Below, in pieces: positions 1 to 64,000 of a stretch of DNA of 64,000 nt (the stretch's first letter is position 1; each line of letters starts with the position of its first letter). Origin of the DNA: Poseidonibacter antarcticus (GTDB lineage: Bacteria; Campylobacterota; Campylobacteria; Campylobacterales; Arcobacteraceae); the NCBI RefSeq assembly GCF_003667345.1, contig NZ_RCWF01000006.1, positions 1 through 64,000 on the forward strand. Direction: 5' to 3'. The translations under genes and the position numbers were made by a program. Under the pieces are notes generated by a model. It worked only from the letters and a program-made list of their open reading frames with translations, was not told the DNA's origin and did no database searches.

Positions 1-131
1 TCTAAAGCATATGCTGTTAAAGATCCTGATACTGTTCCTGTTTTAAATGCTTCATCTATTGTATCTGCAGCAAATGCAAAACTCGAAGATAATATTACCG
101 CGCTTGTAATAAAACTTAATTTTTTATTCAT
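1..131 (-). CDS. Outer membrane porin, N-terminal fragment (gene runs off the window)
   Basis: The first 43 codons of a minus-strand gene are visible and the rest lies before base 1. The product begins with a clear Sec signal peptide (MNKK, hydrophobic stretch, cleavage near AFAA-DT). The mature start DTIDEAFKTGTVSG resembles the beginning of the OprD-like major porins of Campylobacterota. An AAAGGA ribosome site lies about 8 bases upstream of the ATG. A near-consensus Fur box lies 86 bases upstream, so iron control is likely. The family call rests only on the N-terminus; another outer-membrane barrel is possible. Confidence 0.6.
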   Translation of the reverse strand, partial: MNKKLSFITSAVILSSSFAFAADTIDEAFKTGTVSGSLTAYAL

Positions 132-216
132 TTATTTTTTCCTTTTTTTATGTTGAATTTTAGGAGAAAAATTCAATATGTGTGGAATAATAATGAAGTA
201 AAGTTAAAAGTTAGCT

Positions 217-235
217 TATAATGATTATGATTATC
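217..235 (-). promoter_or_regulatory. Putative Fur box upstream of the porin
   Basis: Read on the minus strand the site is GATAATCATAATCATTATA. It matches 17 of 19 positions of the classical Fur consensus GATAATGATAATCATTATC. It lies between the terminator of the upstream gene and the porin start at 131, so the porin is the only sensible target. Function is inferred from the match; AT-rich DNA raises the chance of coincidence, but 17/19 is strong. Confidence 0.6.
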
Positions 236-258
236 AATATATTAAATATAATGGATAG

Positions 259-290
259 AAAAAGAATAGATTTGTAGGTCTATTCTTTTT
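259..290 (-). terminator. Intrinsic terminator, probably bidirectional
   Basis: A perfect 12-bp inverted repeat (259-270 with 279-290, ending in TCTATTCTTTTT) encloses an 8-base loop. Its minus-strand left arm overlaps the stop codon of the 101-aa membrane protein. Runs of T follow on either strand. It insulates the membrane protein gene from the Fur-box/porin unit. Confidence 0.65.
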
Positions 291-585
291 TATTATTTTG
301 AGGTGAGTATTTGAAAAAAACATATAAAACAGCTAGCATAACTACAACTGTCATAATTGACATAAAACTCAGCTCCACTTCTGGACCTGTTCCTCTTTGG
401 TAATTCTTAGGCATAAATAAAAACATCGTAGATAGAAGCATAAACGATGATGTTATAACTGCAATTAAATGTGCAAAGACTTTATGTAATTTTTTAATAT
501 AAAAATCTTTTACCATTTTCCAAGTTAAAAAACCTGCTGTAAATACTATAACTAATACTACAATTTTTTGATATTGTGGATCCAA
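280..585 (-). CDS. Small predicted inner-membrane protein, 101 aa, unknown function
   Basis: Three hydrophobic segments are visible (about residues 7-24, 37-58 and 72-91) with lysine-rich loops between, ending in a basic tail NNKKE. No motif was recognised. It appears to be a single-gene unit: a terminator overlaps its stop, and a separate Nudix gene sits upstream. A ribosome site AAAGGAT precedes the ATG. Real gene likely from membrane topology and spacing; function not assignable. Confidence 0.6.
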   Translation of the reverse strand: MDPQYQKIVVLVIVFTAGFLTWKMVKDFYIKKLHKVFAHLIAVITSSFMLLSTMFLFMPKNYQRGTGPEVELSFMSIMTVVVMLAVLYVFFKYSPQNNKKE

Positions 586-641
586 TATTTTATCCTTTTA
601 AATAAGTTTATTATTTTATGTATTGTGTACTTAAAAAGTAC

Positions 642-1100
642 TTATTTTTCTAAATTAAGATTTTTAATAAAATCTTTTAAAATGTCACTATGATCAAAAA
701 CTAATTTTTCATATGGAATATCTTCTAATTTATAAATGTATACTTCTTTTGCATCATCGGCAGCTTTTGGTATTCCATAAGCCTTACATATAAAAACACA
801 TGAAACACAATGAAATCTTACATCTCTATTAGGGTTTGAGTATACACCTAAAAGTTGTTCGATTTTTACATCAAGTGTAACTTCCTCTTTCATTTCTCTT
901 ACAACTGCTTGTTCTACACTTTCTCCAATATCAACAAAGCCACCAGGAATTGCTATCCCTTTTGGTTCATTTAATCTTTGTATTAAAACTATACCTTGAA
1001 ATTCTTCTTTATCATTATAAAGTTTTATTATTCCATCTGCTGCTAAATAGGGTGTTTTTAATTCAAAATTTGCGATTTTATATCCTTTTTTTAATAACAT
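642..1100 (-). CDS. Nudix hydrolase
   Basis: A 152-aa cytosolic Nudix-fold protein that should hydrolyse a nucleoside diphosphate linked to another moiety. The Nudix box spans residues 54-76: G54, E60, then R68-E69-M70-K71-E72-E73, the metal-binding core. The glycine usual after the second glutamate pair is replaced by threonine (V-T-L). The tail resembles ADP-ribose/NADH pyrophosphatase-type members, but substrate cannot be read from sequence. It is divergent from the CPXCG gene, with 192 bases between them that contain no gene. Confidence 0.85.
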   Translation of the reverse strand: MLLKKGYKIANFELKTPYLAADGIIKLYNDKEEFQGIVLIQRLNEPKGIAIPGGFVDIGESVEQAVVREMKEEVTLDVKIEQLLGVYSNPNRDVRFHCVSCVFICKAYGIPKAADDAKEVYIYKLEDIPYEKLVFDHSDILKDFIKNLNLEK

Positions 1101-1292
1101 ATTATTATATCTATGTATTTATTAATTATTGACAATTATTTACAATATAATAAATTATATAAAAAGATAAATAATTGTAATATACTATAAAATATTATAT
1201 ATAGATAAAAAGTAGGTCGTTTTTTTTAGTAATTGCCTTAACTTTTTAAGTTAGAAAAAACAATAGATACAAATGAATAAAAAAGGATTTTT

Positions 1293-1487
1293 ATGGAAGA
1301 AATGAATATACAATGTCCATATTGCTTACAAGCAATTACTATCTTACTTGATACAGGTGTTTATGAATACACAACATTAATTGATGATTGTGAAGTATGC
1401 TGTAGACCTATTGAAATATCATACAATGTTGAAGATGGTGTAGTTTCAAGTATTTCTTATACTAGTATGGATGGTAATGAATACTAA
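1293..1487 (+). CDS. CPXCG-motif cysteine-rich protein
   Basis: A 64-aa protein of the Cys_rich_CPXG type. It has CPYC near residue 8, the conserved EYTTLIDDCEVCCRPI segment, and an acidic C-terminus. The paired cysteines (C8, C11 and the CEVCC cluster) suggest a small zinc-ribbon fold, though the first motif ends in L rather than the usual G. AAAAAGGA lies 6-7 bases before the ATG. It converges on a diguanylate cyclase gene with 11 bases between stops. Molecular function of the family is unknown. Confidence 0.8.
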   Translation: MEEMNIQCPYCLQAITILLDTGVYEYTTLIDDCEVCCRPIEISYNVEDGVVSSISYTSMDGNEY

Positions 1488-1498
1488 TTTTTAAGTTG

Positions 1499-3340
1499 CT
1501 AAAATAAGTCAACACTTGAAACTTGTTCTGTTTTGAATCTTACTACTTGATTTCTTCCTTGATTTTTTGCCTCATATAAGGCTATATCTGCATTTTTAAT
1601 AACAGATTCAAATGTAGATGAATCTTCAGGATACATTGATAAACCTATACTTACTGTTTTTCTTAATTTAGTTCCTGCGTATATGTCAATCTCATTATCT
1701 TGTACTCTTATTCTTATTTTTTCAGCTACATTAAATGCATCTTCTTCTGTTTTAACATTTACAAGTAAAATAACAAATTCTTCACCACCATATCTTATAA
1801 CAATATCAGATTCTCTTACTGTTTCATTTAATATTCTAGATAACTCTTTTAATACTTTATCTCCAATATCATGGCCATATTCATCATTTACAGCTTTGAA
1901 ATGATCCATATCAAGTAATAAAACACCAATATTAAAATTCTCTCTTTTTGCTTGTAAAATTAATTTTTTACTATGTTCTTCTAAGAATTTTCTATTATAA
2001 AGTCCAGTTAAACTATCTTGAAATGCTGATTCTTGTAAAGCATTCATAAGAAGTTTAACTTCAATTGAAGGAGTAGATTCATTTATATAACTTTTGATAT
2101 AAGAAATCTTTTCTTTTAATTCTTCTAATTCTTCTTTTGAATCTAATACAAAATTTATAACCAATTGTATATTTTCTATAATTTCATTACTCAAACAATA
2201 ATGGAATTTCTCTTTTTCTTCAAAAAAAGCACAACTTGAATGAAAATCAATTGATAATACATCATTTTTTGTTCGAACTGCTCTACATTGTTGAGGATTT
2301 TCTTCTAAATGTTTTCTACAATAAAAAGTATCTCCTTGTTGTTTTACAATTTCCATTTTTCTTTTTTGAGTATTAATTTCTATAAATGTGAAATTACTAA
2401 TGTGAAATTGATTTTGTAATATTTCAGATATTCTATTATATATTTCTTCTTTAGTATTATCTTGTTCAATTTCTTTTTTAAATTGATACAGTGCAGATAA
2501 GTTCGTAATTATCTTTTTTGAATCTTCTAAAGAATTACTCTCATTATTAGATTCTTTTCCAATAAAACCTTTTAATTTTTTATCAATATCAGTTGAAGTT
2601 TCTTTTAAAGAAACAATTAAGCAATTAAATTTATCCATTAAAGTCATTACATCAGTTGATAGATTCTGAGGATATGAAATTTTTTCAAATTTACCATTAA
2701 TTGCTAAAGTCAAGCTTGTAGTTAAATTTTCAAATATTTCTAAATATTGATTTAAATTTTTTCTAAAAATAAAATAAATAAATAATAATCCAAGAAAAAT
2801 AATGAGTGGTATTAAATATAACTCTTCAAACTTAGATTGTTTAATATTAGTTATATCAAATTCTAAAGATATTGCACCTAGAGTATCTCCAGTTAAAACA
2901 TTATGACACCTAGTACAATCTACTCCATTTTCCCATACGGCTTTGTAGGGAATAGTTATACGAACAAATGATTTGTCTAAGGTATCATTAAAACTATAAA
3001 TAGTTTTTCCTGTCTTTAATACTTCCTTATCAATATCATCTCTTGGTTTTTTCTTTTCATTTAGTCCAAATTGTTTATTTATTGATTGATTACGTACCAT
3101 CCATAATTCATTAATATTTTTCATACTAGCAACAGAATTAATAAATGTATCAGATCTATGCATATTTTTATCTATCATATATGCAGTTAAACCATTTTTT
3201 ATAACCTGAGCAGTAGCTTCTGCACTATTAACTGCAATTTTTATATTATTATTTTTTAAACTGTAAAAACTTAAGACACTAATAGAAACAATTAAAAGTA
3301 TAGAAATAATTGTAAATTGATAAATAATTTTTTTATTCAT
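1499..3340 (-). CDS. Membrane diguanylate cyclase with periplasmic heme-c sensor
   Basis: A 613-aa c-di-GMP synthase. A transmembrane helix (about 7-28) and a second (about 173-192) flank a periplasmic domain. That domain contains a heme c attachment motif CTRCH at 142-146 and the sequence DTLGAISLEFD, as in DUF3365/Tll0287-like heme sensors. A cytosolic middle domain (about 280-400) holds four spaced cysteines (341, 352, 370, 382). The C-terminal GGDEF domain has an intact active site GGEEF (518-522) and an inhibitory-site RESD (509-512), so product feedback is expected. The heme suggests redox, NO or O2 sensing. The ligand is inference; cyclase identity is firm. It is divergent from another diguanylate cyclase. 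Confidence 0.9.
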   Translation of the reverse strand: MNKKIIYQFTIISILLIVSISVLSFYSLKNNNIKIAVNSAEATAQVIKNGLTAYMIDKNMHRSDTFINSVASMKNINELWMVRNQSINKQFGLNEKKKPRDDIDKEVLKTGKTIYSFNDTLDKSFVRITIPYKAVWENGVDCTRCHNVLTGDTLGAISLEFDITNIKQSKFEELYLIPLIIFLGLLFIYFIFRKNLNQYLEIFENLTTSLTLAINGKFEKISYPQNLSTDVMTLMDKFNCLIVSLKETSTDIDKKLKGFIGKESNNESNSLEDSKKIITNLSALYQFKKEIEQDNTKEEIYNRISEILQNQFHISNFTFIEINTQKRKMEIVKQQGDTFYCRKHLEENPQQCRAVRTKNDVLSIDFHSSCAFFEEKEKFHYCLSNEIIENIQLVINFVLDSKEELEELKEKISYIKSYINESTPSIEVKLLMNALQESAFQDSLTGLYNRKFLEEHSKKLILQAKRENFNIGVLLLDMDHFKAVNDEYGHDIGDKVLKELSRILNETVRESDIVIRYGGEEFVILLVNVKTEEDAFNVAEKIRIRVQDNEIDIYAGTKLRKTVSIGLSMYPEDSSTFESVIKNADIALYEAKNQGRNQVVRFKTEQVSSVDLF

Positions 3341-3529
3341 TTAAATAACTTTCTTTAAATAATTTGTTGAATTCTTAGATTATAGTCAAAGCTAGATAAA
3401 TAATGGGTGATTTTAAAAAAAGAATCTTGAATAAAAAAAAGATTTTTTCGAAGATAATGAGTATTAAAATTAATGTAAGAAAAGAAAAAGAGAATAATTG
3501 CTAGAATAATAGAAAGCTATTGGATTATT

Positions 3530-5044
3530 TTGAAAAAATTTATTTTCTATTCTTTTACGACATTTATAATATTGTCAACTATAAGTTTTATACAAATTTA
3601 TCATAACTTAGATAAATATGAAGTCTCAAGTTACAATAAAAAACAAAAGCAATTAAATCTTATTATAAATGATACGCACAGATTATCAAATGCTTTATTT
3701 GATAATGTTATTAATACAAAAAAAGTTATTGATGTATTTAAAAAAGCAAATAAATCCTCAGATGAAGAAAAAATAAAAATTAGAGAAGAATTACATACCT
3801 TATTAGTCGATAATTATAATAATTTTAAAAATTATGGTATTCAACAATTGCATTTTCATCTTCCTAATAATGATAGTTTTCTTAGACTACATAAGCCATC
3901 AAAATTTGGAGATAGTTTAACAGATGTACGAGCAAGTGTAAAGTTTGTTAGTGAAAATAAAATTCCTATAATAGGTTTTGAAGAGGGTAGAATTTTTAAT
4001 GGTTATAGATTTGTTTATCCTCTTTTTGATGAAAATGAAGATTATATTGGTAGTGTTGAAATTTCATCATCATTATTGAATTTTAAAATATTGTTTGAAA
4101 AAAATAATAATACACATATTGATTATATTTTAAGAAAAGATATTGTTGAAAAAAAAGTTTTTAAAGATCAATTAATAAATTATAAAAAATACTTTTTATT
4201 TGATAATTTTTTAATACAAAAAATTATTGCTGATTATAATGTAAATTGTATACATGAAGTTGAAAGAAATATCATATTTAAGAAACTCTCAAAAAATAAA
4301 GAGTTTTTGAATAAAATGAATAATCTAGAAAATTTTTATGATATTTATTTTTATGATTTTAAAGTATATTCAATAAAATTAACTCCTTTAATTAATGATT
4401 TTACATCTAAAAAAGTTGGATATATTATAATGTTTTCAGAATCTGATTATTTTAAATATATTTTGGATTCATATATAATTATTATATTAATTATTGGAAT
4501 GTTATCAATTTTAATTGCTTATATTGCTTATAAAAAAGATAAAGAAAAAAAGTTAACTGTCGGACTAGCAATGCATGATCAATTAACTAATATTTATAAT
4601 AGACACTATTTTAATATAAAAATTAAACAAGAATTTAAAAAAATGCAAAAGCAAAATATTCAATTGTCTCTTATAATGTTTGATATTGACCATTTTAAAT
4701 TAATAAATGATACTTATGGACATAATATTGGAGATGAGTCATTAATTTATTTAGCCAATCTTATACAAAATAATATTAGAGTAAATGATATTTTTTGTAG
4801 ATGGGGAGGAGAAGAATTTGTAATCCTTTCTAAAAAACCATTTGATAAAACAATTATTATGGCTGAATATCTTAGAAATACAATTGATAATAAAACAAAA
4901 GACAATGAGAAAATACCTCACTTTACTTGTAGTTTTGGAGTTAGCTCATTAAATAATGTAACTAGTATAAATGAAGGACTTGAAATAGTTGATAAACTAC
5001 TTTATAAATCTAAAAAAAATGGTAGAAATAAAGTAAGCTTTTAA
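3530..5044 (+). CDS. Membrane diguanylate cyclase with double-Cache sensor
   Basis: A 504-aa c-di-GMP synthase. An N-terminal membrane helix (about 4-22) is followed by a periplasmic region with the run LHFHLPNNDSFLRLHKP, the hallmark of the dCache_3 sensory domain. A second helix (about 313-335) leads to a C-terminal GGDEF domain with GGEEF at 426-430 and inhibitory-site RVND at 417-420, both intact. The start is TTG, with GGA seven bases upstream; no better ATG exists. The divergent 189-base region shared with the heme-containing cyclase holds no gene. Confidence 0.9.
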   Translation: MKKFIFYSFTTFIILSTISFIQIYHNLDKYEVSSYNKKQKQLNLIINDTHRLSNALFDNVINTKKVIDVFKKANKSSDEEKIKIREELHTLLVDNYNNFKNYGIQQLHFHLPNNDSFLRLHKPSKFGDSLTDVRASVKFVSENKIPIIGFEEGRIFNGYRFVYPLFDENEDYIGSVEISSSLLNFKILFEKNNNTHIDYILRKDIVEKKVFKDQLINYKKYFLFDNFLIQKIIADYNVNCIHEVERNIIFKKLSKNKEFLNKMNNLENFYDIYFYDFKVYSIKLTPLINDFTSKKVGYIIMFSESDYFKYILDSYIIIILIIGMLSILIAYIAYKKDKEKKLTVGLAMHDQLTNIYNRHYFNIKIKQEFKKMQKQNIQLSLIMFDIDHFKLINDTYGHNIGDESLIYLANLIQNNIRVNDIFCRWGGEEFVILSKKPFDKTIIMAEYLRNTIDNKTKDNEKIPHFTCSFGVSSLNNVTSINEGLEIVDKLLYKSKKNGRNKVSF

Positions 5045-5155
5045 ATTATAAATTTGCATCTTTATATATGTTTTTATATGTGTTTTTGCTAAAATAGTTA
5101 TAATATTATATTTAAAAATTTTATTTGTAATTTAAAGTAGAGGAAGATAAAAAAT

Positions 5156-5434
5156 ATGAGTTTTGAAGAACAAGGTTTTTTTGATAAAGTTTATCATAAA
5201 GACGGTAGATTATATAAAAAAGTAAATAAAGAAAGTATACAAGAAATGATTGATAGGGTTAATGATAAATCATTTTCAAATAAAGATTTGTTAATTGTAG
5301 ATATTACTGATGAAAAAATTAGAAACTATAAAAAAATGTTAGAAATATTAGAATCCAATAATATTGAAGAATTATCAGTTAAATTGGATAGATTAAAATA
5401 TAAAGTATATTTGAGATTAAAAATTAAAGATTAA
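5156..5434 (+). CDS. Hypothetical protein, 92 aa
   Basis: A small, soluble, highly charged protein (many K, D and E) with an acidic start and a predicted helix-rich C-terminal half. No family recognised. AGAGGAAG lies 9-10 bases before the ATG, supporting a real start. It is the last gene before the left attachment repeat of the island, so it belongs to the ancestral chromosome. Function unknown. Confidence 0.55.
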   Translation: MSFEEQGFFDKVYHKDGRLYKKVNKESIQEMIDRVNDKSFSNKDLLIVDITDEKIRNYKKMLEILESNNIEELSVKLDRLKYKVYLRLKIKD

Positions 5435-5584
5435 AATAATGAAATATTTTTAAAGAATTTAAAGAAATTGGCATAATTTAATATGGATTAATTTATATGG
5501 GTATTACACTTTAACTGTGAATTGATATTTGGTAAAATATAAAGGAAGCAAGTAGTTATAATCTTTGTTAGATTAAATTGAATC

Positions 5585-5610
5585 ATATATTGGTGGAGAT
5601 GTCCGGGATT
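5585..5610. repeat. Left attachment site (copy of tmRNA 3' end)
   Basis: Twenty-six bases (ATATAT followed by TGGTGGAGATGTCCGGGATT) are identical to 13246-13271. This copy is followed by AAAGTTTACC instead of the tmRNA T-arm sequence, so it is a non-functional duplicate left by site-specific integration. Crossover must have occurred within these 26 bases. Confidence 0.93.
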
Positions 5611-5656
5611 AAAGTTTACCTATATGTAGGATTTGTTCAGAGTATTTTAAAAATAT

Positions 5657-5678
5657 ATCCCTAAAAAATACCCTAAAA
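5657..5678. repeat. Candidate integrase arm-type sites, left end
   Basis: Two copies of the motif TA(C)CCCTAAA (TATCCCTAAA and TACCCTAAAA) lie about 50 bases inside the left attachment repeat. The same motif recurs four times at the right end, 80-170 bases inside. Arm-site function is inference from position and recurrence at both ends. Confidence 0.5.
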
Positions 5679-5709
5679 TAAAGAATGATATATTAAATTT
5701 TCTAGATTT

Positions 5710-6081
5710 TTATTTTATATCTAGAATAATTTTATTAACAATATCTATCAGTTTTTGAATTTCATTTTTTGAAACTTTATAAATAATTTCTGCATCCATA
5801 TCAAAATAATGATGAGATAATATATCTCTAATTCCTTTTACTTCTTTCCATGGAATCTGTGGATAGTTCTGCAAAAGAGTGTTATTGGAAAGTTTATCAA
5901 TATTTTTAAAACCTTCTCCAATAGCTACTAATCTCATAGAAATACTATCAAGTTTTTCTAAACCAGATTCATTAGTTAAAAAGTCATCTGATGAGTTTAT
6001 ATCTTTAACTCTATTTTGGATTAATTTTAGTGAATATTGAATATCTTCTAGTGTAGAAAGAATTAATGCTTTGTTATGCAT
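5710..6081 (-). CDS. hepT: HepT-like ribonuclease toxin (DUF86)
   Basis: A 123-aa all-helical protein of the HepT/DUF86 family, the toxin of MNT/HepT toxin-antitoxin systems. The RX4HXY motif is intact (R85, H90, Y92 in RDILSHHY). Its ATG overlaps the stop of mntA by 8 bases (ATGCATAA), showing translational coupling with the antitoxin first. In studied pairs the nucleotidyltransferase AMPylates the toxin tyrosine, and the Tyr needed for that is present. It sits at the distal end of the island, a common place for stabilisation modules. Confidence 0.88.
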   Translation of the reverse strand: MHNKALILSTLEDIQYSLKLIQNRVKDINSSDDFLTNESGLEKLDSISMRLVAIGEGFKNIDKLSNNTLLQNYPQIPWKEVKGIRDILSHHYFDMDAEIIYKVSKNEIQKLIDIVNKIILDIK

Positions 6082-6373
6082 TAATTAAATCTTTTTTTAT
6101 AGTTTGAAGTAGAAAAGGTTTGATATTTTTATGTTCTCTTATGATATCAACTTTTTTATCTAAATCATGCTCAATTTGATTTTTAATAGCTACCATATCA
6201 AATAAAGATGGCTTCATTTTTACAAAAATATCTATATCACTATCTTCTGTTGCTTCATCTCTTGCATAGCTTCCAAATAGTCCTATTTGTTCTACACTAT
6301 ATTTATCTTTAAATTCGGAATAATGCTCTTTTAAATAGTTTAATATATTTGTTTTATTAACATTTTGTGACAT
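6074..6373 (-). CDS. mntA: MntA-like nucleotidyltransferase antitoxin
   Basis: About 99 aa, a minimal nucleotidyltransferase. The GSX10DXD signature is complete in GSYARDEATEDSDID. Partner of HepT, which overlaps its 3' end. Two in-frame ATGs occur: 6379, only 3 bases after AAAGGATA, and 6373, 9 bases after it. The second has the better spacing and is chosen. Members of this family neutralise HepT by adding AMP to a tyrosine; here that is inferred from pairing and motifs. Confidence 0.87.
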   Translation of the reverse strand: MSQNVNKTNILNYLKEHYSEFKDKYSVEQIGLFGSYARDEATEDSDIDIFVKMKPSLFDMVAIKNQIEHDLDKKVDIIREHKNIKPFLLQTIKKDLINA

Positions 6374-6424
6374 ATTCATTATCCTTTATTCTAATTTTTA
6401 TAAATAATTATAGCATAAAATTTT

Positions 6425-6595
6425 TTATAGTTTTTCTTTCATCCAATAATCAATTCTTGCTTCTTCCCAAACTGTAATTCTGGGACTTAATTTAATTGGT
6501 TTAGGAAATTTATTTTCACTAACCCAAAGCCATATAGTACTTTTAGCAATACCCGTTTTTTTCATAACTTCTTTTATTCTTAAAAAATTGTTCAT
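6425..6595 (-). CDS. AlpA-family helix-turn-helix regulator
   Basis: A 56-aa protein starting MNNFLRIKEVMKKTGIAKST and containing TIWLWVSENKFPKPIKLSPR, the standard layout of AlpA/excisionase-like MerR-type winged helices. These read phage and island promoters and often control integrase or excision. The ATG is preceded by AAAGGGAAAAAG. It is bounded upstream by a terminator after the 63-aa gene and precedes mntA/hepT by about 50 bases. Likely role: control of island excision or of the replication operon (inference). Confidence 0.85.
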   Translation of the reverse strand: MNNFLRIKEVMKKTGIAKSTIWLWVSENKFPKPIKLSPRITVWEEARIDYWMKEKL

Positions 6596-6624
6596 AATTC
6601 TTTTTCCCTTTCTTTTAATATTTA

Positions 6625-6648
6625 AAAGAGGGAACTAAATCCCTCTTT
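6625..6648 (-). terminator. Intrinsic terminator after the 63-aa gene
   Basis: A 9-bp GC-containing stem (AAAGAGGGA with TCCCTCTTT) and 6-base loop lie just below the stop of the 63-aa gene. A T-rich run follows on the minus strand. It separates the rep operon from alpA. Confidence 0.65.
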
Positions 6649-6651
6649 CTC

Positions 6652-6843
6652 TTATAATCCATAAATAAATAAAATGCTATTTTCTTCAATAGCAAATACA
6701 TATTCTTCATAACTTTTTATATAATGCTTATGTCCATAAATGCACTCTGCATATAGTTTATTTTTTCTTATTGCTTTATCAATTTTTAACTTATGAGAGA
6801 TAGCAAACTTCTCTAGTTTTTCTATTAATTCTTCATCATTCAT
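6652..6843 (-). CDS. Hypothetical protein, 63 aa, in the rep operon
   Basis: A small charged protein (MNDEELIEKLEKFAISHKL...) with no recognised domain. An ATG at 6867 would give 71 aa and overlap rep by 23 bases. The ATG at 6843 is 7 bases after GAAAGG and starts just past the rep stop, so it is preferred. It probably shares the rep transcript and ends at a strong terminator. Function unknown. Confidence 0.6.
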   Translation of the reverse strand: MNDEELIEKLEKFAISHKLKIDKAIRKNKLYAECIYGHKHYIKSYEEYVFAIEENSILFIYGL

Positions 6844-6844
6844 T

Positions 6845-8197
6845 TTAGTACCTTTCATTTGCTTCATGAGGACTAATATCTAAAACTAATCCTCTTTTCA
6901 TAGCTTCTTTCAAAGCAACCTCATAGATATGTTTATTCTTAGTTGATAAGTTTTGTTTTTCTCTTACTTTGTCTAAGTAAGTTAATAGATCATAATTTTG
7001 TAAATTAGCAACTGTTTCAATTGATAAGGGTTTAATTAAATTACCATCTTCTAGTAATCTAAACTTCTCAATATTTCCTTCTTTATCTATTATCTCAACT
7101 TCTGTATATCTTTTTTTCATACTTGTATTTGTTTGAGTTTTATTAAGTGATTCTTTTCCCTCTTGGTAGAGTTCTTCTAAATAATCAGTATTAATGTTCA
7201 ATCTATTAACTAAAGCACGTCTTATCAAAGCTATGTACTCTAATTTAAACTTATAATCATCATATACAGATACAGCTCTTTTAACTTTTGTTAATGGCAA
7301 TTGTATTTGTAAAAAATCTTTTAATTCATATTCTTGTTTTATCTCTTCCCATATAGCTAAAGTTTCACCTCTATGTTTATTATTATGCTCAACTGCATTT
7401 TCAGAAAGAGTTGTAATATCTATTAGCCGTATATCGTCCATAGATGACTTAAATAGATTAACTGCATTAGTAAGTAAATCTTCAATAGTTAAAATACTAA
7501 AGGTCTTTAAATAGCTTCTATGCATCTCAAACTCAACATTAAAAATGTCTGCTTCTAAATCAAAGTCATTATTTGCAAAGTACTCATACATTAAGTCTTT
7601 TTTCCTTGATTTTTTTAACTCTTCTTTCTTATTGTAAAGTCTTAATTTAAAAGGCTCTTTACCTACATATATTGTTTGTAACTGTGTTGAACTTCCAATC
7701 TCACTAATAGTTGAATATTGTTTCTTTCTTGATACAAACATTTCTTTTGTAACAAAGCTAAAATCATATTGAATAAAACAATTTAAATCTGCTCTTGTAA
7801 TTGGATAATATCCTGTAACTACATCTTTTAATAAGATGTTATTAATAAAATCAATTAAACTTTTTATACCAATAGTATAAATACCAATTCCTAATAGTTG
7901 GACTCTAATATCATTTAAACCTCTGTTTTTATACTTATCTTTAAAACCTATTTTAAAGTAATCATTAATATCTTTAAACCAATGGTAACCTTCTGCGCGA
8001 CCAAGAAAATTTAAAGGAATATCATTTAAGTTTATATGAATATCATTATTTTCAAACTCAATATCTTTCTTCTCAAAATTACCTTTTACTTCTTCTACCT
8101 GGTCTAACATTTCTATATAATAATCATCATAATTTTCATTTGATTCACAAAAGTAATAAAGTGAATCTATACCAAATATCTTTTTAGTACTTGTCAT
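6845..8197 (-). CDS. Rep_trans-type rolling-circle replication initiator / MobT-like protein
   Basis: A 450-aa protein with the layout of the replication initiation factor (Rep_trans) family. TRAD around residue 134-137 is the R-x-D metal-site strand. TIYVGK at 175-180 and RLYNKKEE at 186-193 form the central core. VEFEMHR at 221-227 gives the next acidic strand. These proteins nick one strand at a hairpin origin and become tyrosine-linked. Relatives serve plasmids, filamentous phages and, as MobT/NicK, transfer of integrative elements. It follows a small ssDNA-binding-like gene. The long C-terminal part (about 250-450) shows no recognised domain. The family call rests on motif order and was not tested by a search. 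Confidence 0.7.
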   Translation of the reverse strand: MTSTKKIFGIDSLYYFCESNENYDDYYIEMLDQVEEVKGNFEKKDIEFENNDIHINLNDIPLNFLGRAEGYHWFKDINDYFKIGFKDKYKNRGLNDIRVQLLGIGIYTIGIKSLIDFINNILLKDVVTGYYPITRADLNCFIQYDFSFVTKEMFVSRKKQYSTISEIGSSTQLQTIYVGKEPFKLRLYNKKEELKKSRKKDLMYEYFANNDFDLEADIFNVEFEMHRSYLKTFSILTIEDLLTNAVNLFKSSMDDIRLIDITTLSENAVEHNNKHRGETLAIWEEIKQEYELKDFLQIQLPLTKVKRAVSVYDDYKFKLEYIALIRRALVNRLNINTDYLEELYQEGKESLNKTQTNTSMKKRYTEVEIIDKEGNIEKFRLLEDGNLIKPLSIETVANLQNYDLLTYLDKVREKQNLSTKNKHIYEVALKEAMKRGLVLDISPHEANERY

Positions 8198-8220
8198 TTA
8201 TTTTCCTTTTGACGTATAGT

Positions 8221-8244
8221 AAGGGGTATTACTAATAACCCCTT
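8221..8244. other. Imperfect hairpin between ssb-like gene and rep
   Basis: AAGGGGT at 8221-8227 and ACCCCTT at 8238-8244 form a 7-bp stem with an AT loop, lying 24 bases before the rep start. The position also allows a nick-site hairpin or a control element for rep; no choice is possible from sequence alone. Confidence 0.4.
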
Positions 8245-8271
8245 TTAAACTATTTGTTGTCACAAAGAAAA

Positions 8272-8301
8272 AAACATTGCATCCGTCCCTCCGCAATGTT
8301 T
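8272..8301 (-). terminator. Intrinsic terminator (or origin hairpin) after the ssb-like gene
   Basis: AAACATTGC (8272-8280) and GCAATGTTT (8293-8301) form a 9-bp stem around a 12-base loop, GC-rich in contrast to its surroundings. On the minus strand the stem runs straight into a T run, as in an intrinsic terminator. It lies 9 bases past the stop of the 86-aa gene. A rolling-circle double-strand origin is the alternative reading. Confidence 0.6.
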
Positions 8302-8310
8302 CTTTTCTTT

Positions 8311-8571
8311 TTAGACACCGTAATATTTAACATCTCCAATTACAGCAACATCTACTTCTACAATTTTTCCAATTCTATCTTTTGTGAAAAGGTTTACTTT
8401 TTCATTTGGAATACTTACATCTAGTAAAGTAATCTTTGTAGAACCATTTTTCATAACTTGTTTACTTAGTAATTGTAATTTTGTTTTACCTATTGTAATA
8501 ACACCTGTATTTTTATCTGTAAAATCATTTGATTTATAGATTCCCATTAACTCTGCTTTTAAAACTAACAT
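8311..8571 (-). CDS. Putative ssDNA-binding protein, 86 aa
   Basis: A short beta-rich protein (MLVLKAELMGIYKSND...KITLLDVSIPN...GKIVEVDVAVIGDVKYYGV) sized and patterned like the small OB-fold helix-destabilising proteins encoded next to rolling-circle initiators in filamentous phages and satellites. The family is inferred from size, strand pattern and position directly upstream of rep; no diagnostic motif is available. AAGGATAAAAA precedes the ATG, and a consensus promoter lies 64-93 bases upstream. Confidence 0.5.
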   Translation of the reverse strand: MLVLKAELMGIYKSNDFTDKNTGVITIGKTKLQLLSKQVMKNGSTKITLLDVSIPNEKVNLFTKDRIGKIVEVDVAVIGDVKYYGV

Positions 8572-8616
8572 TTTTTATCCTTAAAGGATTTATCTATTTG
8601 TTTAAATAGAAAGTTT

Positions 8617-8632
8617 AGTAAACGTCTTTACT
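8617..8632. promoter_or_regulatory. Palindromic operator candidate
   Basis: AGTAAACGTCTTTACT is a 6-4-6 perfect palindrome lying immediately downstream of the -10 of the ssb/rep promoter. That is the usual place for a repressor site. AlpA or an unidentified island regulator could bind it (inference). Confidence 0.45.
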
Positions 8633-8634
8633 GT

Positions 8635-8664
8635 TATATAAATTTATATGACATTGTTTGTCAA
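8635..8664 (-). promoter_or_regulatory. Sigma-70-type promoter for the ssb-like/rep genes
   Basis: On the minus strand TTGACA (8664-8659) is followed after 18 bases by TATATA (8640-8635). The -35 is a perfect consensus and drives toward the ssb-like gene start at 8571. Confidence 0.6.
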
Positions 8665-8734
8665 TTGATAGGGGAAGTTTAATTGGTTTTGATTTTTTTT
8701 GAAAGTGAATTTCACTAGTTGGTCAATAGTGAAT

Positions 8735-9724
8735 TTATAATTCTTTAAATATTGGATGTTCTTTATAGTTTCTTTTCGTTCTAAATTCTAGTATTTCTAA
8801 GTCATTAAAAGTATCTTTTAATTGGATTTCTTTTTTTAAATGGCTTGCATTTAAATTAGATTCAAACTCATAATCAAAGAATGAATTCATTAGAATATTA
8901 ATATATTTAACTAAGTTCTTATCTTGAATAGTATCATTTATATTTAATGACTTATTTATTAAATTTATATCTTTATAGATAGAAAAACTATGTATTTGAC
9001 AACTTTTAAATATATGAGTATCTTGTAGTTTTGTAGCTGAATTAAGATAAGTTTCTTGCTTTAATATAGTATCTACTAACTCTTTTTCTTCTCCTATAAA
9101 AGTAGGTTTTGGAATGGAATTAATACTTTGATACATTGCTCTTATTTCTAATGGATTTTTTAAGAAGTCTTCATATAGATTTATCATTAGTTTAGATTCT
9201 TTTGAATCATTAAATTGTTGATAATCTTTAAATGTTTTTATTCTTGGAATAATTGCATCTTTTACAATTGGATGACTAGTTTTGGCAATACCTTTTTTTT
9301 TAATATCTTCTTCATATTCTAAATTATTTAAAACTTCTAAAGTGTATAAATGTTCGAATATCTTTACTAATAATATATTTAATCTATAAAATATTTTATA
9401 TTTATCATATATTATAGATTTATCATATTTAATTAGTTCTTTAAATACTTTTATTTGTTCATCTTGAAATTTATAATCAAATTGATTTAGTGTGCTAGAT
9501 AATATTTCTTTTTCTTCCTTTTTGTCTTGTACTTGTGTAAGTGTTTTTGAGGCTTTTATTTGAGAGAATACAATTGTTTTTAATTTTGAAAAATCTATTT
9601 CTCCTTCAAGTTCTTTTATTTGATTATCAAAAAAAATTTCTACTACTTTTTCTATATCTTTTGTTTTAATATATAATCTAGCTATATCTTCAATTATTTT
9701 TTTTATATTGATTTTATCATTCAT
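8735..9724 (-). CDS. Island protein of unknown function, 329 aa
   Basis: A soluble, highly charged, helix-rich protein with no signal peptide or membrane segment. The stretch 61-75 (KTLTQVQDKKEEKEI region) is lysine/glutamate-rich. No catalytic motif could be recognised. It lies alone between the ssb promoter region and the membrane-protein cassette, with 94 bases upstream that may hold its own promoter. A palindromic AGTGAATTTCACT (8704-8716) and a repeat AGTGAATTT overlapping its stop may be operators. Could be cargo such as defence or an accessory replication factor; not determinable. Confidence 0.6.
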   Translation of the reverse strand: MNDKINIKKIIEDIARLYIKTKDIEKVVEIFFDNQIKELEGEIDFSKLKTIVFSQIKASKTLTQVQDKKEEKEILSSTLNQFDYKFQDEQIKVFKELIKYDKSIIYDKYKIFYRLNILLVKIFEHLYTLEVLNNLEYEEDIKKKGIAKTSHPIVKDAIIPRIKTFKDYQQFNDSKESKLMINLYEDFLKNPLEIRAMYQSINSIPKPTFIGEEKELVDTILKQETYLNSATKLQDTHIFKSCQIHSFSIYKDINLINKSLNINDTIQDKNLVKYINILMNSFFDYEFESNLNASHLKKEIQLKDTFNDLEILEFRTKRNYKEHPIFKEL

Positions 9725-9818
9725 AATAAATTATATAGAAAACTTAATTAGTAAAAAGAACTTTGTGAAGTTTTTAAATTAATTTTTTCCATAGTTTTAA
9801 TAATTATAGAGATATCTT

Positions 9819-10304
9819 CTATTTTAATCTACTGGATAGTAATAATAAATCATAAATTGACAATGTAATAACCAACATAGTAATAAAAACTGATATAAAA
9901 CCAGTAATATTTAATATAAAATTCATTGAACAAATATTTGAACTTGATAGTAGCATATAAAATAAACTAATTGTAATTGATGTGAAGATTAAAATTACAC
10001 TCATTTCTACATTTGTAATCAAAAATTTCTTATAATCAATATTACTGTTTGGCAAATTCTTAATACCTTGAGTTAGTAGTACTGTTAAAGATAAGACAAG
10101 AAACGCGGTAATTACAGAGTTTGTGGATACTAGTATTGTTGCTATATCTTTATGATTTATTTTATCCGCAAAATTATAAAAAATTACATTTACAGAAATT
10201 GCGAAAATAAGTGGAAAGAGAATTTTCCAAAAATAATGAAAAAAATTGTGAACATTCAACTCTTTTCTAAATTGAATATAGTCTTTAAATATTTTATTTA
10301 TCAT
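9819..10304 (-). CDS. Four-helix membrane protein of a two-gene island cassette, 161 aa
   Basis: Four hydrophobic helices are visible: about residues 23-46, 55-80, 99-120 and 127-156. Short basic N-terminal and C-terminal ends suggest both termini are in the cytosol. No pore or enzyme motif was recognised. Its ATG begins 2 bases after the stop of the 289-aa gene, so the two are surely cotranscribed and translationally coupled. Small multi-helix membrane proteins paired with a soluble partner in islands are often membrane-acting effectors of phage-defence systems; that reading is inference. Confidence 0.65.
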   Translation of the reverse strand: MINKIFKDYIQFRKELNVHNFFHYFWKILFPLIFAISVNVIFYNFADKINHKDIATILVSTNSVITAFLVLSLTVLLTQGIKNLPNSNIDYKKFLITNVEMSVILIFTSITISLFYMLLSSSNICSMNFILNITGFISVFITMLVITLSIYDLLLLSSRLK

Positions 10305-10306
10305 AA

Positions 10307-11176
10307 TTAATTCCTTAAAAAGTCAAATAACTCCGTTACATAATTTGCACTCTGAATCTCAATTTCACGTCTTGCAGGTTGTTCCCAGCTATTTGTATTA
10401 GCATTATTTTCTAGTGTTGCAATTCTACCATTTGAATCTTCACATTTAATTACATATCTTGCAATACCTCTACCTCTTATTCTATTTTGAGCAAATTCTA
10501 ATACATTTGCAAATGCACTATCTATTTTAATACTATACAAGGTTCTACCACTATTAATAATTTCTCCACCTTCTGTATTTGAATCCATGTATAAAACTAT
10601 TTGCTTACTTCTTGTTGATGTATCAAAAACTTCTTCATAATCTGTTGTATTAAAATCCATACCAAATTCAAAGTCATCACTATTAAATACATTATCTAAG
10701 ACATCTATGTTTAAAAAAGCCTCTTGAACAATATTTCTTAGAAGTTTATAAATAATTGCGTTTGGCAATGCATGATACTGATATTCAAATCCAAACTTTA
10801 TCATATTATCATATAATACACAAAAGACATTTAATGTATAAGCTGGTCCTTCTTCATTATTTAGTTGGTTAAGTTCATTCCAGTTAGTCACATTTACAAT
10901 TGCCTGATTATCACTTGTTTTAGCATATATTATTTTAAACTTAAATAATTTTCTATTTTCTCTTTCATCAATTAAAATAGGTTTCGTATATGTTGCAATT
11001 ATATATTGATATGAGGCATAGTCCAAATCATATTCAAGTGGTGCTTGATTATAAATATCTAAATCCTCATTTGATATTGTTTTTTGTGTATATAGCTCAT
11101 TATCAATATTATCAGAACTAAATACACCTTCCATTTCATTATCTCTTGTTCTTAAAAGATATCTTTCAAAGTACAT
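10307..11176 (-). CDS. Soluble partner protein of a two-gene island cassette, 289 aa
   Basis: An acidic, apparently cytosolic protein of unknown family. Notable segments are the acidic stretch NSDDFEFGMDFNTTDYEEVF around 165-184, an arginine-rich NRIRGRGIARYVIK around 232-245, and a C-terminal TELFDFLRN. No nuclease, ATPase or cyclase motif was found. It lies directly upstream of the four-helix membrane protein (2-base gap), with 78 bases before the next gene. Gene pairing suggests it senses or regulates and the membrane partner executes; this is a hypothesis only. Confidence 0.62.
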   Translation of the reverse strand: MYFERYLLRTRDNEMEGVFSSDNIDNELYTQKTISNEDLDIYNQAPLEYDLDYASYQYIIATYTKPILIDERENRKLFKFKIIYAKTSDNQAIVNVTNWNELNQLNNEEGPAYTLNVFCVLYDNMIKFGFEYQYHALPNAIIYKLLRNIVQEAFLNIDVLDNVFNSDDFEFGMDFNTTDYEEVFDTSTRSKQIVLYMDSNTEGGEIINSGRTLYSIKIDSAFANVLEFAQNRIRGRGIARYVIKCEDSNGRIATLENNANTNSWEQPARREIEIQSANYVTELFDFLRN

Positions 11177-11254
11177 AAATCTCCTAATAAATTATTTTAA
11201 AAATATTATATATTATATTTATAAAATTTAGAATTAAGTTCTCATTTTTTTCTT

Positions 11255-11836
11255 TTAGCTTTTAACAGAGTCTACTTTTTCTAAAAAATCATTATCAATA
11301 TATAATGGTTCATAATAAAAATCACTTTCTAAAGATTCTTTCCATATTAAAGAAGGATTATTTATATCTATGGAGCTATTCAATAATCCTTTGTTTTTTA
11401 AAGTAGACATAATTGTTAAGTCTAGGATACTCATATCATATAATGTAATCCATACATGAACATCTAGTTCTTTATTTAATGATTTTCCTTCATTTATTAT
11501 TCTTTTTAGTTTTTGTTTTGATAGATTATATATATTTTCTTTTTTATAGTAAACGTTCCCTACTGTTATATATGCGTACTCTTCCATATCATAATAGGAA
11601 AGTAGTTCTCTAAAATTATCGGAATGTAGATGACATTTATTGACTAGATTTATTAATCCAACACTTTGATAATAAATAATAACTAGTTCCTTAATCATTT
11701 TTTTAAAGTCTAAGTTTTTATTATTGTAGTTTAATAATAATTCATTTTTAACTTCATCAAAATTTGAAAACTGTTTTTTCATTTGTTTATTAGCTTTTAT
11801 TGAGTTAATAAAATTGTTTATATAGTTAATTTCCAT
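11255..11836 (-). CDS. Hypothetical protein coupled to the integrase gene, 193 aa
   Basis: A soluble, lysine- and asparagine-rich protein with no recognised domain. Its ATG lies inside the end of the integrase gene (11-base overlap) behind AAAAGGG, so it is translated from the integrase message. Genes in this position sometimes encode directionality factors, but this one is larger than typical excisionases and shows no helix-turn-helix that I can identify. Function unknown. Confidence 0.6.
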   Translation of the reverse strand: MEINYINNFINSIKANKQMKKQFSNFDEVKNELLLNYNNKNLDFKKMIKELVIIYYQSVGLINLVNKCHLHSDNFRELLSYYDMEEYAYITVGNVYYKKENIYNLSKQKLKRIINEGKSLNKELDVHVWITLYDMSILDLTIMSTLKNKGLLNSSIDINNPSLIWKESLESDFYYEPLYIDNDFLEKVDSVKS

Positions 11837-13064
11837 TTTTTACCCTTTTAGTAATTGTTAAGTATTTTTCATACCATTCAATTAATCCTCTCATAGATTT
11901 TTTATAAGAGGCACGATTATAGGCCTCTTTAACTTTATTAGATTCTTTATGAGAAAGTAAAGCTTCAATAACTTCTCCACTATATCCATGTTCTTCCATA
12001 TTCTCATAAGCAATCGTTGAAAACATAGCTCTAAAACTGTGAGGTACGAACTCTTCTTTTGTATATCCCATTCTTCTTAATGCTCCAATAAGAGTATTAT
12101 CACTCATTGGTTTGTCTTTTGCTCTAAAGCTTGGAAATACATATTGACCATTTCCCGTAAATTGTTTTACTTCTTCTAGTATTTCAATTACTTGATTTGG
12201 TAGTGGAAGTATAAATTCTGTTTTAGTTTTCATTTTTGAAGCTGGTATTATCCATTCTTTTTTATCAAAGTCTATTTCAATCCATTCACAGTATCTAATA
12301 TTATAACTTCGTACAAATACATAAGGAAGCATTTTTAAAGCCATCTTAGTTGTGTAATCTCCTGAATAATCATCAATAGCTAATAGTAAGCCTTTTATAT
12401 CTTTTTCTTTTGTGAAAGTAGGGTAGTGTTTCTTTTCTCTTTTTCCTAAGATATTCTTTTGTTCTATATCTGCTACTATATTATGAGGTACATATTCTAA
12501 AGTAACTGCATACTTATATATTTTATTTATTATCATTAGAACTCTACTTGCAGTATCTTGTAAATCTCTTTCTTTTAGTATTTTAAGTATTTCAATTAAG
12601 TCTAATCTTGTTACATCTTCGATTGGTTTATCTTTCATATATTTATATACATAGTTTTCTAATGCACGACCTAGTTTTATATGATAGTTTTCTGATACTT
12701 CTGTTTGATAATTTTCGTGCCATTCTTGAGAAACTTTATAAAATGTATTTTCTTTTTTCTTTTCTACTTTTAGTATCTCTTCTTTTTTTTGTTTCTTTTG
12801 TTCATTTGGGTCTATATCATTTGCTATTAAAGATTTATACTCTTCTCTTTTTGCTCTTGCATCTTTTAGAGATAAACTTGGATATGTTCCTAGAGCTATA
12901 ATTTTTTCTTTATTGTTAAACCTATATTTGAATCGCCATCTTTTACCACCAGTTTTTGCTACTAATAAAAAAAGTCCTCCACCATCAAAAAGTTTATAAT
13001 CTTTTTCTTTTGGTTTAGTAGTCTTAATTTGTGTTGCAGTTAGTGGTAGGGTACTTCTTGCCAT
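11826..13064 (-). CDS. int: Tyrosine site-specific integrase (P4-like, DUF4102 N-terminus)
   Basis: A 412-aa recombinase that inserts and excises the island at the tmRNA 3' end. Residues 1-90 form the arm-site-binding DUF4102 domain (FDGGGLFLLV, LGTYPSLSLKDAR). The core-binding domain spans about 105-200. The catalytic domain carries R252, H342-x2-R345 (PHSFRAMFST), H372 (LLSHKE) and the nucleophile Y382 (AYNRASY). All key residues are present, so it should be active. AAAAGGAAT precedes the ATG. It starts 188 bases from the end of the tmRNA gene, with arm-like repeats in between. Confidence 0.95.
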   Translation of the reverse strand: MARSTLPLTATQIKTTKPKEKDYKLFDGGGLFLLVAKTGGKRWRFKYRFNNKEKIIALGTYPSLSLKDARAKREEYKSLIANDIDPNEQKKQKKEEILKVEKKKENTFYKVSQEWHENYQTEVSENYHIKLGRALENYVYKYMKDKPIEDVTRLDLIEILKILKERDLQDTASRVLMIINKIYKYAVTLEYVPHNIVADIEQKNILGKREKKHYPTFTKEKDIKGLLLAIDDYSGDYTTKMALKMLPYVFVRSYNIRYCEWIEIDFDKKEWIIPASKMKTKTEFILPLPNQVIEILEEVKQFTGNGQYVFPSFRAKDKPMSDNTLIGALRRMGYTKEEFVPHSFRAMFSTIAYENMEEHGYSGEVIEALLSHKESNKVKEAYNRASYKKSMRGLIEWYEKYLTITKRVKNGN

Positions 13065-13075
13065 TTGATGATTCC

Positions 13076-13144
13076 TTTTAGGGGTACTTTTTTATTTGCT
13101 TAGGGGTATTTTATCATTGTATCCCTAAATATGCCCCTAAAGGT
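13076..13144. repeat. Candidate integrase arm-type sites, right end
   Basis: Four copies of a CCCTAAA-type motif: TTTTAGGGGTAC and TTAGGGGTATT on one strand, then TATCCCTAAAT and TGCCCCTAAAGG on the other. They lie between the integrase start and the attachment repeat. The arrangement as two inverted pairs, with the same motif at the left end, fits integrase arm sites that would also let the integrase repress its own promoter (inference). Confidence 0.55.
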
Positions 13145-13245
13145 TTTAGATTTGATGGTATTTGCTTAGACTGTATTGGTTGACAAAGTGGTTAAAGTAT
13201 CGATAAATTGGTGTCTGAATAGACTTTGTGAGGTTTCTTTAGATT

Positions 13246-13271
13246 ATATATTGGTGGAGATGTCCGGGATT
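13246..13271. repeat. Right attachment site inside tmRNA 3' end
   Basis: Identical over 26 bases to 5585-5610. It includes the discriminator, the encoded CCA end and part of the T-arm of the tmRNA, so integration preserves a functional tmRNA. Confidence 0.93.
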
Positions 13272-13642
13272 GAACCGGAGTCTTAAAACATATCCGCATA
13301 GCGTCTACATGCTTAGAAGAGGTTGATTAATTTCACTTTACAAAAACTCAACCTGCAAGGCTTCTGTAAAGCTAAGATTTGAAATGTCTCTTTAAAAGTA
13401 AATCACCTTTTTAAAGATAAGCTATTAGGGTGAGCCCATTTAGATCTACTTATATAGCATCAGTAGAATGAGCCTCCTAGTCTCGACCCAATTAAGGGGA
13501 GTCTAAATTAAAACTTACGCTGCTGCGTAAGCTGGAGAATAATTAGTATTATTTGCGTTTAAAAATTATGAACCGTATAACGGCGTGTTCAGGCCGACAT
13601 GCAACTAGACTTCAATGCTCTAATCGAAGCCAAATCATCCCC
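13252..13642 (-). ncRNA. ssrA: Transfer-messenger RNA (tmRNA)
   Basis: About 391 bases. On the minus strand the 5' end is GGGGATGATTTGGCTTCGAT and the 3' end is a T-arm followed by CATCTCCACCA, pairing as the alanine-tRNA-like acceptor with encoded CCA. It rescues stalled ribosomes together with SmpB. The tag reading frame (13556 down to 13515) encodes ANNTNYSPAYAAA and stop. ClpP, a probable consumer of tagged proteins, is encoded at 21.5 kb. The 3' end is the island's integration target. Confidence 0.96.
13515..13556 (-). other. tmRNA proteolysis-tag reading frame
   Basis: The resume codon GCA at 13556 starts the frame A-N-N-T-N-Y-S-P-A-Y-A-A-A ending TAA. The terminal small hydrophobic residues are the degron recognised by Clp proteases. 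The end of the frame folds as a hairpin (CTTACGC with GCGTAAG), as in other tmRNAs. The last residues are AAA rather than the frequent LAA or VAA. Confidence 0.9.
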
Positions 13643-13720
13643 ATATATTGTTTGCAACTTTAACAAATTTTTACTTAAAATATAATATAATCAATACAAT
13701 ATTAAATAAAAGAGGTAAAG

Positions 13721-14929
13721 ATGACAAATACTAATACTGGTATTTTAATTATTGGAGCTGGTGGCGTAAGTCGTGTAGCAACTACAAAGTGTGCTATGAA
13801 CATAGATACATTTGAAAAGATTACTTTAGCATCAAGAACTGTTTCTAAATGTGAAACAATTGCAAATGATATTAAAAAAAATCAAAATGTAGTTATAAAT
13901 GTTGCATCAGTTGATGCTGATGATGTTCCTTCTTTAGTAAAACTTATAAAAGAAGTAAACCCAAGAGTTGTGTTAAATGTTGCTTTACCTTATCAAGATT
14001 TAACAATTATGGATGCGTGTACTCAAGCTGGTGTTGATTATGTTGATACTGCTAACTATGAGCATCCAGATGAGGCAAAGTTTGAATACAAAGAACAATG
14101 GGCAAAACAAGAGCAATTTGAAAAAGCGAATGTAAAAGCATTATTAGGTTCTGGTTTTGATCCAGGTGTTACAGGTGTATTTTGTGCTTATGCTCAACAA
14201 AACTTATTTGATGAGATTAATTATATAGATATTATGGACTGTAACGCAGGTGACCATGGTTATCCTTTTGCTACAAACTTTAATCCTGAAATAAATTTAC
14301 GAGAAGTTTCTGCAAACGGTAGATATTGGGAAGAGGGTAAATGGATTGAAACAAAACCTTTAGAAATAAAAGTTGAACACGATTATCCAGAAGTTGGAGT
14401 AAAACCATCTTATCTTTTATATCATGAAGAGTTAGAATCTTTATGTAAAAATATCAAAGGTCTTAAAAGAATTAGATTTTTTATGACATTTGGAGAATCA
14501 TATATTCAACATATGAATTGTTTAGAAAATGTAGGAATGTTAGGTATTAAACCTATTATGCACAAAGGTGTAGAAATTATTCCTATTGAGTTTTTAGCAA
14601 CATTATTGCCAGATCCTGCATCACTTGGTCCAAGAACTGTTGGGAAAACAAATATTGGTTGTATTATTGAAGGTTATAAAGACGGTAAAAAGAAAAAAGT
14701 ATATATTTATAATACTTGTGACCATCAAGAGTGTTACAAAGAAACAGGAGCTCAAGCTGTTTCATATACTACAGGAGTTCCTGCAATGATTGGAACTAAG
14801 ATGATTTATCAGGGTATTTGGGATGGAAAAGGTGTGTTTAATATTGAAGAATTTGATGCTAAACCATTTATGGATGAATTAATGATTCAAGGTTTACCTT
14901 GGAAAATATTAGATTTACCTGTTATTTAA
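13721..14929 (+). CDS. Carboxyspermidine/carboxynorspermidine synthase (saccharopine dehydrogenase family)
   Basis: A 402-aa NAD(P)-dependent reductase. It condenses aspartate semialdehyde with putrescine (or diaminopropane), the first step of the bacterial alternative spermidine route. A Rossmann motif sits at the N-terminus (LIIGAGGVSRVAT), then TLASRT, with the catalytic-domain sequence GSGFDPGVTGVF near 142-153. The partner decarboxylase NspC is encoded two genes downstream, with a rubredoxin between. GAGGTAAAG precedes the ATG. It is divergent from the tmRNA. Campylobacterota make spermidine this way, so carboxyspermidine is the expected product. Confidence 0.88.
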   Translation: MTNTNTGILIIGAGGVSRVATTKCAMNIDTFEKITLASRTVSKCETIANDIKKNQNVVINVASVDADDVPSLVKLIKEVNPRVVLNVALPYQDLTIMDACTQAGVDYVDTANYEHPDEAKFEYKEQWAKQEQFEKANVKALLGSGFDPGVTGVFCAYAQQNLFDEINYIDIMDCNAGDHGYPFATNFNPEINLREVSANGRYWEEGKWIETKPLEIKVEHDYPEVGVKPSYLLYHEELESLCKNIKGLKRIRFFMTFGESYIQHMNCLENVGMLGIKPIMHKGVEIIPIEFLATLLPDPASLGPRTVGKTNIGCIIEGYKDGKKKKVYIYNTCDHQECYKETGAQAVSYTTGVPAMIGTKMIYQGIWDGKGVFNIEEFDAKPFMDELMIQGLPWKILDLPVI

Positions 14930-15026
14930 GAAAAAATAAAATAAAATTATAAAACTAGTTTTTTAATTAAGTGCTTTTAAAATTAATAAACTTGTATAAT
15001 ATTTAAATTAAAAAGTAGGAGTTATT

Positions 15027-15194
15027 ATGCAAAAATATATATGTACAGTATGTGATTATATCTATGATCCAGCGATTGGTGACCCTGATTCTGGGATTGA
15101 ACCTGGAACAGCTTTTGAAGATCTTCCAGAAGATTGGGAATGTCCAGATTGTGGTGTATCAAAAGAGGAATTCGAACCTTTTGAAGAAAATTAA
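15027..15194 (+). CDS. Rubredoxin
   Basis: A 55-aa one-iron electron carrier. The two knuckles are complete: C6-T-V-C9 and C39-P-D-C42, with the conserved [14 protein letters not shown] and LPEDWECP segments. AGTAGGAGT precedes the ATG. It sits between the two spermidine synthesis genes and overlaps the start of nspC by 14 bases, so it is probably cotranscribed with it. Likely role in electron transfer to oxygen- or peroxide-reducing enzymes; partner not encoded nearby. Confidence 0.96.
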
Positions 15195-16329
15195 AAAAAT
15201 TGTAGATAGTTTTGATAAATTACCAAGTCCTAGTTTTGTATGTGAACAAGATTTACTTGAAAAGAATTTAAAATTATTAAAAAGAGTTCAAGATGAAGCC
15301 GATGTTAATATTCTTTTAGCATTAAAAGGCTTTTCATTATATTCAACATTTGATTTATGTAAAAAATACTTAAAAGGATGCTGTGCTTCAGGACTTAATG
15401 AAGCTATTTTAGCTCGCGAAGAGTTTGGTGGAGAAGTACATACTTATTCACCTGCATTCAAAGAAGAAGAATTTGATCAAATAGTAGGACTATCAGATCA
15501 CATTGTTTTCAACTCTTTTAATCAATTAAATCAATTTAGAGAAAAAGCAAAAGATAACGTTTCAATAGGTTTACGTATTAATCCTGAATACTCAAGTGTT
15601 GAAGTAGACTTATATAATCCTTGTGCTGTAAACTCAAGGTTAGGTATCACAAAAGTAAACTTTGATGAAAATAATCTTGATGATGTTGAAGGTTTACATT
15701 TTCATGCACTTTGTGAACAAAATGTAGATGCTCTTGAAGGTGCATTAAATGCATTTGAAAAAAACTTTTCTCAATATTTTTCTCAATTAAAATGGGTAAA
15801 TTTTGGAGGAGGTCATCATATTACAAGAAGTGATTATGATGTTGAAGGTTTAATTAAATTATTAAAAGAATTTAAAATTAGATATCCACATTTAAAAGTA
15901 TTCCTAGAACCAGGTGAAGCAGTAGGTTGGCAAACGGGTTACCTTGTTGCAACAGTTTTGGATGTAATTAAAAATGGAATGAATTTAGCAATACTAGATA
16001 CTTCAGCAGAAGCACATATGCCTGATACTCTTGCAATGCCGTATCGAGCAGAAATTAGAAATAGTGGCATTGCAAATGAAAAAGAGTTTACCTATAGACT
16101 TGGTGGAAACACGTGTTTAGCAGGAGACATTATTGGAGATTATTCTTTTGATAAGCCCCTAAAAATTGGTGATAAAATCATATTAGAAGATATGATACAT
16201 TATACAATGGTTAAAACAACAACCTTCAATGGGATTAAGTTACCTGCAATTGTAATAAAGGTATCCAACAAGTGTTATCAAATTGTAAACATCTTTGGCT
16301 ATAATGAATATAAAAGCAGACTTTCATAA
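15181..16329 (+). CDS. nspC: Carboxynorspermidine/carboxyspermidine decarboxylase
   Basis: A 382-aa PLP enzyme of the alanine-racemase-fold decarboxylases that converts carboxyspermidine to spermidine. The PLP-lysine lies in [12 protein letters not shown], and the substrate pocket in [14 protein letters not shown]-type sequence ([15 protein letters not shown]). The chosen start is TTG at 15181, 12 bases after AGAGGA. It yields [19 protein letters not shown], the usual family beginning. An ATG at 15052 in the same frame would add 43 residues that merely misread the rubredoxin gene. Acts after CASDH. Confidence 0.92.
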
Positions 16330-16342
16330 AGGATAGAAATTA

Positions 16343-17263
16343 ATGATGGGGAAAGACAGAGATATTATAGGTGATGAGATAAAAGATTTAGAAGATTTAA
16401 ACTCTTCTTTAGAAAAAGAAGATTGTAAAGATAGTACTCCTGATATAAAAAAGAAAAAGCCTAAAAAAGTCCAAATTTGGGTTAAAAAAGAAACTTTAGA
16501 ATATGAACAAGAGCTTACAAAATTACAAATTGAATTATTAAAATTGCAAAATCATGTAAAAGAACAAGGTCTAAAAGTTCTTATGATTTTTGAAGGTAGG
16601 GATGCTGCTGGTAAAGGTGGAACTATCAAGAGAATTACTGAGCATTTAAATCCTAGGGGTGCAAGAGTTGTTGCATTAGAAAAACCTAGTGATATTGAAA
16701 CATCTCAATGGTATTTTCAAAGATACACACAATATCTTCCAAGTGCAGGAGAGATAGTATTATTTGATAGATCATGGTATAACAGAGGTGGTGTTGAACC
16801 AGTAATGGGATTTTGTACAACAGTAGAACATCATGAATTTTTAAAAGAAGTTCCAGAATTTGAGCAAATGCTTGTAAAATCAGGAATTATTTTAATGAAA
16901 TTTTATTTTTCTGTATCTAAAAAAGAACAAGCAAAGAGATTTAAAAAAAGAGAAGTAGATCCGCTTAAACAATATAAACTTTCACCTGTAGATAAAGAAT
17001 CTCAAAAATTATGGGATAAGTATACAATTGCAAAATTTTCTATGCTTATGGCTTCAAATACTGATATTTCACCTTGGACAGTTATAAAAAGTGATAATAA
17101 AAAACAAGCAAGAATTAATTGTATCAAGCATATTCTAACTCATGTTGATTATCCAAATAAAATTGATGTGAATGATATAAAAACTGATGATAATATTTTA
17201 ATATCTGGTACTGAAGAGATTGAAAATATGGAACAAGAAAATAAATTTGCAAGGTCTATTTGA
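16343..17263 (+). CDS. ppk2: Polyphosphate kinase 2 (PPK2)
   Basis: A 306-aa cytosolic enzyme that transfers phosphate between polyphosphate and nucleotides, usually making NTP from NDP or the reverse. The Walker A-like loop GRDAAGKGG spans 85-93 and the Walker B/lid element FDRSWYNR spans 141-148. The charged N-terminal 50 residues precede a single PPK2 domain. It follows nspC by 13 bases and overlaps the next PPK2 gene, so spermidine and polyphosphate genes share an operon. Confidence 0.94.
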   Translation: MMGKDRDIIGDEIKDLEDLNSSLEKEDCKDSTPDIKKKKPKKVQIWVKKETLEYEQELTKLQIELLKLQNHVKEQGLKVLMIFEGRDAAGKGGTIKRITEHLNPRGARVVALEKPSDIETSQWYFQRYTQYLPSAGEIVLFDRSWYNRGGVEPVMGFCTTVEHHEFLKEVPEFEQMLVKSGIILMKFYFSVSKKEQAKRFKKREVDPLKQYKLSPVDKESQKLWDKYTIAKFSMLMASNTDISPWTVIKSDNKKQARINCIKHILTHVDYPNKIDVNDIKTDDNILISGTEEIENMEQENKFARSI

Positions 17264-17265
17264 TT

Positions 17266-18396
17266 ATGAATTTAAGTGATTTCGAAAGAACGAACCATAG
17301 TGGATTATATATTTCTAAAGTTGCTCATCCTATCTTTGGGAAAAAATATATAGCAAGATTCCAATATGAAAGAAAAAGATATGTTAAAGTTTTAGGTTAT
17401 ACAAAAAAAGATAATTTAACTAAGAAATCTGCATTAGATTTAATGCAAAAATTTAAAGATTCTATAATGTTAAAAGAGGATAAAATCGAAACTGTAATAA
17501 ATAAACCAGTTGCTACTAAAGAAAATAGTTTTGAAAATGAACAATTATCAAAACTAATTAAAGAAAATGAACAATTATTATCAATATTAGGTGATTATAA
17601 AAAACTCGATACTGATATTTTAAAAGAGGGTGTACAAAAGATATATGATCTTGAAGAGTTAAAAAGATATCAAATTGAATTAATTAAGCTTCAAAATCAT
17701 TTAGAATCAAATAATCAAAGAATGATTGTTCTTTTTGAAGGAAGAGATGCTTCTGGAAAAGGTGGTGCTATTAGACGAATGACTAGGTATATGAATAATA
17801 AACATTACCGTATCGTTGCGCTTGGTAAACCAAATGATACACAAAGAACACAATGGTTCTTCCAACGATATATTGAACATTTTCCTACAGGTGGAGAAAT
17901 AGTTTTATTTGATAGATCTTGGTATAACAGAGCTATGGTTGAGCCGATTTTTGGATTTTGTACAAAAGAAGAACATGAAATTTTTATGGAAGATGTTGTA
18001 AATTTTGAGCAAGATTTAGTAAGACAAGGAATGATTCTAGTTAAACTTTATTTTTCTGTTTCAAAAGAAGAGCAAAAAAGAAGATTTGATAGAAGAATTC
18101 AAGATCCATTAAGACAATGGAAATTCTCAGAAGTTGATATGCAAGCACAAGATTTATGGGATGAATTCTCTGAAAAAAAATATGAAATGCTTAGACGTAC
18201 AACTTCGCGATCTGCTCCATGGCATATTGTAAGAAGTGATAATAAACATAAAGCTAGACTTGAAGCTATGAAAATTATTTTAAATTCTGTTGATTATGAT
18301 GGTAGAAATTATTCACTTGATTATGAACCAGATGAAGCAGTTAATATTTCTGTTCAAAGAGAGTTACTTCAAATGAGAAAATCTAAAAACTATTAG
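17266..18396 (+). CDS. Polyphosphate kinase 2 with N-terminal integrase-like (AP2/arm-type) domain
   Basis: About 376 aa. The C-terminal 260 residues form a full PPK2 domain with GRDASGKGG (about 159-167) and FDRSWYNR. The first 70 residues (NHSGLYISKVAHPIFGKKYIA, then RYVKVLGYTKKDN) look like the small beta-sheet DNA-binding domain found at the start of tyrosine integrases and in AP2 proteins. A coiled linker (about 88-112) follows. Starts possible at ATG 17266 or at TTG 17260, which overlaps the previous stop. A terminator covers its stop codon. The domain fusion suggests polyphosphate or nucleic acid binding; its role is unknown. Confidence 0.85.
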   Translation: MNLSDFERTNHSGLYISKVAHPIFGKKYIARFQYERKRYVKVLGYTKKDNLTKKSALDLMQKFKDSIMLKEDKIETVINKPVATKENSFENEQLSKLIKENEQLLSILGDYKKLDTDILKEGVQKIYDLEELKRYQIELIKLQNHLESNNQRMIVLFEGRDASGKGGAIRRMTRYMNNKHYRIVALGKPNDTQRTQWFFQRYIEHFPTGGEIVLFDRSWYNRAMVEPIFGFCTKEEHEIFMEDVVNFEQDLVRQGMILVKLYFSVSKEEQKRRFDRRIQDPLRQWKFSEVDMQAQDLWDEFSEKKYEMLRRTTSRSAPWHIVRSDNKHKARLEAMKIILNSVDYDGRNYSLDYEPDEAVNISVQRELLQMRKSKNY

Positions 18397-18409
18397 TTTT
18401 TAGATTTTT
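18378..18409 (+). terminator. Intrinsic terminator of the ppk2 operon
   Basis: A near-perfect inverted repeat (AAATCTAAAAACT with AGTTTTTAGATTT) includes the stop codon and ends in TTTTT. AT-rich but long, and well placed between the ppk2 gene and the convergent VWA gene. Confidence 0.65.
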
Positions 18410-18435
18410 CCATCTTTATATTTTTTAGGAAATTC

Positions 18436-20076
18436 TTACCAAGGATTTCCTTCTAACTCATTCCCTTCTTTTTTAGATTCCATTTTTTTCATAAGTGGAT
18501 TTGTTTTTTGATTTTCTAATTGTTCTAACCATTTTTTTTCTTCTAAATCTGATATTTCATTTTGTTTTGTTTTTTGGATATTTTTTTCTTTAGTATTTTT
18601 TTGTTCTTTTTTCTTTTGTTCTTTTTGCTTTTGTTTATTTTGCTTTTTATTTTCTTGCTTCTTTCTATCTTGACTTTTATTTTCTTCTGGTTCTCTTAAT
18701 GCTTTTTTCACTAATTCTAAATTTTCTTTTGTTTGTTTATCATTTTTTAATTTTAAGGCATTTTCATAAGCTTTTTTTGCTTCTTGTAGATTTTGTGTTT
18801 TTACATATGCATTTCCAAGATTGTGAAATCTTTTATAGTTTAAATCTTTATCATCACTTTCTATACTCTTGTAGATATTTATTGCTTCTTTAAATTTTTT
18901 ATCTTTATATAATGAACAAGCTTGATTATATTTAGCTTGAGGACTTTTATTAACTTTCTTGTACTCTTCTACTGCTTTTTCATAATCTTTAGCTTTATAG
19001 GCTTTATTTGCATCTTCAATTGTCTGAAAATCAAATGTTGCAGCATTTATTTTATCTAGGTTGAAAAATAAGATTAAGAAAAGAATTGATTGTATAGTTT
19101 TTTTATTTTTGAAAGATAATTTAGGTAAAGATGAAAATGCAATTAAAAGTAAAAATATTCCAAAACTAAGAGGATAATAAAATAATTCAGTATAAGTTTT
19201 AAATCTTTTTTCTTTAAACTCTTGTTTTTTTGATTTAGAATTTATTTCATTTAAAATTTGAGAAATATCATTTGAATCAAGTGAATAATTTATATAAGCT
19301 CCATTTGTTTTTAAACTTAGATTTTTTATATGTTCATTTAATCTAACAGTTACAATATTACCTTTTTTATCAACTAAATAATTTCCATTTTTTAACTTTA
19401 TCGCAGCTCCTTTTTTTGTAGCTGTTGCAATGATATAAATATTTATATTGTTTTTATTTGCAAAGTCTATTTCTTTTTTGAACTCTTTTTTATCAGCACC
19501 ATCTGTTAATAAAATAAGATTTTTATTTTTGAAGTTTTTTAATAATTTATTTGTTGTTTCAAGTGTTGAATAGATATTTGTACCATTATCAAAATTCATT
19601 CCACTGTCTAAATTTTCAATTAATATCTTTAATGATGTAAAATCTTGTGTAACAGGAGATAAAATAAAAGAAGATTTTGCAAATAAAATTATTCCAAATG
19701 CATTTGTCTTTGATAATTTAATTATATCTAGTAGTTTTTTCTTTGCAAACTCTAATCTTGTAGGATATATATCATTTGCAAGCATTGATTTTGAAAGATC
19801 AATTGCAATTATTACAGCGTTTAATTTTTGTTTTGATTTATGCTCTTTTTCATTAATTACAGGGCGTGCGAGTGCTACTATCATAAATAATAAAGAAATA
19901 AATAAAATAATATTTCTTGTTTTATTTGAAAAATATTGATTAGAAACTGAAAGCTTTTCTAATACTTCTTTTGAAAAGTATTTATCAAATGAATTCTTCT
20001 TGGTAATTATAAAAAACATTAAAATAAAAGTAGGTATTAGCATTAAATAAATCACATTTATGTATAGAAATTGCAA
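18436..20076 (-). CDS. VWA-domain/TPR membrane protein (BatB-BatC-like)
   Basis: A 546-aa inner-membrane protein. Helices at about 8-25 and 54-71 precede a von Willebrand A domain with the metal site DLSKS at 93-97. A third helix near 300 leads to about two or three TPR repeats (about 345-460). A tail extremely rich in K, Q, E and N (about 465-515) follows. This combines the parts of the Bat aerotolerance proteins BatB and BatC in one chain. The usual neighbours moxR and batA are absent, and the gene appears monocistronic, divergent from tig. Role inferred only from architecture. Confidence 0.8.
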   Translation of the reverse strand: MQFLYINVIYLMLIPTFILMFFIITKKNSFDKYFSKEVLEKLSVSNQYFSNKTRNIILFISLLFMIVALARPVINEKEHKSKQKLNAVIIAIDLSKSMLANDIYPTRLEFAKKKLLDIIKLSKTNAFGIILFAKSSFILSPVTQDFTSLKILIENLDSGMNFDNGTNIYSTLETTNKLLKNFKNKNLILLTDGADKKEFKKEIDFANKNNINIYIIATATKKGAAIKLKNGNYLVDKKGNIVTVRLNEHIKNLSLKTNGAYINYSLDSNDISQILNEINSKSKKQEFKEKRFKTYTELFYYPLSFGIFLLLIAFSSLPKLSFKNKKTIQSILFLILFFNLDKINAATFDFQTIEDANKAYKAKDYEKAVEEYKKVNKSPQAKYNQACSLYKDKKFKEAINIYKSIESDDKDLNYKRFHNLGNAYVKTQNLQEAKKAYENALKLKNDKQTKENLELVKKALREPEENKSQDRKKQENKKQNKQKQKEQKKKEQKNTKEKNIQKTKQNEISDLEEKKWLEQLENQKTNPLMKKMESKKEGNELEGNPW

Positions 20077-20167
20077 GTAAAAACTCCTTTAAATATATAT
20101 TTTATTAAAGCTTTAGTAATTCTTAGATAAAATCACGGTTAAAATTATAACAATCGGAGTAAATTTG

Positions 20168-21469
20168 ATGGAATTCAAAGCAAATAGAGTAGATGAAGCA
20201 AATGCAGTAGTATCTGCAACGATTACAAAAGAAACAATTGAAACAAACTTAGACAAAGTAGCTAAACAAGCTGCTAAAACAATGGATATTCAAGGTTTTA
20301 GAAAAGGTAAAGTTCCTGTTGCAGTTGTAAAACAAAGATATGCAGATAAATTAAGAGAAGATGCTGAAGGTGATGCATTAAGAGCTATTTTAGCTGATGG
20401 TTTAAAAGAATTAAATATTTCTAATGAAGATTTAGTAGGTGAGCCTTCAATTTCTAAATTTGATAAAAAAGAAGATGGTTCAATTGATATTGAAGTATCA
20501 GTAGCTTGTAAACCAGTTGTTGATTTAGGTGATTATAAATCATTATTACCAGAAGTTGAAGATAAAGCTGTTGATACAAAAGAAATTGATTCTAAATTAG
20601 AAGAAATGGCTGCACAATCTGCTCCTTTAACTGCAATTGAAACACCAAGAGAAGTTCAAGATAAAGATCATGCTTTAATTGATTTTGAAGGTTTTGTTGA
20701 TGGTGTTGCATTTGAAGGTGGAAAAGCTGAAAAATTCGCATTACAAGTTGGTTCAGGTTCATTTATCCCAGGATTTGAAGAACAAATCATTGGTATGACT
20801 TATGGTGAAGCTAAAGATATTACTGTTACTTTCCCAGCAGAATATCAATCAAAAGATTTAGCTGGTAAAGAAGCTGTATTTAAAGTTCTTTTACACGAAA
20901 TTCAAGAAAAAGCTGCTGCTGAATTAACAGATGAATTTGCTGCTAAAATGTTACCAGGTGAAGAAAATGCAACTGTTGCAACATTAAAAGAAAAACTTGA
21001 AGAACAAATGAAAGCTGAAGCAAAAAATAAATATTACAGAGAAGAATTAAAACCTGCATATTTAGAAACTTTAGTTGAAAAATTAACTTTTGCATTACCT
21101 GCAACTGTTGTTGATCAAGAAATTAATCAAGCTTTAAATAATAAAGTTAGAGAATTAAGTGAAGATGAAATCAAAGCTTTACAAGAAAATCCTGCTAAAG
21201 TTGAAGAAATGAGAGAAGAATTAAGAGAAGATGCGCAAAATTCTGTTAAAGCTACATTTATTGTTGATGCATTAGCAAAAGCAGAATCTGTAGAAGTTTC
21301 TGATCAAGAAGTTTCTCAAGTATTATACTATGAAGCAATGCAAATGGGACAAAATCCTCAAGATGTATTAAAACAATACCAAGAAGCAGGATACCTTCCA
21401 GCAATTAAAATGTCAATGATTGAAGAAAAAGTTATTTCTAAATTATTAGACGAAAAATTAGGAAAATAA
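20168..21469 (+). CDS. tig: Trigger factor
   Basis: A 433-aa ribosome-bound chaperone and peptidyl-prolyl isomerase. The N-terminal ribosome-binding signature is GFRKGKVP at about 43-50. The FKBP domain is near 150-245 (IDFEGFVDGVAFEGG, LQVGSGSFIPGFEEQ), followed by the helical C-domain. GGAG lies 8 bases before the ATG at 20168; a TTG directly before it is not used. First gene of the tig-clpP-def cluster, joining nascent-chain folding, degradation and N-terminal processing. Confidence 0.97.
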   Translation: MEFKANRVDEANAVVSATITKETIETNLDKVAKQAAKTMDIQGFRKGKVPVAVVKQRYADKLREDAEGDALRAILADGLKELNISNEDLVGEPSISKFDKKEDGSIDIEVSVACKPVVDLGDYKSLLPEVEDKAVDTKEIDSKLEEMAAQSAPLTAIETPREVQDKDHALIDFEGFVDGVAFEGGKAEKFALQVGSGSFIPGFEEQIIGMTYGEAKDITVTFPAEYQSKDLAGKEAVFKVLLHEIQEKAAAELTDEFAAKMLPGEENATVATLKEKLEEQMKAEAKNKYYREELKPAYLETLVEKLTFALPATVVDQEINQALNNKVRELSEDEIKALQENPAKVEEMREELREDAQNSVKATFIVDALAKAESVEVSDQEVSQVLYYEAMQMGQNPQDVLKQYQEAGYLPAIKMSMIEEKVISKLLDEKLGK

Positions 21470-21489
21470 ACCTTATAATAGGATAAAAA

Positions 21490-22074
21490 ATGAGTTATAT
21501 ACCATACGTAGTTGAAAAAAGTGGAAGAGGTGAGCGAAGTTACGATATTTACTCAAGACTTCTTAAAGATAGAATCATCATGTTAAGTGGTGAAGTAAAT
21601 GATCAAGTAGCATCAACTATTGTTGCTCAATTACTTTTTTTAGAAGCAGAAGATCCAGATAAAGATATTTATCTTTATATAAACTCTCCAGGTGGAGTTA
21701 TTACTAGTGGAATGTCTATTTATGACACTATGAATTATATTAAACCTGATGTTTGTACTATTTGTATAGGACAAGCTGCTTCTATGGGTGCATTTTTATT
21801 ATCAGCTGGAGTTAAAGGTAAGAGATATTCTCTTCCTAACTCTAGAATAATGATTCACCAACCATCAGGTGGTGCTCAAGGGCAATCAACTGATATTCAA
21901 ATTCAAGCAAAAGAGATTCAAAGAATGAAAGATAGTTTAAATGCAATGATTGCAGAACAAACTGGAAAAAAAGTTGAAACTATTGCTAATGATACAGAAA
22001 GAGATAACTTTATGAGTGCTGATGAAGCTTGTGCTTATGGTCTTATTGATGAAGTTATTGCTAAACATAAGTAG
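21490..22074 (+). CDS. clpP: ATP-dependent Clp protease proteolytic subunit
   Basis: A 194-aa serine protease that forms the tetradecameric chamber fed by ClpX/ClpA. The catalytic triad is S98 (GQAASMGAF), H123 (MIHQPSGG) and D172. The N-terminal [20 protein letters not shown] is typical. It lies 20 bases after tig and 8 bases before def. It is a probable consumer of tmRNA-tagged chains made with the ssrA gene in this window. Confidence 0.98.
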
Positions 22075-22082
22075 TTTGTAAA

Positions 22083-22601
22083 ATGCTTAGAGAAGTTATA
22101 ACTTATCCTAATAAATTACTTCGATTAAAATCAGAAGATGTAGTGGAGTTCAATGAAGAACTTCACACTCTTCTAGATGATATGTATGAAACTATGATGG
22201 ATCATGCAGGTGTAGGACTTGCAGCTATTCAAGTAGGAATTCCTTTAAATGTATTAATAATTTCTTTACCAGATGATGAAGATATTCAAAATAAAGAAGA
22301 CTTAATTGAAGCTATTAATCCAGTTATTACACATAAAGATGGAGTACAAGTTTTTACAGAAGGTTGTTTAAGCGTTCCAGGTTTTACAGAAGATGTTACA
22401 AGAGCTCAACATATTATAGTTGAATATTATGATAGACATGGACAAAAGCAAACAATGGAATCAGAAGATTTCCTAGCAGTTGCATGGCAACATGAAATGG
22501 AACATTTATCTGGTCATTTATTTATTGAACATTTATCTTTTTTAAAAAGAAAAAAGTTTGAAAAAGAGTGGAAACGAAAATTAAAAGAAGAGAAAAAATA
22601 A
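22083..22601 (+). CDS. def: Peptide deformylase
   Basis: A 172-aa metalloenzyme that removes the formyl group from nascent N-termini. The three family motifs are GVGLAAIQ (43-50), EGCLS (93-97, metal ligand C95) and QHEMEH (136-141, ligands H137 and H141, catalytic E138). The usual D in QHExDH is E here, a conservative change. It is the last gene of the tig-clpP-def cluster. An AT-rich inverted repeat after the stop may end transcription against the convergent zinc-ribbon gene. Confidence 0.97.
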   Translation: MLREVITYPNKLLRLKSEDVVEFNEELHTLLDDMYETMMDHAGVGLAAIQVGIPLNVLIISLPDDEDIQNKEDLIEAINPVITHKDGVQVFTEGCLSVPGFTEDVTRAQHIIVEYYDRHGQKQTMESEDFLAVAWQHEMEHLSGHLFIEHLSFLKRKKFEKEWKRKLKEEKK

Positions 22602-22622
22602 ATTAATATTTTTTCTTATCTT

Positions 22623-23000
22623 TTATACTAATTGTAGTTTATGAACTAAATTATATATCATAGTAATAAGTAAACTATTTACTAATATCCAAACTAACCA
22701 AAAGAAAAACTTTTCAAATTTTGTAATAAATAAGTTCCTATAGAAATATGGACAAGATTTATATGCAATAACTATAAATACAATCACACCAAAAGCAAAG
22801 CTTATTTTATTCATTGATGTTATAACAATAGTTAAAAAAGATATAAATGGTAAAAATACACTAAGTGCAAAAAACTTAGCATATTTAGGTCTTTTATTTG
22901 TTCCATTAAAATATCCAACTGTATATCCACAATTTGGACAAACTGTTCCTAATTGTTCTTTTATTTCATGCTGACACTCAGGACATGGCATTAATTTCAT
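22623..23000 (-). CDS. Zinc-ribbon membrane protein, 125 aa
   Basis: An N-terminal zinc ribbon (C6-P-E-C9 and C21-P-N-C24, within the first 30 residues) is followed by hydrophobic helices at about 46-64, 67-85 and 97-118. Function unknown. Similar small zinc-ribbon/membrane proteins are common and uncharacterised. Monocistronic and convergent with def. Confidence 0.7.
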   Translation of the reverse strand: MKLMPCPECQHEIKEQLGTVCPNCGYTVGYFNGTNKRPKYAKFFALSVFLPFISFLTIVITSMNKISFAFGVIVFIVIAYKSCPYFYRNLFITKFEKFFFWLVWILVNSLLITMIYNLVHKLQLV

Positions 23001-23207
23001 AAATTGTTCTCCCTAAAATATATTAAATCATTAGATATATTTATACCTTTTTGTAGTTTGTATTGATATTAAAATTGATTAAATTATAAAATATTTACAG
23101 AAATTAGAAAAACAGTTGCTTTTTGACTTTATATAGTATTTTATATTTAAGATTGAAAGATTAAATAACTTGTTATAATAACTATATATATTATTAAAGG
23201 AGTTCTA

Positions 23208-24728
23208 TTGAAAATTATAAACTCAGCATCACTAGATGGCATAGATGCTTTAAGTATTAGTGTTGAATCTTCTTTTACAAAAGGTTTGCCTTCTTTTACT
23301 ATTGTTGGATTGATCTCAACAAGTATTCAAGAGTCAAAAGATAGAGTGAAATCAGCATTATTAATGAATGGTTATAAGTTCCCTCCTTTAAAAATCACGA
23401 TTAATTTATCACCTTCTGATATAAAAAAGAAAGGTACTCATTTTGATTTAGCTATTGCTTTACAAATTGCACTTTATGATGTAACAAAAGATGTTTTCAA
23501 AGATTTTTATGTTTTTGGAGAACTTAGTTTAAATGGTGAAATAAAAGATACAAGTACAATATTTCCAATTGTATTATCTCTTGCTAAAAATAAAAAAATA
23601 AAAAAGATATTAGTATGTGAAGATAGTGCTAAGAAAATCTCAAATATTCCAGATTTAGAAATATATGTTGTGAAAAATATAGATGAGGCATTAATATTTT
23701 TTAGTAAAGATGATAAAGAACACAGAGAAAAATACAGATATAAATCTTCAAAATTAGACTATGAAACAATAAAAATAAATGATGAAAAATTTTATTATGA
23801 AAAAAAATATACAGAAGATTTTATAGATGTAATAGGGCAAGAAAATGCAAAGTTTGCAGCTTTGATTTGTGCTGCTGGTAACCATAATCTTATTTTTGAA
23901 GGCTCACCTGGTTGTGGAAAAAGTATGATAAGTAAAAGAATAAAATATATACTTCCTCCAATGTCACTTGAAGAGATTTTGGAAAAAGCAAAACTTCTAG
24001 CTTTGGATTATAAAGAAATAGATTTTGTACCAATTCGTGCATTTAGAAATCCTCATCATAGTTCAACAAAATCATCAATTTTTGGTGGTGGAAGTGCAAA
24101 TGCAAAAATAGGTGAAATAGCACTTAGTAATAATGGTATTTTATTCTTTGATGAGTTACCACATTTCTCAAAATCAATACTTGAAGCTATGCGAGAGCCA
24201 TTAGAAGATAATAAAATATTAATATCAAGAGTAAATAGTAAAACAGAATATGAAACAAAATTTATATTTATAGCTTCAATGAATCCTTGTCCTTGTGGTA
24301 ACCTTTTATCAAGTATTAAAAATTGTAGATGTAATGAAGCAGAAATCCAAAGGTATAAAAATCGCCTTTCTGATCCTTTTCTTGATAGAATTGATTTATA
24401 TGTGGTTATGAATGATACTTCAAATGATTCTAAAAATACAGTTAGCTCAGAAGAATTACATACAAATGTGATTAATGCTTTTAAAAGACAAAAACAAAGA
24501 GGGCAAAGTGAATTAAATGGTAAGTTAAAAGATGAAGATATTAAAAAATATTGTCTTTTGGATAATGAATCAAAACCATTACTTGAAAAAGCGATTATCT
24601 CTTATGAGCTTACGTTTAGAAGTATAAATAAAGTGCTAAAAGTTGCAAGAACAATTGCCGATTTAAATGATAATGAAAATATAACAAAGAATGATTTATT
24701 AAAGAGTTTAAGTTTTAGGAGAAGATAA
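23208..24728 (+). CDS. YifB/ComM-family AAA+ (Mg-chelatase-like) protein
   Basis: A 506-aa protein with an N-terminal Lon-like (ChlI) domain, residues 1-165, starting MKIINSASLDGIDALSISVE. The AAA+ core contains GSPGCGKS (Walker A), FFDELPHF (Walker B) and a C-terminal Mg-chelatase domain. ComM members are helicases that promote branch migration in natural transformation; assignment to this activity is by family. Start is TTG, with GGAG 7 bases upstream. It is a plausible partner of the competence-like operon at 28.8-32.9 kb. Confidence 0.9.
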   Translation: MKIINSASLDGIDALSISVESSFTKGLPSFTIVGLISTSIQESKDRVKSALLMNGYKFPPLKITINLSPSDIKKKGTHFDLAIALQIALYDVTKDVFKDFYVFGELSLNGEIKDTSTIFPIVLSLAKNKKIKKILVCEDSAKKISNIPDLEIYVVKNIDEALIFFSKDDKEHREKYRYKSSKLDYETIKINDEKFYYEKKYTEDFIDVIGQENAKFAALICAAGNHNLIFEGSPGCGKSMISKRIKYILPPMSLEEILEKAKLLALDYKEIDFVPIRAFRNPHHSSTKSSIFGGGSANAKIGEIALSNNGILFFDELPHFSKSILEAMREPLEDNKILISRVNSKTEYETKFIFIASMNPCPCGNLLSSIKNCRCNEAEIQRYKNRLSDPFLDRIDLYVVMNDTSNDSKNTVSSEELHTNVINAFKRQKQRGQSELNGKLKDEDIKKYCLLDNESKPLLEKAIISYELTFRSINKVLKVARTIADLNDNENITKNDLLKSLSFRRR

Positions 24729-24758
24729 AATATATAAATAATTAATATAACAATATAT

Positions 24759-24842
24759 TACACTGCCTCATATCGTAAGACTATTTATAGTGATGAATAT
24801 CGCTCCTATTTTTGTGAAGAGGTTGCAGAGATACACTTTTGA
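24759..24842 (+). pseudogene. Possible coding remnant between yifB and the MocR gene
   Basis: An open stretch without start codon reads YTASYRKTIYSDEY then RSYFCEEVAEIHF and stop. It is less AT-rich than surrounding spacers and has a protein-like composition. It could be the 3' end of a decayed gene. No family recognised, and chance is not excluded for 28 codons. Confidence 0.25.
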
Positions 24843-24844
24843 AT

Positions 24845-26218
24845 TTATTGTATAACTTCTAAAAATATTTCTGAAAAAGCTTCTATAGCATTTGGTATCT
24901 CTTCATCTAAGAATCCTCCAAATCCCATACATAGAGCATCAAATGTGGCAGTAGAATCATAATGAATATAATAAAGTTTTATTTTTTTGTCATTTGCTAG
25001 CTCTTGAAGTTTTTTCCAATTTATGTTTACTGTAGGGATAATAACTAGTGAGAGTCCACTTCCTTCTCTTAATATTTTAATTTTAGTATCTAAATAAAAT
25101 AATAAAGATTTTTTCATAATATCATGTTTCTTTTTATTTAACATTCGAGTTTTACGAATATGCTTTTCCCAATATCCCTCTTTTATAAAAAGTTCAAGTG
25201 TTTTTTGTGTATCAATAGATACCCCAGAAAAGGGATAAGTGAAAATCTTTTTATATATTGATAGTAACTTTGTGGGCAAGACCAGATAACTTACTCTAAG
25301 TGCAGGGGAGAGAGATTTTGAAAAGGTCCCTGAATATATAACACAATGATTATCATTAATTCCCTGAAGTGCTGGAATGGGACGATTATTATAACTTAAT
25401 TCACTATCATAGTCATCTTCTATAATATAGGCATTGTTTTTAGTTGCCCATTGAATAAGTTTAAAACGGTTTGAAATAGGGATAGTTACACCTGTTGGGT
25501 ATTGGTGTGATGGTGTAACATATAAAAGTTTGCAGTGACTTTTTTCTATATTTTCTAAACGAATTCCATTTGAATCAATAGCTATATTTTCAATTGAATA
25601 ACCAAGATTTTTAAACACTTGTCTGACTACGGTATATCCTGGAAATTCAATGGCTAGTTGAGTTGTAAAAGATTTTAAAAGAGTTGCAATAATAAACATA
25701 GAATCTGCAAAGCCACTAGATACTATGATTTGTTCTGGATTACATTGTACTCCTCGATTGTGGCTTAAATATTTTGATATTTGTAGTCTTAGTGTGAATT
25801 CTCCTTGTTTATCAGGATAGCTTCCAAAATCAATTTTGTCTTTCATAATCTTATTGTGTAAGCTAGACCATAGTTTAGTTGGGAAATTATTATTATGCAA
25901 TTGTGCTGGATAAAAATTATATAATAAATGGGGTATCTTTGGTAAAGCAGTTTGCTTTATTGTTTTTGTAAGTGGTAAATAATTTTTTATATCGCTACTT
26001 ACAAAATAGCCACTTTGTGGACGACTTTCAATATACCCTTCTGCAAATAATTGGCTGTATGCTGACTCTACTGTATTCTTACTTATTTGATAATCTTGAG
26101 CCATCTTTCGTATAGAAGGAAGTTTTGATCCTGCGGATAAATTTTTTTCGATTTCAACTTTCATTTGAGTATATAATTGGATGTATAAAGGTACTGATGA
26201 ATTGATAAGTTTATAGAT
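24845..26218 (-). CDS. MocR-type (GntR + aminotransferase) transcriptional regulator
   Basis: About 457 aa. An N-terminal GntR winged helix (KLPSIRKMAQDYQISKNTV, then GYIESRPQSGYFV) is joined to a fold-type I aminotransferase domain with the PLP lysine in SGTFSKSLSP and IEDDYDSEL before it. MocR proteins use PLP or amino compounds as ligands. The winged-helix start VPLYIQLYTQMKVEI is encoded upstream of the first ATG (26164), yet no ATG, GTG or TTG lies between it and the stop at 26228-26230. ATC at 26218, 5 bases after AAAGGA, is the best start; ATT 26219-26221 is the alternative. It is divergent from the MOSC gene. Confidence 0.85.
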   Translation of the reverse strand: MYKLINSSVPLYIQLYTQMKVEIEKNLSAGSKLPSIRKMAQDYQISKNTVESAYSQLFAEGYIESRPQSGYFVSSDIKNYLPLTKTIKQTALPKIPHLLYNFYPAQLHNNNFPTKLWSSLHNKIMKDKIDFGSYPDKQGEFTLRLQISKYLSHNRGVQCNPEQIIVSSGFADSMFIIATLLKSFTTQLAIEFPGYTVVRQVFKNLGYSIENIAIDSNGIRLENIEKSHCKLLYVTPSHQYPTGVTIPISNRFKLIQWATKNNAYIIEDDYDSELSYNNRPIPALQGINDNHCVIYSGTFSKSLSPALRVSYLVLPTKLLSIYKKIFTYPFSGVSIDTQKTLELFIKEGYWEKHIRKTRMLNKKKHDIMKKSLLFYLDTKIKILREGSGLSLVIIPTVNINWKKLQELANDKKIKLYYIHYDSTATFDALCMGFGGFLDEEIPNAIEAFSEIFLEVIQ

Positions 26219-26321
26219 AATTGTCCTTTAAAATTATATAAATCTGTACCTTGTCAAAGAGACAGTTGTTTGTTATTATAACACCTGAAAACTTAAATTA
26301 ATAGTGTTAATGGAGAAATAT

Positions 26322-27023
26322 TTGAAAACAACAATAGCAAAAGTATTATTTATTAAAATAGGGAAAGTCACAACAACAAAGCTAGAAAATAGTAAAAGAA
26401 AAGAGATGCTTTCTGGAATAAAAAAACAGCCAGTGTCAAAAGCATTTCTTACAAAAGTAGGTTTTCTAGGAGATAAACAAGCTGATTTATTACATCATGG
26501 AGGAGAGAATAAGGCACTTTTCATGTTTTCCCAACAAACTTATGAGGAGATAAATAAACAGTGTAAAACTTCATTTGAAATTGATGGTGTTGCACATTTT
26601 GGAGAAAATATTATTCTCTCAAATATTTCAGAAAATGATATTTGTATCGGAGATATTTATAGTATTGGAGAATCAAAAATACAAATAACACAGCCAAGAC
26701 AAGCATGTTGGAAACTAAGTGCAAACACAAATAAAAATGAGATGACAAAATTTATTTTTGAAAGTGGTTTAACTGGTTGGTATGCAAAGGTTTTAAAAGA
26801 GGGAAGTATTTCAAAAAATGATGAAATGAAATTTATAAAAAGAGAAGAATCTGACTTATCAATAAAGATTTTAAATAAGTTGATTGTAAACCCAAGTTTA
26901 AATATAAATTTAGCAAAAAAAGCTATTGAATCAGAGTTTCTAGGGAAACCTTTTAAAGAGTCTTTGGGAAAAAGATATAAATTAAAAGAAAAAGATAAAC
27001 AATTTGAAATCTATCATACTTAA
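26322..27023 (+). CDS. MOSC-domain protein (YiiM-like)
   Basis: About 233 aa with a MOSC core (GDKQADLLHHGGENKALF, GENI, ITQPRQACWKL) and a C-terminal helical extension as in YiiM. MOSC proteins handle molybdenum-cofactor-linked sulphur. YiiM-type members reduce N-hydroxylated compounds with Moco. The conserved cysteine in PRQACWK is present. Possible starts are GTG 26304, ATG 26310 and TTG 26322; the last has GGAG 6 bases upstream and gives MKTTIAKVLF, so it is preferred. It is divergent from the MocR regulator, which may control it. Confidence 0.85.
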   Translation: MKTTIAKVLFIKIGKVTTTKLENSKRKEMLSGIKKQPVSKAFLTKVGFLGDKQADLLHHGGENKALFMFSQQTYEEINKQCKTSFEIDGVAHFGENIILSNISENDICIGDIYSIGESKIQITQPRQACWKLSANTNKNEMTKFIFESGLTGWYAKVLKEGSISKNDEMKFIKREESDLSIKILNKLIVNPSLNINLAKKAIESEFLGKPFKESLGKRYKLKEKDKQFEIYHT

Positions 27024-27032
27024 GGAAAGAAA

Positions 27033-27116
27033 TTGAATAAATATTTACTAGATGGATATATAAAATATGATAAGGTGATGGAAATAGCAAATGCTGTTTG
27101 TGGTATAAGGAAATGA
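27033..27116 (+). CDS. Possible 27-aa leader ORF or remnant before the HPP gene
   Basis: TTG start after AAGGAAAG, reading MNKYLLDGYIKYDKVMEIA then NAVCGIRK and stop. The stop overlaps the ATG of the HPP gene (ATGA). The spacing and coupled stop/start suggest translation, but the peptide matches nothing I know. A decayed gene start is equally likely. Confidence 0.3.
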   Translation: MNKYLLDGYIKYDKVMEIANAVCGIRK

Positions 27117-27676
27117 ACAAATTTTTAAAACAATTTAAAAAGATTAATTCAGAACCATTAAAAAAAGCAAATATATTTTGGACTTGGATAGGCTCTTTTT
27201 TAGGTATATTAGCTGTTGGATATTTTCATTTGGATATGTTACAAGGAACTGATTTGTCATTGATTATTGGTTCTTTTGGGGCAAGTGCTGTACTTATTTA
27301 TGGTGCGGTAAACTCACCTCTATCACAACCGCGAAATTTAGTTGGAGGACATTTAGTATCTGCATTTATTGGAGTAAGCGTATATAAAATTTTACCAGAT
27401 CATATGATTTTATCTTCTGCATTAGCGGTGTCTTTATCTATAATTGTAATGGAATTAACTCTAACACTTCATCCACCAGGTGGAGCAACAGCACTCATTG
27501 CTATAATTGGTGGAGAAGGGATACACGATTTGGGATATATGTATATTTTAGCTCCTGTATTAACAGGCTGTGTTATTTTATTGATTATTGCAATTATTGT
27601 AAATAATATACCTAAACATAGACACTACCCAGAATCCTTGATAAAGTTTAATAAGAAGTGGTTTTCTGATGAGTAA
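27113..27676 (+). CDS. HPP-family membrane protein
   Basis: A 187-aa integral membrane protein with about four helices and the family signature LHPPGGATAL (about residues 124-133), plus the preceding NSPLSQPRNLVGGH block. HPP-domain proteins have been linked to nitrite transport in chloroplasts and cyanobacteria; substrate here is unknown. ATG at 27113 is 2-3 bases after AAGGA, close for a ribosome site; TTG at 27098 would add five residues. It follows the MOSC gene and may share its transcript. Confidence 0.85.
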   Translation: MNKFLKQFKKINSEPLKKANIFWTWIGSFLGILAVGYFHLDMLQGTDLSLIIGSFGASAVLIYGAVNSPLSQPRNLVGGHLVSAFIGVSVYKILPDHMILSSALAVSLSIIVMELTLTLHPPGGATALIAIIGGEGIHDLGYMYILAPVLTGCVILLIIAIIVNNIPKHRHYPESLIKFNKKWFSDE

Positions 27677-27793
27677 GCTTATTCATATTTCTGAAAAATT
27701 AATCACATACATAAATTTATTTTACCACATTGTAATCACAAAGATGCTAATATTGCGATATATTAGAGCAAAAAAATTGCTTAAGGAGAAAAA

Positions 27794-28678
27794 ATGACTA
27801 AATGTGGTTATGTATCAGTAGTAGGACGACCAAATGCTGGGAAAAGTTCACTATTAAACTGGCTTGTTGGTGAAAAAATTGCGATGGTTTCACACAAGGC
27901 TAATGCTACTAGAAAAAGATCAAATATAATTGTAATGCATGAAGATGATCAAATTGTATTTGTAGATACACCAGGAATTCATGAAACTGAAAAACTTATA
28001 AATAAATTTATGTTAGATGAAGCATTAAAAGCAATGGGTGATTGTGATTTAATTTTATTTTTGGCACCTGTTACTGACCAATTAAAATATTATGAAGATT
28101 TCTTAGTTAAAAATAAGAAAAATATAAAACATATTTTATTACTTACAAAAATTGATAATGTTTCAAATGCAGAAGTTTTATCAAAAATGGAAGAGTATGG
28201 AAAATATTCAGATAGATATGAATCAATTATTCCTGTATCTATTAAAAAAGCTACAACGCATGCTGATATCTTAGATTCTGTTGTAAAACATTTACCAGAA
28301 CATCCATATTTATTTGATCCTGAAATTATGACTACTGAACATATGAGAGATATTTTTAAAGAGTTTATTAGAGAATCAATTTTTGAGAATATTTCAGATG
28401 AAATTCCTTATGAAACTGATGTTTTAATTAATAAAGTTGAAGAAAAACCAAAAGTTGATGTAATCAAAGCCACTATTATTGTTCAAAAAGGAACACAAAA
28501 AGGTATGATTATTGGTAAAAATGCAGAAGCAATTAAACGAATTGGTAAAGATGCAAGATTAAAAATTGAAAAACTAACTGGTAGAAAATGTTTCTTAGAG
28601 CTTTTTGTATCAATTAAAAAAGGTTGGACAAAAGATAGACAAGGTCTTAAAGATCTTGGTTATGACATAACATTATAA
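27794..28678 (+). CDS. era: GTPase Era
   Basis: A 294-aa GTPase that binds the 3' end of 16S rRNA during 30S assembly. The G1 loop is GRPNAGKSS (about 11-19), G3 is DTPGIH and G4 is TKID. A KH RNA-binding domain follows (KGMIIGKNAEAIKRIG). AAGGAGAAAAA precedes the ATG. A hairpin with little T run follows the stop (28673-28698). It precedes the secretion-like operon. Confidence 0.97.
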   Translation: MTKCGYVSVVGRPNAGKSSLLNWLVGEKIAMVSHKANATRKRSNIIVMHEDDQIVFVDTPGIHETEKLINKFMLDEALKAMGDCDLILFLAPVTDQLKYYEDFLVKNKKNIKHILLLTKIDNVSNAEVLSKMEEYGKYSDRYESIIPVSIKKATTHADILDSVVKHLPEHPYLFDPEIMTTEHMRDIFKEFIRESIFENISDEIPYETDVLINKVEEKPKVDVIKATIIVQKGTQKGMIIGKNAEAIKRIGKDARLKIEKLTGRKCFLELFVSIKKGWTKDRQGLKDLGYDITL

Positions 28679-28793
28679 AGAGAACTTTCTCTTTATAATC
28701 AATTCTTAAAATAATAAACTAATATATTTTTTTAATTGAATATATATATTTTTACATTATTATAATTATAAAGATTATTATGATGGTTTAAAA

Positions 28794-29684
28794 ATGGAAA
28801 ATATTGCAAAAAATTCAGAAATAAAAAGTATACTTGTTGGTGTTTCTGAAAAAATTAGAGATAAAAATATTCTAAATTTTGCAATAACATCTCTAGATTT
28901 AAATAATATTGAACATAGTCCTAACGATAAAATTTATTGCACCTTCCTTAAACATTCAAATCAATACCAAATTTTTGTTTTTGATAATAGTTTTAAATAT
29001 ATGATATTTGAACTAATTTATGATGAAAATCCCAATGATGATAATACTTTTACACTTTATATAACAAAAGATTTCTTTGTTATATTTAATGACAATCATT
29101 TATATACATACCAAAAAATAAATCAGCAATATTCAAAAGAAGAACTAATTGAGTATATAAGTAAAAGTTTTAATATTACAATTACTAAAGTAAAAGAGAT
29201 TGATGAAATAAGACTACATGAAATTATGCAAAAGAAAGAACCTAGTATAGATATTTCTTATTTACAAAATATAAATATAAAAGGTAAAAAATCATTTTAT
29301 TTTTACCTATTTTATTTGCTTATATGTGTATTAAGTATGTTTATTTATAAAAATTATGAAGAAGAAAATTTTAATAAACAAAATCTACATAAACTTCAAG
29401 AATCTAAAGAAAAATACTTCAAAATACTTAAGGTACTCAAATATGCTCCTTTTGAAATTGAATATACAAAATTAATTCAGACAATTAAAGAACTTGATTT
29501 AAAACTTATATCTTTTAGTTTTACTTCTAAAAATATAAATATTAAGGTAAGTTCAAATAATAAAGACAATATATATTTACTTTTAAATCATTATAGAAAG
29601 AGCTTATTAGGAAATAGTATACGTAAGTCTGATTCTTCTGAAAATATATTTATAGGTGTTTTAAATGTTAAAATCAATAGGTAA
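28794..29684 (+). CDS. Bitopic membrane protein of a type II secretion/competence-like operon, 296 aa
   Basis: About 165 cytosolic residues, one helix at about 167-186, then a periplasmic coiled/ferredoxin-like region. This is the topology of PilN/GspL-type inner-membrane platform proteins. No sequence motif diagnostic of a named family. It is first in a tight operon with the 220-aa gene (20-base overlap), a GspE ATPase and a GspF platform protein. In Campylobacter the comparable cts genes serve DNA uptake; equivalence is inferred from order. Confidence 0.6.
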   Translation: MENIAKNSEIKSILVGVSEKIRDKNILNFAITSLDLNNIEHSPNDKIYCTFLKHSNQYQIFVFDNSFKYMIFELIYDENPNDDNTFTLYITKDFFVIFNDNHLYTYQKINQQYSKEELIEYISKSFNITITKVKEIDEIRLHEIMQKKEPSIDISYLQNINIKGKKSFYFYLFYLLICVLSMFIYKNYEEENFNKQNLHKLQESKEKYFKILKVLKYAPFEIEYTKLIQTIKELDLKLISFSFTSKNINIKVSSNNKDNIYLLLNHYRKSLLGNSIRKSDSSENIFIGVLNVKINR

Positions 29685-30327
29685 TAATTTTGTAAATAGT
29701 AGTATAAAGGTAAAAATACAATTGTATATTTTACCTTTGTTCTTTATATATTTTTATATTTATTTCTACACTGGGACTAATAAGGAATATATTCAAGATA
29801 ATAGATCTAAATTAGATGGTTTATTAACTAAGAAATTTAATAAATCATATCTAGAAATAATAAAAAAAATAGAAAATTATTCTAATTTAGAAAAAATAAA
29901 AATTATTTCAATAGAGTATAAAAATAAGAATCTTTTGATTAAAGGAAAAACAACACTTCTTAAAATTAAAAGTTTAATTAGGAAACTAGAAATTATAAAT
30001 AACTATTCTAATATTATTTTGGTAAATATTTTAACTAAAGGAAAACGCAATGAGTATAGTTTTGAAATCAATACAGAGTTTAAAAAATATTATATAAAAG
30101 ATAAAAATAAAACAGAAAAAAAAGATAAAGTTCAAGTAGTAAAAAAGATAAGTAAAGATATTTTTAAACTTAATGCTATTGTTTCAAATTATATATTGTT
30201 AAATAATAAGTGGTATACATTAAAAGAGAGAGTTGGAAAATATAAAATTATTGAAATTAAAGAAAAAAGTGTAATTTTAGACTATAAAGGAACAAATTTG
30301 AATTTAAAGTTGTATAAAAATGAATAA
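29665..30327 (+). CDS. Single-pass protein of the type II secretion/competence-like operon, 220 aa
   Basis: One N-terminal helix (about 18-35) follows a short basic start, and the remainder is an extracytoplasmic lysine-rich domain. The N-out topology and position after a PilN/GspL-like gene resemble PilO/GspM. The C-terminal segment (about 155-220) resembles the small beta domain seen in PilP-like proteins (NNKWYTLKERVGKYKI), but this is only a pattern. It overlaps both neighbours (20 and 8 bases). Confidence 0.55.
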   Translation: MLKSIGNNFVNSSIKVKIQLYILPLFFIYFYIYFYTGTNKEYIQDNRSKLDGLLTKKFNKSYLEIIKKIENYSNLEKIKIISIEYKNKNLLIKGKTTLLKIKSLIRKLEIINNYSNIILVNILTKGKRNEYSFEINTEFKKYYIKDKNKTEKKDKVQVVKKISKDIFKLNAIVSNYILLNNKWYTLKERVGKYKIIEIKEKSVILDYKGTNLNLKLYKNE

Positions 30328-31675
30328 TATACTTATTGATTATAATTTATTTACAATATATGGTAAAGAATATTTTTTAAAGCATAAGATTGTACCTATA
30401 AAAGAAGATGATATCTCTTTAGACTTATTAGTGTGTAAAGAATCAAAATTAACAAATATAAATAATGATTTTAACAAAGTGTTAAAATTTAAAGAAATAG
30501 AAATTAATGATTTATTATTTTTATTGAGTTTTATAGATATAAAAATAAATTTGTATGAACTTGCCAAAAATTCAATAAGTAAGATTAATAGTAATGATCT
30601 ATTTGTAGAAAAGTTTTTAAAAGTAATAGTAAATTTATGTATTGAAACAAGAGCAAGTGATATCCACATAGAGAAATACTCTAAGTTAGTATTATTTAGG
30701 TTTAGAGTAGATGGAAAACTTAAAATATTTTTTACTTTTAATATAGAATTATTAAAAGTACTATCTTCTCATATCAAACTTATTTCAAATCTAGATATTA
30801 CACAAACAAGATTGCCTCAAGATTCTAGATTTTCAATTAATATTAATAATGATATTTATGACTTTAGAGTTTCAACAATGCCAACAATTGATTCTGAATC
30901 AATTGTTATTAGAATATTGGATAAAAAGAATATTAATAAATCAATAGAAGATTTAGGCTTATCAACAAATGTATTTTCAATATTAAAAGATGCTTTGAAA
31001 TTAACGCAAGGCTTAATTCTTATAACAGGACCAACGGGTGCTGGTAAAACAACAACTTTATATTCAATATTACAAGAATTAAACTCAAATGAAAAGAAAA
31101 TTATAACAGTTGAAGATCCAATAGAATATAAAATTGATTCAATATCACAAATTGCAGTTAATACAAAAGTAGGGCTTAGTTTTGAACTGATTTTAAGAAA
31201 TATTCTAAGACAAGATCCTGATATTATATTCATAGGTGAAATACGAGATAAGTTTTCTTTAGATATGGCTTTACAAGCTTCTTTAACTGGGCACTTAGTA
31301 TTAGCTAGTATTCATTCAAATAATGCAGTAGAAACAATCTCACGGCTTATGGATTTAAATGCAGACCCTTTTTTGATTTCATCTACATTAAAATTAGTAC
31401 TTGCACAAAGACTTGTTTTAAATTATTGTAAGTTTTGTGATGCTAAAGGATGTGAAAAGTGTAATTATACAAAATATTATGATAGATCTTGTCTTGCTGA
31501 GGTCTTAAGCATAGATGAAAATATCTCATCAATGATATTTAAAAAAGAAGATATAAATGAAATTAAAAAATATTTAAAAAGTATAAATTTTAAAACTATG
31601 ATTGATGATGGAAAGCAAAAAGTTTCACTAAATATTACATCTATTGAAGAAGTATTTAAAGCAGTGAATTACTAA
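30320..31675 (+). CDS. Type II secretion/type IV pilus assembly ATPase (GspE/PilB/CtsE-like)
   Basis: A 451-aa cytosolic ATPase. Walker A is GPTGAGKT at 237-244, the Asp/His boxes contain RASDIHIEKY and SIHSNNAVE, and Walker B is DPDIIFIGEIRD. A tetracysteine zinc motif C-K-F-C and C-E-K-C lies in the C-terminal domain, typical of assembly rather than retraction ATPases. It powers pseudopilus or pilus assembly with the GspF-like protein encoded next. The N-terminal domain is shorter than in PilB. Confidence 0.92.
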   Translation: MNNILIDYNLFTIYGKEYFLKHKIVPIKEDDISLDLLVCKESKLTNINNDFNKVLKFKEIEINDLLFLLSFIDIKINLYELAKNSISKINSNDLFVEKFLKVIVNLCIETRASDIHIEKYSKLVLFRFRVDGKLKIFFTFNIELLKVLSSHIKLISNLDITQTRLPQDSRFSININNDIYDFRVSTMPTIDSESIVIRILDKKNINKSIEDLGLSTNVFSILKDALKLTQGLILITGPTGAGKTTTLYSILQELNSNEKKIITVEDPIEYKIDSISQIAVNTKVGLSFELILRNILRQDPDIIFIGEIRDKFSLDMALQASLTGHLVLASIHSNNAVETISRLMDLNADPFLISSTLKLVLAQRLVLNYCKFCDAKGCEKCNYTKYYDRSCLAEVLSIDENISSMIFKKEDINEIKKYLKSINFKTMIDDGKQKVSLNITSIEEVFKAVNY

Positions 31676-32868
31676 TGAAAAAGTATAAAATCAGTTATCA
31701 AAGTAATATTGGAATTGAAACTATAATAATTGAAACAGAAGATATTTCAAAAGAAAAATTACCTACAAATATATTAAGTATAAAAGAGATAAAAGATTTT
31801 AATTTAGCTGAGTTATTTCAAAATAAAAAAGTAATAAAAGAAAAAGATTTAATCAATATTTTTTATGAATTAAATCTTATGTTATCTTCAAATATTACAC
31901 TTTCTGATAGCTTAAATATACTAATTAAAAATAGAAAAGATAAAAATATTTTAGCTTTTCTTAACACTTTAAAAAACTCTTTAACAAGTAGCAAAAAGAT
32001 TTCAGAAGAATTAAAAATATATAAAATCAATTATTTAGTAGGTTCTTTTTTTGATATATCTCAAGAAAATGGAAATATTGCAGCAAATGTAAAAGCATTA
32101 TATGAATTATTAAAAGAATCAAGTGAAATAAAGAAGAACTTTTTAAAATCAATTACTTATCCAATAATTTTATTAATAAGCTTTTTCTTTTCGCTTATTT
32201 CAATTTTTTATTTTGTAATACCAAAGTTCAAACTAATTTTTGAACAAACAAAAGCAGAATTACCTTTGGCTACAAAAATTTTATTAAATGTACAATATTT
32301 ATTTGAAAACTACTTGGTACTTATTTTAATTATAATGTCACTTATTTGTTTCAGTATTTTTTTATTTTACAAAAAAGATGAAAAATTTCAATATTTTATT
32401 CATAAGATTTTAGTCAGAAATATTTATATAATAAAAGATGTTTATCTAAATATGCAACTTTACAAATTCTTTTTACTTTTAGATATTATGCTTAAATCAA
32501 AGTATGAATTTCATAAGTCTTTAATCTCAACAAAAGTTTTAATAAAAAATAAATACCTTTTAGATAAAATATCGCTTATTGATAATTTACTACAAAATGG
32601 TAAAACTATTAATTTCTCTTTTTCAAAAGCAGATATATTTGATGACATAGTTTTAAATTTAATTAATACTGGTGAAATATCAAATTCATTAGATATTACA
32701 GTTGCTGAAATAAAGAAAATATATAAAAATAGATTTAATGAAAAAATTAATTTATTAACATCGATAATTGAGCCATTTTTTTTACTTGGTATTATGAGTT
32801 TAATTCTGTGGATAGTTCTTGCAGTTTTTGTACCAATTTGGGATATGGGAAATTTGATAAAAGGTTAA
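31675..32868 (+). CDS. Type II secretion inner-membrane platform protein (GspF/PilC/CtsF-like)
   Basis: A 397-aa membrane protein with two T2SSF domains and three helices (about 163-185, 213-233 and 367-390). Its start overlaps the gspE stop at base 31675. It is the membrane platform that the ATPase turns to build the (pseudo)pilus. Divergent N-terminus: no clear match to the usual PilC N-terminal domain. The genes for secretin and pseudopilins are not in this window. Confidence 0.87.
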   Translation: MKKYKISYQSNIGIETIIIETEDISKEKLPTNILSIKEIKDFNLAELFQNKKVIKEKDLINIFYELNLMLSSNITLSDSLNILIKNRKDKNILAFLNTLKNSLTSSKKISEELKIYKINYLVGSFFDISQENGNIAANVKALYELLKESSEIKKNFLKSITYPIILLISFFFSLISIFYFVIPKFKLIFEQTKAELPLATKILLNVQYLFENYLVLILIIMSLICFSIFLFYKKDEKFQYFIHKILVRNIYIIKDVYLNMQLYKFFLLLDIMLKSKYEFHKSLISTKVLIKNKYLLDKISLIDNLLQNGKTINFSFSKADIFDDIVLNLINTGEISNSLDITVAEIKKIYKNRFNEKINLLTSIIEPFFLLGIMSLILWIVLAVFVPIWDMGNLIKG

Positions 32869-32880
32869 AGGAAATATTTT

Positions 32881-33453
32881 ATGGATAAAAATGTAGAGTT
32901 CGAAAATTCTATTAAAAAAATACTAGAGCATTTAGGTGAAGATCCAAATAGAGAAGGTTTATTAGATACTCCAAGTAGGGTGAGGAAATCACTTGAGTTT
33001 TTATGTAGTGGTTATAAAGAAGACCCAAAAGAAATTCTTCAAAAAGCACTTTTCACTTCTACAAATGATGAAATGGTTGTAATAAAAGATATAGAATTTT
33101 ATTCTCAATGTGAACATCATATGCTTCCAATTATTGGAAAAGTACATGTTGCATATATTCCAAATGGAAAAGTTGTTGGACTTTCTAAAATTCCACGAGT
33201 TATTGATGTATTTGCACGTCGTCTTCAAATACAAGAGCAATTAACTGAGCAAATTTGTGATGCTTTAAATGAACATTTACAACCAAAAGGTGTTGCTGTT
33301 ATGATTGATGCAAGACATATGTGCATGGAAATGAGAGGTGTTCAAAAGATTCGTTCTACTACTGTTACTTCAGCATTAAGAGGATTATTTAAATCTAATA
33401 AGAAAACAAAAGATGAATTTTTATCTATTGTTTCTTCTTCTTTAAGAAAATAA
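32881..33453 (+). CDS. folE: GTP cyclohydrolase I
   Basis: A 190-aa enzyme that makes dihydroneopterin triphosphate for folate (or queuosine-type precursors) from GTP. The zinc/active-site block [18 protein letters not shown] and the C-terminal [13 protein letters not shown] supply the cysteine and histidine ligands. Full family length. It starts 12 bases after the gspF stop, so it may be on the same transcript. A bidirectional hairpin terminator follows. Confidence 0.97.
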
Positions 33454-33464
33454 GTATTTATATA

Positions 33465-33496
33465 TTATAGTAGAGAGTTTTAACTCACTACTATAA
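33465..33496. terminator. Bidirectional terminator between folE and mgtE
   Basis: TTATAGTAG and CTACTATAA enclose an inner GAGTT/AACTC stem. The long hairpin overlaps the mgtE stop codon and lies between two convergent genes. Confidence 0.6.
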
Positions 33497-34843
33497 TAAA
33501 ATCACTTTTGCTAACATCAAAAATGAGAAAAACCCAACTATATCAGTTACTGTTGTAAGTAAAACAGTACTTCCTACAGCTGGGTCTATATCAAACTTTT
33601 TAAGTACTAATGGAATTGATGCTCCAAAGAATCCTGCTGAGAATAAGTTTAAAATCATTGATATCCCAATTACTAAACCTAAGAGTTTTTCATCGAACCA
33701 AATCCATGCAATTATTCCCATTAAAATTGCAAATAATAATCCATTAAATAAAGAAACAATTACTTCTTTTTTAACTGCATCTTTTGCATTATCAAGTTCA
33801 ATATCACCTAAGGCTAATTGTCTAACCATAACAGCTAGTGTTTGAGTCCCTGCATTTCCACCCATTGATGCAACTATTGGCATTAAAATAGCAAGAGCAA
33901 CATATGATTGAATTGTTTCATCAAAAATTCCAATTACTAAGGAAGCTAAAATAGCAGTACATAGATTTAAACAAAGCCACATAGCTCTTTTTTTTGCAGT
34001 TGAAAAAAGATTATCATCATTTTCAAAATCGTGATCAACACCTGCTAATTGGTACATTTGCTCTGTTGCATTATCTTCAATTACATCTAATATATCATCA
34101 GATGTAATTCTTCCCATTAGCATTCCTTGATATCCTGTAACTGCAACAACATTTAAATCATATTTTTCAAATATTTTTGCAACATTATCAATATCATCTT
34201 TATCTTGTACATCAAATGCTTTAAATTTATTTTCATCATATTCACTTAAAACTTCTTCATAAGTTTTTTTAAAATCAATAATGATTAAATCTTCTAATAA
34301 TATTGATGCAATTAATTTTTTATCATCATTTACAATATATACTTGGTGAATATTTTCTAATTCATCTGATGCTTTACCTTGCGTTAATCGATCAAGTGAT
34401 TCTTTAATAGTTTCTTTTAAGTTTGCTGAGAAAAGCTCGGTTTGCATATATGAACCAGCTTGATCTTCTTCATATGTTTTAAGCCAATGAATCTCTTTTT
34501 GATCTTCAACTTCAAGACCATCAAAAACTTCTTTAGCTTTTTTTTCATTATGTTCTTCGAGTTCTTGAATAATATCTGTTTGGTCATCAGATTCTAGTTC
34601 GTCAAGGGCATCTGTTAATTGTTCACTTGAAAGTTCAGCATAGGCATCATCTCTTAAATTATCAGGTAATTCAAGTAGTACTTCTCCTAATATTTCATCA
34701 GGAAGTTTTTTAAGAACAAAGAAAAAGTCATCTTCACTGTCTTTTTCAATTTTTTTAAGACTATTAGCTATATCACTTGGATGTAGAGCCTCAAGTTCTT
34801 CTAAAAGTTTATTAGGGTCTTTTATTATTACATCTTGAGGCAT
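33491..34843 (-). CDS. mgtE: Magnesium transporter MgtE
   Basis: A 450-aa Mg2+ channel. A cytosolic MgtE-N helical domain (about 1-125) and a CBS pair (about 126-250) sense Mg2+. Five membrane helices follow from about residue 285, with the conserved pore segment PIVASMGGNAGTQTLA. Complete length for the family. It overlaps no neighbour and shares direction with the M23 endopeptidase gene upstream (12-base gap). Confidence 0.96.
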   Translation of the reverse strand: MPQDVIIKDPNKLLEELEALHPSDIANSLKKIEKDSEDDFFFVLKKLPDEILGEVLLELPDNLRDDAYAELSSEQLTDALDELESDDQTDIIQELEEHNEKKAKEVFDGLEVEDQKEIHWLKTYEEDQAGSYMQTELFSANLKETIKESLDRLTQGKASDELENIHQVYIVNDDKKLIASILLEDLIIIDFKKTYEEVLSEYDENKFKAFDVQDKDDIDNVAKIFEKYDLNVVAVTGYQGMLMGRITSDDILDVIEDNATEQMYQLAGVDHDFENDDNLFSTAKKRAMWLCLNLCTAILASLVIGIFDETIQSYVALAILMPIVASMGGNAGTQTLAVMVRQLALGDIELDNAKDAVKKEVIVSLFNGLLFAILMGIIAWIWFDEKLLGLVIGISMILNLFSAGFFGASIPLVLKKFDIDPAVGSTVLLTTVTDIVGFFSFLMLAKVILL

Positions 34844-34855
34844 GGACTTTTATCC

Positions 34856-36043
34856 TTATATTTTTTTTAGGTCACTTTTATATGCTATTCTATCTAATTT
34901 TATTACTTTTGTTTTATTTCCATTTGTTATTTCATCTTCAAATTGATTAATTATTTTCTTTGCATTTGCAATAAAAGTTACTTTTCTTTGTCCTTTTAGT
35001 CCATTAGTTTTAGGTCTTTTTATTACTTTCATAGGATCTATTGCATTTCCATTTTTATAAAGTCCTAAGTGTAAATGAGGTCCAGAACTAAGACCTGTAG
35101 TCCCAACATATCCTATATGTTGACCTTTTTTTACTTTTTGACCTCTTCTTAAGCCTTTTTTGAAACCATTTTGATGTGCGTATAATGTCTTATATCCATT
35201 ATGATGATTGATAATTATAGTATTACCATATCCACCTTTACGACCTTTAAATTCAACTGTACCATTTGCTGCTGCATAGATTTTTCTACCTCTTGGTGCT
35301 GCAAAATCAGTACCTAAATGAGCTCTATATCTTTTTAATACAGGATGCCATCTTTTTCTTGTAAATTTACTTGAAATTCTTTTATAAGTTAAAGGAATTC
35401 TAAAAAAATATGTTTTTGTGAAACCTTTTGCTTTTTCATTATAATATTTGTCATCTTTTTTATTTTTGATTCTATAATACTTCTTCCCTCTAACTTCAAC
35501 CATTGCTGCATCTATTTCAGGTAATCCAAGACGTCTACCTAGAAGACTTTTTTTAGTATATTTCAAGGCAATAAAATCACCTTTTCTCATCTTTCTAAAA
35601 TCGACTGAGCCTTTAAATAAAGATTGTAATTGTATTGCTAAGGTTACATCTCCTGTTGCTTTTTTTATATCATATGATACAGATTTAGTTATTGGAATGG
35701 CTATTGATTCTGTATATTCTTTGTAATTAATAGGTAGAGTTTGGAATTTGTATTTTCCATTACTTTGTTGATAAATATGAATTTGTATATCTTCTGATAC
35801 TGGAATTAATACTTGATTAAAAGTTCCATCATCTTCGGTATAAAGATAAAATCTTCTATTTGCAACAATCTCTGAACATAACTCTTTATCTTCTTTCTCA
35901 AGGTCAAAATATAGTTTTTGAGGAATAGAATATTTCTCTAAAAATGTAAGAAAGCTTTCGCCTTTGGGCCACGATAGTTCTTTTACTTCTGCAGAATGCA
36001 AAAAGCTTAAGAAAATAATAATACTTAGGATGATTTTTTTCAC
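34856..36043 (-). CDS. M23-family peptidoglycan endopeptidase (Csd3-like)
   Basis: A 395-aa exported zinc peptidase. An N-terminal signal helix is followed by a regulatory domain with SVSYDIKKATGDVTLAIQLQ, as in Csd3/HdpA-type enzymes. A LytM domain with HLGTDFAAPRG and the metal-binding HLHLG motif is at about 255-360. Csd3 trims crosslinks and D-Ala and helps set helical cell shape in Helicobacter. It is divergent from a Csd6/Pgp2-like gene 78 bases away, which supports the role. The assignment to Csd3 rather than another LytM protein is by arrangement. Confidence 0.87.
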   Translation of the reverse strand: MKKIILSIIIFLSFLHSAEVKELSWPKGESFLTFLEKYSIPQKLYFDLEKEDKELCSEIVANRRFYLYTEDDGTFNQVLIPVSEDIQIHIYQQSNGKYKFQTLPINYKEYTESIAIPITKSVSYDIKKATGDVTLAIQLQSLFKGSVDFRKMRKGDFIALKYTKKSLLGRRLGLPEIDAAMVEVRGKKYYRIKNKKDDKYYNEKAKGFTKTYFFRIPLTYKRISSKFTRKRWHPVLKRYRAHLGTDFAAPRGRKIYAAANGTVEFKGRKGGYGNTIIINHHNGYKTLYAHQNGFKKGLRRGQKVKKGQHIGYVGTTGLSSGPHLHLGLYKNGNAIDPMKVIKRPKTNGLKGQRKVTFIANAKKIINQFEDEITNGNKTKVIKLDRIAYKSDLKKI

Positions 36044-36121
36044 TGGTAATTCACTTTTTATTTAGAAATTAGTACAAGTATTATACAATTGCACAACTTA
36101 AAAAAGAATATGGAGAAGCAA

Positions 36122-37084
36122 TTGAATAAAATCATAATTTTATTATGTATGGTTATAAATATTTTTGCAACTGATTTAGTAGATTTATATAGATTAAAAG
36201 GTCTTAATGCAGTTGAAGAAAAACTTGAAAACAGCTTAAGAGATAAAGAATATTGGGATTCCTATTTAAAAAATAAAGATGTAGAATTAGGTTACTATGA
36301 AACTAAAAAATACATTATATTAACACATAAAGAAGAGTCAGAACTAGAACTATACAAAATTGATAATAACAGACTAAATCTTATAACAAGAAATAGTGTT
36401 ATTGTTGGTGAAAAAGAGGGTGATAAATATTTAGAAGGTGATAAAAGAACTCCTGAAGGAGTATATGACTTAATTAGTAAAAAAACAAAATTAGATCAAT
36501 TTTATGGTCCTTTTGCACTAGTAACTTCTTATCCTAATACTTTTGATAAATCATTAAATAAAAAAGGATATGGTATTTGGATTCACGGAATGCCATTAGA
36601 AAATGTAGAAAGAGAAAAATATACAAAAGGATGTATTGCTTTAGATAATCATGAACTTGAGAAACTTGATAAAAATATTGATTTAAAAAATGCAATTTTA
36701 TTAACAAGTGATAGAGAATTTAAAAAAGCAAAAAGAGAAGAAATATCTTTAGTTTTATCATCTATTTATAAATGGAAAGATTCTTGGAAGAAATCGGATA
36801 TTAAAAGATATCTAAAATATTATTCTCCAGAGTTTAAAAAAGATGATGGAAGTGATTTTAAAATATTTTCTGAGTATAAACATAGAGTATTCTCAAAAAA
36901 AGAAAGAAAAAAAATCAAGTTTTCAAATATTAATATAACTCCATATCCAAATTCATTAAATAAAAGAATGTTTAAAATAATAATGGATGAAAGATATGTA
37001 AGTCCATCAGTTAATTTTAAAGGTAAAAAAGAACTCTTTTTAGAAATTGTAAATAATGAAATTAAAATTTTAGCCGAAGGTTAA
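36122..37084 (+). CDS. L,D-transpeptidase/carboxypeptidase (Csd6/Pgp2-like)
   Basis: About 320 aa. A signal peptide (MNKIIILLCMVINIFA) precedes the YkuD domain with GDKRTPEGVYDL, the histidine of WIHGMPLE and the catalytic cysteine of KGCIALD. A C-terminal NTF2-like extension (about 225-320) matches the Csd6/Pgp2 layout. These enzymes trim tetrapeptides to tripeptides for helical shape. The start TTG 36122, 6 bases after GGAG, gives a proper signal peptide. Upstream TTG 36089 and ATG 36110 would add residues without a site. Divergent from the Csd3-like gene. Confidence 0.88.
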   Translation: MNKIIILLCMVINIFATDLVDLYRLKGLNAVEEKLENSLRDKEYWDSYLKNKDVELGYYETKKYIILTHKEESELELYKIDNNRLNLITRNSVIVGEKEGDKYLEGDKRTPEGVYDLISKKTKLDQFYGPFALVTSYPNTFDKSLNKKGYGIWIHGMPLENVEREKYTKGCIALDNHELEKLDKNIDLKNAILLTSDREFKKAKREEISLVLSSIYKWKDSWKKSDIKRYLKYYSPEFKKDDGSDFKIFSEYKHRVFSKKERKKIKFSNINITPYPNSLNKRMFKIIMDERYVSPSVNFKGKKELFLEIVNNEIKILAEG

Positions 37085-37149
37085 AAGAAAACTTAACTCT
37101 TTTTTAGATATAATCGCCTTAACTATAATAACCATATTTAAGGCTAAAG

Positions 37150-39363
37150 ATGCAAAAAAAAGACATGAACCTAGAAGAGTTAGCACTTGCTCACTCTTTA
37201 ACACTTGAAGAATTAGATAATATTAAAGAAATTTTAGGAAGAGAACCAAACTATGTAGAAATTGGTATCTTCTCTGCTATGTGGTCTGAACATTGTTCAT
37301 ACAAATCAAGTAAAAAATACTTAAATGGTTTTCCTACAAAAGCTCCATGGGTAATCCAAGGTCCAGGTGAAAACGCTGGTGTTATTGACATTGGTGATGG
37401 ATATGCTGCTGTATTTAAAATGGAATCTCATAATCACCCTTCATTTATTGAACCTTATCAAGGTGCAGCAACTGGTGTTGGTGGAATTTTAAGAGATGTA
37501 TTTACAATGGGTGCAAGACCAATTGCAAATATGAATTCAATTAGATTTGCAGGTATTGAAGGCGATAGCGAAATTGCACAAAAACATAGATTCCTTTTAC
37601 GTGGTGTAGTAGCTGGTATTGGTGGATATGGTAACTGTATGGGAGTTCCTACTATTGGTGGAGAAACTACATTTGAAGAATGTTATGCTGGTAATAACCT
37701 TGTAAATGCATTTACTATTGGTTTAGCAAAAGCTGATGAAATTTTCTTAGGACTTGCAGAAGGTCTTGGAAATCCTGTAATGTATGTTGGTTCTAAAACA
37801 GGTAGAGATGGTTTAGGTGGTGCAGTAATGTCATCAGCTGCATTTACAGAAGATAATGAAGCAAAAAGACCAACTGTTCAAGTTGGAGATCCTTTCACTG
37901 AAAAATTACTTTTAGAAGCTTGTTTAGAATTATTTAAAGCTGATTTAATTATTGGTATTCAGGATATGGGTGCTGCGGGACTTACATCTTCTGCATTTGA
38001 AATGGCAGGACGAAGTGATTCTGGAATGATTATGCATTTAGATAAAGTTCCAGCACGTGAAGAAGGAATGACTCCTTATGATTTCATGCTTTCAGAATCT
38101 CAAGAAAGAATGCTTATTTGTGCAAAAAAAGGTAGTGAACAAGCTATTATTGATATTTTTGAAAAATGGGAATTAGATGTTGCAGTAATTGGTGAAGTTA
38201 CAGCTACTGGAAATATGGAATTATTCTGGCATGGTGAAAAATGTGCGGAAGTTCCTGTTCAACCAGTATCAGAACAAGCTCCTATTTTAGATAGACCAAT
38301 TAGTAAACCAGCTTATTTAGATGGTTTAGATCAAATTAAACTTGATAGAGAAATTTCAAATCAAGTTGCATTTGATGATTTATTTTCTGATATGGAAGTA
38401 GTTGATAAATCTTGGGTTTATTCTCAATATGATTCAATGGTACAAACAAATACTATTAAAGGACCTGGTTCGCTAGATGGTTCATCTATTAGAATTAAAG
38501 AAACAGGAAAAGCATTAGCAATGAGTGCTGATTGTAATACAAGACTTTGTTATATCGATCCAGAATTAGGAGCAGCAGCTGCTGTTATGGAATCAGGAAG
38601 AAATGTAGCAATGAGTGGTGCTGTTCCAAAAGCAATCACTGATTGTCTTAACTTTGGTAATCCAGAAAATCCAGAAGTAATGTGGCAATTTGCAAACTCT
38701 TGTGAGGGTATTAAAACTGCTTGTAAAGAATTAAATACTCCTGTAATTGGTGGAAATGTTTCACTTTATAATGAAACAAATGGTGTGGGTGTTTTCCCAA
38801 CTCCTTCAATTGCAATGGTTGGTGTTAATGAAGATGCAAATAAAGTTTTACCTTCTTGTATTCAAGAAGAAGGAAATATTTTATATATTTTAGGAGATAC
38901 TAAAAGTGAATTTGGTGGATCTTTATATATGAAAAAAATGTATTCAGTAGTAGCTGGTTCTCATCCTGAGGTTAACTATGAGAATGAGTTAAAATTATGG
39001 GATACAGTAATTGAAGCAAATAAAGCTTCATTATTAGAATCTGCAAAAGATGTTAATGTTGGTGGAATTGCAATTGCATTAGCAAAAATGGCAGTTGTTG
39101 GTAAACATGGAGTTGAAGCTAGTATTTCATTAAATGATTCAAAAGATATTTTCTCTGAAACATTAAGTAGAGCAATTGTTGAAGTTAAACCAGAAAATTG
39201 TGAAGCATTTGAAAAACTTGCTAATAGTAAAAATATTTCTTGTTCTAAATTAGGTTTAGTTCAAGGTGATAAAATTTCTATTAATGATGTATATAAAGAA
39301 TTAGATGTTGCATCTGATATTTATTTTAATAAATTCCAAAGAGTTATTGAACAAGATTTATAA
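37150..39363 (+). CDS. purL: Phosphoribosylformylglycinamidine synthase, large subunit
   Basis: A 737-aa AIR-synthase-like protein that performs the fourth step of purine synthesis using ammonia from PurQ. The sequences [28 protein letters not shown] and [11 protein letters not shown] are typical of the small-type PurL. No PurQ or PurS gene is nearby. Single transcription unit ended by a strong hairpin. Purine synthesis also appears at purH (41.9 kb). Confidence 0.98.
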
Positions 39364-39364
39364 A

Positions 39365-39396
39365 AAACAAAAGAGCATAAGCTCTTTTGTTTTTTT
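39365..39396 (+). terminator. Intrinsic terminator of purL
   Basis: ACAAAAGAGC and GCTCTTTTGT form a 10-bp stem with ATAA loop followed by TTTTTT, the classical form. Confidence 0.9.
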
Positions 39397-39500
39397 ATAA
39401 TTAAAGTTTCTAAAATCATAATCTTCATTACTTACATAATCCAATAATTATAGCTACAACTATTTCTTCAAAAAAATAAAGTGAATAAAAAGGCTTAATA

Positions 39501-39914
39501 ATGCAATTACAAAACACAACTCAATATGCAATTAGAATATTAAGTTATATAGCAAAATATGGGAATTCTAGATTGTATTCTGCAAAAGAGTTATCAGAAA
39601 TATTAAATATTTCGTATAAATTTTTGACAAAAATTATGGCTAAATTAGTTAAATCGGGTTTTGTATATTCAATAAAAGGAAGAGAAGGTGGATATAAATT
39701 ATCAAAACCTTCCAAAGAAATTAATGTTTATGATATCTTAGCAGCTTTTAGAGAACTTGAAGATGATACAAAATGTGTTTTGGGTATAGGTGAGTGTGAT
39801 AGTAATGATAAATGTGCTTTACATGACCAATGGATTAAACCAAGAGATCTAATTCGTAAAATGTACAAAGATACTAGCTTAGATAAATTAGATGGACAGG
39901 AGTTTAAAATGTAA
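39501..39914 (+). CDS. Rrf2-family transcriptional regulator
   Basis: A 137-aa winged-helix regulator. The reading head is TQYAIRILSYIAKYG...YKFLTKIMAKLVKSGFVYSIKGREGGY. A three-cysteine cluster follows (CVLGIGECDSNDKC, near 93-106), as in IscR and NsrR, so it probably binds an Fe-S cluster and senses Fe-S status or nitric oxide. Its stop overlaps the convergent Amt-GGDEF gene by 11 bases. Confidence 0.9.
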   Translation: MQLQNTTQYAIRILSYIAKYGNSRLYSAKELSEILNISYKFLTKIMAKLVKSGFVYSIKGREGGYKLSKPSKEINVYDILAAFRELEDDTKCVLGIGECDSNDKCALHDQWIKPRDLIRKMYKDTSLDKLDGQEFKM

Positions 39915-41727
39915 ATACTTTATTCCTTCCATTCTCTTTTGCTTCATATAATGCATTATCCGCATTTTTAAACACTTCTTCAAATGTCTGTTCTTTTGTT
40001 TTAAAATTACTAATACCAAATGAAGCTGTAATTTTTCCTACTATAGGAAATTTTTCTTCTTGGATATCCTTTCTTATTTTTTCAGCTATATTTTCTACTA
40101 TTTCTAATTGCAGAATATTGATTATTAGTATAAATTCTTCTCCTCCCCATCTTGCAAATATATCATTTTTACGAATTCTTTTAGATACGACAACTGCTAA
40201 ATGTTTTAGAACTTTATCTCCAATATTATGACCATAGGTGTCATTAACTAATTTAAATTTATCAATATCAATTATAACAATAGAATATTTATAATCTAAG
40301 AGTTTAGTTTTCAAGTATTCTAATAAACCTCTTCTATTTAAAATTCCTGTTAATGAATCATTATAAGCTTTTTTTTGTAAATTTTTATTTGAACTTATAA
40401 GTACTTCATTTTTTTGTCTTAATTGACCTAATAAATGATTAAAAAATTTTGCAACAATACCAACTTCTGTATCTCTTTCAACGTAAACTTTTTTTTGTAT
40501 ATTACCTGTTTTCATAATAGTAATAATACTTTCAATAGTTTCAACCCATGGGAGTTTAGCATGATGCTCACTTACATTTAGTCCTATAACTTCATGTTTT
40601 TTTCTAACTCTTAATAAATTAAGTTTAAATAAAATAAAAAATAAAATTAATCCTAAAATAAAGGCAAAAGCAAAGGCTGTAATTACACCTATCATTTGCA
40701 CATAAATAAATTCCAATCTAGTTAATTCTTCTGGAACTTTTGCAAATATACCAACTGCAATCGTTCCCCAAACACCTGCTATTCCATGTATACTAACTAC
40801 ACTTAGTGGATCATCAATTTTAAGTTTTTTGCTAATAAATTGATCAGAATAATACATAAAAATTGCAGATGAAAATCCTACAATTGCAGATTGTACTAAT
40901 GTAAATTCAAAACATCCAGCTGTTATTCCTACAAGACCAGATAATATACCAAAACTAAACACTTCAACTGCAACTTTTTCTTTGTAAAAGAGTGTAATTA
41001 TCCAAGAAGCAAAACCACCAAAAACTCCAGATATTAAAGTATTTAATAAAATCGAAGTAGTATTAAAATCAAATTTGAATAAACTTCCTGCATTAAAACC
41101 AAACCATGAAAAAAATAATATAAAAACACCAAATACAATAAAATTGTGATTACTAGGTGCAAAATGTTTGACTTTCCCATTTTTGAATTTTCCTAGTCTT
41201 GGACCTAATATTATAGTTCCAGCTAGTCCAACCCAAGCACCAACAGAATGAACTACTGTCGAACCTGCAAAATCTATAAATCCCATTTGAGCTAACCAAC
41301 CGTTCTCATTCCATGCCCAATGACCATATAAAGGATAGATAATAGCACTAACAATTATAGAAACAATAATATAGCCATTAAATTTAATTCTCTCTGCAAC
41401 TGCACCTGAGACTATTGTAATAGCAGTTGCTGCAAACATAGCTTGAAAGAAAAAAAGTGCATTTTCTTCTAAATCTTTGCCATTTATTAAATAACTAGTT
41501 GTACCAAATAATCCAAAATTATCAGCTCCAAACATTATTCCAAAGCCAATTATCCAAAAAAAGATAATTCCAAAAACTGTATCAATTAGATTTTTCATAG
41601 CTACATTTATTGTATTTTTTGTTCGTACAGTTCCTGTTTCAATTAATGCAAATCCTAATTGCATTAAAAAAACTAGAAAAGAACTAATTAAAATCCATAA
41701 TAAATCAATATTTGTTAATGTATACAT
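39904..41727 (-). CDS. Ammonium transporter (Amt)-GGDEF fusion
   Basis: A 607-aa membrane protein. Residues 1-375 form an Amt channel with eleven predicted helices, the twin histidines H160 (TVVHSVGAW) and H314 (SIHGIAG), and conserved D152. A HAMP-like linker (about 408-440) leads to a GGDEF domain with GGEEF at 528-532 and inhibitory-site RKND at 519-522. It therefore likely couples ammonium binding or transport to c-di-GMP synthesis. The GGDEF active site is intact. No glnK gene lies next to it, unlike amtB genes. It overlaps the Rrf2 gene end tail to tail. Confidence 0.93.
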   Translation of the reverse strand: MYTLTNIDLLWILISSFLVFLMQLGFALIETGTVRTKNTINVAMKNLIDTVFGIIFFWIIGFGIMFGADNFGLFGTTSYLINGKDLEENALFFFQAMFAATAITIVSGAVAERIKFNGYIIVSIIVSAIIYPLYGHWAWNENGWLAQMGFIDFAGSTVVHSVGAWVGLAGTIILGPRLGKFKNGKVKHFAPSNHNFIVFGVFILFFSWFGFNAGSLFKFDFNTTSILLNTLISGVFGGFASWIITLFYKEKVAVEVFSFGILSGLVGITAGCFEFTLVQSAIVGFSSAIFMYYSDQFISKKLKIDDPLSVVSIHGIAGVWGTIAVGIFAKVPEELTRLEFIYVQMIGVITAFAFAFILGLILFFILFKLNLLRVRKKHEVIGLNVSEHHAKLPWVETIESIITIMKTGNIQKKVYVERDTEVGIVAKFFNHLLGQLRQKNEVLISSNKNLQKKAYNDSLTGILNRRGLLEYLKTKLLDYKYSIVIIDIDKFKLVNDTYGHNIGDKVLKHLAVVVSKRIRKNDIFARWGGEEFILIINILQLEIVENIAEKIRKDIQEEKFPIVGKITASFGISNFKTKEQTFEEVFKNADNALYEAKENGRNKVFTF

Positions 41728-41937
41728 TTATTAACTCCATAGTGTTAAATATAGTTATTTTATCAAAATACATAAGGATATTTACTCTTTTTCTAGTTAT
41801 TATATAGTCAATTATTTTTTTAAAATTAATATACATAAATTATAATATTTTATTGTAAAAGCAAGTACTAACTAATAATTTTATATAATCGCATAAACAA
41901 AGACAAGTATTTTAATATATCAAAGGGATAGGTGTAC

Positions 41938-43470
41938 ATGAGAGCATTAATTAGTGTAAGTGATAAAAGTGGTGTAGAAAACTTTGCAAAAGAGTTAGTA
42001 TCATTAGGTTATGAAATTATATCAACAGGCGGAACATATAAAAAACTTCAAAGTGCTGGAGTGGAAGTAATTGAAGCAAATGAAGTTACAAAATTTCCTG
42101 AATGTTTTGAAGGTAGAGTTAAAACTTTAAACCCATATATTCATGGTGGAATTTTACACAGACGTGATAAACAATCACACTTAGATGAAGCTAAAGAATT
42201 AGGTGTTGAAGGCATTGATTTAGTATGTGTAAATCTTTATCCTTTTAAAGCAACTATTGAAAAAACGAATGATTTTGAAGAAATTATTGAAAATATTGAT
42301 ATTGGTGGACCTGCTATGGTTAGATCTGCTGCAAAAAATCATGATTCTGTAATTATTGTAACTGATGTTGTTGATTATGACTTAGTTTTAAATAATCTTA
42401 AAAATGATACAAATACACCTGAATTTAGACGTGATTTAATGATTAAAGCTTATGAGCATACAGCTGCTTATGATTCTATGATTGCTAACTATATGAATAA
42501 AAGATTCAATAATGGTATGGGTGCTAAACAATTTATTGTTGGTTCTAAAGTATTTGATACAAGATATGGTGAAAACCCACATCAAAAAGGTGCTTTATAC
42601 GAATTTGATAATCACTTATCAAATAAATTTATTACATTAAAAGGTGAAGCAAGTTTCAACAATATGGGTGATATTAGTGGAGCTGCTAAAATCGCATCTG
42701 CATTTGGTGATGATAATGCTGTTTGTATTGTTAAACATGGTAATCCTTGTGGTTTTGCTATTAAAGATACTTTATTTGAATCATACACTAGTGCATTAAG
42801 ATGTGATCCAATTTCTGCTTTTGGTGGAGTTGTTGCGGTTAATGGTGTAATTGATTTAGAACTAGCTGTTAAAATGAATGAAATTTTCTTAGAAGTTGTA
42901 TTTGCTGCTGATTTTACTCCTGAAGCGGAAGTTGAATTAAATAAAAAGAAAAGAATCAAATTATTTAAACAAGGTACTAAAAAACTTGAATTATCAAATG
43001 ATGCATTTAACTTTAAAATGCTTGATGGTGGATTTGTATATCAAGATGCTGATAAAGTTGAAGATGATGAAGTTGCAAACAGCGAATTAAAATCAACAAG
43101 AACAGCTACAGCACAAGAAGTAAAAGATATGGAAATAGCTTATAAAGTTGCATCTTTAACAAAATCTAACTGTGTTGTATATGTAAAAGATTCAGCAATG
43201 GTAGCTGTTGGAATGGGTATGACTTCAAGAGTTGATGCGGCAAAAGCAGCATTAAGAAAAGCAGAAGATTTAGGTATTGATGTATCTGGTTCTGTTTTAG
43301 CTTCTGAAGCATTCTTCCCATTTAGAGATAGTATCGATGCTGCTCAAGAAGCAGGTGTTAAATGTGTGATTGAACCAGGTGGTTCTATTAGAGATGATGA
43401 AATTATTGATGCTGCTAATGAATTTGGTATGGCTTTATACTTCTCAGGGAAAAGACACTTTTTACATTAA
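41938..43470 (+). CDS. purH: Bifunctional AICAR transformylase/IMP cyclohydrolase
   Basis: A 510-aa enzyme for the last two steps to IMP. The N-terminal MGS-like IMP cyclohydrolase domain ([22 protein letters not shown]) is followed by the transformylase domain (KHGNPCGFA, and [12 protein letters not shown] near the end). ATG 41938 follows AAGGGATAGG; a GTG at 41932 is unlikely. It stands alone and is ended by a hairpin. Confidence 0.98.
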
Positions 43471-43478
43471 TAAATATA

Positions 43479-43512
43479 AAAAAGGCATCTTTATTATTTA
43501 AGATGTCTTTTT
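43479..43512 (+). terminator. Intrinsic terminator of purH
   Basis: AAAAAGGCATCTT pairs with AAGATGTCTTTTT (one G-U) around an AT loop, followed by T residues. Confidence 0.75.
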
Positions 43513-43614
43513 AACTTCAAAATTACTTTAATTAATTAAATAAATGGTAAAGTCTATATATTTAATCATGTTTTATTAAACATGATATATATGATTTTAT
43601 AAAAAGGTATTTAT

Positions 43615-46206
43615 TTGTTTTTAAAGTCTTCATTTTTAATTTTACTCCTTACATGTTCTTCGTTATTTTCTAAAGAATTAAAATCTGTAACTATACAATT
43701 ATCCTGGTTTAATCAATTTCAATTTGCAGGTTATTATATGGCAAAAGAAAAAGGATTTTATAAAGACGCAGGACTTGATGTAACAATTAAACCTTTTGTA
43801 TTTGGTATTAATATTCCAAAAGAAGTAAGTCTAGGTAATATAGATTTTGCTGTAGGACGAGAAACATTACTTCTAGAAAGTAAACAAGAACAAAAAATTG
43901 TTGCTCTTTATGCTCTCTTTCAAGCGACACCACTAATATTATTAAGTACAAAAGAATCTAATATTAATAAAATAGAAGATTTTGTTGGTAAAAGAATAAT
44001 GACAACAATTGATGATGGAAGTGAAGTCTCTTTAAAATCGATGATAAGTTCTCATAATATAAAAATTGATGATTTAAATTTTATAAAACATACTCATAAT
44101 ATAGAAGATTTAATTAATAAACATACTGATGTTATATCAGGCTATTTATCCAAATCACCATTTGAATTAGAAAAAAGAGGTATTAAATATAATATATTTG
44201 ATCCTAAAAAATATGGTTTTGATATGTATAGTGATTTTTTATATACAAGTGAAAAATTAATTAATGAAGATATTTCAACTGTTGATGCATTTAAAGAAGC
44301 GTCATTAAAAGGTTGGGAGTATGCTTATTCAAATATATCCCAAAGTGCTGATGTAATTATTGATAAATATAATACTTTAAAATTAAGTAAAGAAGCTTTA
44401 ATTTTTGAAGCTAATGAGTTAAAAAAACTATCTTATTTTAAAACAAGTAAACTAGGGGATATTAAAAAAGAAAAAATACAAAGAATCTATGATTTATATA
44501 ATGTTTTAGGCTTAACTACGGATGATATATCTATTGATGATTTTGTTTATTATGATAAAAAAATAGAAAATTTGAAGTTTACAGAAAGTGAAAAAGAGTA
44601 TTTATCAAATAAAAAACAAATAAAGATTTGTACTGTTACTAATATGATGCCTTATACTGATTTCAAAAATGGGAAATTAATTGGTATCACTTCTGATTAT
44701 ATTAATTTGATTGAAGATAAACTAGGTATACCAATATTTCCTGTAAAAACTGAATCTTTTAGTCAAAGTTTGGAATATATTAAAACAAAAAAATGTGATT
44801 TTATTCCAGGTATAGCAAAATCAGAAGAAAGAGAGAAAGTTCTTGATTTCACACAAGGTTATACAGATATACCTTATGTATTAATTACTAAAAAATCTAT
44901 TCCTTTTATTTCTGATGTTAAAAATATACATAATAAAAAAATTGCAGTGATAAAAGATTTTTCTATTTTTGATATTGTAAAAAATAAATATAAGAATATA
45001 AACTTAATTGGAGTTTCAAATTTACAAGAGGGTTTACAAAAAGTGCAGAATAAAGAGGTATTCGCATATATTGGAACAAATGCAACTATATGGTACAAAT
45101 TACAAACTGAATTGATAGATGGTTTGAAAATATCAGGAAAGCTTGATGAACGTTCTGTTCTTAGAATTGGAGTATCAAAAGATGAAAAAACTCTAAGTAA
45201 AATTTTAAATAAATTAGTTATGTATATTGATAAAGATACAAAAGAAGCTATTTTAAATAAATGGTTAAGTCTTCAATATGAAAAAGAGTTTAACTTTATG
45301 ATTATTTGGGAAATAGTAGCAGTTATTTCTCTAATATTATTAGCTATTTTATATAGACAAAGACTTTTAAGTAAAATGAATAAATCTTTAAGTATAAAAG
45401 TTGATAAAAAAACAAAAGAATTAATATCTATTAATAATGAATTAGAGCTTAGAATTAAAAAAGCTGTTGATGAAAATATTAAAAAAGATAGAATCTTATC
45501 TCAGCAATCCAAAATGGCAGCTATTGGTGAGATGATGGAAAATATTGCTCATCAATGGAGACAGCCTTTATCGTTGATAACTACAGCTTCAAGTGGTTTA
45601 AAAATTAAAAAAGAACTTGCTATTTTAGAAGACAAATTTTTATTAGAAACATTAGATACAATAATTAGTTCTGCAACTGACCTTTCAACTACTATTGATG
45701 ATTTCAGAGACTTTTTTAAACCTACTAGAGATAAAGAGGAATTTTCAATATTTGAGTGTTGCAATAAAACATTAGATTTATTAGATTCTAAATTAAAATA
45801 TAAAAATATAAAAATAATAAAAAATATTGAAAATATAAATATTGTAGCTTTTGAGAATGAATTAATTCAAGTTATAATGAGTATTCTTAATAATTCTAAG
45901 GATGCTTTTGGTAATAAAGAAAATTATTTAAGAATTATTTTTCTAGATATAAGCAAAGATAAGGATAAAGTACTTATAAAAATAAAAGATAATGCAGGTG
46001 GAATTAAAGAGGAATTATTGCAAAAGGTTTATGAACCTTATTTTACTACTAAACATAGATCTCAAGGGATAGGAATTGCATTATATATGTGTGAAGAGAT
46101 TATTACAAAACATATGAATGGAAAAATAGAATCATTAAATAGAAAATATATATATGAAGATATAGAATATAAAGGTTTAGAAACTATAATCACCTTACCT
46201 AGGTAA
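43615..46206 (+). CDS. Sensor histidine kinase with NMT1/THI5-like and SBP-3 sensory domains
   Basis: An 863-aa membrane kinase. A signal peptide (about 1-20) precedes a periplasmic NMT1/THI5-like domain (about 24-250, IQLSWFNQFQFAGYYMAKEKGFY) and a second binding domain of the SBP_bac_3 type (about 335-560). A membrane helix (about 564-584), a coiled coil and a kinase core follow. H646 in IAHQWRQPL is the phosphoacceptor; NNSKDAF and the glycine boxes are present. Small-molecule ligands such as pyrimidine precursors or amino acids are inferred from the domains. No response regulator gene is adjacent, so the partner is elsewhere. TTG start, 7-8 bases after AAGG. Confidence 0.9.
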   Translation: MFLKSSFLILLLTCSSLFSKELKSVTIQLSWFNQFQFAGYYMAKEKGFYKDAGLDVTIKPFVFGINIPKEVSLGNIDFAVGRETLLLESKQEQKIVALYALFQATPLILLSTKESNINKIEDFVGKRIMTTIDDGSEVSLKSMISSHNIKIDDLNFIKHTHNIEDLINKHTDVISGYLSKSPFELEKRGIKYNIFDPKKYGFDMYSDFLYTSEKLINEDISTVDAFKEASLKGWEYAYSNISQSADVIIDKYNTLKLSKEALIFEANELKKLSYFKTSKLGDIKKEKIQRIYDLYNVLGLTTDDISIDDFVYYDKKIENLKFTESEKEYLSNKKQIKICTVTNMMPYTDFKNGKLIGITSDYINLIEDKLGIPIFPVKTESFSQSLEYIKTKKCDFIPGIAKSEEREKVLDFTQGYTDIPYVLITKKSIPFISDVKNIHNKKIAVIKDFSIFDIVKNKYKNINLIGVSNLQEGLQKVQNKEVFAYIGTNATIWYKLQTELIDGLKISGKLDERSVLRIGVSKDEKTLSKILNKLVMYIDKDTKEAILNKWLSLQYEKEFNFMIIWEIVAVISLILLAILYRQRLLSKMNKSLSIKVDKKTKELISINNELELRIKKAVDENIKKDRILSQQSKMAAIGEMMENIAHQWRQPLSLITTASSGLKIKKELAILEDKFLLETLDTIISSATDLSTTIDDFRDFFKPTRDKEEFSIFECCNKTLDLLDSKLKYKNIKIIKNIENINIVAFENELIQVIMSILNNSKDAFGNKENYLRIIFLDISKDKDKVLIKIKDNAGGIKEELLQKVYEPYFTTKHRSQGIGIALYMCEEIITKHMNGKIESLNRKYIYEDIEYKGLETIITLPR

Positions 46207-46236
46207 AGTAATTATAGTTTTGAAAATAATTTAATA

Positions 46237-47265
46237 CTATGCCATCGCATTCATAATAAACTCTAAGCCATTTACTCCACCAAATATTAACCAAATAAAT
46301 AAAATAAATGCTAAGTAAAATGGTTTAGCTCCTACTTCTTTAAATTTTGAAATATGTGTTTGTAAACCTAAAGCAAACATTGCCATTGTTAATAAGAAAG
46401 TATCAAAATCATTGATTACTTCAATATATTTTCCAGATATAAATCCAAAAGAATTAAAGCAAATTACTACACAAAAGATTACAGCAAACCAAGGTATTAC
46501 AATTTTTCTTTTTACAGCTTTTCCACCTTCTTTTGAATCATTTTTCATCCAAAAGAAACTTAAAACAATTAAAAATGGTGCAAGTAAAATAACTCTTATC
46601 ATTTTCTCAATTACAGCACTATTTGCTACATCTGTATTTACTGCATTTCCTGCTGCAACTACGTGAGCTACTTCATGTAAAGTTCCACCTATATAAATAC
46701 CAAATGTATTTAAATCAAGATTGAAAACATTATATTCATATAAAAGCGGATATAAAACCATTGCAATACTTCCAAAAATAACTACAGTCGAAACAGCAAC
46801 TGCACTTTTATAAGCAGGTGTTTTTATAACAGATTCTGTTGCTAATACAGCAGCGGCTCCACAAATTGAGCTTCCTACACTCGTTAAAATTGTGATTTCT
46901 TTATCCATTTTTAGAAATTTTGTACCTATTATATAACCTATGATAAAGGTACTTGATACAATAAAAATAGCAAATATTAAACCTTCTAATCCTACTTCTG
47001 TTAAGTTTTGTAAAGTTAATCTAAATCCATATAAAATAATACCAAATCTCAAAACGTACTTCGTACTAAAATTAATAGAATCATTTAAATATTCTTTAAA
47101 ACTATGTTTAAAAAGATGTGATAAAACTGTACCTAATACAATAGCAATAATTAATGGACTAATATGTATTTGTTTTATTACTTCAATTTGTGTACTTAAT
47201 ACTGAAATTTCAGTAAAAATTCCTAAAATTATTAAACCATAGATTAAGTTATTCTTTATTTTCAT
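46237..47265 (-). CDS. YeiH-family membrane protein (UPF0324)
   Basis: A 342-aa protein with about ten helices (VLRFGIILYGFRLTL, SSICGAAAVLATESVI and ALGLQTHISKFKEVGAKPF are family blocks). UPF0324/YeiH proteins are putative sulfate or sulfite exporters; transport is not proven. It is divergent from a LysR gene 97 bases away, the same arrangement as yeiH/yeiE in enteric bacteria, so the LysR protein probably controls it. Confidence 0.9.
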   Translation of the reverse strand: MKIKNNLIYGLIILGIFTEISVLSTQIEVIKQIHISPLIIAIVLGTVLSHLFKHSFKEYLNDSINFSTKYVLRFGIILYGFRLTLQNLTEVGLEGLIFAIFIVSSTFIIGYIIGTKFLKMDKEITILTSVGSSICGAAAVLATESVIKTPAYKSAVAVSTVVIFGSIAMVLYPLLYEYNVFNLDLNTFGIYIGGTLHEVAHVVAAGNAVNTDVANSAVIEKMIRVILLAPFLIVLSFFWMKNDSKEGGKAVKRKIVIPWFAVIFCVVICFNSFGFISGKYIEVINDFDTFLLTMAMFALGLQTHISKFKEVGAKPFYLAFILFIWLIFGGVNGLEFIMNAMA

Positions 47266-47362
47266 TGTTTCCCTTTATTTTTTGTAAGTATATGCTTTTA
47301 AATTTAATTAGTAAAATATATTAAATATAATATAATCATTAATATTTTTAATAAGGAAAAAT

Positions 47363-48253
47363 ATGACATTCAAAGAATTAAACTTTTTTTATCACCTTTG
47401 TGAGAAACCACAAGTAACAAATTTAGCAAAAGAATTAAATATAAGCCAATCAGCAATTTCTTTAGCAATAAAATCATTAGAAGAAAAACTAAATGAAACG
47501 CTATTTGATAGAATTGGTAAAAAACTTATTTTAAATGAAAGAGGGCGATATTTTAAAGAGCAAACTTATGAACATTATTTAGCTCTAAAAGATGCTCAAA
47601 CAATTTTCCAAAAAAATAAATTAGCAGGAACATTAAAAATATGTGCAAGTAAAACAATTTCAAATTATATTATGCCAGATATATATTATGATTTTTTGAC
47701 ATTACATCCTGAAGTTTCTTTTGAAATTGATTCGTTTAATTCAACACGTATTATAAATGAAGTAGTAGAAGGAAATATTGATATTGGACTAATTGAAACC
47801 AATCTAAGTCATTCTAATATCATAAAAAAACACTTATGTGATGATGAATTAATAATTGTAACATCAGATGAAAAATATCCTAAAAATAAATATGTTGATA
47901 CAATAGATAAAAAATGGATTTTAAGAGAATCAGGTTCAGGAACAAAAGAGATATTTATAGATTGTTTAGGTGCAAAAGCTTTGGATTTAAATATTTTCAT
48001 GCAACTTAATAGCTTTGAAGAGATAAAAAAAATTGTCCTAGATAATACTGATACAATAACTGCAATATCAAGAGTTGTCGTAAATAAAGAATTAAAAGAA
48101 AAAGAACTTTTTGAAATAAAACTTATTAATATTTCATTTAAAAGAGAATTTTCATTAATCTATAATAAAGCTAAAACACCAAATCTTTTATTTTTAGATT
48201 TTGTTACTTTTATTGAGCATAGAATTTCTTCTAATTATAAGGATATGAATTAA
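47363..48253 (+). CDS. LysR-family transcriptional regulator
   Basis: A 296-aa regulator. The N-terminal helix-turn-helix (VTNLAKELNISQSAISLAIKSLEE) is followed by a type-2 periplasmic-binding effector domain (LKICASKTISNYIMP). Resembles the YeiE/CysB-type regulators that pair with YeiH. Candidate binding sites should lie in the 97-base divergent spacer. Confidence 0.93.
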   Translation: MTFKELNFFYHLCEKPQVTNLAKELNISQSAISLAIKSLEEKLNETLFDRIGKKLILNERGRYFKEQTYEHYLALKDAQTIFQKNKLAGTLKICASKTISNYIMPDIYYDFLTLHPEVSFEIDSFNSTRIINEVVEGNIDIGLIETNLSHSNIIKKHLCDDELIIVTSDEKYPKNKYVDTIDKKWILRESGSGTKEIFIDCLGAKALDLNIFMQLNSFEEIKKIVLDNTDTITAISRVVVNKELKEKELFEIKLINISFKREFSLIYNKAKTPNLLFLDFVTFIEHRISSNYKDMN

Positions 48254-48297
48254 CTTTTGCTATAATATTTAGATAATTTTAGAAGATAGGACAATAT

Positions 48298-49566
48298 TTG
48301 AATTGGTTAGAAATAGATAAAAAACACGTTTGGCATCCATATAATTCGCTTCCTTCAAGGAATGAACTTCTTCCTGTAAAATCTACTAATAAAACTAGTA
48401 TTTTTTTACAAACAGGTGAAGAATTAATTGATGGTATGAGCTCGTGGTGGAGTGCTATCCATGGATATAATAACCCAAGATTAAATGAGGCTTTAAAATC
48501 ACAAATAGATATTATGCCACATATTATGTTTGGTGGAATTGCACATGAAAAAGCATCAATACTTTGTGAAAAACTAGCAAAACTTACAGGACTAAATAGT
48601 GTGTTTTTATGTGATAGTGGTTCTGTATCTGTTGAGGTTGCTTTAAAAACTACAATTCAATATCAAGAAGCAAAGGGACTTAAAAAATATAAGTTTATAG
48701 CACTAAAAAATGCTTATCATGGAGATACATTAGCTGCCATGAGTGTATGTGACCCTGATAATTCAATGCATAGTATTTATGGTTCATATTTACCAAAGCA
48801 TATTTTTACACAAGCACCAAAACTTGGCTTTGATGCTGATTGTTCGGAGTCTTTAAAAGCTTTGGAAGATACATTTGAAAAACATCATAACGAAGTTGCT
48901 GGTTTTATTCTAGAACCAATTGTTCAAGGTGCGGGAGGAATGAGGATTTATAATCCTGATTTCTTGAAAAAAGCTAGAGAATTGTGTACTAAATATGATA
49001 TTTTATTAATTGCTGATGAAATAGCAACAGGATTTGGTCATACAGGTAAAATGTTTGCTTGTGAATGGGCAGATATTAAACCTGATATTATGACAGTTGG
49101 AAAAGGCTTAACAGGTGGTTATATGACAATGGCTGCGATGATTACATCAAAAAAAATATCAGATACAATTAGTAATTCACAGCTTGGTATTTTAATGCAT
49201 GGACCAACTTTTATGGGAAATCCATTAGCTTGTAGTGTAGCAATTGAAAGTTTAAATTTATTAGAAGAGGGTTCTTGGAAAAGAAATGTTCAAAGAATTG
49301 AAGAAATATTTACAAAAGAGTTAGAAAATGCTAAAGAATTAACTTTGGTAAAAGATATTAGAAATATAGGAGCAATTGGAGTTATTGAATTAGAAGATGA
49401 CTGCTATGCCCAAGAAATACAAGACTATTGTGTTAAAAATGGTGTATGGATAAGACCTTTTGGTAAGTTAATTTATTCAATAGTTTCATATACTATAAAA
49501 GAAGAAGATTTAACAAGAATTATAAGAACTATGATTCAAGCAATCAAATCAATAAAGATAAAATAA
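48298..49566 (+). CDS. bioA: Adenosylmethionine-8-amino-7-oxononanoate aminotransferase
   Basis: A 422-aa PLP enzyme of biotin synthesis, converting KAPA to DAPA with SAM as amino donor. HVWHPYNSL, GMSSWWSAIHG and CDSGSVSVE are BioA signatures; the PLP lysine is in TVGKGLTGG. The TTG start follows GATAGGACAAT. The stop overlaps the next gene's start (TAATG). No other biotin gene is in the window. Confidence 0.96.
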   Translation: MNWLEIDKKHVWHPYNSLPSRNELLPVKSTNKTSIFLQTGEELIDGMSSWWSAIHGYNNPRLNEALKSQIDIMPHIMFGGIAHEKASILCEKLAKLTGLNSVFLCDSGSVSVEVALKTTIQYQEAKGLKKYKFIALKNAYHGDTLAAMSVCDPDNSMHSIYGSYLPKHIFTQAPKLGFDADCSESLKALEDTFEKHHNEVAGFILEPIVQGAGGMRIYNPDFLKKARELCTKYDILLIADEIATGFGHTGKMFACEWADIKPDIMTVGKGLTGGYMTMAAMITSKKISDTISNSQLGILMHGPTFMGNPLACSVAIESLNLLEEGSWKRNVQRIEEIFTKELENAKELTLVKDIRNIGAIGVIELEDDCYAQEIQDYCVKNGVWIRPFGKLIYSIVSYTIKEEDLTRIIRTMIQAIKSIKIK

Positions 49567-50222
49567 TGAAAAAAGAAAATATAAAAAAATTAGCACTTAA
49601 TTTACCCAAAAGACCTGGAGTATTAGGACGAGATAGATTTTTTAATTCAGCTGTGTTAATACCACTTATTAAAATAAAAGGTGAGTATTTCTTACTTTTT
49701 CAAAAAAGAGCAGCGCATATTAGACAAGGTGGAGATATTTGTTTCCCAGGTGGTGGATTTGAAAAAGGAATTGATAAAAACTTTAAGCAAACAGCTCTTC
49801 GAGAAACCTATGAAGAGTTAGGAATAAAAGCAAAAGACATTAAAATAATTGGAAGACTTGATACTTATGTTGCACCAATTGGAGCAATTATTGAGCCTTT
49901 TGTTGCAAAAATAAAGAAAAAAGTATTAAAAAAAATGATTGTAGATAAAAATGAAGTAGAAAAAACTTTGTTAATTCCTATATCTTTTTTCAAAAATACA
50001 CAAGCTACAGAATATACATTAGCCCATGAAATACATCCTTATAAAATAAATGATAAAGGTGAAAAAGAGATTTATTTTCCAGCAGATGAATTAGGTTTAC
50101 CATTAATGTATAAAAAACCATGGGGAAATAAAAGGCATAAAGTTTGGGTTTACAAATATGAAGGTGAAACTATTTGGGGGATAACTTCTGTTATTATAAA
50201 TGATCTGTTAGAAAAATATTAA
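49566..50222 (+). CDS. Nudix hydrolase, CoA pyrophosphatase-like (NudL type)
   Basis: A 218-aa Nudix protein. The UPF0035-type block RAAHIRQGGDICFPGGGFE precedes the Nudix box (GG-x-F-E ... RETYEELGI), the combination seen in CoA-cleaving NudL. The central REx2EE core is complete. Translationally coupled to bioA. The loop at about 110-140 is lysine-rich. Substrate assignment is by family. Confidence 0.87.
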   Translation: MKKENIKKLALNLPKRPGVLGRDRFFNSAVLIPLIKIKGEYFLLFQKRAAHIRQGGDICFPGGGFEKGIDKNFKQTALRETYEELGIKAKDIKIIGRLDTYVAPIGAIIEPFVAKIKKKVLKKMIVDKNEVEKTLLIPISFFKNTQATEYTLAHEIHPYKINDKGEKEIYFPADELGLPLMYKKPWGNKRHKVWVYKYEGETIWGITSVIINDLLEKY

Positions 50223-50300
50223 TAAAAGTTTATTTACTACACAATAAGTAAATATTGTTTTTATATAATTTGGAATATTAATTAGCATAAAGGACAGATT

Positions 50301-50732
50301 ATGATTAACAAAATCAATAATATTTCAGAAAAAATTCTACAAAACTTTCAAAGTATATTCTTATTACTTGCAAGACTTGTAATAGCTTATGGTTTTTTTG
50401 AACCTGCATTAAATAAATGGAAAAGTATAGAAGATACTGCTGCGTGGTATGGAACTTTAGGTATTCCTTTTCCTTTATTAAATGTTTATATTTCAGCTAC
50501 TGTTGAAACACTTGGAGTTGTTTTATTAGCACTTGGTCTATTAACAAGAGTTATTTCTCTACCATTAATTGGAACAATGGTTGTTGCAATTTTAACTGTA
50601 CATATTGGTAATGGATTTAGTTCAGGTGATAATGGTTTTGAAATACCATTATATTTCTTATTATTCTTAGGAATCTTTGCTTCATTTGGAGCTGGTAAAT
50701 TCTCACTAGATAACTTTTTTTCTAAAAAGTAA
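50301..50732 (+). CDS. DoxX-family membrane protein
   Basis: A 143-aa protein with four helices and the DoxX pattern (LLLARLVIAYGFFEPALNKW near residue 20-39). DoxX members act in quinone-linked thiosulfate oxidation or redox stress; substrate here is not known. Single gene. Confidence 0.88.
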   Translation: MINKINNISEKILQNFQSIFLLLARLVIAYGFFEPALNKWKSIEDTAAWYGTLGIPFPLLNVYISATVETLGVVLLALGLLTRVISLPLIGTMVVAILTVHIGNGFSSGDNGFEIPLYFLLFLGIFASFGAGKFSLDNFFSKK

Positions 50733-50816
50733 TTTATTTAGCAGTTTAACTCTTAGTAATTATGACTATTTTGATAAAATGAATAGTTATAATTATGAAA
50801 AGAGGTTAAGAAAAAA

Positions 50817-51431
50817 ATGAATAAAATATTAATAGATAATAAAGAGATATATCCTTCAAAAGTTTTTTGTATCGGTCGAAACTATACAGAACATATAGCC
50901 GAACTAAACAATGAAACACCAGATGAAATGGTTTTTTTTATAAAACCAAATTCAGCAATCTCAAATACTTTAGTTTTTCCAAAAGGAAATGAATCTTGTC
51001 ATTATGAAGCAGAAATTTCTTTTGTACTAGAAAAAAATCAAATAGTAGCAGTTAGTTTTGGTTTAGATTTAACATTAAGAGAAATTCAAACGAAACTAAA
51101 AACAAAAGGTCTACCATGGGAGAGAGCAAAAGCTTTTGATGGAGCAGCTGTTTTTTCAGAGTTTAAAGCTTTTAATGGTGATATTAATAAACTATCAATA
51201 CAATTATTTATAAATGGTGAGTTAAAACAAGATGGAAATGTTTCAATGATGATAAATAAACCTTCTGAAATAATAAAAGAAGCTAATACTTTTTTAAGTT
51301 TTGAAGATGGTGATATTATAATGTCAGGAACTCCAAAAGGTGTTGGAAAATTTGAAATAGGGGATAAATTCCTAGGGAAAATTTTGTATGAAGATAAAGT
51401 ATTAATTCAAAAAGAATTTATAGTTTCATAA
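50817..51431 (+). CDS. Fumarylacetoacetate hydrolase-family protein
   Basis: A 204-aa enzyme of the FAH superfamily. CIGRNYTEH, the metal ligand segment HYEAEISFVL and MSGTPKGVG are present. These include acylpyruvate and oxaloacetate decarboxylase-type hydrolases; the substrate is unknown. Eleven bases before msrB, so both may share a transcript. Confidence 0.9.
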   Translation: MNKILIDNKEIYPSKVFCIGRNYTEHIAELNNETPDEMVFFIKPNSAISNTLVFPKGNESCHYEAEISFVLEKNQIVAVSFGLDLTLREIQTKLKTKGLPWERAKAFDGAAVFSEFKAFNGDINKLSIQLFINGELKQDGNVSMMINKPSEIIKEANTFLSFEDGDIIMSGTPKGVGKFEIGDKFLGKILYEDKVLIQKEFIVS

Positions 51432-51442
51432 AAGGAAAAAAA

Positions 51443-51799
51443 ATGAGTTTTAATAAATTAACAGAAGAAGAAATAAGAGTAATAGAAAACAAAGGTACAG
51501 AAATGCCTTTTACTGGAAAGTTCAACGATTTTAAAGAAGAAGGAACATTTATATGTAAAAAATGTAATACACCTTTATACAGATCAGACAGTAAATTTTC
51601 TTCAGGATGTGGATGGCCAAGTTTTGATGATAACTTAGAAAATGCAGTAAAAAGAGTACCAGATAAAGATGGAAGAAGAGTAGAAATAGTTTGTAGTAAC
51701 TGTGGTGGACACCTAGGTCATGTATTTGAAGGTGAGGGCTTTACAGCTAAAAATACAAGACACTGTGTAAATTCTGTATCACTTGATTTTCAAAAGTAG
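51443..51799 (+). CDS. msrB: Peptide methionine (R)-S-oxide reductase
   Basis: A 118-aa enzyme that repairs methionine-R-sulfoxide. Zinc-binding CxxC pairs (CKKC and CSNC) and the catalytic Cys in RHCVNSVSL are present, as is the FSSGCGWPSF block. It follows the FAH gene by 11 bases. The (S)-enantiomer enzyme MsrA is seen in this window only as a broken fragment at 54.6 kb. Confidence 0.97.
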   Translation: MSFNKLTEEEIRVIENKGTEMPFTGKFNDFKEEGTFICKKCNTPLYRSDSKFSSGCGWPSFDDNLENAVKRVPDKDGRRVEIVCSNCGGHLGHVFEGEGFTAKNTRHCVNSVSLDFQK

Positions 51800-51811
51800 A
51801 ATATAAATTTA

Positions 51812-51848
51812 AAATATCCTAAATGTATTTGAACTATTTAGGGTATTT
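51812..51848. terminator. Bidirectional terminator between msrB and dgkA
   Basis: AAATATCCTAAAT and ATTTAGGGTATTT form an imperfect stem between the convergent msrB and dgkA genes. Confidence 0.55.
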
Positions 51849-51852
51849 CAAA

Positions 51853-52209
51853 TCATAGATTAAATAAAATAGTACTCCAAGAAACAACAAATATTACAAT
51901 ACTAAAAAATACAGCGGTACTTCCTGCATCTTTAGCACGTCCTGCCATATCATGGTGTTTTAGCGTTACTAAATCTACAACTCTTTCAATTGCACTGTTT
52001 AAAGCTTCCATAAGTGGCATAAGCATAAGAGTAATAAACATTATTAGTTTGTTTGTTATTGTTGTATCAATAAAGATGATTATAGGAATTAATAAAATAA
52101 CTATAAGTAATTCAATTTTAAATGAACTCTCAGTTTTCAGTAAATCTTTTAATCCTTTTAGTGCATATGTTGTATTTTTAAAAAAGTTGTATTTAGGTTG
52201 ATTTCTCAC
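51853..52209 (-). CDS. dgkA: Diacylglycerol kinase
   Basis: A 118-aa inner-membrane kinase that phosphorylates diacylglycerol. The core MLMPLMEALNSAIERVVDLV and the DMAGRAKDAGSTAVF block carry the catalytic residues. An ATG at 52245 would add 12 residues and deep overlap. GTG at 52209 has AAAGGA 7 bases upstream and gives the family's usual length, so it is preferred. It overlaps the PAP2 gene by 17 bases. It can recycle the diacylglycerol released when EptA uses phosphatidylethanolamine. Confidence 0.94.
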   Translation of the reverse strand: MRNQPKYNFFKNTTYALKGLKDLLKTESSFKIELLIVILLIPIIIFIDTTITNKLIMFITLMLMPLMEALNSAIERVVDLVTLKHHDMAGRAKDAGSTAVFFSIVIFVVSWSTILFNL

Positions 52210-52897
52210 TTTTGTTTCCTTTATATTTATATATGATTTTAGCAATAATTAAAATTTCAATCCACGCAATAAGCATAGTAATAATTGTATGACTTAAAAA
52301 ATGATCACCAATTAGCATTTTATATAATCCCATACTCCAAGCTAAAACAAAAGAAAATGAAACAATTAAAATTTTATTCTTTCTCTTTTTAAATAAGAAA
52401 AATAAAGATAACAATGCAAAACCACCAGAAGCATGACCAGCAGGCCAGCACTTTGCTTTTTTCTCTTGTACAAAATTTGAAGGATATGAATCAAAAACTT
52501 TGATATTTGGATAATTTCCTCCAAAAAATTCAATGTTTTTAGGACATGGAGTATTTGAAACAGCTTTTAATGAACCAATTGTAATAGGAACAATAATAGC
52601 AGATAATAAAACAATAATTAAGCCTTTTTTATATTTTTCAATTGTTTTATTTTTTCTTAAGAAAATAAGCATAAAAAGAATTGAAACAGCAAATAATATT
52701 AATGCTTTTTTTAATCCATCATAAAGTAAAAACTTTAATATAGGTTCATTTTTATCTAGTATCCATTTTGAAGTATCAAAATTATAAAAATAGTTTTGAA
52801 TAAATATATCGAGATTTGTTAACTCAAAAAGTGAAATCACCACTATTAATAAAATAGCGGTGATTATAATCTGAAAATTAATCGATTTTTGAGTCAT
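52193..52897 (-). CDS. PAP2-family membrane phosphatase
   Basis: A 234-aa integral membrane phosphatase, possibly acting on lipid A (LpxE/LpxF-like) or isoprenoid pyrophosphate. The phosphatase motifs are CWPAGHASGG and GLYKMLIGDHFLSHTI (catalytic histidines). A KxxxxxxRP first motif is not evident. The ATG at 52897 follows GGA; the ATG at 52930 lies inside eptA. It overlaps eptA by 20 bases and dgkA by 17, so the three are one operon. Confidence 0.85.
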   Translation of the reverse strand: MTQKSINFQIIITAILLIVVISLFELTNLDIFIQNYFYNFDTSKWILDKNEPILKFLLYDGLKKALILFAVSILFMLIFLRKNKTIEKYKKGLIIVLLSAIIVPITIGSLKAVSNTPCPKNIEFFGGNYPNIKVFDSYPSNFVQEKKAKCWPAGHASGGFALLSLFFLFKKRKNKILIVSFSFVLAWSMGLYKMLIGDHFLSHTIITMLIAWIEILIIAKIIYKYKGNKSEKST

Positions 52898-54482
52898 AAA
52901 GAATATCCATATCTTTTTTGTAAACTTCACTATTTACTTCAAATAAACCAAGTAAGGTATGAAAAAGGTTATCATGTGAAAACTTTTTATTTGAAATAGA
53001 TTTTAATTTATTTATATCATAATCATTTCTCATATCACCATCACCCAACCATAAAATAGCTGGAATATGTGTTTGTTCTTCAGGAGCCATAAAATAAGGC
53101 ATTCCATGTAAATATAGTCCATTTTCACCTAGGCTTTCACCGTGATCACTCATATAAAGCATAGCAGTTTCATGAGTATTAGAATATGGTTTTAAAAAGT
53201 TAATAACTTTTGATAAAAAATAATCAGTATACAAAATCGCATTATCATAAGCATTACTAACTTCTTCTTTTGTACAATCTTCTAGTTGATTTGTTTTACA
53301 AACGGGAGTAAATTTTTCAAACTCTTTTGGATATCTTTTATAATAAGCAGGTCCATGATTTCCCATTTGGTGTAAGATGATTAATATGTCTTCATTTTTA
53401 TGTTTTTTAATATATTCATCAAGCCCTACAATCATTCCTTCATCTCTACATTCTCCATTTTCACAGATTGTATTTGTTTTAGGTGTTTTATAATCTTCAT
53501 AATCAACTCTAAGTGCAACACCTTTTGAAGATGAGTTATTATCTCTCCATAAAATATTTATATCTTTTGTATTTTTTAATACATCAACAATATTATTTGT
53601 AGAAACACCTTTTTTATAATCATAATCATCAATATCAAATACTGAAAACATACAAGGAACAGAAACAGCTGTTGAAGTACCACATGAAGACATATTGGAG
53701 AAATTTATTATTTCTTCTTTTTTTAATAATGGATTAGTTTCTTTTTCATATCCATTTAAAGAAAATCTATCCGCTCTTGCAGTTTCACCTACAACCATAA
53801 TAATTAACTCTTTTTTATGATCTTGTTCTTCTATTACCTTTGAATCTTTTCCTATTTCTTTCATAATAATAGGACCAGAACTAGCCGTTTTACTTATATA
53901 TTTTCCTACACTATACATCCAATAAATAGGATTTACTGTATATCTTAATGGTTTATGCTCTCTAAAAAATGATGCATAAAATTTACTAAAAGATAATATA
54001 ACTAAGATAATAACAAGTAAAGAAAGAATAAGTGTTTTTACTTTAGAAAATAACTCTTTTTTAAAAGGTTTGTATGAAATCTTCATTTTATATATTAAAA
54101 AAGAAGGTATTAATCCTAAAAATATAATATAAGCCAATAATTTTAAACTAAATAAATCAGAGGATTCTGATAAATTTGTTTGAAGAGTATTTCTAATCAT
54201 TTCAACATCAATGACCAAATGATACGTATCCATAAAATAAGCACAAACAGATGAAACAATAAGTATTAAAATCAAAATAGCTTTTGTTGTATATTTTGAA
54301 GAAAAAAGAGTAAATAAAAATACCAATAAAGCATATAAAACAATAGCAATTGAAAGTATATAAATAGCATTCATATTTTCAAAGCCATAATTGCCTAATA
54401 GATTTTTAAAAAAAGAGAAATTGAAAAAAAGTGTAAGTAAAAGTGATGTAGTTAAAATTAGTTTTAACTGAGAGATTTTCAT
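52878..54482 (-). CDS. eptA: Phosphoethanolamine transferase (EptA/EptC-like)
   Basis: A 534-aa inner-membrane enzyme that adds phosphoethanolamine to lipid A or other surface targets. Five N-terminal helices precede a periplasmic sulfatase-like domain. VVGETARADRFSLNGY supplies the metal-binding Glu, the nucleophile threonine lies in SSCGTSTAVSVPCMFS, and YMSDHGESLGENG supplies further ligands. Such enzymes give cationic peptide resistance; the Campylobacter EptC also modifies the flagellar rod. Named eptA by general family. Confidence 0.92.
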   Translation of the reverse strand: MKISQLKLILTTSLLLTLFFNFSFFKNLLGNYGFENMNAIYILSIAIVLYALLVFLFTLFSSKYTTKAILILILIVSSVCAYFMDTYHLVIDVEMIRNTLQTNLSESSDLFSLKLLAYIIFLGLIPSFLIYKMKISYKPFKKELFSKVKTLILSLLVIILVILSFSKFYASFFREHKPLRYTVNPIYWMYSVGKYISKTASSGPIIMKEIGKDSKVIEEQDHKKELIIMVVGETARADRFSLNGYEKETNPLLKKEEIINFSNMSSCGTSTAVSVPCMFSVFDIDDYDYKKGVSTNNIVDVLKNTKDINILWRDNNSSSKGVALRVDYEDYKTPKTNTICENGECRDEGMIVGLDEYIKKHKNEDILIILHQMGNHGPAYYKRYPKEFEKFTPVCKTNQLEDCTKEEVSNAYDNAILYTDYFLSKVINFLKPYSNTHETAMLYMSDHGESLGENGLYLHGMPYFMAPEEQTHIPAILWLGDGDMRNDYDINKLKSISNKKFSHDNLFHTLLGLFEVNSEVYKKDMDILYDSKID

Positions 54483-54563
54483 TGATAACCTTTGTTTTAG
54501 TAAGTTAATTATAATTGTAATTATTTAATAATCAGTTAATAATTAGTAAATGAAAAAAGATGA

Positions 54564-54740
54564 TTAGATGAAAAAGAAATGATTGAAAATGTTATTAAAG
54601 AATTAACTAATAAAGGTTTTAAAGTAGCAACATCAGTATATGAGATGGTTCCATTTTATGAAGCTGAAGATTATCATCAAAATTACTATGAAAGACACCA
54701 AAAGGTGCCTTATTGTCATAGTTATAGAAAAATATTTTAA
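54564..54740 (+). pseudogene. msrA: msrA fragment (3' end only)
   Basis: In-frame sequence starting after a stop (54561) reads LDEKEMIENVIKEL, then KVATSVYEMVPFYEAEDYHQ, then YYERHQKVPYCHSYRKIF and stop. The FYEAEDYHQNYY and PYCH segments are the conserved C-terminal end of peptide methionine (S)-S-oxide reductase. The catalytic N-terminal domain with GCFW is missing from the window. It overlaps the convergent 112-aa gene by 4 bases. It is a remnant, not a working gene; an ATG-started 53-aa peptide is possible. Confidence 0.75.
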
Positions 54741-55075
54741 ACTGTTCCCAAAATATAATAAATAGGTTTTTTATCTAATTGTTGAAGTTTTACATTGTAT
54801 TTATTTGCCCAATTTGAAACTTCTTCGTGAAATCCTTTTAGAACTTCAGCTGCATCGTTTTCGTCACATTTGATTTTTAAATAGTCTGTTTTATTTGATA
54901 ATCCAACATATGCATTCATTTTTTTTAAATTGTCATTAAGCGATAAAATGTGTTTTGAAAATTTATCAAAATTATCTGTAGATGAGATCATTCTTTCTGC
55001 TTGTTGTAATGATGAATCACTTTTAGAGTAACCAAGTTGAGATAATATTACCTCTGGTGATACAGTTATTTGCAT
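54737..55075 (-). CDS. Hypothetical protein, 112 aa
   Basis: A small soluble protein starting MQITVSPEVILSQLGYSKSD, helical throughout, no membrane segment. No family recognised. GGAATATAA precedes the ATG. Convergent with the msrA remnant. Function unknown. Confidence 0.55.
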   Translation of the reverse strand: MQITVSPEVILSQLGYSKSDSSLQQAERMISSTDNFDKFSKHILSLNDNLKKMNAYVGLSNKTDYLKIKCDENDAAEVLKGFHEEVSNWANKYNVKLQQLDKKPIYYILGTV

Positions 55076-55271
55076 TTATATTCCTTTTTATTTATGTAAG
55101 TATATTTTATCAAATTATATTAAAAAATAGTTGAATTTTCATTTTATAATATATACAATATTTTCTTGAAATTTTTATTTAAAACTTATTATATTTATTA
55201 TAAGGGATTAAAAGACTATAATATTCTGAATTATTTCAGTAGAGTATAAATTATTAATAAAAGGGCATAAA

Positions 55272-55592
55272 ATGAGTGTATTATTAAATATGGCAATGTT
55301 TCCATTAGATAATAGTGAAAACAAAAGTAAAAGCAAAGAAGTATCAGAGATTATACAAATTATAAGAGACAGTGGTTTTAAATATCAATTAACATCAATG
55401 GCTACGAATATCGAAACAAATACATTACGTCAAGCTTTAGATTTGATTGAGAAGTGTTATAACAAACTAGAAGAAATAGGTTGCAAAAGAGTTTATTCTA
55501 CATTAACTTTTGATATTAGAAAAGATTGTGATAATAGAATTGAAGGCAAAGTCAAATCAGTTGAAGAACATATTGGGAAAGTATCAAAGTAA
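55272..55592 (+). CDS. MTH1187-family thiamine-binding protein
   Basis: A 106-aa protein of the YqgV/DUF77 type (MSVLLNMAMFPLDN, KYQLTSMATNIET, RVYSTLTFDIRKD). Structures of this family bind thiamine as small oligomers; cellular role is unclear. AAAAGGGC precedes the ATG. Convergent with rnhB (11 bases). Confidence 0.9.
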   Translation: MSVLLNMAMFPLDNSENKSKSKEVSEIIQIIRDSGFKYQLTSMATNIETNTLRQALDLIEKCYNKLEEIGCKRVYSTLTFDIRKDCDNRIEGKVKSVEEHIGKVSK

Positions 55593-55603
55593 CTCAAAAC
55601 AAC

Positions 55604-56170
55604 TTAAAATAAGTTCTTTTGAGTACCAATTTTTTCTTCACCTAAGGCTTTGAGCCTAAAAGTATATCGGTGTTCTTCACACCTTCCAAACTCTTTGATT
55701 TTTTCAACATGGGCTTTTGTTCCATAGCCTTTATGTTTGTCAAAATCATAGTTTGGATATTTGGGAGAGATTTCACACATATATCTATCTCGACTAACTT
55801 TTGCAAGAATTGAAGCAGCACTTACTTGTTCAACTGTTGCATCAGCTTTTATTTTATGTTGTAAAGTACTTATGCCAAATGAAGTATTTCCATCCATTAG
55901 ATATTCATCTGCTTTTACATTTTTCATAATTTCTTCAATAGAAGACTTTAAACAATAGCTTAAACCTTTTTCATCAATTTCTTTGGCACTTTTAAATACT
56001 ATATGATAATCACAAGCTTCAATAATAAGAGGAAATAACTCTTCTCTTTTCTTTTGGCTTAATTTTTTTGAGTCATTTAATCCCTTAACTTCTTTTTTTA
56101 TGACAACTCCAGCAACAACTAAAGGTCCAGATAAAGGTCCCCGACCTGCCTCATCAATACCACATAACAT
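55604..56170 (-). CDS. rnhB: Ribonuclease HII
   Basis: A 188-aa enzyme that cleaves RNA in RNA-DNA hybrids and removes misinserted ribonucleotides. The acid quartet appears in GIDEAGRGPLSGPL, YLMDGN and AASILAKVSRD. Complete length. Divergent from the clpB promoter region. Confidence 0.97.
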   Translation of the reverse strand: MLCGIDEAGRGPLSGPLVVAGVVIKKEVKGLNDSKKLSQKKREELFPLIIEACDYHIVFKSAKEIDEKGLSYCLKSSIEEIMKNVKADEYLMDGNTSFGISTLQHKIKADATVEQVSAASILAKVSRDRYMCEISPKYPNYDFDKHKGYGTKAHVEKIKEFGRCEEHRYTFRLKALGEEKIGTQKNLF

Positions 56171-56243
56171 ATAAAATCCTATTTTTTTGTAATAGTATAT
56201 TATCTTTAATAAAAAGGTGCTTTAAATTTTTTTATTAAAAACA

Positions 56244-56274
56244 CTTGACAAACAAGCACTCAAGGTGCTATAAT
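56244..56274 (+). promoter_or_regulatory. clpB promoter with HAIR-like HspR operator
   Basis: TTGACA (56245-56250) and TATAAT (56269-56274) are perfect consensus boxes with an 18-base spacer. Overlapping the -35 and spacer is CTTGACA-N7-ACTCAAG (56244-56264). The right half is perfect and the left half matches the HAIR element (CTTGAGT-N7-ACTCAAG) at five of seven bases. HspR would thus repress clpB until heat stress. Confidence 0.78.
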
Positions 56275-56305
56275 TTTATTAGCAGTTAAACTAAAGGAGT
56301 GCTAA

Positions 56306-58885
56306 ATGAATAAATTATTTGAGAAACTAACAAACCAATTAAGTGAAACGATAGATTCATCTATTGCTTTGGCCTTACATAATAAAAATCAAGAAGTAGA
56401 AGTAATCCATTTACTTTGGGCTTTATTAACAAATACAAACTCTGTATTAAACCAATTATTAAATAAAATGAATGTGGATAAAGCAGCAATTGAATTAGAA
56501 GCTAAGTCACATGCTTCAAAATTACCAGCAGTATCTTCTGTAACTAAAGAGACTATAAAATTATCAAGAAATGTAGTTAGAAGTATAGAAAAAGCTGAAG
56601 GACAAGCAGCGAAACTTGGTGATAAATTTATTGCTATTGATTCATGGCTTATTGCAAATTTTGATTCAAAAGAGTTAAAAGAAGTATTAGGTAAATATAT
56701 AGATTTAAGAGAAGCCGCAAAAGAGCTTGAAGCTATGAGAGCTGGAAGTACTATTGATAGTGCAAGTAGTGATGATAACTTAGAAGCTTTAAATAAATAT
56801 GGAATTGATTTAAATAAAATGGCTATTGATGGAGAACTAGATCCCGTAATTGGTAGAGATGAACAAATTACAAGAATGATGCAAATCCTGATTAGAAAAA
56901 CAAAAAACAATCCTATATTATTAGGAGAACCAGGAACTGGTAAAACAGCAATTGCAGAAGGCTTAGCTCAAAGAATTGTAAATAAAGATGTTCCTACAAG
57001 TTTATTAAATAAAAGAGTAGTTACGCTCGATATGAGTTCACTAATAGCAGGAGCAAAATATAGAGGTGAATTTGAAGATAGATTAAAATCTGTAATTGAT
57101 GAAGTTAAAAAAGCTGGAAATATTATACTTTTTATTGATGAAATTCATACAATAATTGGAGCAGGTGCTTCTGAAGGTTCTATGGATGCAGCAAATATTT
57201 TAAAACCAAGTTTAGCACGTGGTGAATTACATACTATTGGGGCAACAACTTTAAAAGAGTATAGAAAGTATTTTGAAAAAGATACAGCAATGCAAAGAAG
57301 ATTCCAACCTGTAAACGTAGATGAACCAAGTGTTAATGAAGCTTTACAAATTTTAAGAGGTATTAAACAAAAATTAGAAACTCATCATAATGTAACTATT
57401 AATGATTCAGCTCTAATAGCAGCAGCAAAATTATCAAATAGATATATAACAGATAGATTTTTACCTGATAAAGCTATAGATTTAATTGATGAAGCAGCAG
57501 CAGAGTTAAAAATGCAAATAGAATCAGAACCAACTGTTCTTTCAAAATTAAAAAGAGAAATTCAAACTATTAACGTAGAAAAAGAAGCTCTAAAAATGGA
57601 AAAAAGTAAAAAGAATGATGAAAGATTAGAAGAAATAGGAAAAGAGCTTGCAAATTTAAGTGAAGAAAGACAAAATCTTGAAGCAAGATTTGAAAATGAA
57701 AAACAAACTTTTAACGCAGCAAGTGATTTAAAAGTAAAAATTGATGAGTTAAGAACAAAAGCAGAACGAGCAAAAAGAGAATCAAAATTTGAAGAAGCAG
57801 CTTCTATTGAATATGGAGAAATTCCAAGTTTAGAAGCTAAAATCAAAGAGAATGAAGAAAAATGGAATAGAATGCAAAAAGAAGGAACACTTCTTAGAAA
57901 TTCTGTTGACGAAGATGCAATAGCAAGTATTGTTTCAAGATGGACTGGAATTCCTGTAAATAAAATGATGGATTCAGAAAAAGAAAAAGTTTTAAAAGTT
58001 GAATCAGTATTAAAACAAGATGTAGTAGGGCAAGATGAAGCTTTAAAAGCAATTTCAAGAGCAATTAAAAGAAATAAAGCAGGTTTAAGTGATGATTCAC
58101 GACCTATTGGTTCATTTATGTTCTTAGGACCTACAGGTGTTGGTAAAACAGAAGCTGCTAAAACTCTTGCTAAATTCTTATTTGATGATCCAAAATCATT
58201 ACTTAGATTTGATATGAGTGAATATATGGAAAAACACGCAGTTTCAAGATTAATTGGTGCAGCTCCTGGGTATGTTGGATATGATGAGGGTGGACAGTTA
58301 ACTGAAGCAGTTAGAAGAAAACCTTATTCTGTAATATTATTTGATGAAATTGAAAAAGCTCATCCTGATGTATTTAATATTTTATTACAAGTTCTTGATG
58401 ATGGAAGATTAACAGATAACAAAGGTGTTACTATTGATTTTAAAAATACTATCATTATTTTAACTTCAAATATCGGAAGTGCTAAGATTATTGAAATTTC
58501 TGATAAAGAAGAGCGAAGAAAAGAAGTATTAAATGATTTAAAATCATATTTTAAACCAGAGTTTTTAAATAGACTTGATGATATTGTAATTTTTGAACAA
58601 TTAAACTTAGAAGCAATTACAAATATTGTAGATATTATGTTTAATACTATAAAAGAAAAATTAGAACAAAAAGATATTCATATTTCTTTAACTGCAAATG
58701 CAAAAGCATATGTTGCAAAAGCAGGATTTGACCCCGTTTATGGAGCAAGACCACTTAAAAGAGCAATCTATGAAATTGTTGAAGATAGACTTGCTGATTT
58801 AATTCTTGAAGATAAAATAACAGAAGGTTCAAAAGTAGAATTTGATGTAGTAAATGATGAGGTAATTGTAAATATACTTAATTAA
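56306..58885 (+). CDS. clpB: ATP-dependent chaperone ClpB
   Basis: An 859-aa disaggregase that works with DnaK. The N-domain is followed by AAA+ module 1 (Walker A GEPGTGKT near 207), a coiled M-domain (about 400-530) and AAA+ module 2 (GPTGVGKT at 608). The order and length are those of ClpB rather than ClpA/ClpC, and no IGF/LGF ClpP loop is apparent. AAAGGAGTGCTAA precedes the ATG. Heat-shock control is indicated by the HAIR-like promoter. Confidence 0.97.
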
Positions 58886-58904
58886 TAAGTGATTATAATA
58901 TTGA

Positions 58905-58939
58905 AGTATAAGTATGCTTTTTATAAGTATGCTTATACT
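58905..58939 (+). terminator. Hairpin after clpB (weak terminator)
   Basis: AGTATAAG (58905-58912) and CTTATACT (58932-58939) form an 8-bp stem with AAGTATGC repeats in the loop. No long T run follows on the plus strand, so termination may be partial. Confidence 0.4.
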
Positions 58940-58999
58940 AATTTCATTAAAAAAATAAAAAAATACATAAAACTAAAGAATACTTAAGCTTCATTTAAC

Positions 59000-59005
59000 T
59001 ATAAT
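59000..59005 (+). promoter_or_regulatory. Putative -10 box of the rpmH operon
   Basis: TATAAT lies 42 bases before the rpmH ATG. No good -35 is seen, as is common for Campylobacterota sigma-70 promoters, which depend on an extended AT-rich -10 region. Confidence 0.45.
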
Positions 59006-59046
59006 CCCCAACTTAATTAGTGAATATACATAGAGGAACTACTAAC

Positions 59047-59181
59047 ATGAAAAGAACATATCAACCGCATAACACTCCTAGAAAGAGAACGCATGGTTTT
59101 AGAATCAGAATGGCTACTAAAAATGGTAGAAAAGTTATCAAAGCAAGAAGAGCTAAAGGTAGAAAAAGATTAGCTGTTTAA
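59047..59181 (+). CDS. rpmH: 50S ribosomal protein L34
   Basis: A 44-aa protein ([20 protein letters not shown] ... [13 protein letters not shown]), basic and complete. It heads the conserved rpmH-rnpA-yidD-yidC-jag-mnmE cluster near the replication origin in many bacteria. GAGGAACTACTAAC precedes the ATG. Confidence 0.98.
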
Positions 59182-59504
59182 GTAAAAGATATCGACTAAA
59201 TAGCTCGAGAGATTTTAATAAACTATATAAAAGCGATAAACGATGGCATACGTCATCATTTATCGCTTTTTTTGGTTCTAATAACAACTTACAAGCTGCT
59301 TTTGTAACTTCAAAAAAAGTTGGGAATGCTGTTTTAAGAAATAAAGCTAGACGAAGAATGAGAGCTTTATTTGCTACATATGAAAATCAAATCAAATCAG
59401 GTAAATATATTTTTGTTGTTAAAAATACAATACATGATAAAAGTTTTTTACAATTAAAAAAAGATTTTGATTTTGCACTAAAAAGACTTGAATTACTAAA
59501 ATGA
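59169..59504 (+). CDS. rnpA: Ribonuclease P protein component, ATT start inferred
   Basis: About 111 aa. The family core [20 protein letters not shown] is present with the usual lead-in [10 protein letters not shown] and FIAFFG. It processes tRNA 5' ends with the RNase P RNA. The frame is open from 59163 (TAG at 59160) but has no ATG, GTG or TTG before the conserved lead-in. ATT at 59169 lies 9 bases after AAAGG and is the best start, overlapping the rpmH end by 13 bases. The stop overlaps yidD by 4 bases (ATGA). Contains a terminator-like hairpin. Confidence 0.9.
59229..59273 (+). terminator. Terminator-like hairpin inside rnpA
   Basis: AAAAGCGATAAA (59229-59240) pairs with TTTATCGCTTTT, with an inner GATG/CATC stem (59242-59245, 59254-59257), and seven T follow. 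It lies at codons 21-35 of rnpA. It could be an attenuator that lowers rnpA-yidD-yidC expression relative to rpmH, and would be disrupted by translating ribosomes. Confidence 0.55.
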
Positions 59505-59848
59505 AGATAATTTTTAAATACTTAATTAAATTTTATCAAAGGTATTTAAGCGTAATTTCATTTGGATCTTGTAGATATTATCCCACTTGTTCACAATATG
59601 CCCTGTGGCAACTTGATAATAATACATTTTTTAAGGCTATTTATTTTACAATAACACGCGTATTAAAATGTAATCAACTTTTTGCTGGAGGAATAGACTA
59701 TCCAGTAATAAAGTTGAACAAACTTCAAAATGTAAATTTTGAAAAAATCAAAATAATCTACTGGTATGTACCAGCAAAAAACAACAAATATTTTGTAGTT
59801 AAAAACCGGGAGTGGAAAGAGAAGAATGAACAATATGAATCAAAATAA
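59501..59848 (+). CDS. yidD: Membrane protein insertion efficiency factor YidD
   Basis: A 115-aa peripheral inner-membrane protein that assists YidC. YPTCSQYA and the early FYQRYLS segment are signatures; CRYYPTCS carries the conserved cysteines. The start overlaps the rnpA stop by four bases. C-terminus is somewhat longer than in the family, ending in lysine-rich sequence. Overlaps yidC by 23 bases. Confidence 0.95.
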   Translation: MKIIFKYLIKFYQRYLSVISFGSCRYYPTCSQYALWQLDNNTFFKAIYFTITRVLKCNQLFAGGIDYPVIKLNKLQNVNFEKIKIIYWYVPAKNNKYFVVKNREWKEKNEQYESK

Positions 59849-61430
59849 TGGTATGCAAAAACGAATGTTAATAATGACAGTAGTTGTTTTTGTATTTTTT
59901 ATTGCTTATGAGTTTTTAGTATTAAAACCGCAGCAAGAAGCTAAAGCAGCACAAGCTAAACAAGAGCAAGTTCAAAAACAAAATAGTGCTCCTGATGTAA
60001 ATACAACATCAAATAAAATGGTAACAACAGATGTAAATGGAAATTCACTTGTTTCATTATCACCAAAAGCAATTACTAGTTCTGAAATAGTTTCTGTTAT
60101 TAAAACAGCTAAAAATATAATTGAAATTGATACTTTAGGTAGAGTTGCACAAGTAACTTTAACTCAAGAAAAATATAAAGATGAAGATTTAAATCAAATC
60201 AAATTATTTGAAGCTAATCAATTAAGACCATTAGAGGTTAGATTCGCAGATAGAAACTTAAATACAGAAGCTTTTAAAGTTTCAACTATTGCTAGTTCTT
60301 CAAGTGTTGATGCAACAACTAGTGTTCAAGAACTAGTGTTAACTCAAACTTTAAGTAATACAGTTTTAACTAAAAAGTTTACTATTTATCCTGATGGACA
60401 TTATGATTTAAATGTTACTTCTACAAATGATAAACAATTCTTTATTACAAATGGTTTTAGACCAAATGTATTAGCTGATATGTACGCAGTTCATGGTTTT
60501 ATTGCAAAATTAAATGATAGCACATTAGAAACAATTCATGATGGTGACTTAGAAAATACTAAAGATATTACAGGTGCAAAATTTATCTCTAATTTTGATA
60601 GATATTATACAAGTGTTATTTATAATTTTGATAATTCTTTAAATGTTTCTTTAATGCCTGATTCAGAATCTAATGTTCAAGCATTTATTCATGGTGGAAA
60701 TAATATTAGTTTTTCTGGTTTTATGGGACCTAAAAATCATAGAGATTTAGAAGCTTTAAATCCTGAATTAACTGATGTTATTGATTATGGTTTCTTTACA
60801 TTTATTGCTAAACCAATGTTCTTATTATTACAGTTTTTACAAGGTTATATTGGAAACTGGGGTTGGACAATTGTTGCATTAACTATTTTAATTAAATTAG
60901 TACTTTATCCTTTATCATACAAAGGTATGGTATCTATGCAAAAATTAAAAGATTTAGCACCAAAAATGAAAGATATTCAAGCTAAATATAAAGATGACAA
61001 ACAAAAACAATCAATGCATATGATGGAATTATATAAAAAACATGGTGCCAACCCAATGGGTGGATGTTTACCATTAATTTTACAAATTCCTGTATTTTTT
61101 GCAATCTATAGAGTTTTATTAAATGCAATTGAGTTAAAAGGTGCACCTTGGATGTTCTGGGTACATGATTTAGCTGAAATGGATCCATATTTTGTATTAC
61201 CTATTTTAATGGGTGCAACTATGTTCTTACAACAAAAAATTACACCAAATACTATGCAAGATGAAATGCAAAAGAAAATATTCCAAATGTTACCAGTTAT
61301 TTTCACATTCTTCTTCTTATGGTTCCCAGCTGGACTTACATTATACTGGTTCGTGAATAACTTATTTACAATCTCACAACAGTATTATATAAATAAAGTA
61401 TTTGAAAGAAAAAGAGCTGAGAAACAATAG
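59826..61430 (+). CDS. yidC: Membrane protein insertase YidC
   Basis: A 534-aa insertase (long Gram-negative type). An N-terminal helix precedes a large periplasmic domain (about 50-320). The conserved membrane core follows (FLQGYIGNWGWTIVALTILIK and later MGATMFLQQKITPN), ending in a basic tail. ATG 59826 overlaps yidD; a start at the later MQKRM (59853) would be shorter. It works with YidD and the Sec translocon. Confidence 0.96.
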   Translation: MNNMNQNNGMQKRMLIMTVVVFVFFIAYEFLVLKPQQEAKAAQAKQEQVQKQNSAPDVNTTSNKMVTTDVNGNSLVSLSPKAITSSEIVSVIKTAKNIIEIDTLGRVAQVTLTQEKYKDEDLNQIKLFEANQLRPLEVRFADRNLNTEAFKVSTIASSSSVDATTSVQELVLTQTLSNTVLTKKFTIYPDGHYDLNVTSTNDKQFFITNGFRPNVLADMYAVHGFIAKLNDSTLETIHDGDLENTKDITGAKFISNFDRYYTSVIYNFDNSLNVSLMPDSESNVQAFIHGGNNISFSGFMGPKNHRDLEALNPELTDVIDYGFFTFIAKPMFLLLQFLQGYIGNWGWTIVALTILIKLVLYPLSYKGMVSMQKLKDLAPKMKDIQAKYKDDKQKQSMHMMELYKKHGANPMGGCLPLILQIPVFFAIYRVLLNAIELKGAPWMFWVHDLAEMDPYFVLPILMGATMFLQQKITPNTMQDEMQKKIFQMLPVIFTFFFLWFPAGLTLYWFVNNLFTISQQYYINKVFERKRAEKQ

Positions 61431-61439
61431 GGATTTATA

Positions 61440-62324
61440 ATGAAAAAATTTGAAGCTAAATGTTTAGAGGAAGTTTACGAATTAGCTACAGCTGATTTTA
61501 AATGTTCAATTACTGAATTAGATATTGATGTTATCCAACAGCCAAGCAAGGGATTCCTTGGCTTTGGAAAAAAAACAGCAATTATAAAAGTTTGTTACAA
61601 AAATGATTGTAATAAATATGAAAAGAAATCTACAAAACATACATTTAGAAAAAAAGATATAAATATAGAAGAAGTTTCTACTAGAATTGAAAATTCAAAT
61701 AAAAATGACCAAAAAGCAAAAAATACTAATAAAACAAAAGAGAAAACTATTTTAAATGAAGTTCCAAAAGATACTTCAAAGAATAAAATATTTGAAAACT
61801 TTTATAATGAAGAAAAGACTCAAACTGAAATGTCTTCAATTGTTGTAAAAAAATCTAAAGAAGAAATTATTAATGAAATTAGAATTGGTATAGATTCATT
61901 ATTTAAAAATACTTGTTATTCAATTGATAATATAAAAATAGATTTTTATGATGAAGAAACATTATATATAGAGTTTACAGGTAAAGATTGTGCTTTATTA
62001 ATTGGAAAAGAAGGCTATAGATATAAGGCCTTATCTTATATCTTATTTAACTGGATTAATGAAAAATATGGATTAATGTTAAGACTTGAAGTTGCAGAAT
62101 TTCTTAAAAATCAAGAAGCTTCAATTTATGCATATTTAGAGCCAGTAATTGAAATAATAAAAGAAAAAGGTACTTTTAAAACTAAACCTTTAGATGGTAT
62201 TTTAGTTCATATTGCACTTAAAAAATTAAGAGAAGAGTTTCCAAATAAATATGTTGCTGTAAAAACAAATGTTAGAGGCGATAAATACGTACTTGTAAAT
62301 GAGTACAGAAGTAAAGAGCAATAA
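61440..62324 (+). CDS. jag: Jag/KhpB-like RNA-binding protein (Jag-N, KH, R3H)
   Basis: A 294-aa cytosolic protein. The Jag-N domain with GFLGFGKKTAIIKV sits at about 38-51, a charged linker follows (55-135), and a KH domain with IGKEGYRYKALSYI is near 188-201. The C-terminal region is shaped like R3H (VAVKTNVRGDKYVLV). Members bind RNA and affect cell-envelope and division genes. Coupled to mnmE by a TAATG overlap. Confidence 0.9.
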   Translation: MKKFEAKCLEEVYELATADFKCSITELDIDVIQQPSKGFLGFGKKTAIIKVCYKNDCNKYEKKSTKHTFRKKDINIEEVSTRIENSNKNDQKAKNTNKTKEKTILNEVPKDTSKNKIFENFYNEEKTQTEMSSIVVKKSKEEIINEIRIGIDSLFKNTCYSIDNIKIDFYDEETLYIEFTGKDCALLIGKEGYRYKALSYILFNWINEKYGLMLRLEVAEFLKNQEASIYAYLEPVIEIIKEKGTFKTKPLDGILVHIALKKLREEFPNKYVAVKTNVRGDKYVLVNEYRSKEQ

Positions 62325-63664
62325 TGTTTGATGATGGTACTATTGTAGCTATTGCTACAGCAAATGGAATAGGCTCAATTTCTATAGTTAGACTTTCAGG
62401 AATAAATGCACTAAGTATTGCTTCTAAAATTACAAAAAGAACAAATCTAAAACCAAGACTAGCATCTTTGTCTTCTTTATATAGTGTTGAAGATGAAGTA
62501 ATTGATGAAGCACTTATTATTTATTTTAAAGCTCCATATTCATTTACAGGTGAAGATGTAGTAGAGTTTCAATGTCACGGTGGTTTTGCAATTGCAAATA
62601 TGATTGTTAATGAGACACTAAAACTTGGTGCTAGATTTGCCAATCCTGGCGAATTTTCAAAGAGAGCTTTTTTAAATAATAAAATTGATTTAACTAAAGC
62701 TGAAGCAATTGCTAAGATAATAGAAGCAAGAAGCGAAGATGCTGTTAAGTTGTTAGCACGACAGTTAAAAGGTGAATTAACTACTTTTGTAAATGATATT
62801 AGAGAAGATTTATTATTTATGTTAGCTTATACAGAAGTTTCAATTGATTATGCAGAAGATGATTTACCATCAGATATTTTTGAACAGATTAAAAGTAAGA
62901 TGGAAAAAATTATTGTAAAACTTACAAATACATTAGAAGCTAGTAAAAGACGTGAAGGAATGATTGAAGGCTTTAAAGTTGCAATCATAGGTAAGCCTAA
63001 TGTTGGTAAGTCTTCACTTCTTAACAAGCTTTTAAACTATGATAGAGCTATTATTTCAGATATTGCAGGAACAACTAGAGATACTATTGAAGAGTCTGTT
63101 AAAATAGGAACTCATATTATTAAAATAGTTGATACAGCAGGTATTAGAGATGCTAGTGATACTATTGAACAAATTGGTATTGAAAAATCAATTGAAGCTA
63201 TTAATGAATCTGATATTGTAATAGCATTATTTGATAATAGTAAAATTTGTGATAGTGAAGATGAAAAAATTATAGAGTTAATATCTAATAATGAAAAAAG
63301 AGAGATTATTAAAGTTATAAATAAATCTGATTTACAAAGTAATTTTGATAAATCATTATTAAGTGACTTTATAGAGTTATCTACTAAAGAAGATATTAAT
63401 CCACTTATAAAAAAAGTTGAACTTATTTTAGATTCAAACACACATAATGATGAAATGACTTTAGTTTCAAAAAGACAAGTTTTTTCAGTAGAAGAGACTT
63501 TGTCTCATATAAAACAATCTATACAACCACTTAATACTGGTGAATTAGAGTTTTTTGCTCATCATATCACAGAAGCATTAGAAAATATTTCTAATATTAC
63601 AAGACCTTACGATAATGACCAAATGTTAGATGTAATGTTTGGAGAATTTTGTTTAGGTAAATAA
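62324..63664 (+). CDS. mnmE: tRNA modification GTPase MnmE
   Basis: A 446-aa enzyme that with MnmG modifies wobble uridine of tRNAs. An N-terminal folate-binding domain (TIVAIATANGIGSISIVRLSG) precedes a central helical domain. The GTPase insert follows with GKPNVGKSS, DTAGIRD and NKSD. The terminal CxGK motif is CLGK, completing the family signature. Last gene of the rpmH cluster. Confidence 0.97.
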   Translation: MFDDGTIVAIATANGIGSISIVRLSGINALSIASKITKRTNLKPRLASLSSLYSVEDEVIDEALIIYFKAPYSFTGEDVVEFQCHGGFAIANMIVNETLKLGARFANPGEFSKRAFLNNKIDLTKAEAIAKIIEARSEDAVKLLARQLKGELTTFVNDIREDLLFMLAYTEVSIDYAEDDLPSDIFEQIKSKMEKIIVKLTNTLEASKRREGMIEGFKVAIIGKPNVGKSSLLNKLLNYDRAIISDIAGTTRDTIEESVKIGTHIIKIVDTAGIRDASDTIEQIGIEKSIEAINESDIVIALFDNSKICDSEDEKIIELISNNEKREIIKVINKSDLQSNFDKSLLSDFIELSTKEDINPLIKKVELILDSNTHNDEMTLVSKRQVFSVEETLSHIKQSIQPLNTGELEFFAHHITEALENISNITRPYDNDQMLDVMFGEFCLGK

Positions 63665-63682
63665 AAGTATTTATACTTTTAT

Positions 63683-64000
63683 TTACTTATCTGGATAAAT
63701 ATAAGAAACTAATCTAGCATTTTCTTTTGAAATGTCAATCCATGAATTACAATCAAATTCTATTTCCATAATTCCACCTATTTGAAACTTTTCTTTAAAA
63801 TCAACTAATGTAATTGCTAAAGCTGTTAATGATGGATTATGACCAATTAATATCATATTTTCTACAGTATCAAATGTATATGAAATAGTTTCAAGTAATT
63901 CATTTACAAATGCCATATACAAAACTTCATTATACATAATTGATTTATTGTAATCTAATACATCAGCAAATATTTCAGCTGTTTGTTTTGTCCTAAGTGC
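63683..64000 (-). CDS. Phosphohistidine phosphatase (SixA-like), 3' part
   Basis: A minus-strand gene that continues past base 64000. The visible part reads ALRTKQTAEIFADVL near its upstream end and LIGHNPSLTALAITL, the second active-site block of the histidine phosphatase superfamily. An ATG at 63937 would cut away the ALRT segment, so the true start is beyond the window. Such enzymes dephosphorylate phosphohistidine on phosphotransfer proteins. Confidence 0.82.
   Translation of the reverse strand, partial: ALRTKQTAEIFADVLDYNKSIMYNEVLYMAFVNELLETISYTFDTVENMILIGHNPSLTALAITLVDFKEKFQIGGIMEIEFDCNSWIDISKENARLVSYIYPDK

Follow-up and report, generated by a model that had tools for sequence, protein, structure and literature searches.

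Extracytoplasmic sensors that pair a CxxCH heme-c motif with a signalling output have been described as sCache_heme domains (DUF3365/Tll0287), to which GSU0582 and GSU0935 are assigned. According to the available part of a 2026 preprint (PMC12889525), over half of all Campylobacterota and Aquificota genomes encode these domains, 3B47 is GSU0582, and the signalling-type sCache_heme protein tested there has NO-sensor properties. A precedent for an iron-sulfur cluster in a GAF protein exists in Hik2/CSK, which carries a [3Fe-4S] cluster (PMC6949291) that a review places in its GAF domain (PMC13421787). As far as the available part of the former paper goes, C19 is the only cysteine ligand, and its authors allow two non-cysteine ligands.

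Here we describe a predicted diguanylate cyclase from the window, the whole stretch of 64,000 nucleotides of Poseidonibacter antarcticus DNA that was analysed (26% G+C). Between its membrane part and its GGDEF domain lies a domain of predicted GAF fold with four conserved cysteines. We put at about 0.5 the probability that the protein is a two-sided cyclase, with an outer heme-c sensor and an inner GAF domain whose four cysteines hold a cofactor, most likely an Fe-S cluster.

Domain layout and surroundings of the cyclase gene

The gene lies at 1499..3340 on the minus strand, as do all its features given below, and encodes 613 aa from an ATG start. Two membrane helices, placed by eye from hydrophobicity, cover about residues 8-28 (3257..3319, inside a model helix of residues 2-56) and about residues 173-193 (2762..2824, inside a model helix of residues 171-214). 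Between them sits the periplasmic heme-c sensor (residues 31-172, 2825..3250) with its CxxCH attachment motif at residues 142-146 (2903..2917). A linker that is helical in the model and HAMP-like by position only (residues 196-260, 2561..2755) leads to the four-cysteine domain (residues 266-433, 2042..2545), which contains the codons of C341 (2318..2320), C352 (2285..2287, in a CRAxRT motif), C370 (2231..2233) and C382 (2195..2197). Among nine relatives scanned, L196 matches HAMP above the cut-off and L200 below it. The C-terminal GGDEF domain (residues 439-598, 1547..2026) is the sole Pfam match above cut-off in the protein (PF00990, E 1.8e-50), and GGDEF chains were the matches listed in a structure search with the full-length model. 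All 51 full-length sequences have GGEEF (residues 518-522), and 50/51 and 49/51 keep the RxxD positions (residues 509-512); judged by these motifs, the protein would be a diguanylate cyclase able to synthesise c-di-GMP. Its seven cysteines are residues 142, 145, 240, 341, 352, 370 and 382. A sequence-only reading of the window had placed a CxxCH in the periplasmic sensor and the last four cysteines in a separate cytosolic domain; both assignments hold in the 613-aa frame, where the CxxCH at 142 is the only one. The closest named relatives of the window belong to Aliarcobacter and Poseidonibacter.

Conservation of the heme motif was read from alignment A3, which joins the window protein to 50 of the 53 relatives that form, with the window, alignment A2 (53 of 80 loci; members of both were picked by eye or completeness). 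C142 and C145 are kept in 51/51 sequences and H146 in 50/51. Two methionines, M55 (50/51) and M60 (48/51), are nearly as constant and might, at a guess, have a role as heme ligand. A profile of 32 sensors (A5), chosen by eye or completeness from the 51 sequences of A3, matches 3b42, the sensor of a methyl-accepting chemotaxis protein, at E 4.7e-5 with the CxxCH motifs aligned, and 3b47 at E 0.98. We take 3b42 to be GSU0935. The window sensor itself matches PF21563 (Mcp40H-20_sensor) with E 0.0088 or 0.00041, both below the cut-off for acceptance; at E 0.01, PF21563 was found in 10 of the 32 sensors and PF11845 in one, and a PF11845 search of the window genome did not find the window sensor.

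The AlphaFold model of the middle domain has a pLDDT of 90.4 and a pTM of 0.85. In Foldseek, LuxR-type ligand-binding domains and GAF domains head the list (5l10, E 2.0e-4; 5w10_D, E 3.7e-4), and the best match in VIA-align is the GAF domain 3ci6_B (Z 12.6, rmsd 3.2, 147 aligned), so that a GAF fold is predicted. Pfam gave the window domain chance matches and no GAF match, and a scan of 61 members returned one GAF_2 match (E 0.019) among the 25 listed of 51 families. In the relative L236, PF01590 scores above cut-off (E 7.5e-8), and in L235 and L228 just below it; the profile of the L236 family (A4) aligns with the domain profile A1 at E 5.4e-12, pairing the four cysteines of each. Against solved structures, the domain profile found two chance matches only; A4 found 3ci6 at E 0.081. 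In the model, C341 and C352 would adjoin helix starts, C370 would lie in a loop and C382 in a strand.

The cyclase gene stands back to back, at a distance of 189 bases, with the gene for a second GGDEF protein with a dCache_3 sensor (3530-5044, plus strand). It is convergent with a gene for a 64-aa Cys_rich_CPXG protein (1293-1487, plus strand; PF14255, E 6.2e-12), and a HepT/MntA-like pair of nucleotidyltransferase and partner was recognised by reading at 5710-6379 (minus strand). Among 81 loci (80 and the window), with neighbour clusters named from one scanned member each, a glmS-like gene lies on the same strand in 50, an apbC/mrp-like gene on the other strand in 39, a thiC-like gene there in 36, and a glnD-like fragment upstream in 39. 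In L099, L102 and similar Sulfurimonas-type loci, the cyclase relative follows the glmS-like gene and faces the apbC/mrp- and thiC-like genes. The glmS/apbC/thiC neighbourhood is missing from the window and convergent genes form no operon; the neighbouring Fe-S carrier (apbC/mrp-like) is not counted as evidence. Three loci (L194, L198, L199) carry, beside the standard copy, a second and oppositely oriented paralogue that has CxxCH and four cysteines and lacks GG[DE]EF; that of L194 still matches the GGDEF family. Going by its motifs, this paralogue is perhaps a catalytically dead regulator.

Conservation and distribution of the four cysteines

Among 209 middle domains that differ in sequence, the window's included, 198 have all four cysteines. 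The first alone is missing in five copies, while three keep one cysteine and three keep none. C370 (98.6%), C352 and C382 (97.1% each) and C341 (94.7%) are the four best-conserved columns of the 209. The sequence-only reading named lack of conservation among homologues as what would refute it, and this did not occur. Its spacing C-x10-C-x17-C-x11-C, given as a pattern to be sought in relatives, describes the window domain and is rejected as a fixed signature, the intervals ranging over x5-11, x17-18 and x10-20 across the 198 four-cysteine domains. An additional cysteine stands three residues past C370 in 82 of these 198, and likewise in three of the five domains without the first cysteine; for this reason the ligand set of a cofactor may vary. 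In the count of five, L034 is included, although by eye it has a first cysteine slightly out of register, and L239 was filtered out of the 209 despite having all four cysteines. The profile that collected the 209 was built from cysteine-bearing copies, and cysteine-less copies are therefore probably under-represented among them.

Two further sets agree. In one fetched with the single window sequence, C341, C352, C370 and C382 are kept in 62, 67, 68 and 67 of 73 rows, and C142, C145 and H146 in 70, 71 and 68 of the same rows; C240 occurs in one row of the 73, that of the window itself. These rows were aligned from 82 loci after dropping a duplicate (L001), GGDEF paralogues from the window's own genome (L002-L008) and one locus without a match (L082). 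Six rows lack C352, and five of them (L074, L078-L081) have nothing but the heme sensor in common with the window and end, by reading, in HD-GYP or chemoreceptor parts. In the domain alignment A1 (the window and 60 relatives), C352, S363, C370 and C382 are invariant and C341 is kept in at least 90%, at identities to the window down to 24%. A1 excludes a duplicate (L009), the five sensor-only loci and the cysteine-less L071, and six of the remaining 66 were also removed by eye. Conservation by chance or within one lineage is ruled out by the 73-, 61- and 209-row sets. The six domains that keep at most one of the four cysteines form one clade, which makes the joint loss a single event and weakens the all-or-none pattern as a strong statistical argument. 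Their proteins all retain GGEEF, so the cysteines are not indispensable.

The four cysteines and the heme motif are separable. CxxCH accompanies four cysteines in 163 of the 209 proteins, three in five, and none or one in four; in 25 the four cysteines occur in the absence of CxxCH, in two both are missing, and in ten the N-terminus is too short to judge. The sequence-only reading had regarded two redox-capable modules in one GGDEF protein as unusual, whereas this combination turns out to be common in the two phyla examined. By reading, the 25 comprise 11 cytosolic proteins of a CBS/PAS type, seven whose periplasmic part is shorter and has no CxxCH, four that carry a different periplasmic part (L196, the one scanned, has HAMP), L240, which is weakly dCache-like below the cut-off, and two with a decayed motif. 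The last two (L024 and L026) belong to two species of the same genus as the window; their CxxCH has become CxxCN or CxxCI and their four cysteines are kept, so that they are natural variants for comparison. We rely here on the 209 set, since another count (11 of 80 without CxxCH) ran too high owing to wrongly parsed domain starts and truncated contigs. We also built a tree of 86 representatives by a 'quick' method, masking the cysteines; 36 of its 83 inner branches score below 80. On it, possession of three or more cysteines switches once and possession of all four switches five times, while the heme state shows at least four changes. The tree and the 209 counts together point to a four-cysteine GAF-GGDEF core as the more constant part, with the heme sensor as one of several inputs. 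Neither the predicted GAF fold of the middle domain nor the replaceability of the heme sensor figures in the sequence-only reading.

The architecture of heme-c sensor, four-cysteine GAF and GGDEF is widespread in the Campylobacterota, and in the presumed Aquificota, that were examined. Of 60 related genomes, 42 encode a relative of residues 1-427. Among 298 sampled Campylobacterota genomes, 82 (in 35 of 59 genera) have a match to profile A1; in seven of the 82 the sole match is a cysteine-less copy (G145, G177, G209, G244, G314) or a weak short one (G077, G129). The profile also matches 53 of 121 genomes of a second phylum, which we take to be Aquificota from the phylum of a Hydrogenobaculum locus, strongly in 44 (E below 1e-35) and weakly in nine. 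Most of the 18 weak A1 matches fall in proteins of greater length, 14 of them in open frames of 677-903 aa. Thirteen such proteins were fetched, and the four scanned have CBS and PAS domains followed by the GAF region and GGDEF. In this CBS/PAS family the four cysteines are invariant in 10 aligned members, the 10 of 13 that make up profile A4, and are found also in L230, L233 and L239. Among 249 Campylobacterota genomes A4 gave five matches, all at places that A1 also matches, and the CBS/PAS type was thus not seen there. GGDEF is present in 9/9 relatives scanned by Pfam. A genome-contig scan with one helix motif kept 80 of 201 relatives, with titles naming Campylobacterota, Aquificaceae/Hydrogenobaculum or 'bacterium', and a tblastn search for wider spread on plasmids returned nothing with the window domain (E up to 10) or the L236 GAF (E up to 1).

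Candidate cofactors and proposed signal flow

Four conserved cysteines in a reducing cytoplasm would most simply hold a bound metal or cluster. The metal or Fe-S site that the sequence-only reading suggested is plausible. We infer that they bind a single cofactor, and its identity, its signal and the direction in which it would control the cyclase are put forward in the same sense. An Fe-S cluster seems most likely, with zinc and a thiol switch also possible. Four near-invariant cysteines in a cytosolic domain would suit zinc equally well, and a Zn(Cys)4 site, either structural or acting as a zinc or oxidant sensor on the cyclase, is possible though in our judgement less likely. Zinc control of a cyclase has a precedent in DgcZ, where, in the available part of a review (PMC8846402), it operates through another domain, CZB. 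The window cysteines, in contrast, are isolated, without any CxxC or CxxH pair, and their spacing varies among relatives; for a zinc site this is untypical and nothing stronger, given that 82 of the 198 four-cysteine domains have one CxxC. Three considerations lead us to favour Fe-S over zinc: this isolation of the window cysteines; the precedent of Hik2/CSK, a GAF protein with an Fe-S cluster as described in the available parts of the papers cited above; and the match that a sensor responding to NO, O2 or redox state would make with the heme partner. These are arguments of plausibility.

The cysteines could also work without metal. Free methionine-R-sulfoxide reductase (fRMsr) uses cysteines, and its structures are among the nearest folds of the middle domain (3mmh_A, Z 12.5; 3ksf_A, Z 12.0), which would suit a thiol switch that forms disulfides or reacts with oxidants or methionine sulfoxide. 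For c-di-GMP networks, the available part of PMC8846402 lists HmsC, a regulator based on disulfides. Homology to fRMsr found no support, however, in hhalign comparisons with E. coli MsrC (probabilities of 1.0% and 1.4%, a weak test against a single sequence), and the four cysteines are nearly always retained together, so that we consider such a switch improbable. We give still less credence to the idea that heme c is the sole sensing site and the four-cysteine GAF a passive structural transmitter. L071, L200, L201 and L202, which have CxxCH, GAF and GGEEF without the cysteines, are what this idea would lead one to expect, but it fits poorly with the 25 proteins that keep the cysteines without CxxCH, the two from the window's genus among them, and with a tree on which the heme state shifts at least four times and the state of three or more cysteines once.

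In the two-sided cyclase that we prefer, the outer Cache-type domain with its covalent heme c would read a diffusible redox-active signal, probably NO or redox state, and the inner GAF, with a four-cysteine cofactor that is most likely an Fe-S cluster, would read cytoplasmic redox state, O2 or NO. It is established for cyclases that helices set the geometry of the GGDEF dimer. In the model, the second membrane helix, the linker helices, the GAF domain and a helix of residues 402-440 are predicted to run into GGDEF, and both inputs would act along this path on dimer geometry and hence on c-di-GMP synthesis. A broader proposal, to which we give slightly less than even chances, is that the domains form a new Cys4 GAF subfamily of iron-sulfur diguanylate cyclases across Campylobacterota and Aquificota, whose heme-bearing members would weigh what the periplasmic heme c reads against what the cytoplasmic Fe-S cluster reads (NO, O2 or redox state), across one membrane, before setting c-di-GMP. 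Since the domain has been kept through several changes of the N-terminal sensor, the Cys4 GAF is probably a main redox-type c-di-GMP input in two phyla rich in chemolithotrophs and microaerophiles.

Comparison with described systems

Titles and abstract starts among the matches listed from the open-licence literature named no Fe-S, zinc or four-cysteine GAF cyclase, and the available parts of PMC3460858, PMC6282519, PMC8139620 and PMC2994820 held no closer match. The terms 'iron-sulfur' and 'Fe-S' are absent from the main text of a 2022 review of sensory inputs to c-di-GMP (PMC8846402). DgcZ and the heme, globin and hemerythrin cyclases, in the available part of that review, are likewise metal- or heme-controlled c-di-GMP enzymes and use other sensor folds. 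MsrC is a stand-alone enzyme. It shares the GAF fold and is structurally near the window domain, and differs in giving no significant profile match, in the weak test with the single E. coli sequence.

Hik2/CSK, likened here by description, resembles the window protein as a GAF protein in which an Fe-S cluster, predicted in our case, reads redox state and controls an output domain. It differs in being a histidine kinase for which the available sources report no four-cysteine motif, and because only C19 acts as a cysteine ligand, its motif is not the same as that of the four-cysteine GAF. The sCache_heme proteins share with the window protein an extracytoplasmic CxxCH sensor joined to a signalling output, and the window sensor has no further cysteine, like the signalling protein without an axial cysteine in the available part of PMC12889525. 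NO binding there belongs to another protein; heme and NO binding by the window sensor are predicted only. The word 'GAF' does not appear in the main text of that preprint as far as it was available. Because sCache_heme domains are described there, the heme half of the present finding is already known in kind. Fold, output and heme partner thus all have known counterparts, and it is the cysteine site in the GAF domain that is apparently new.
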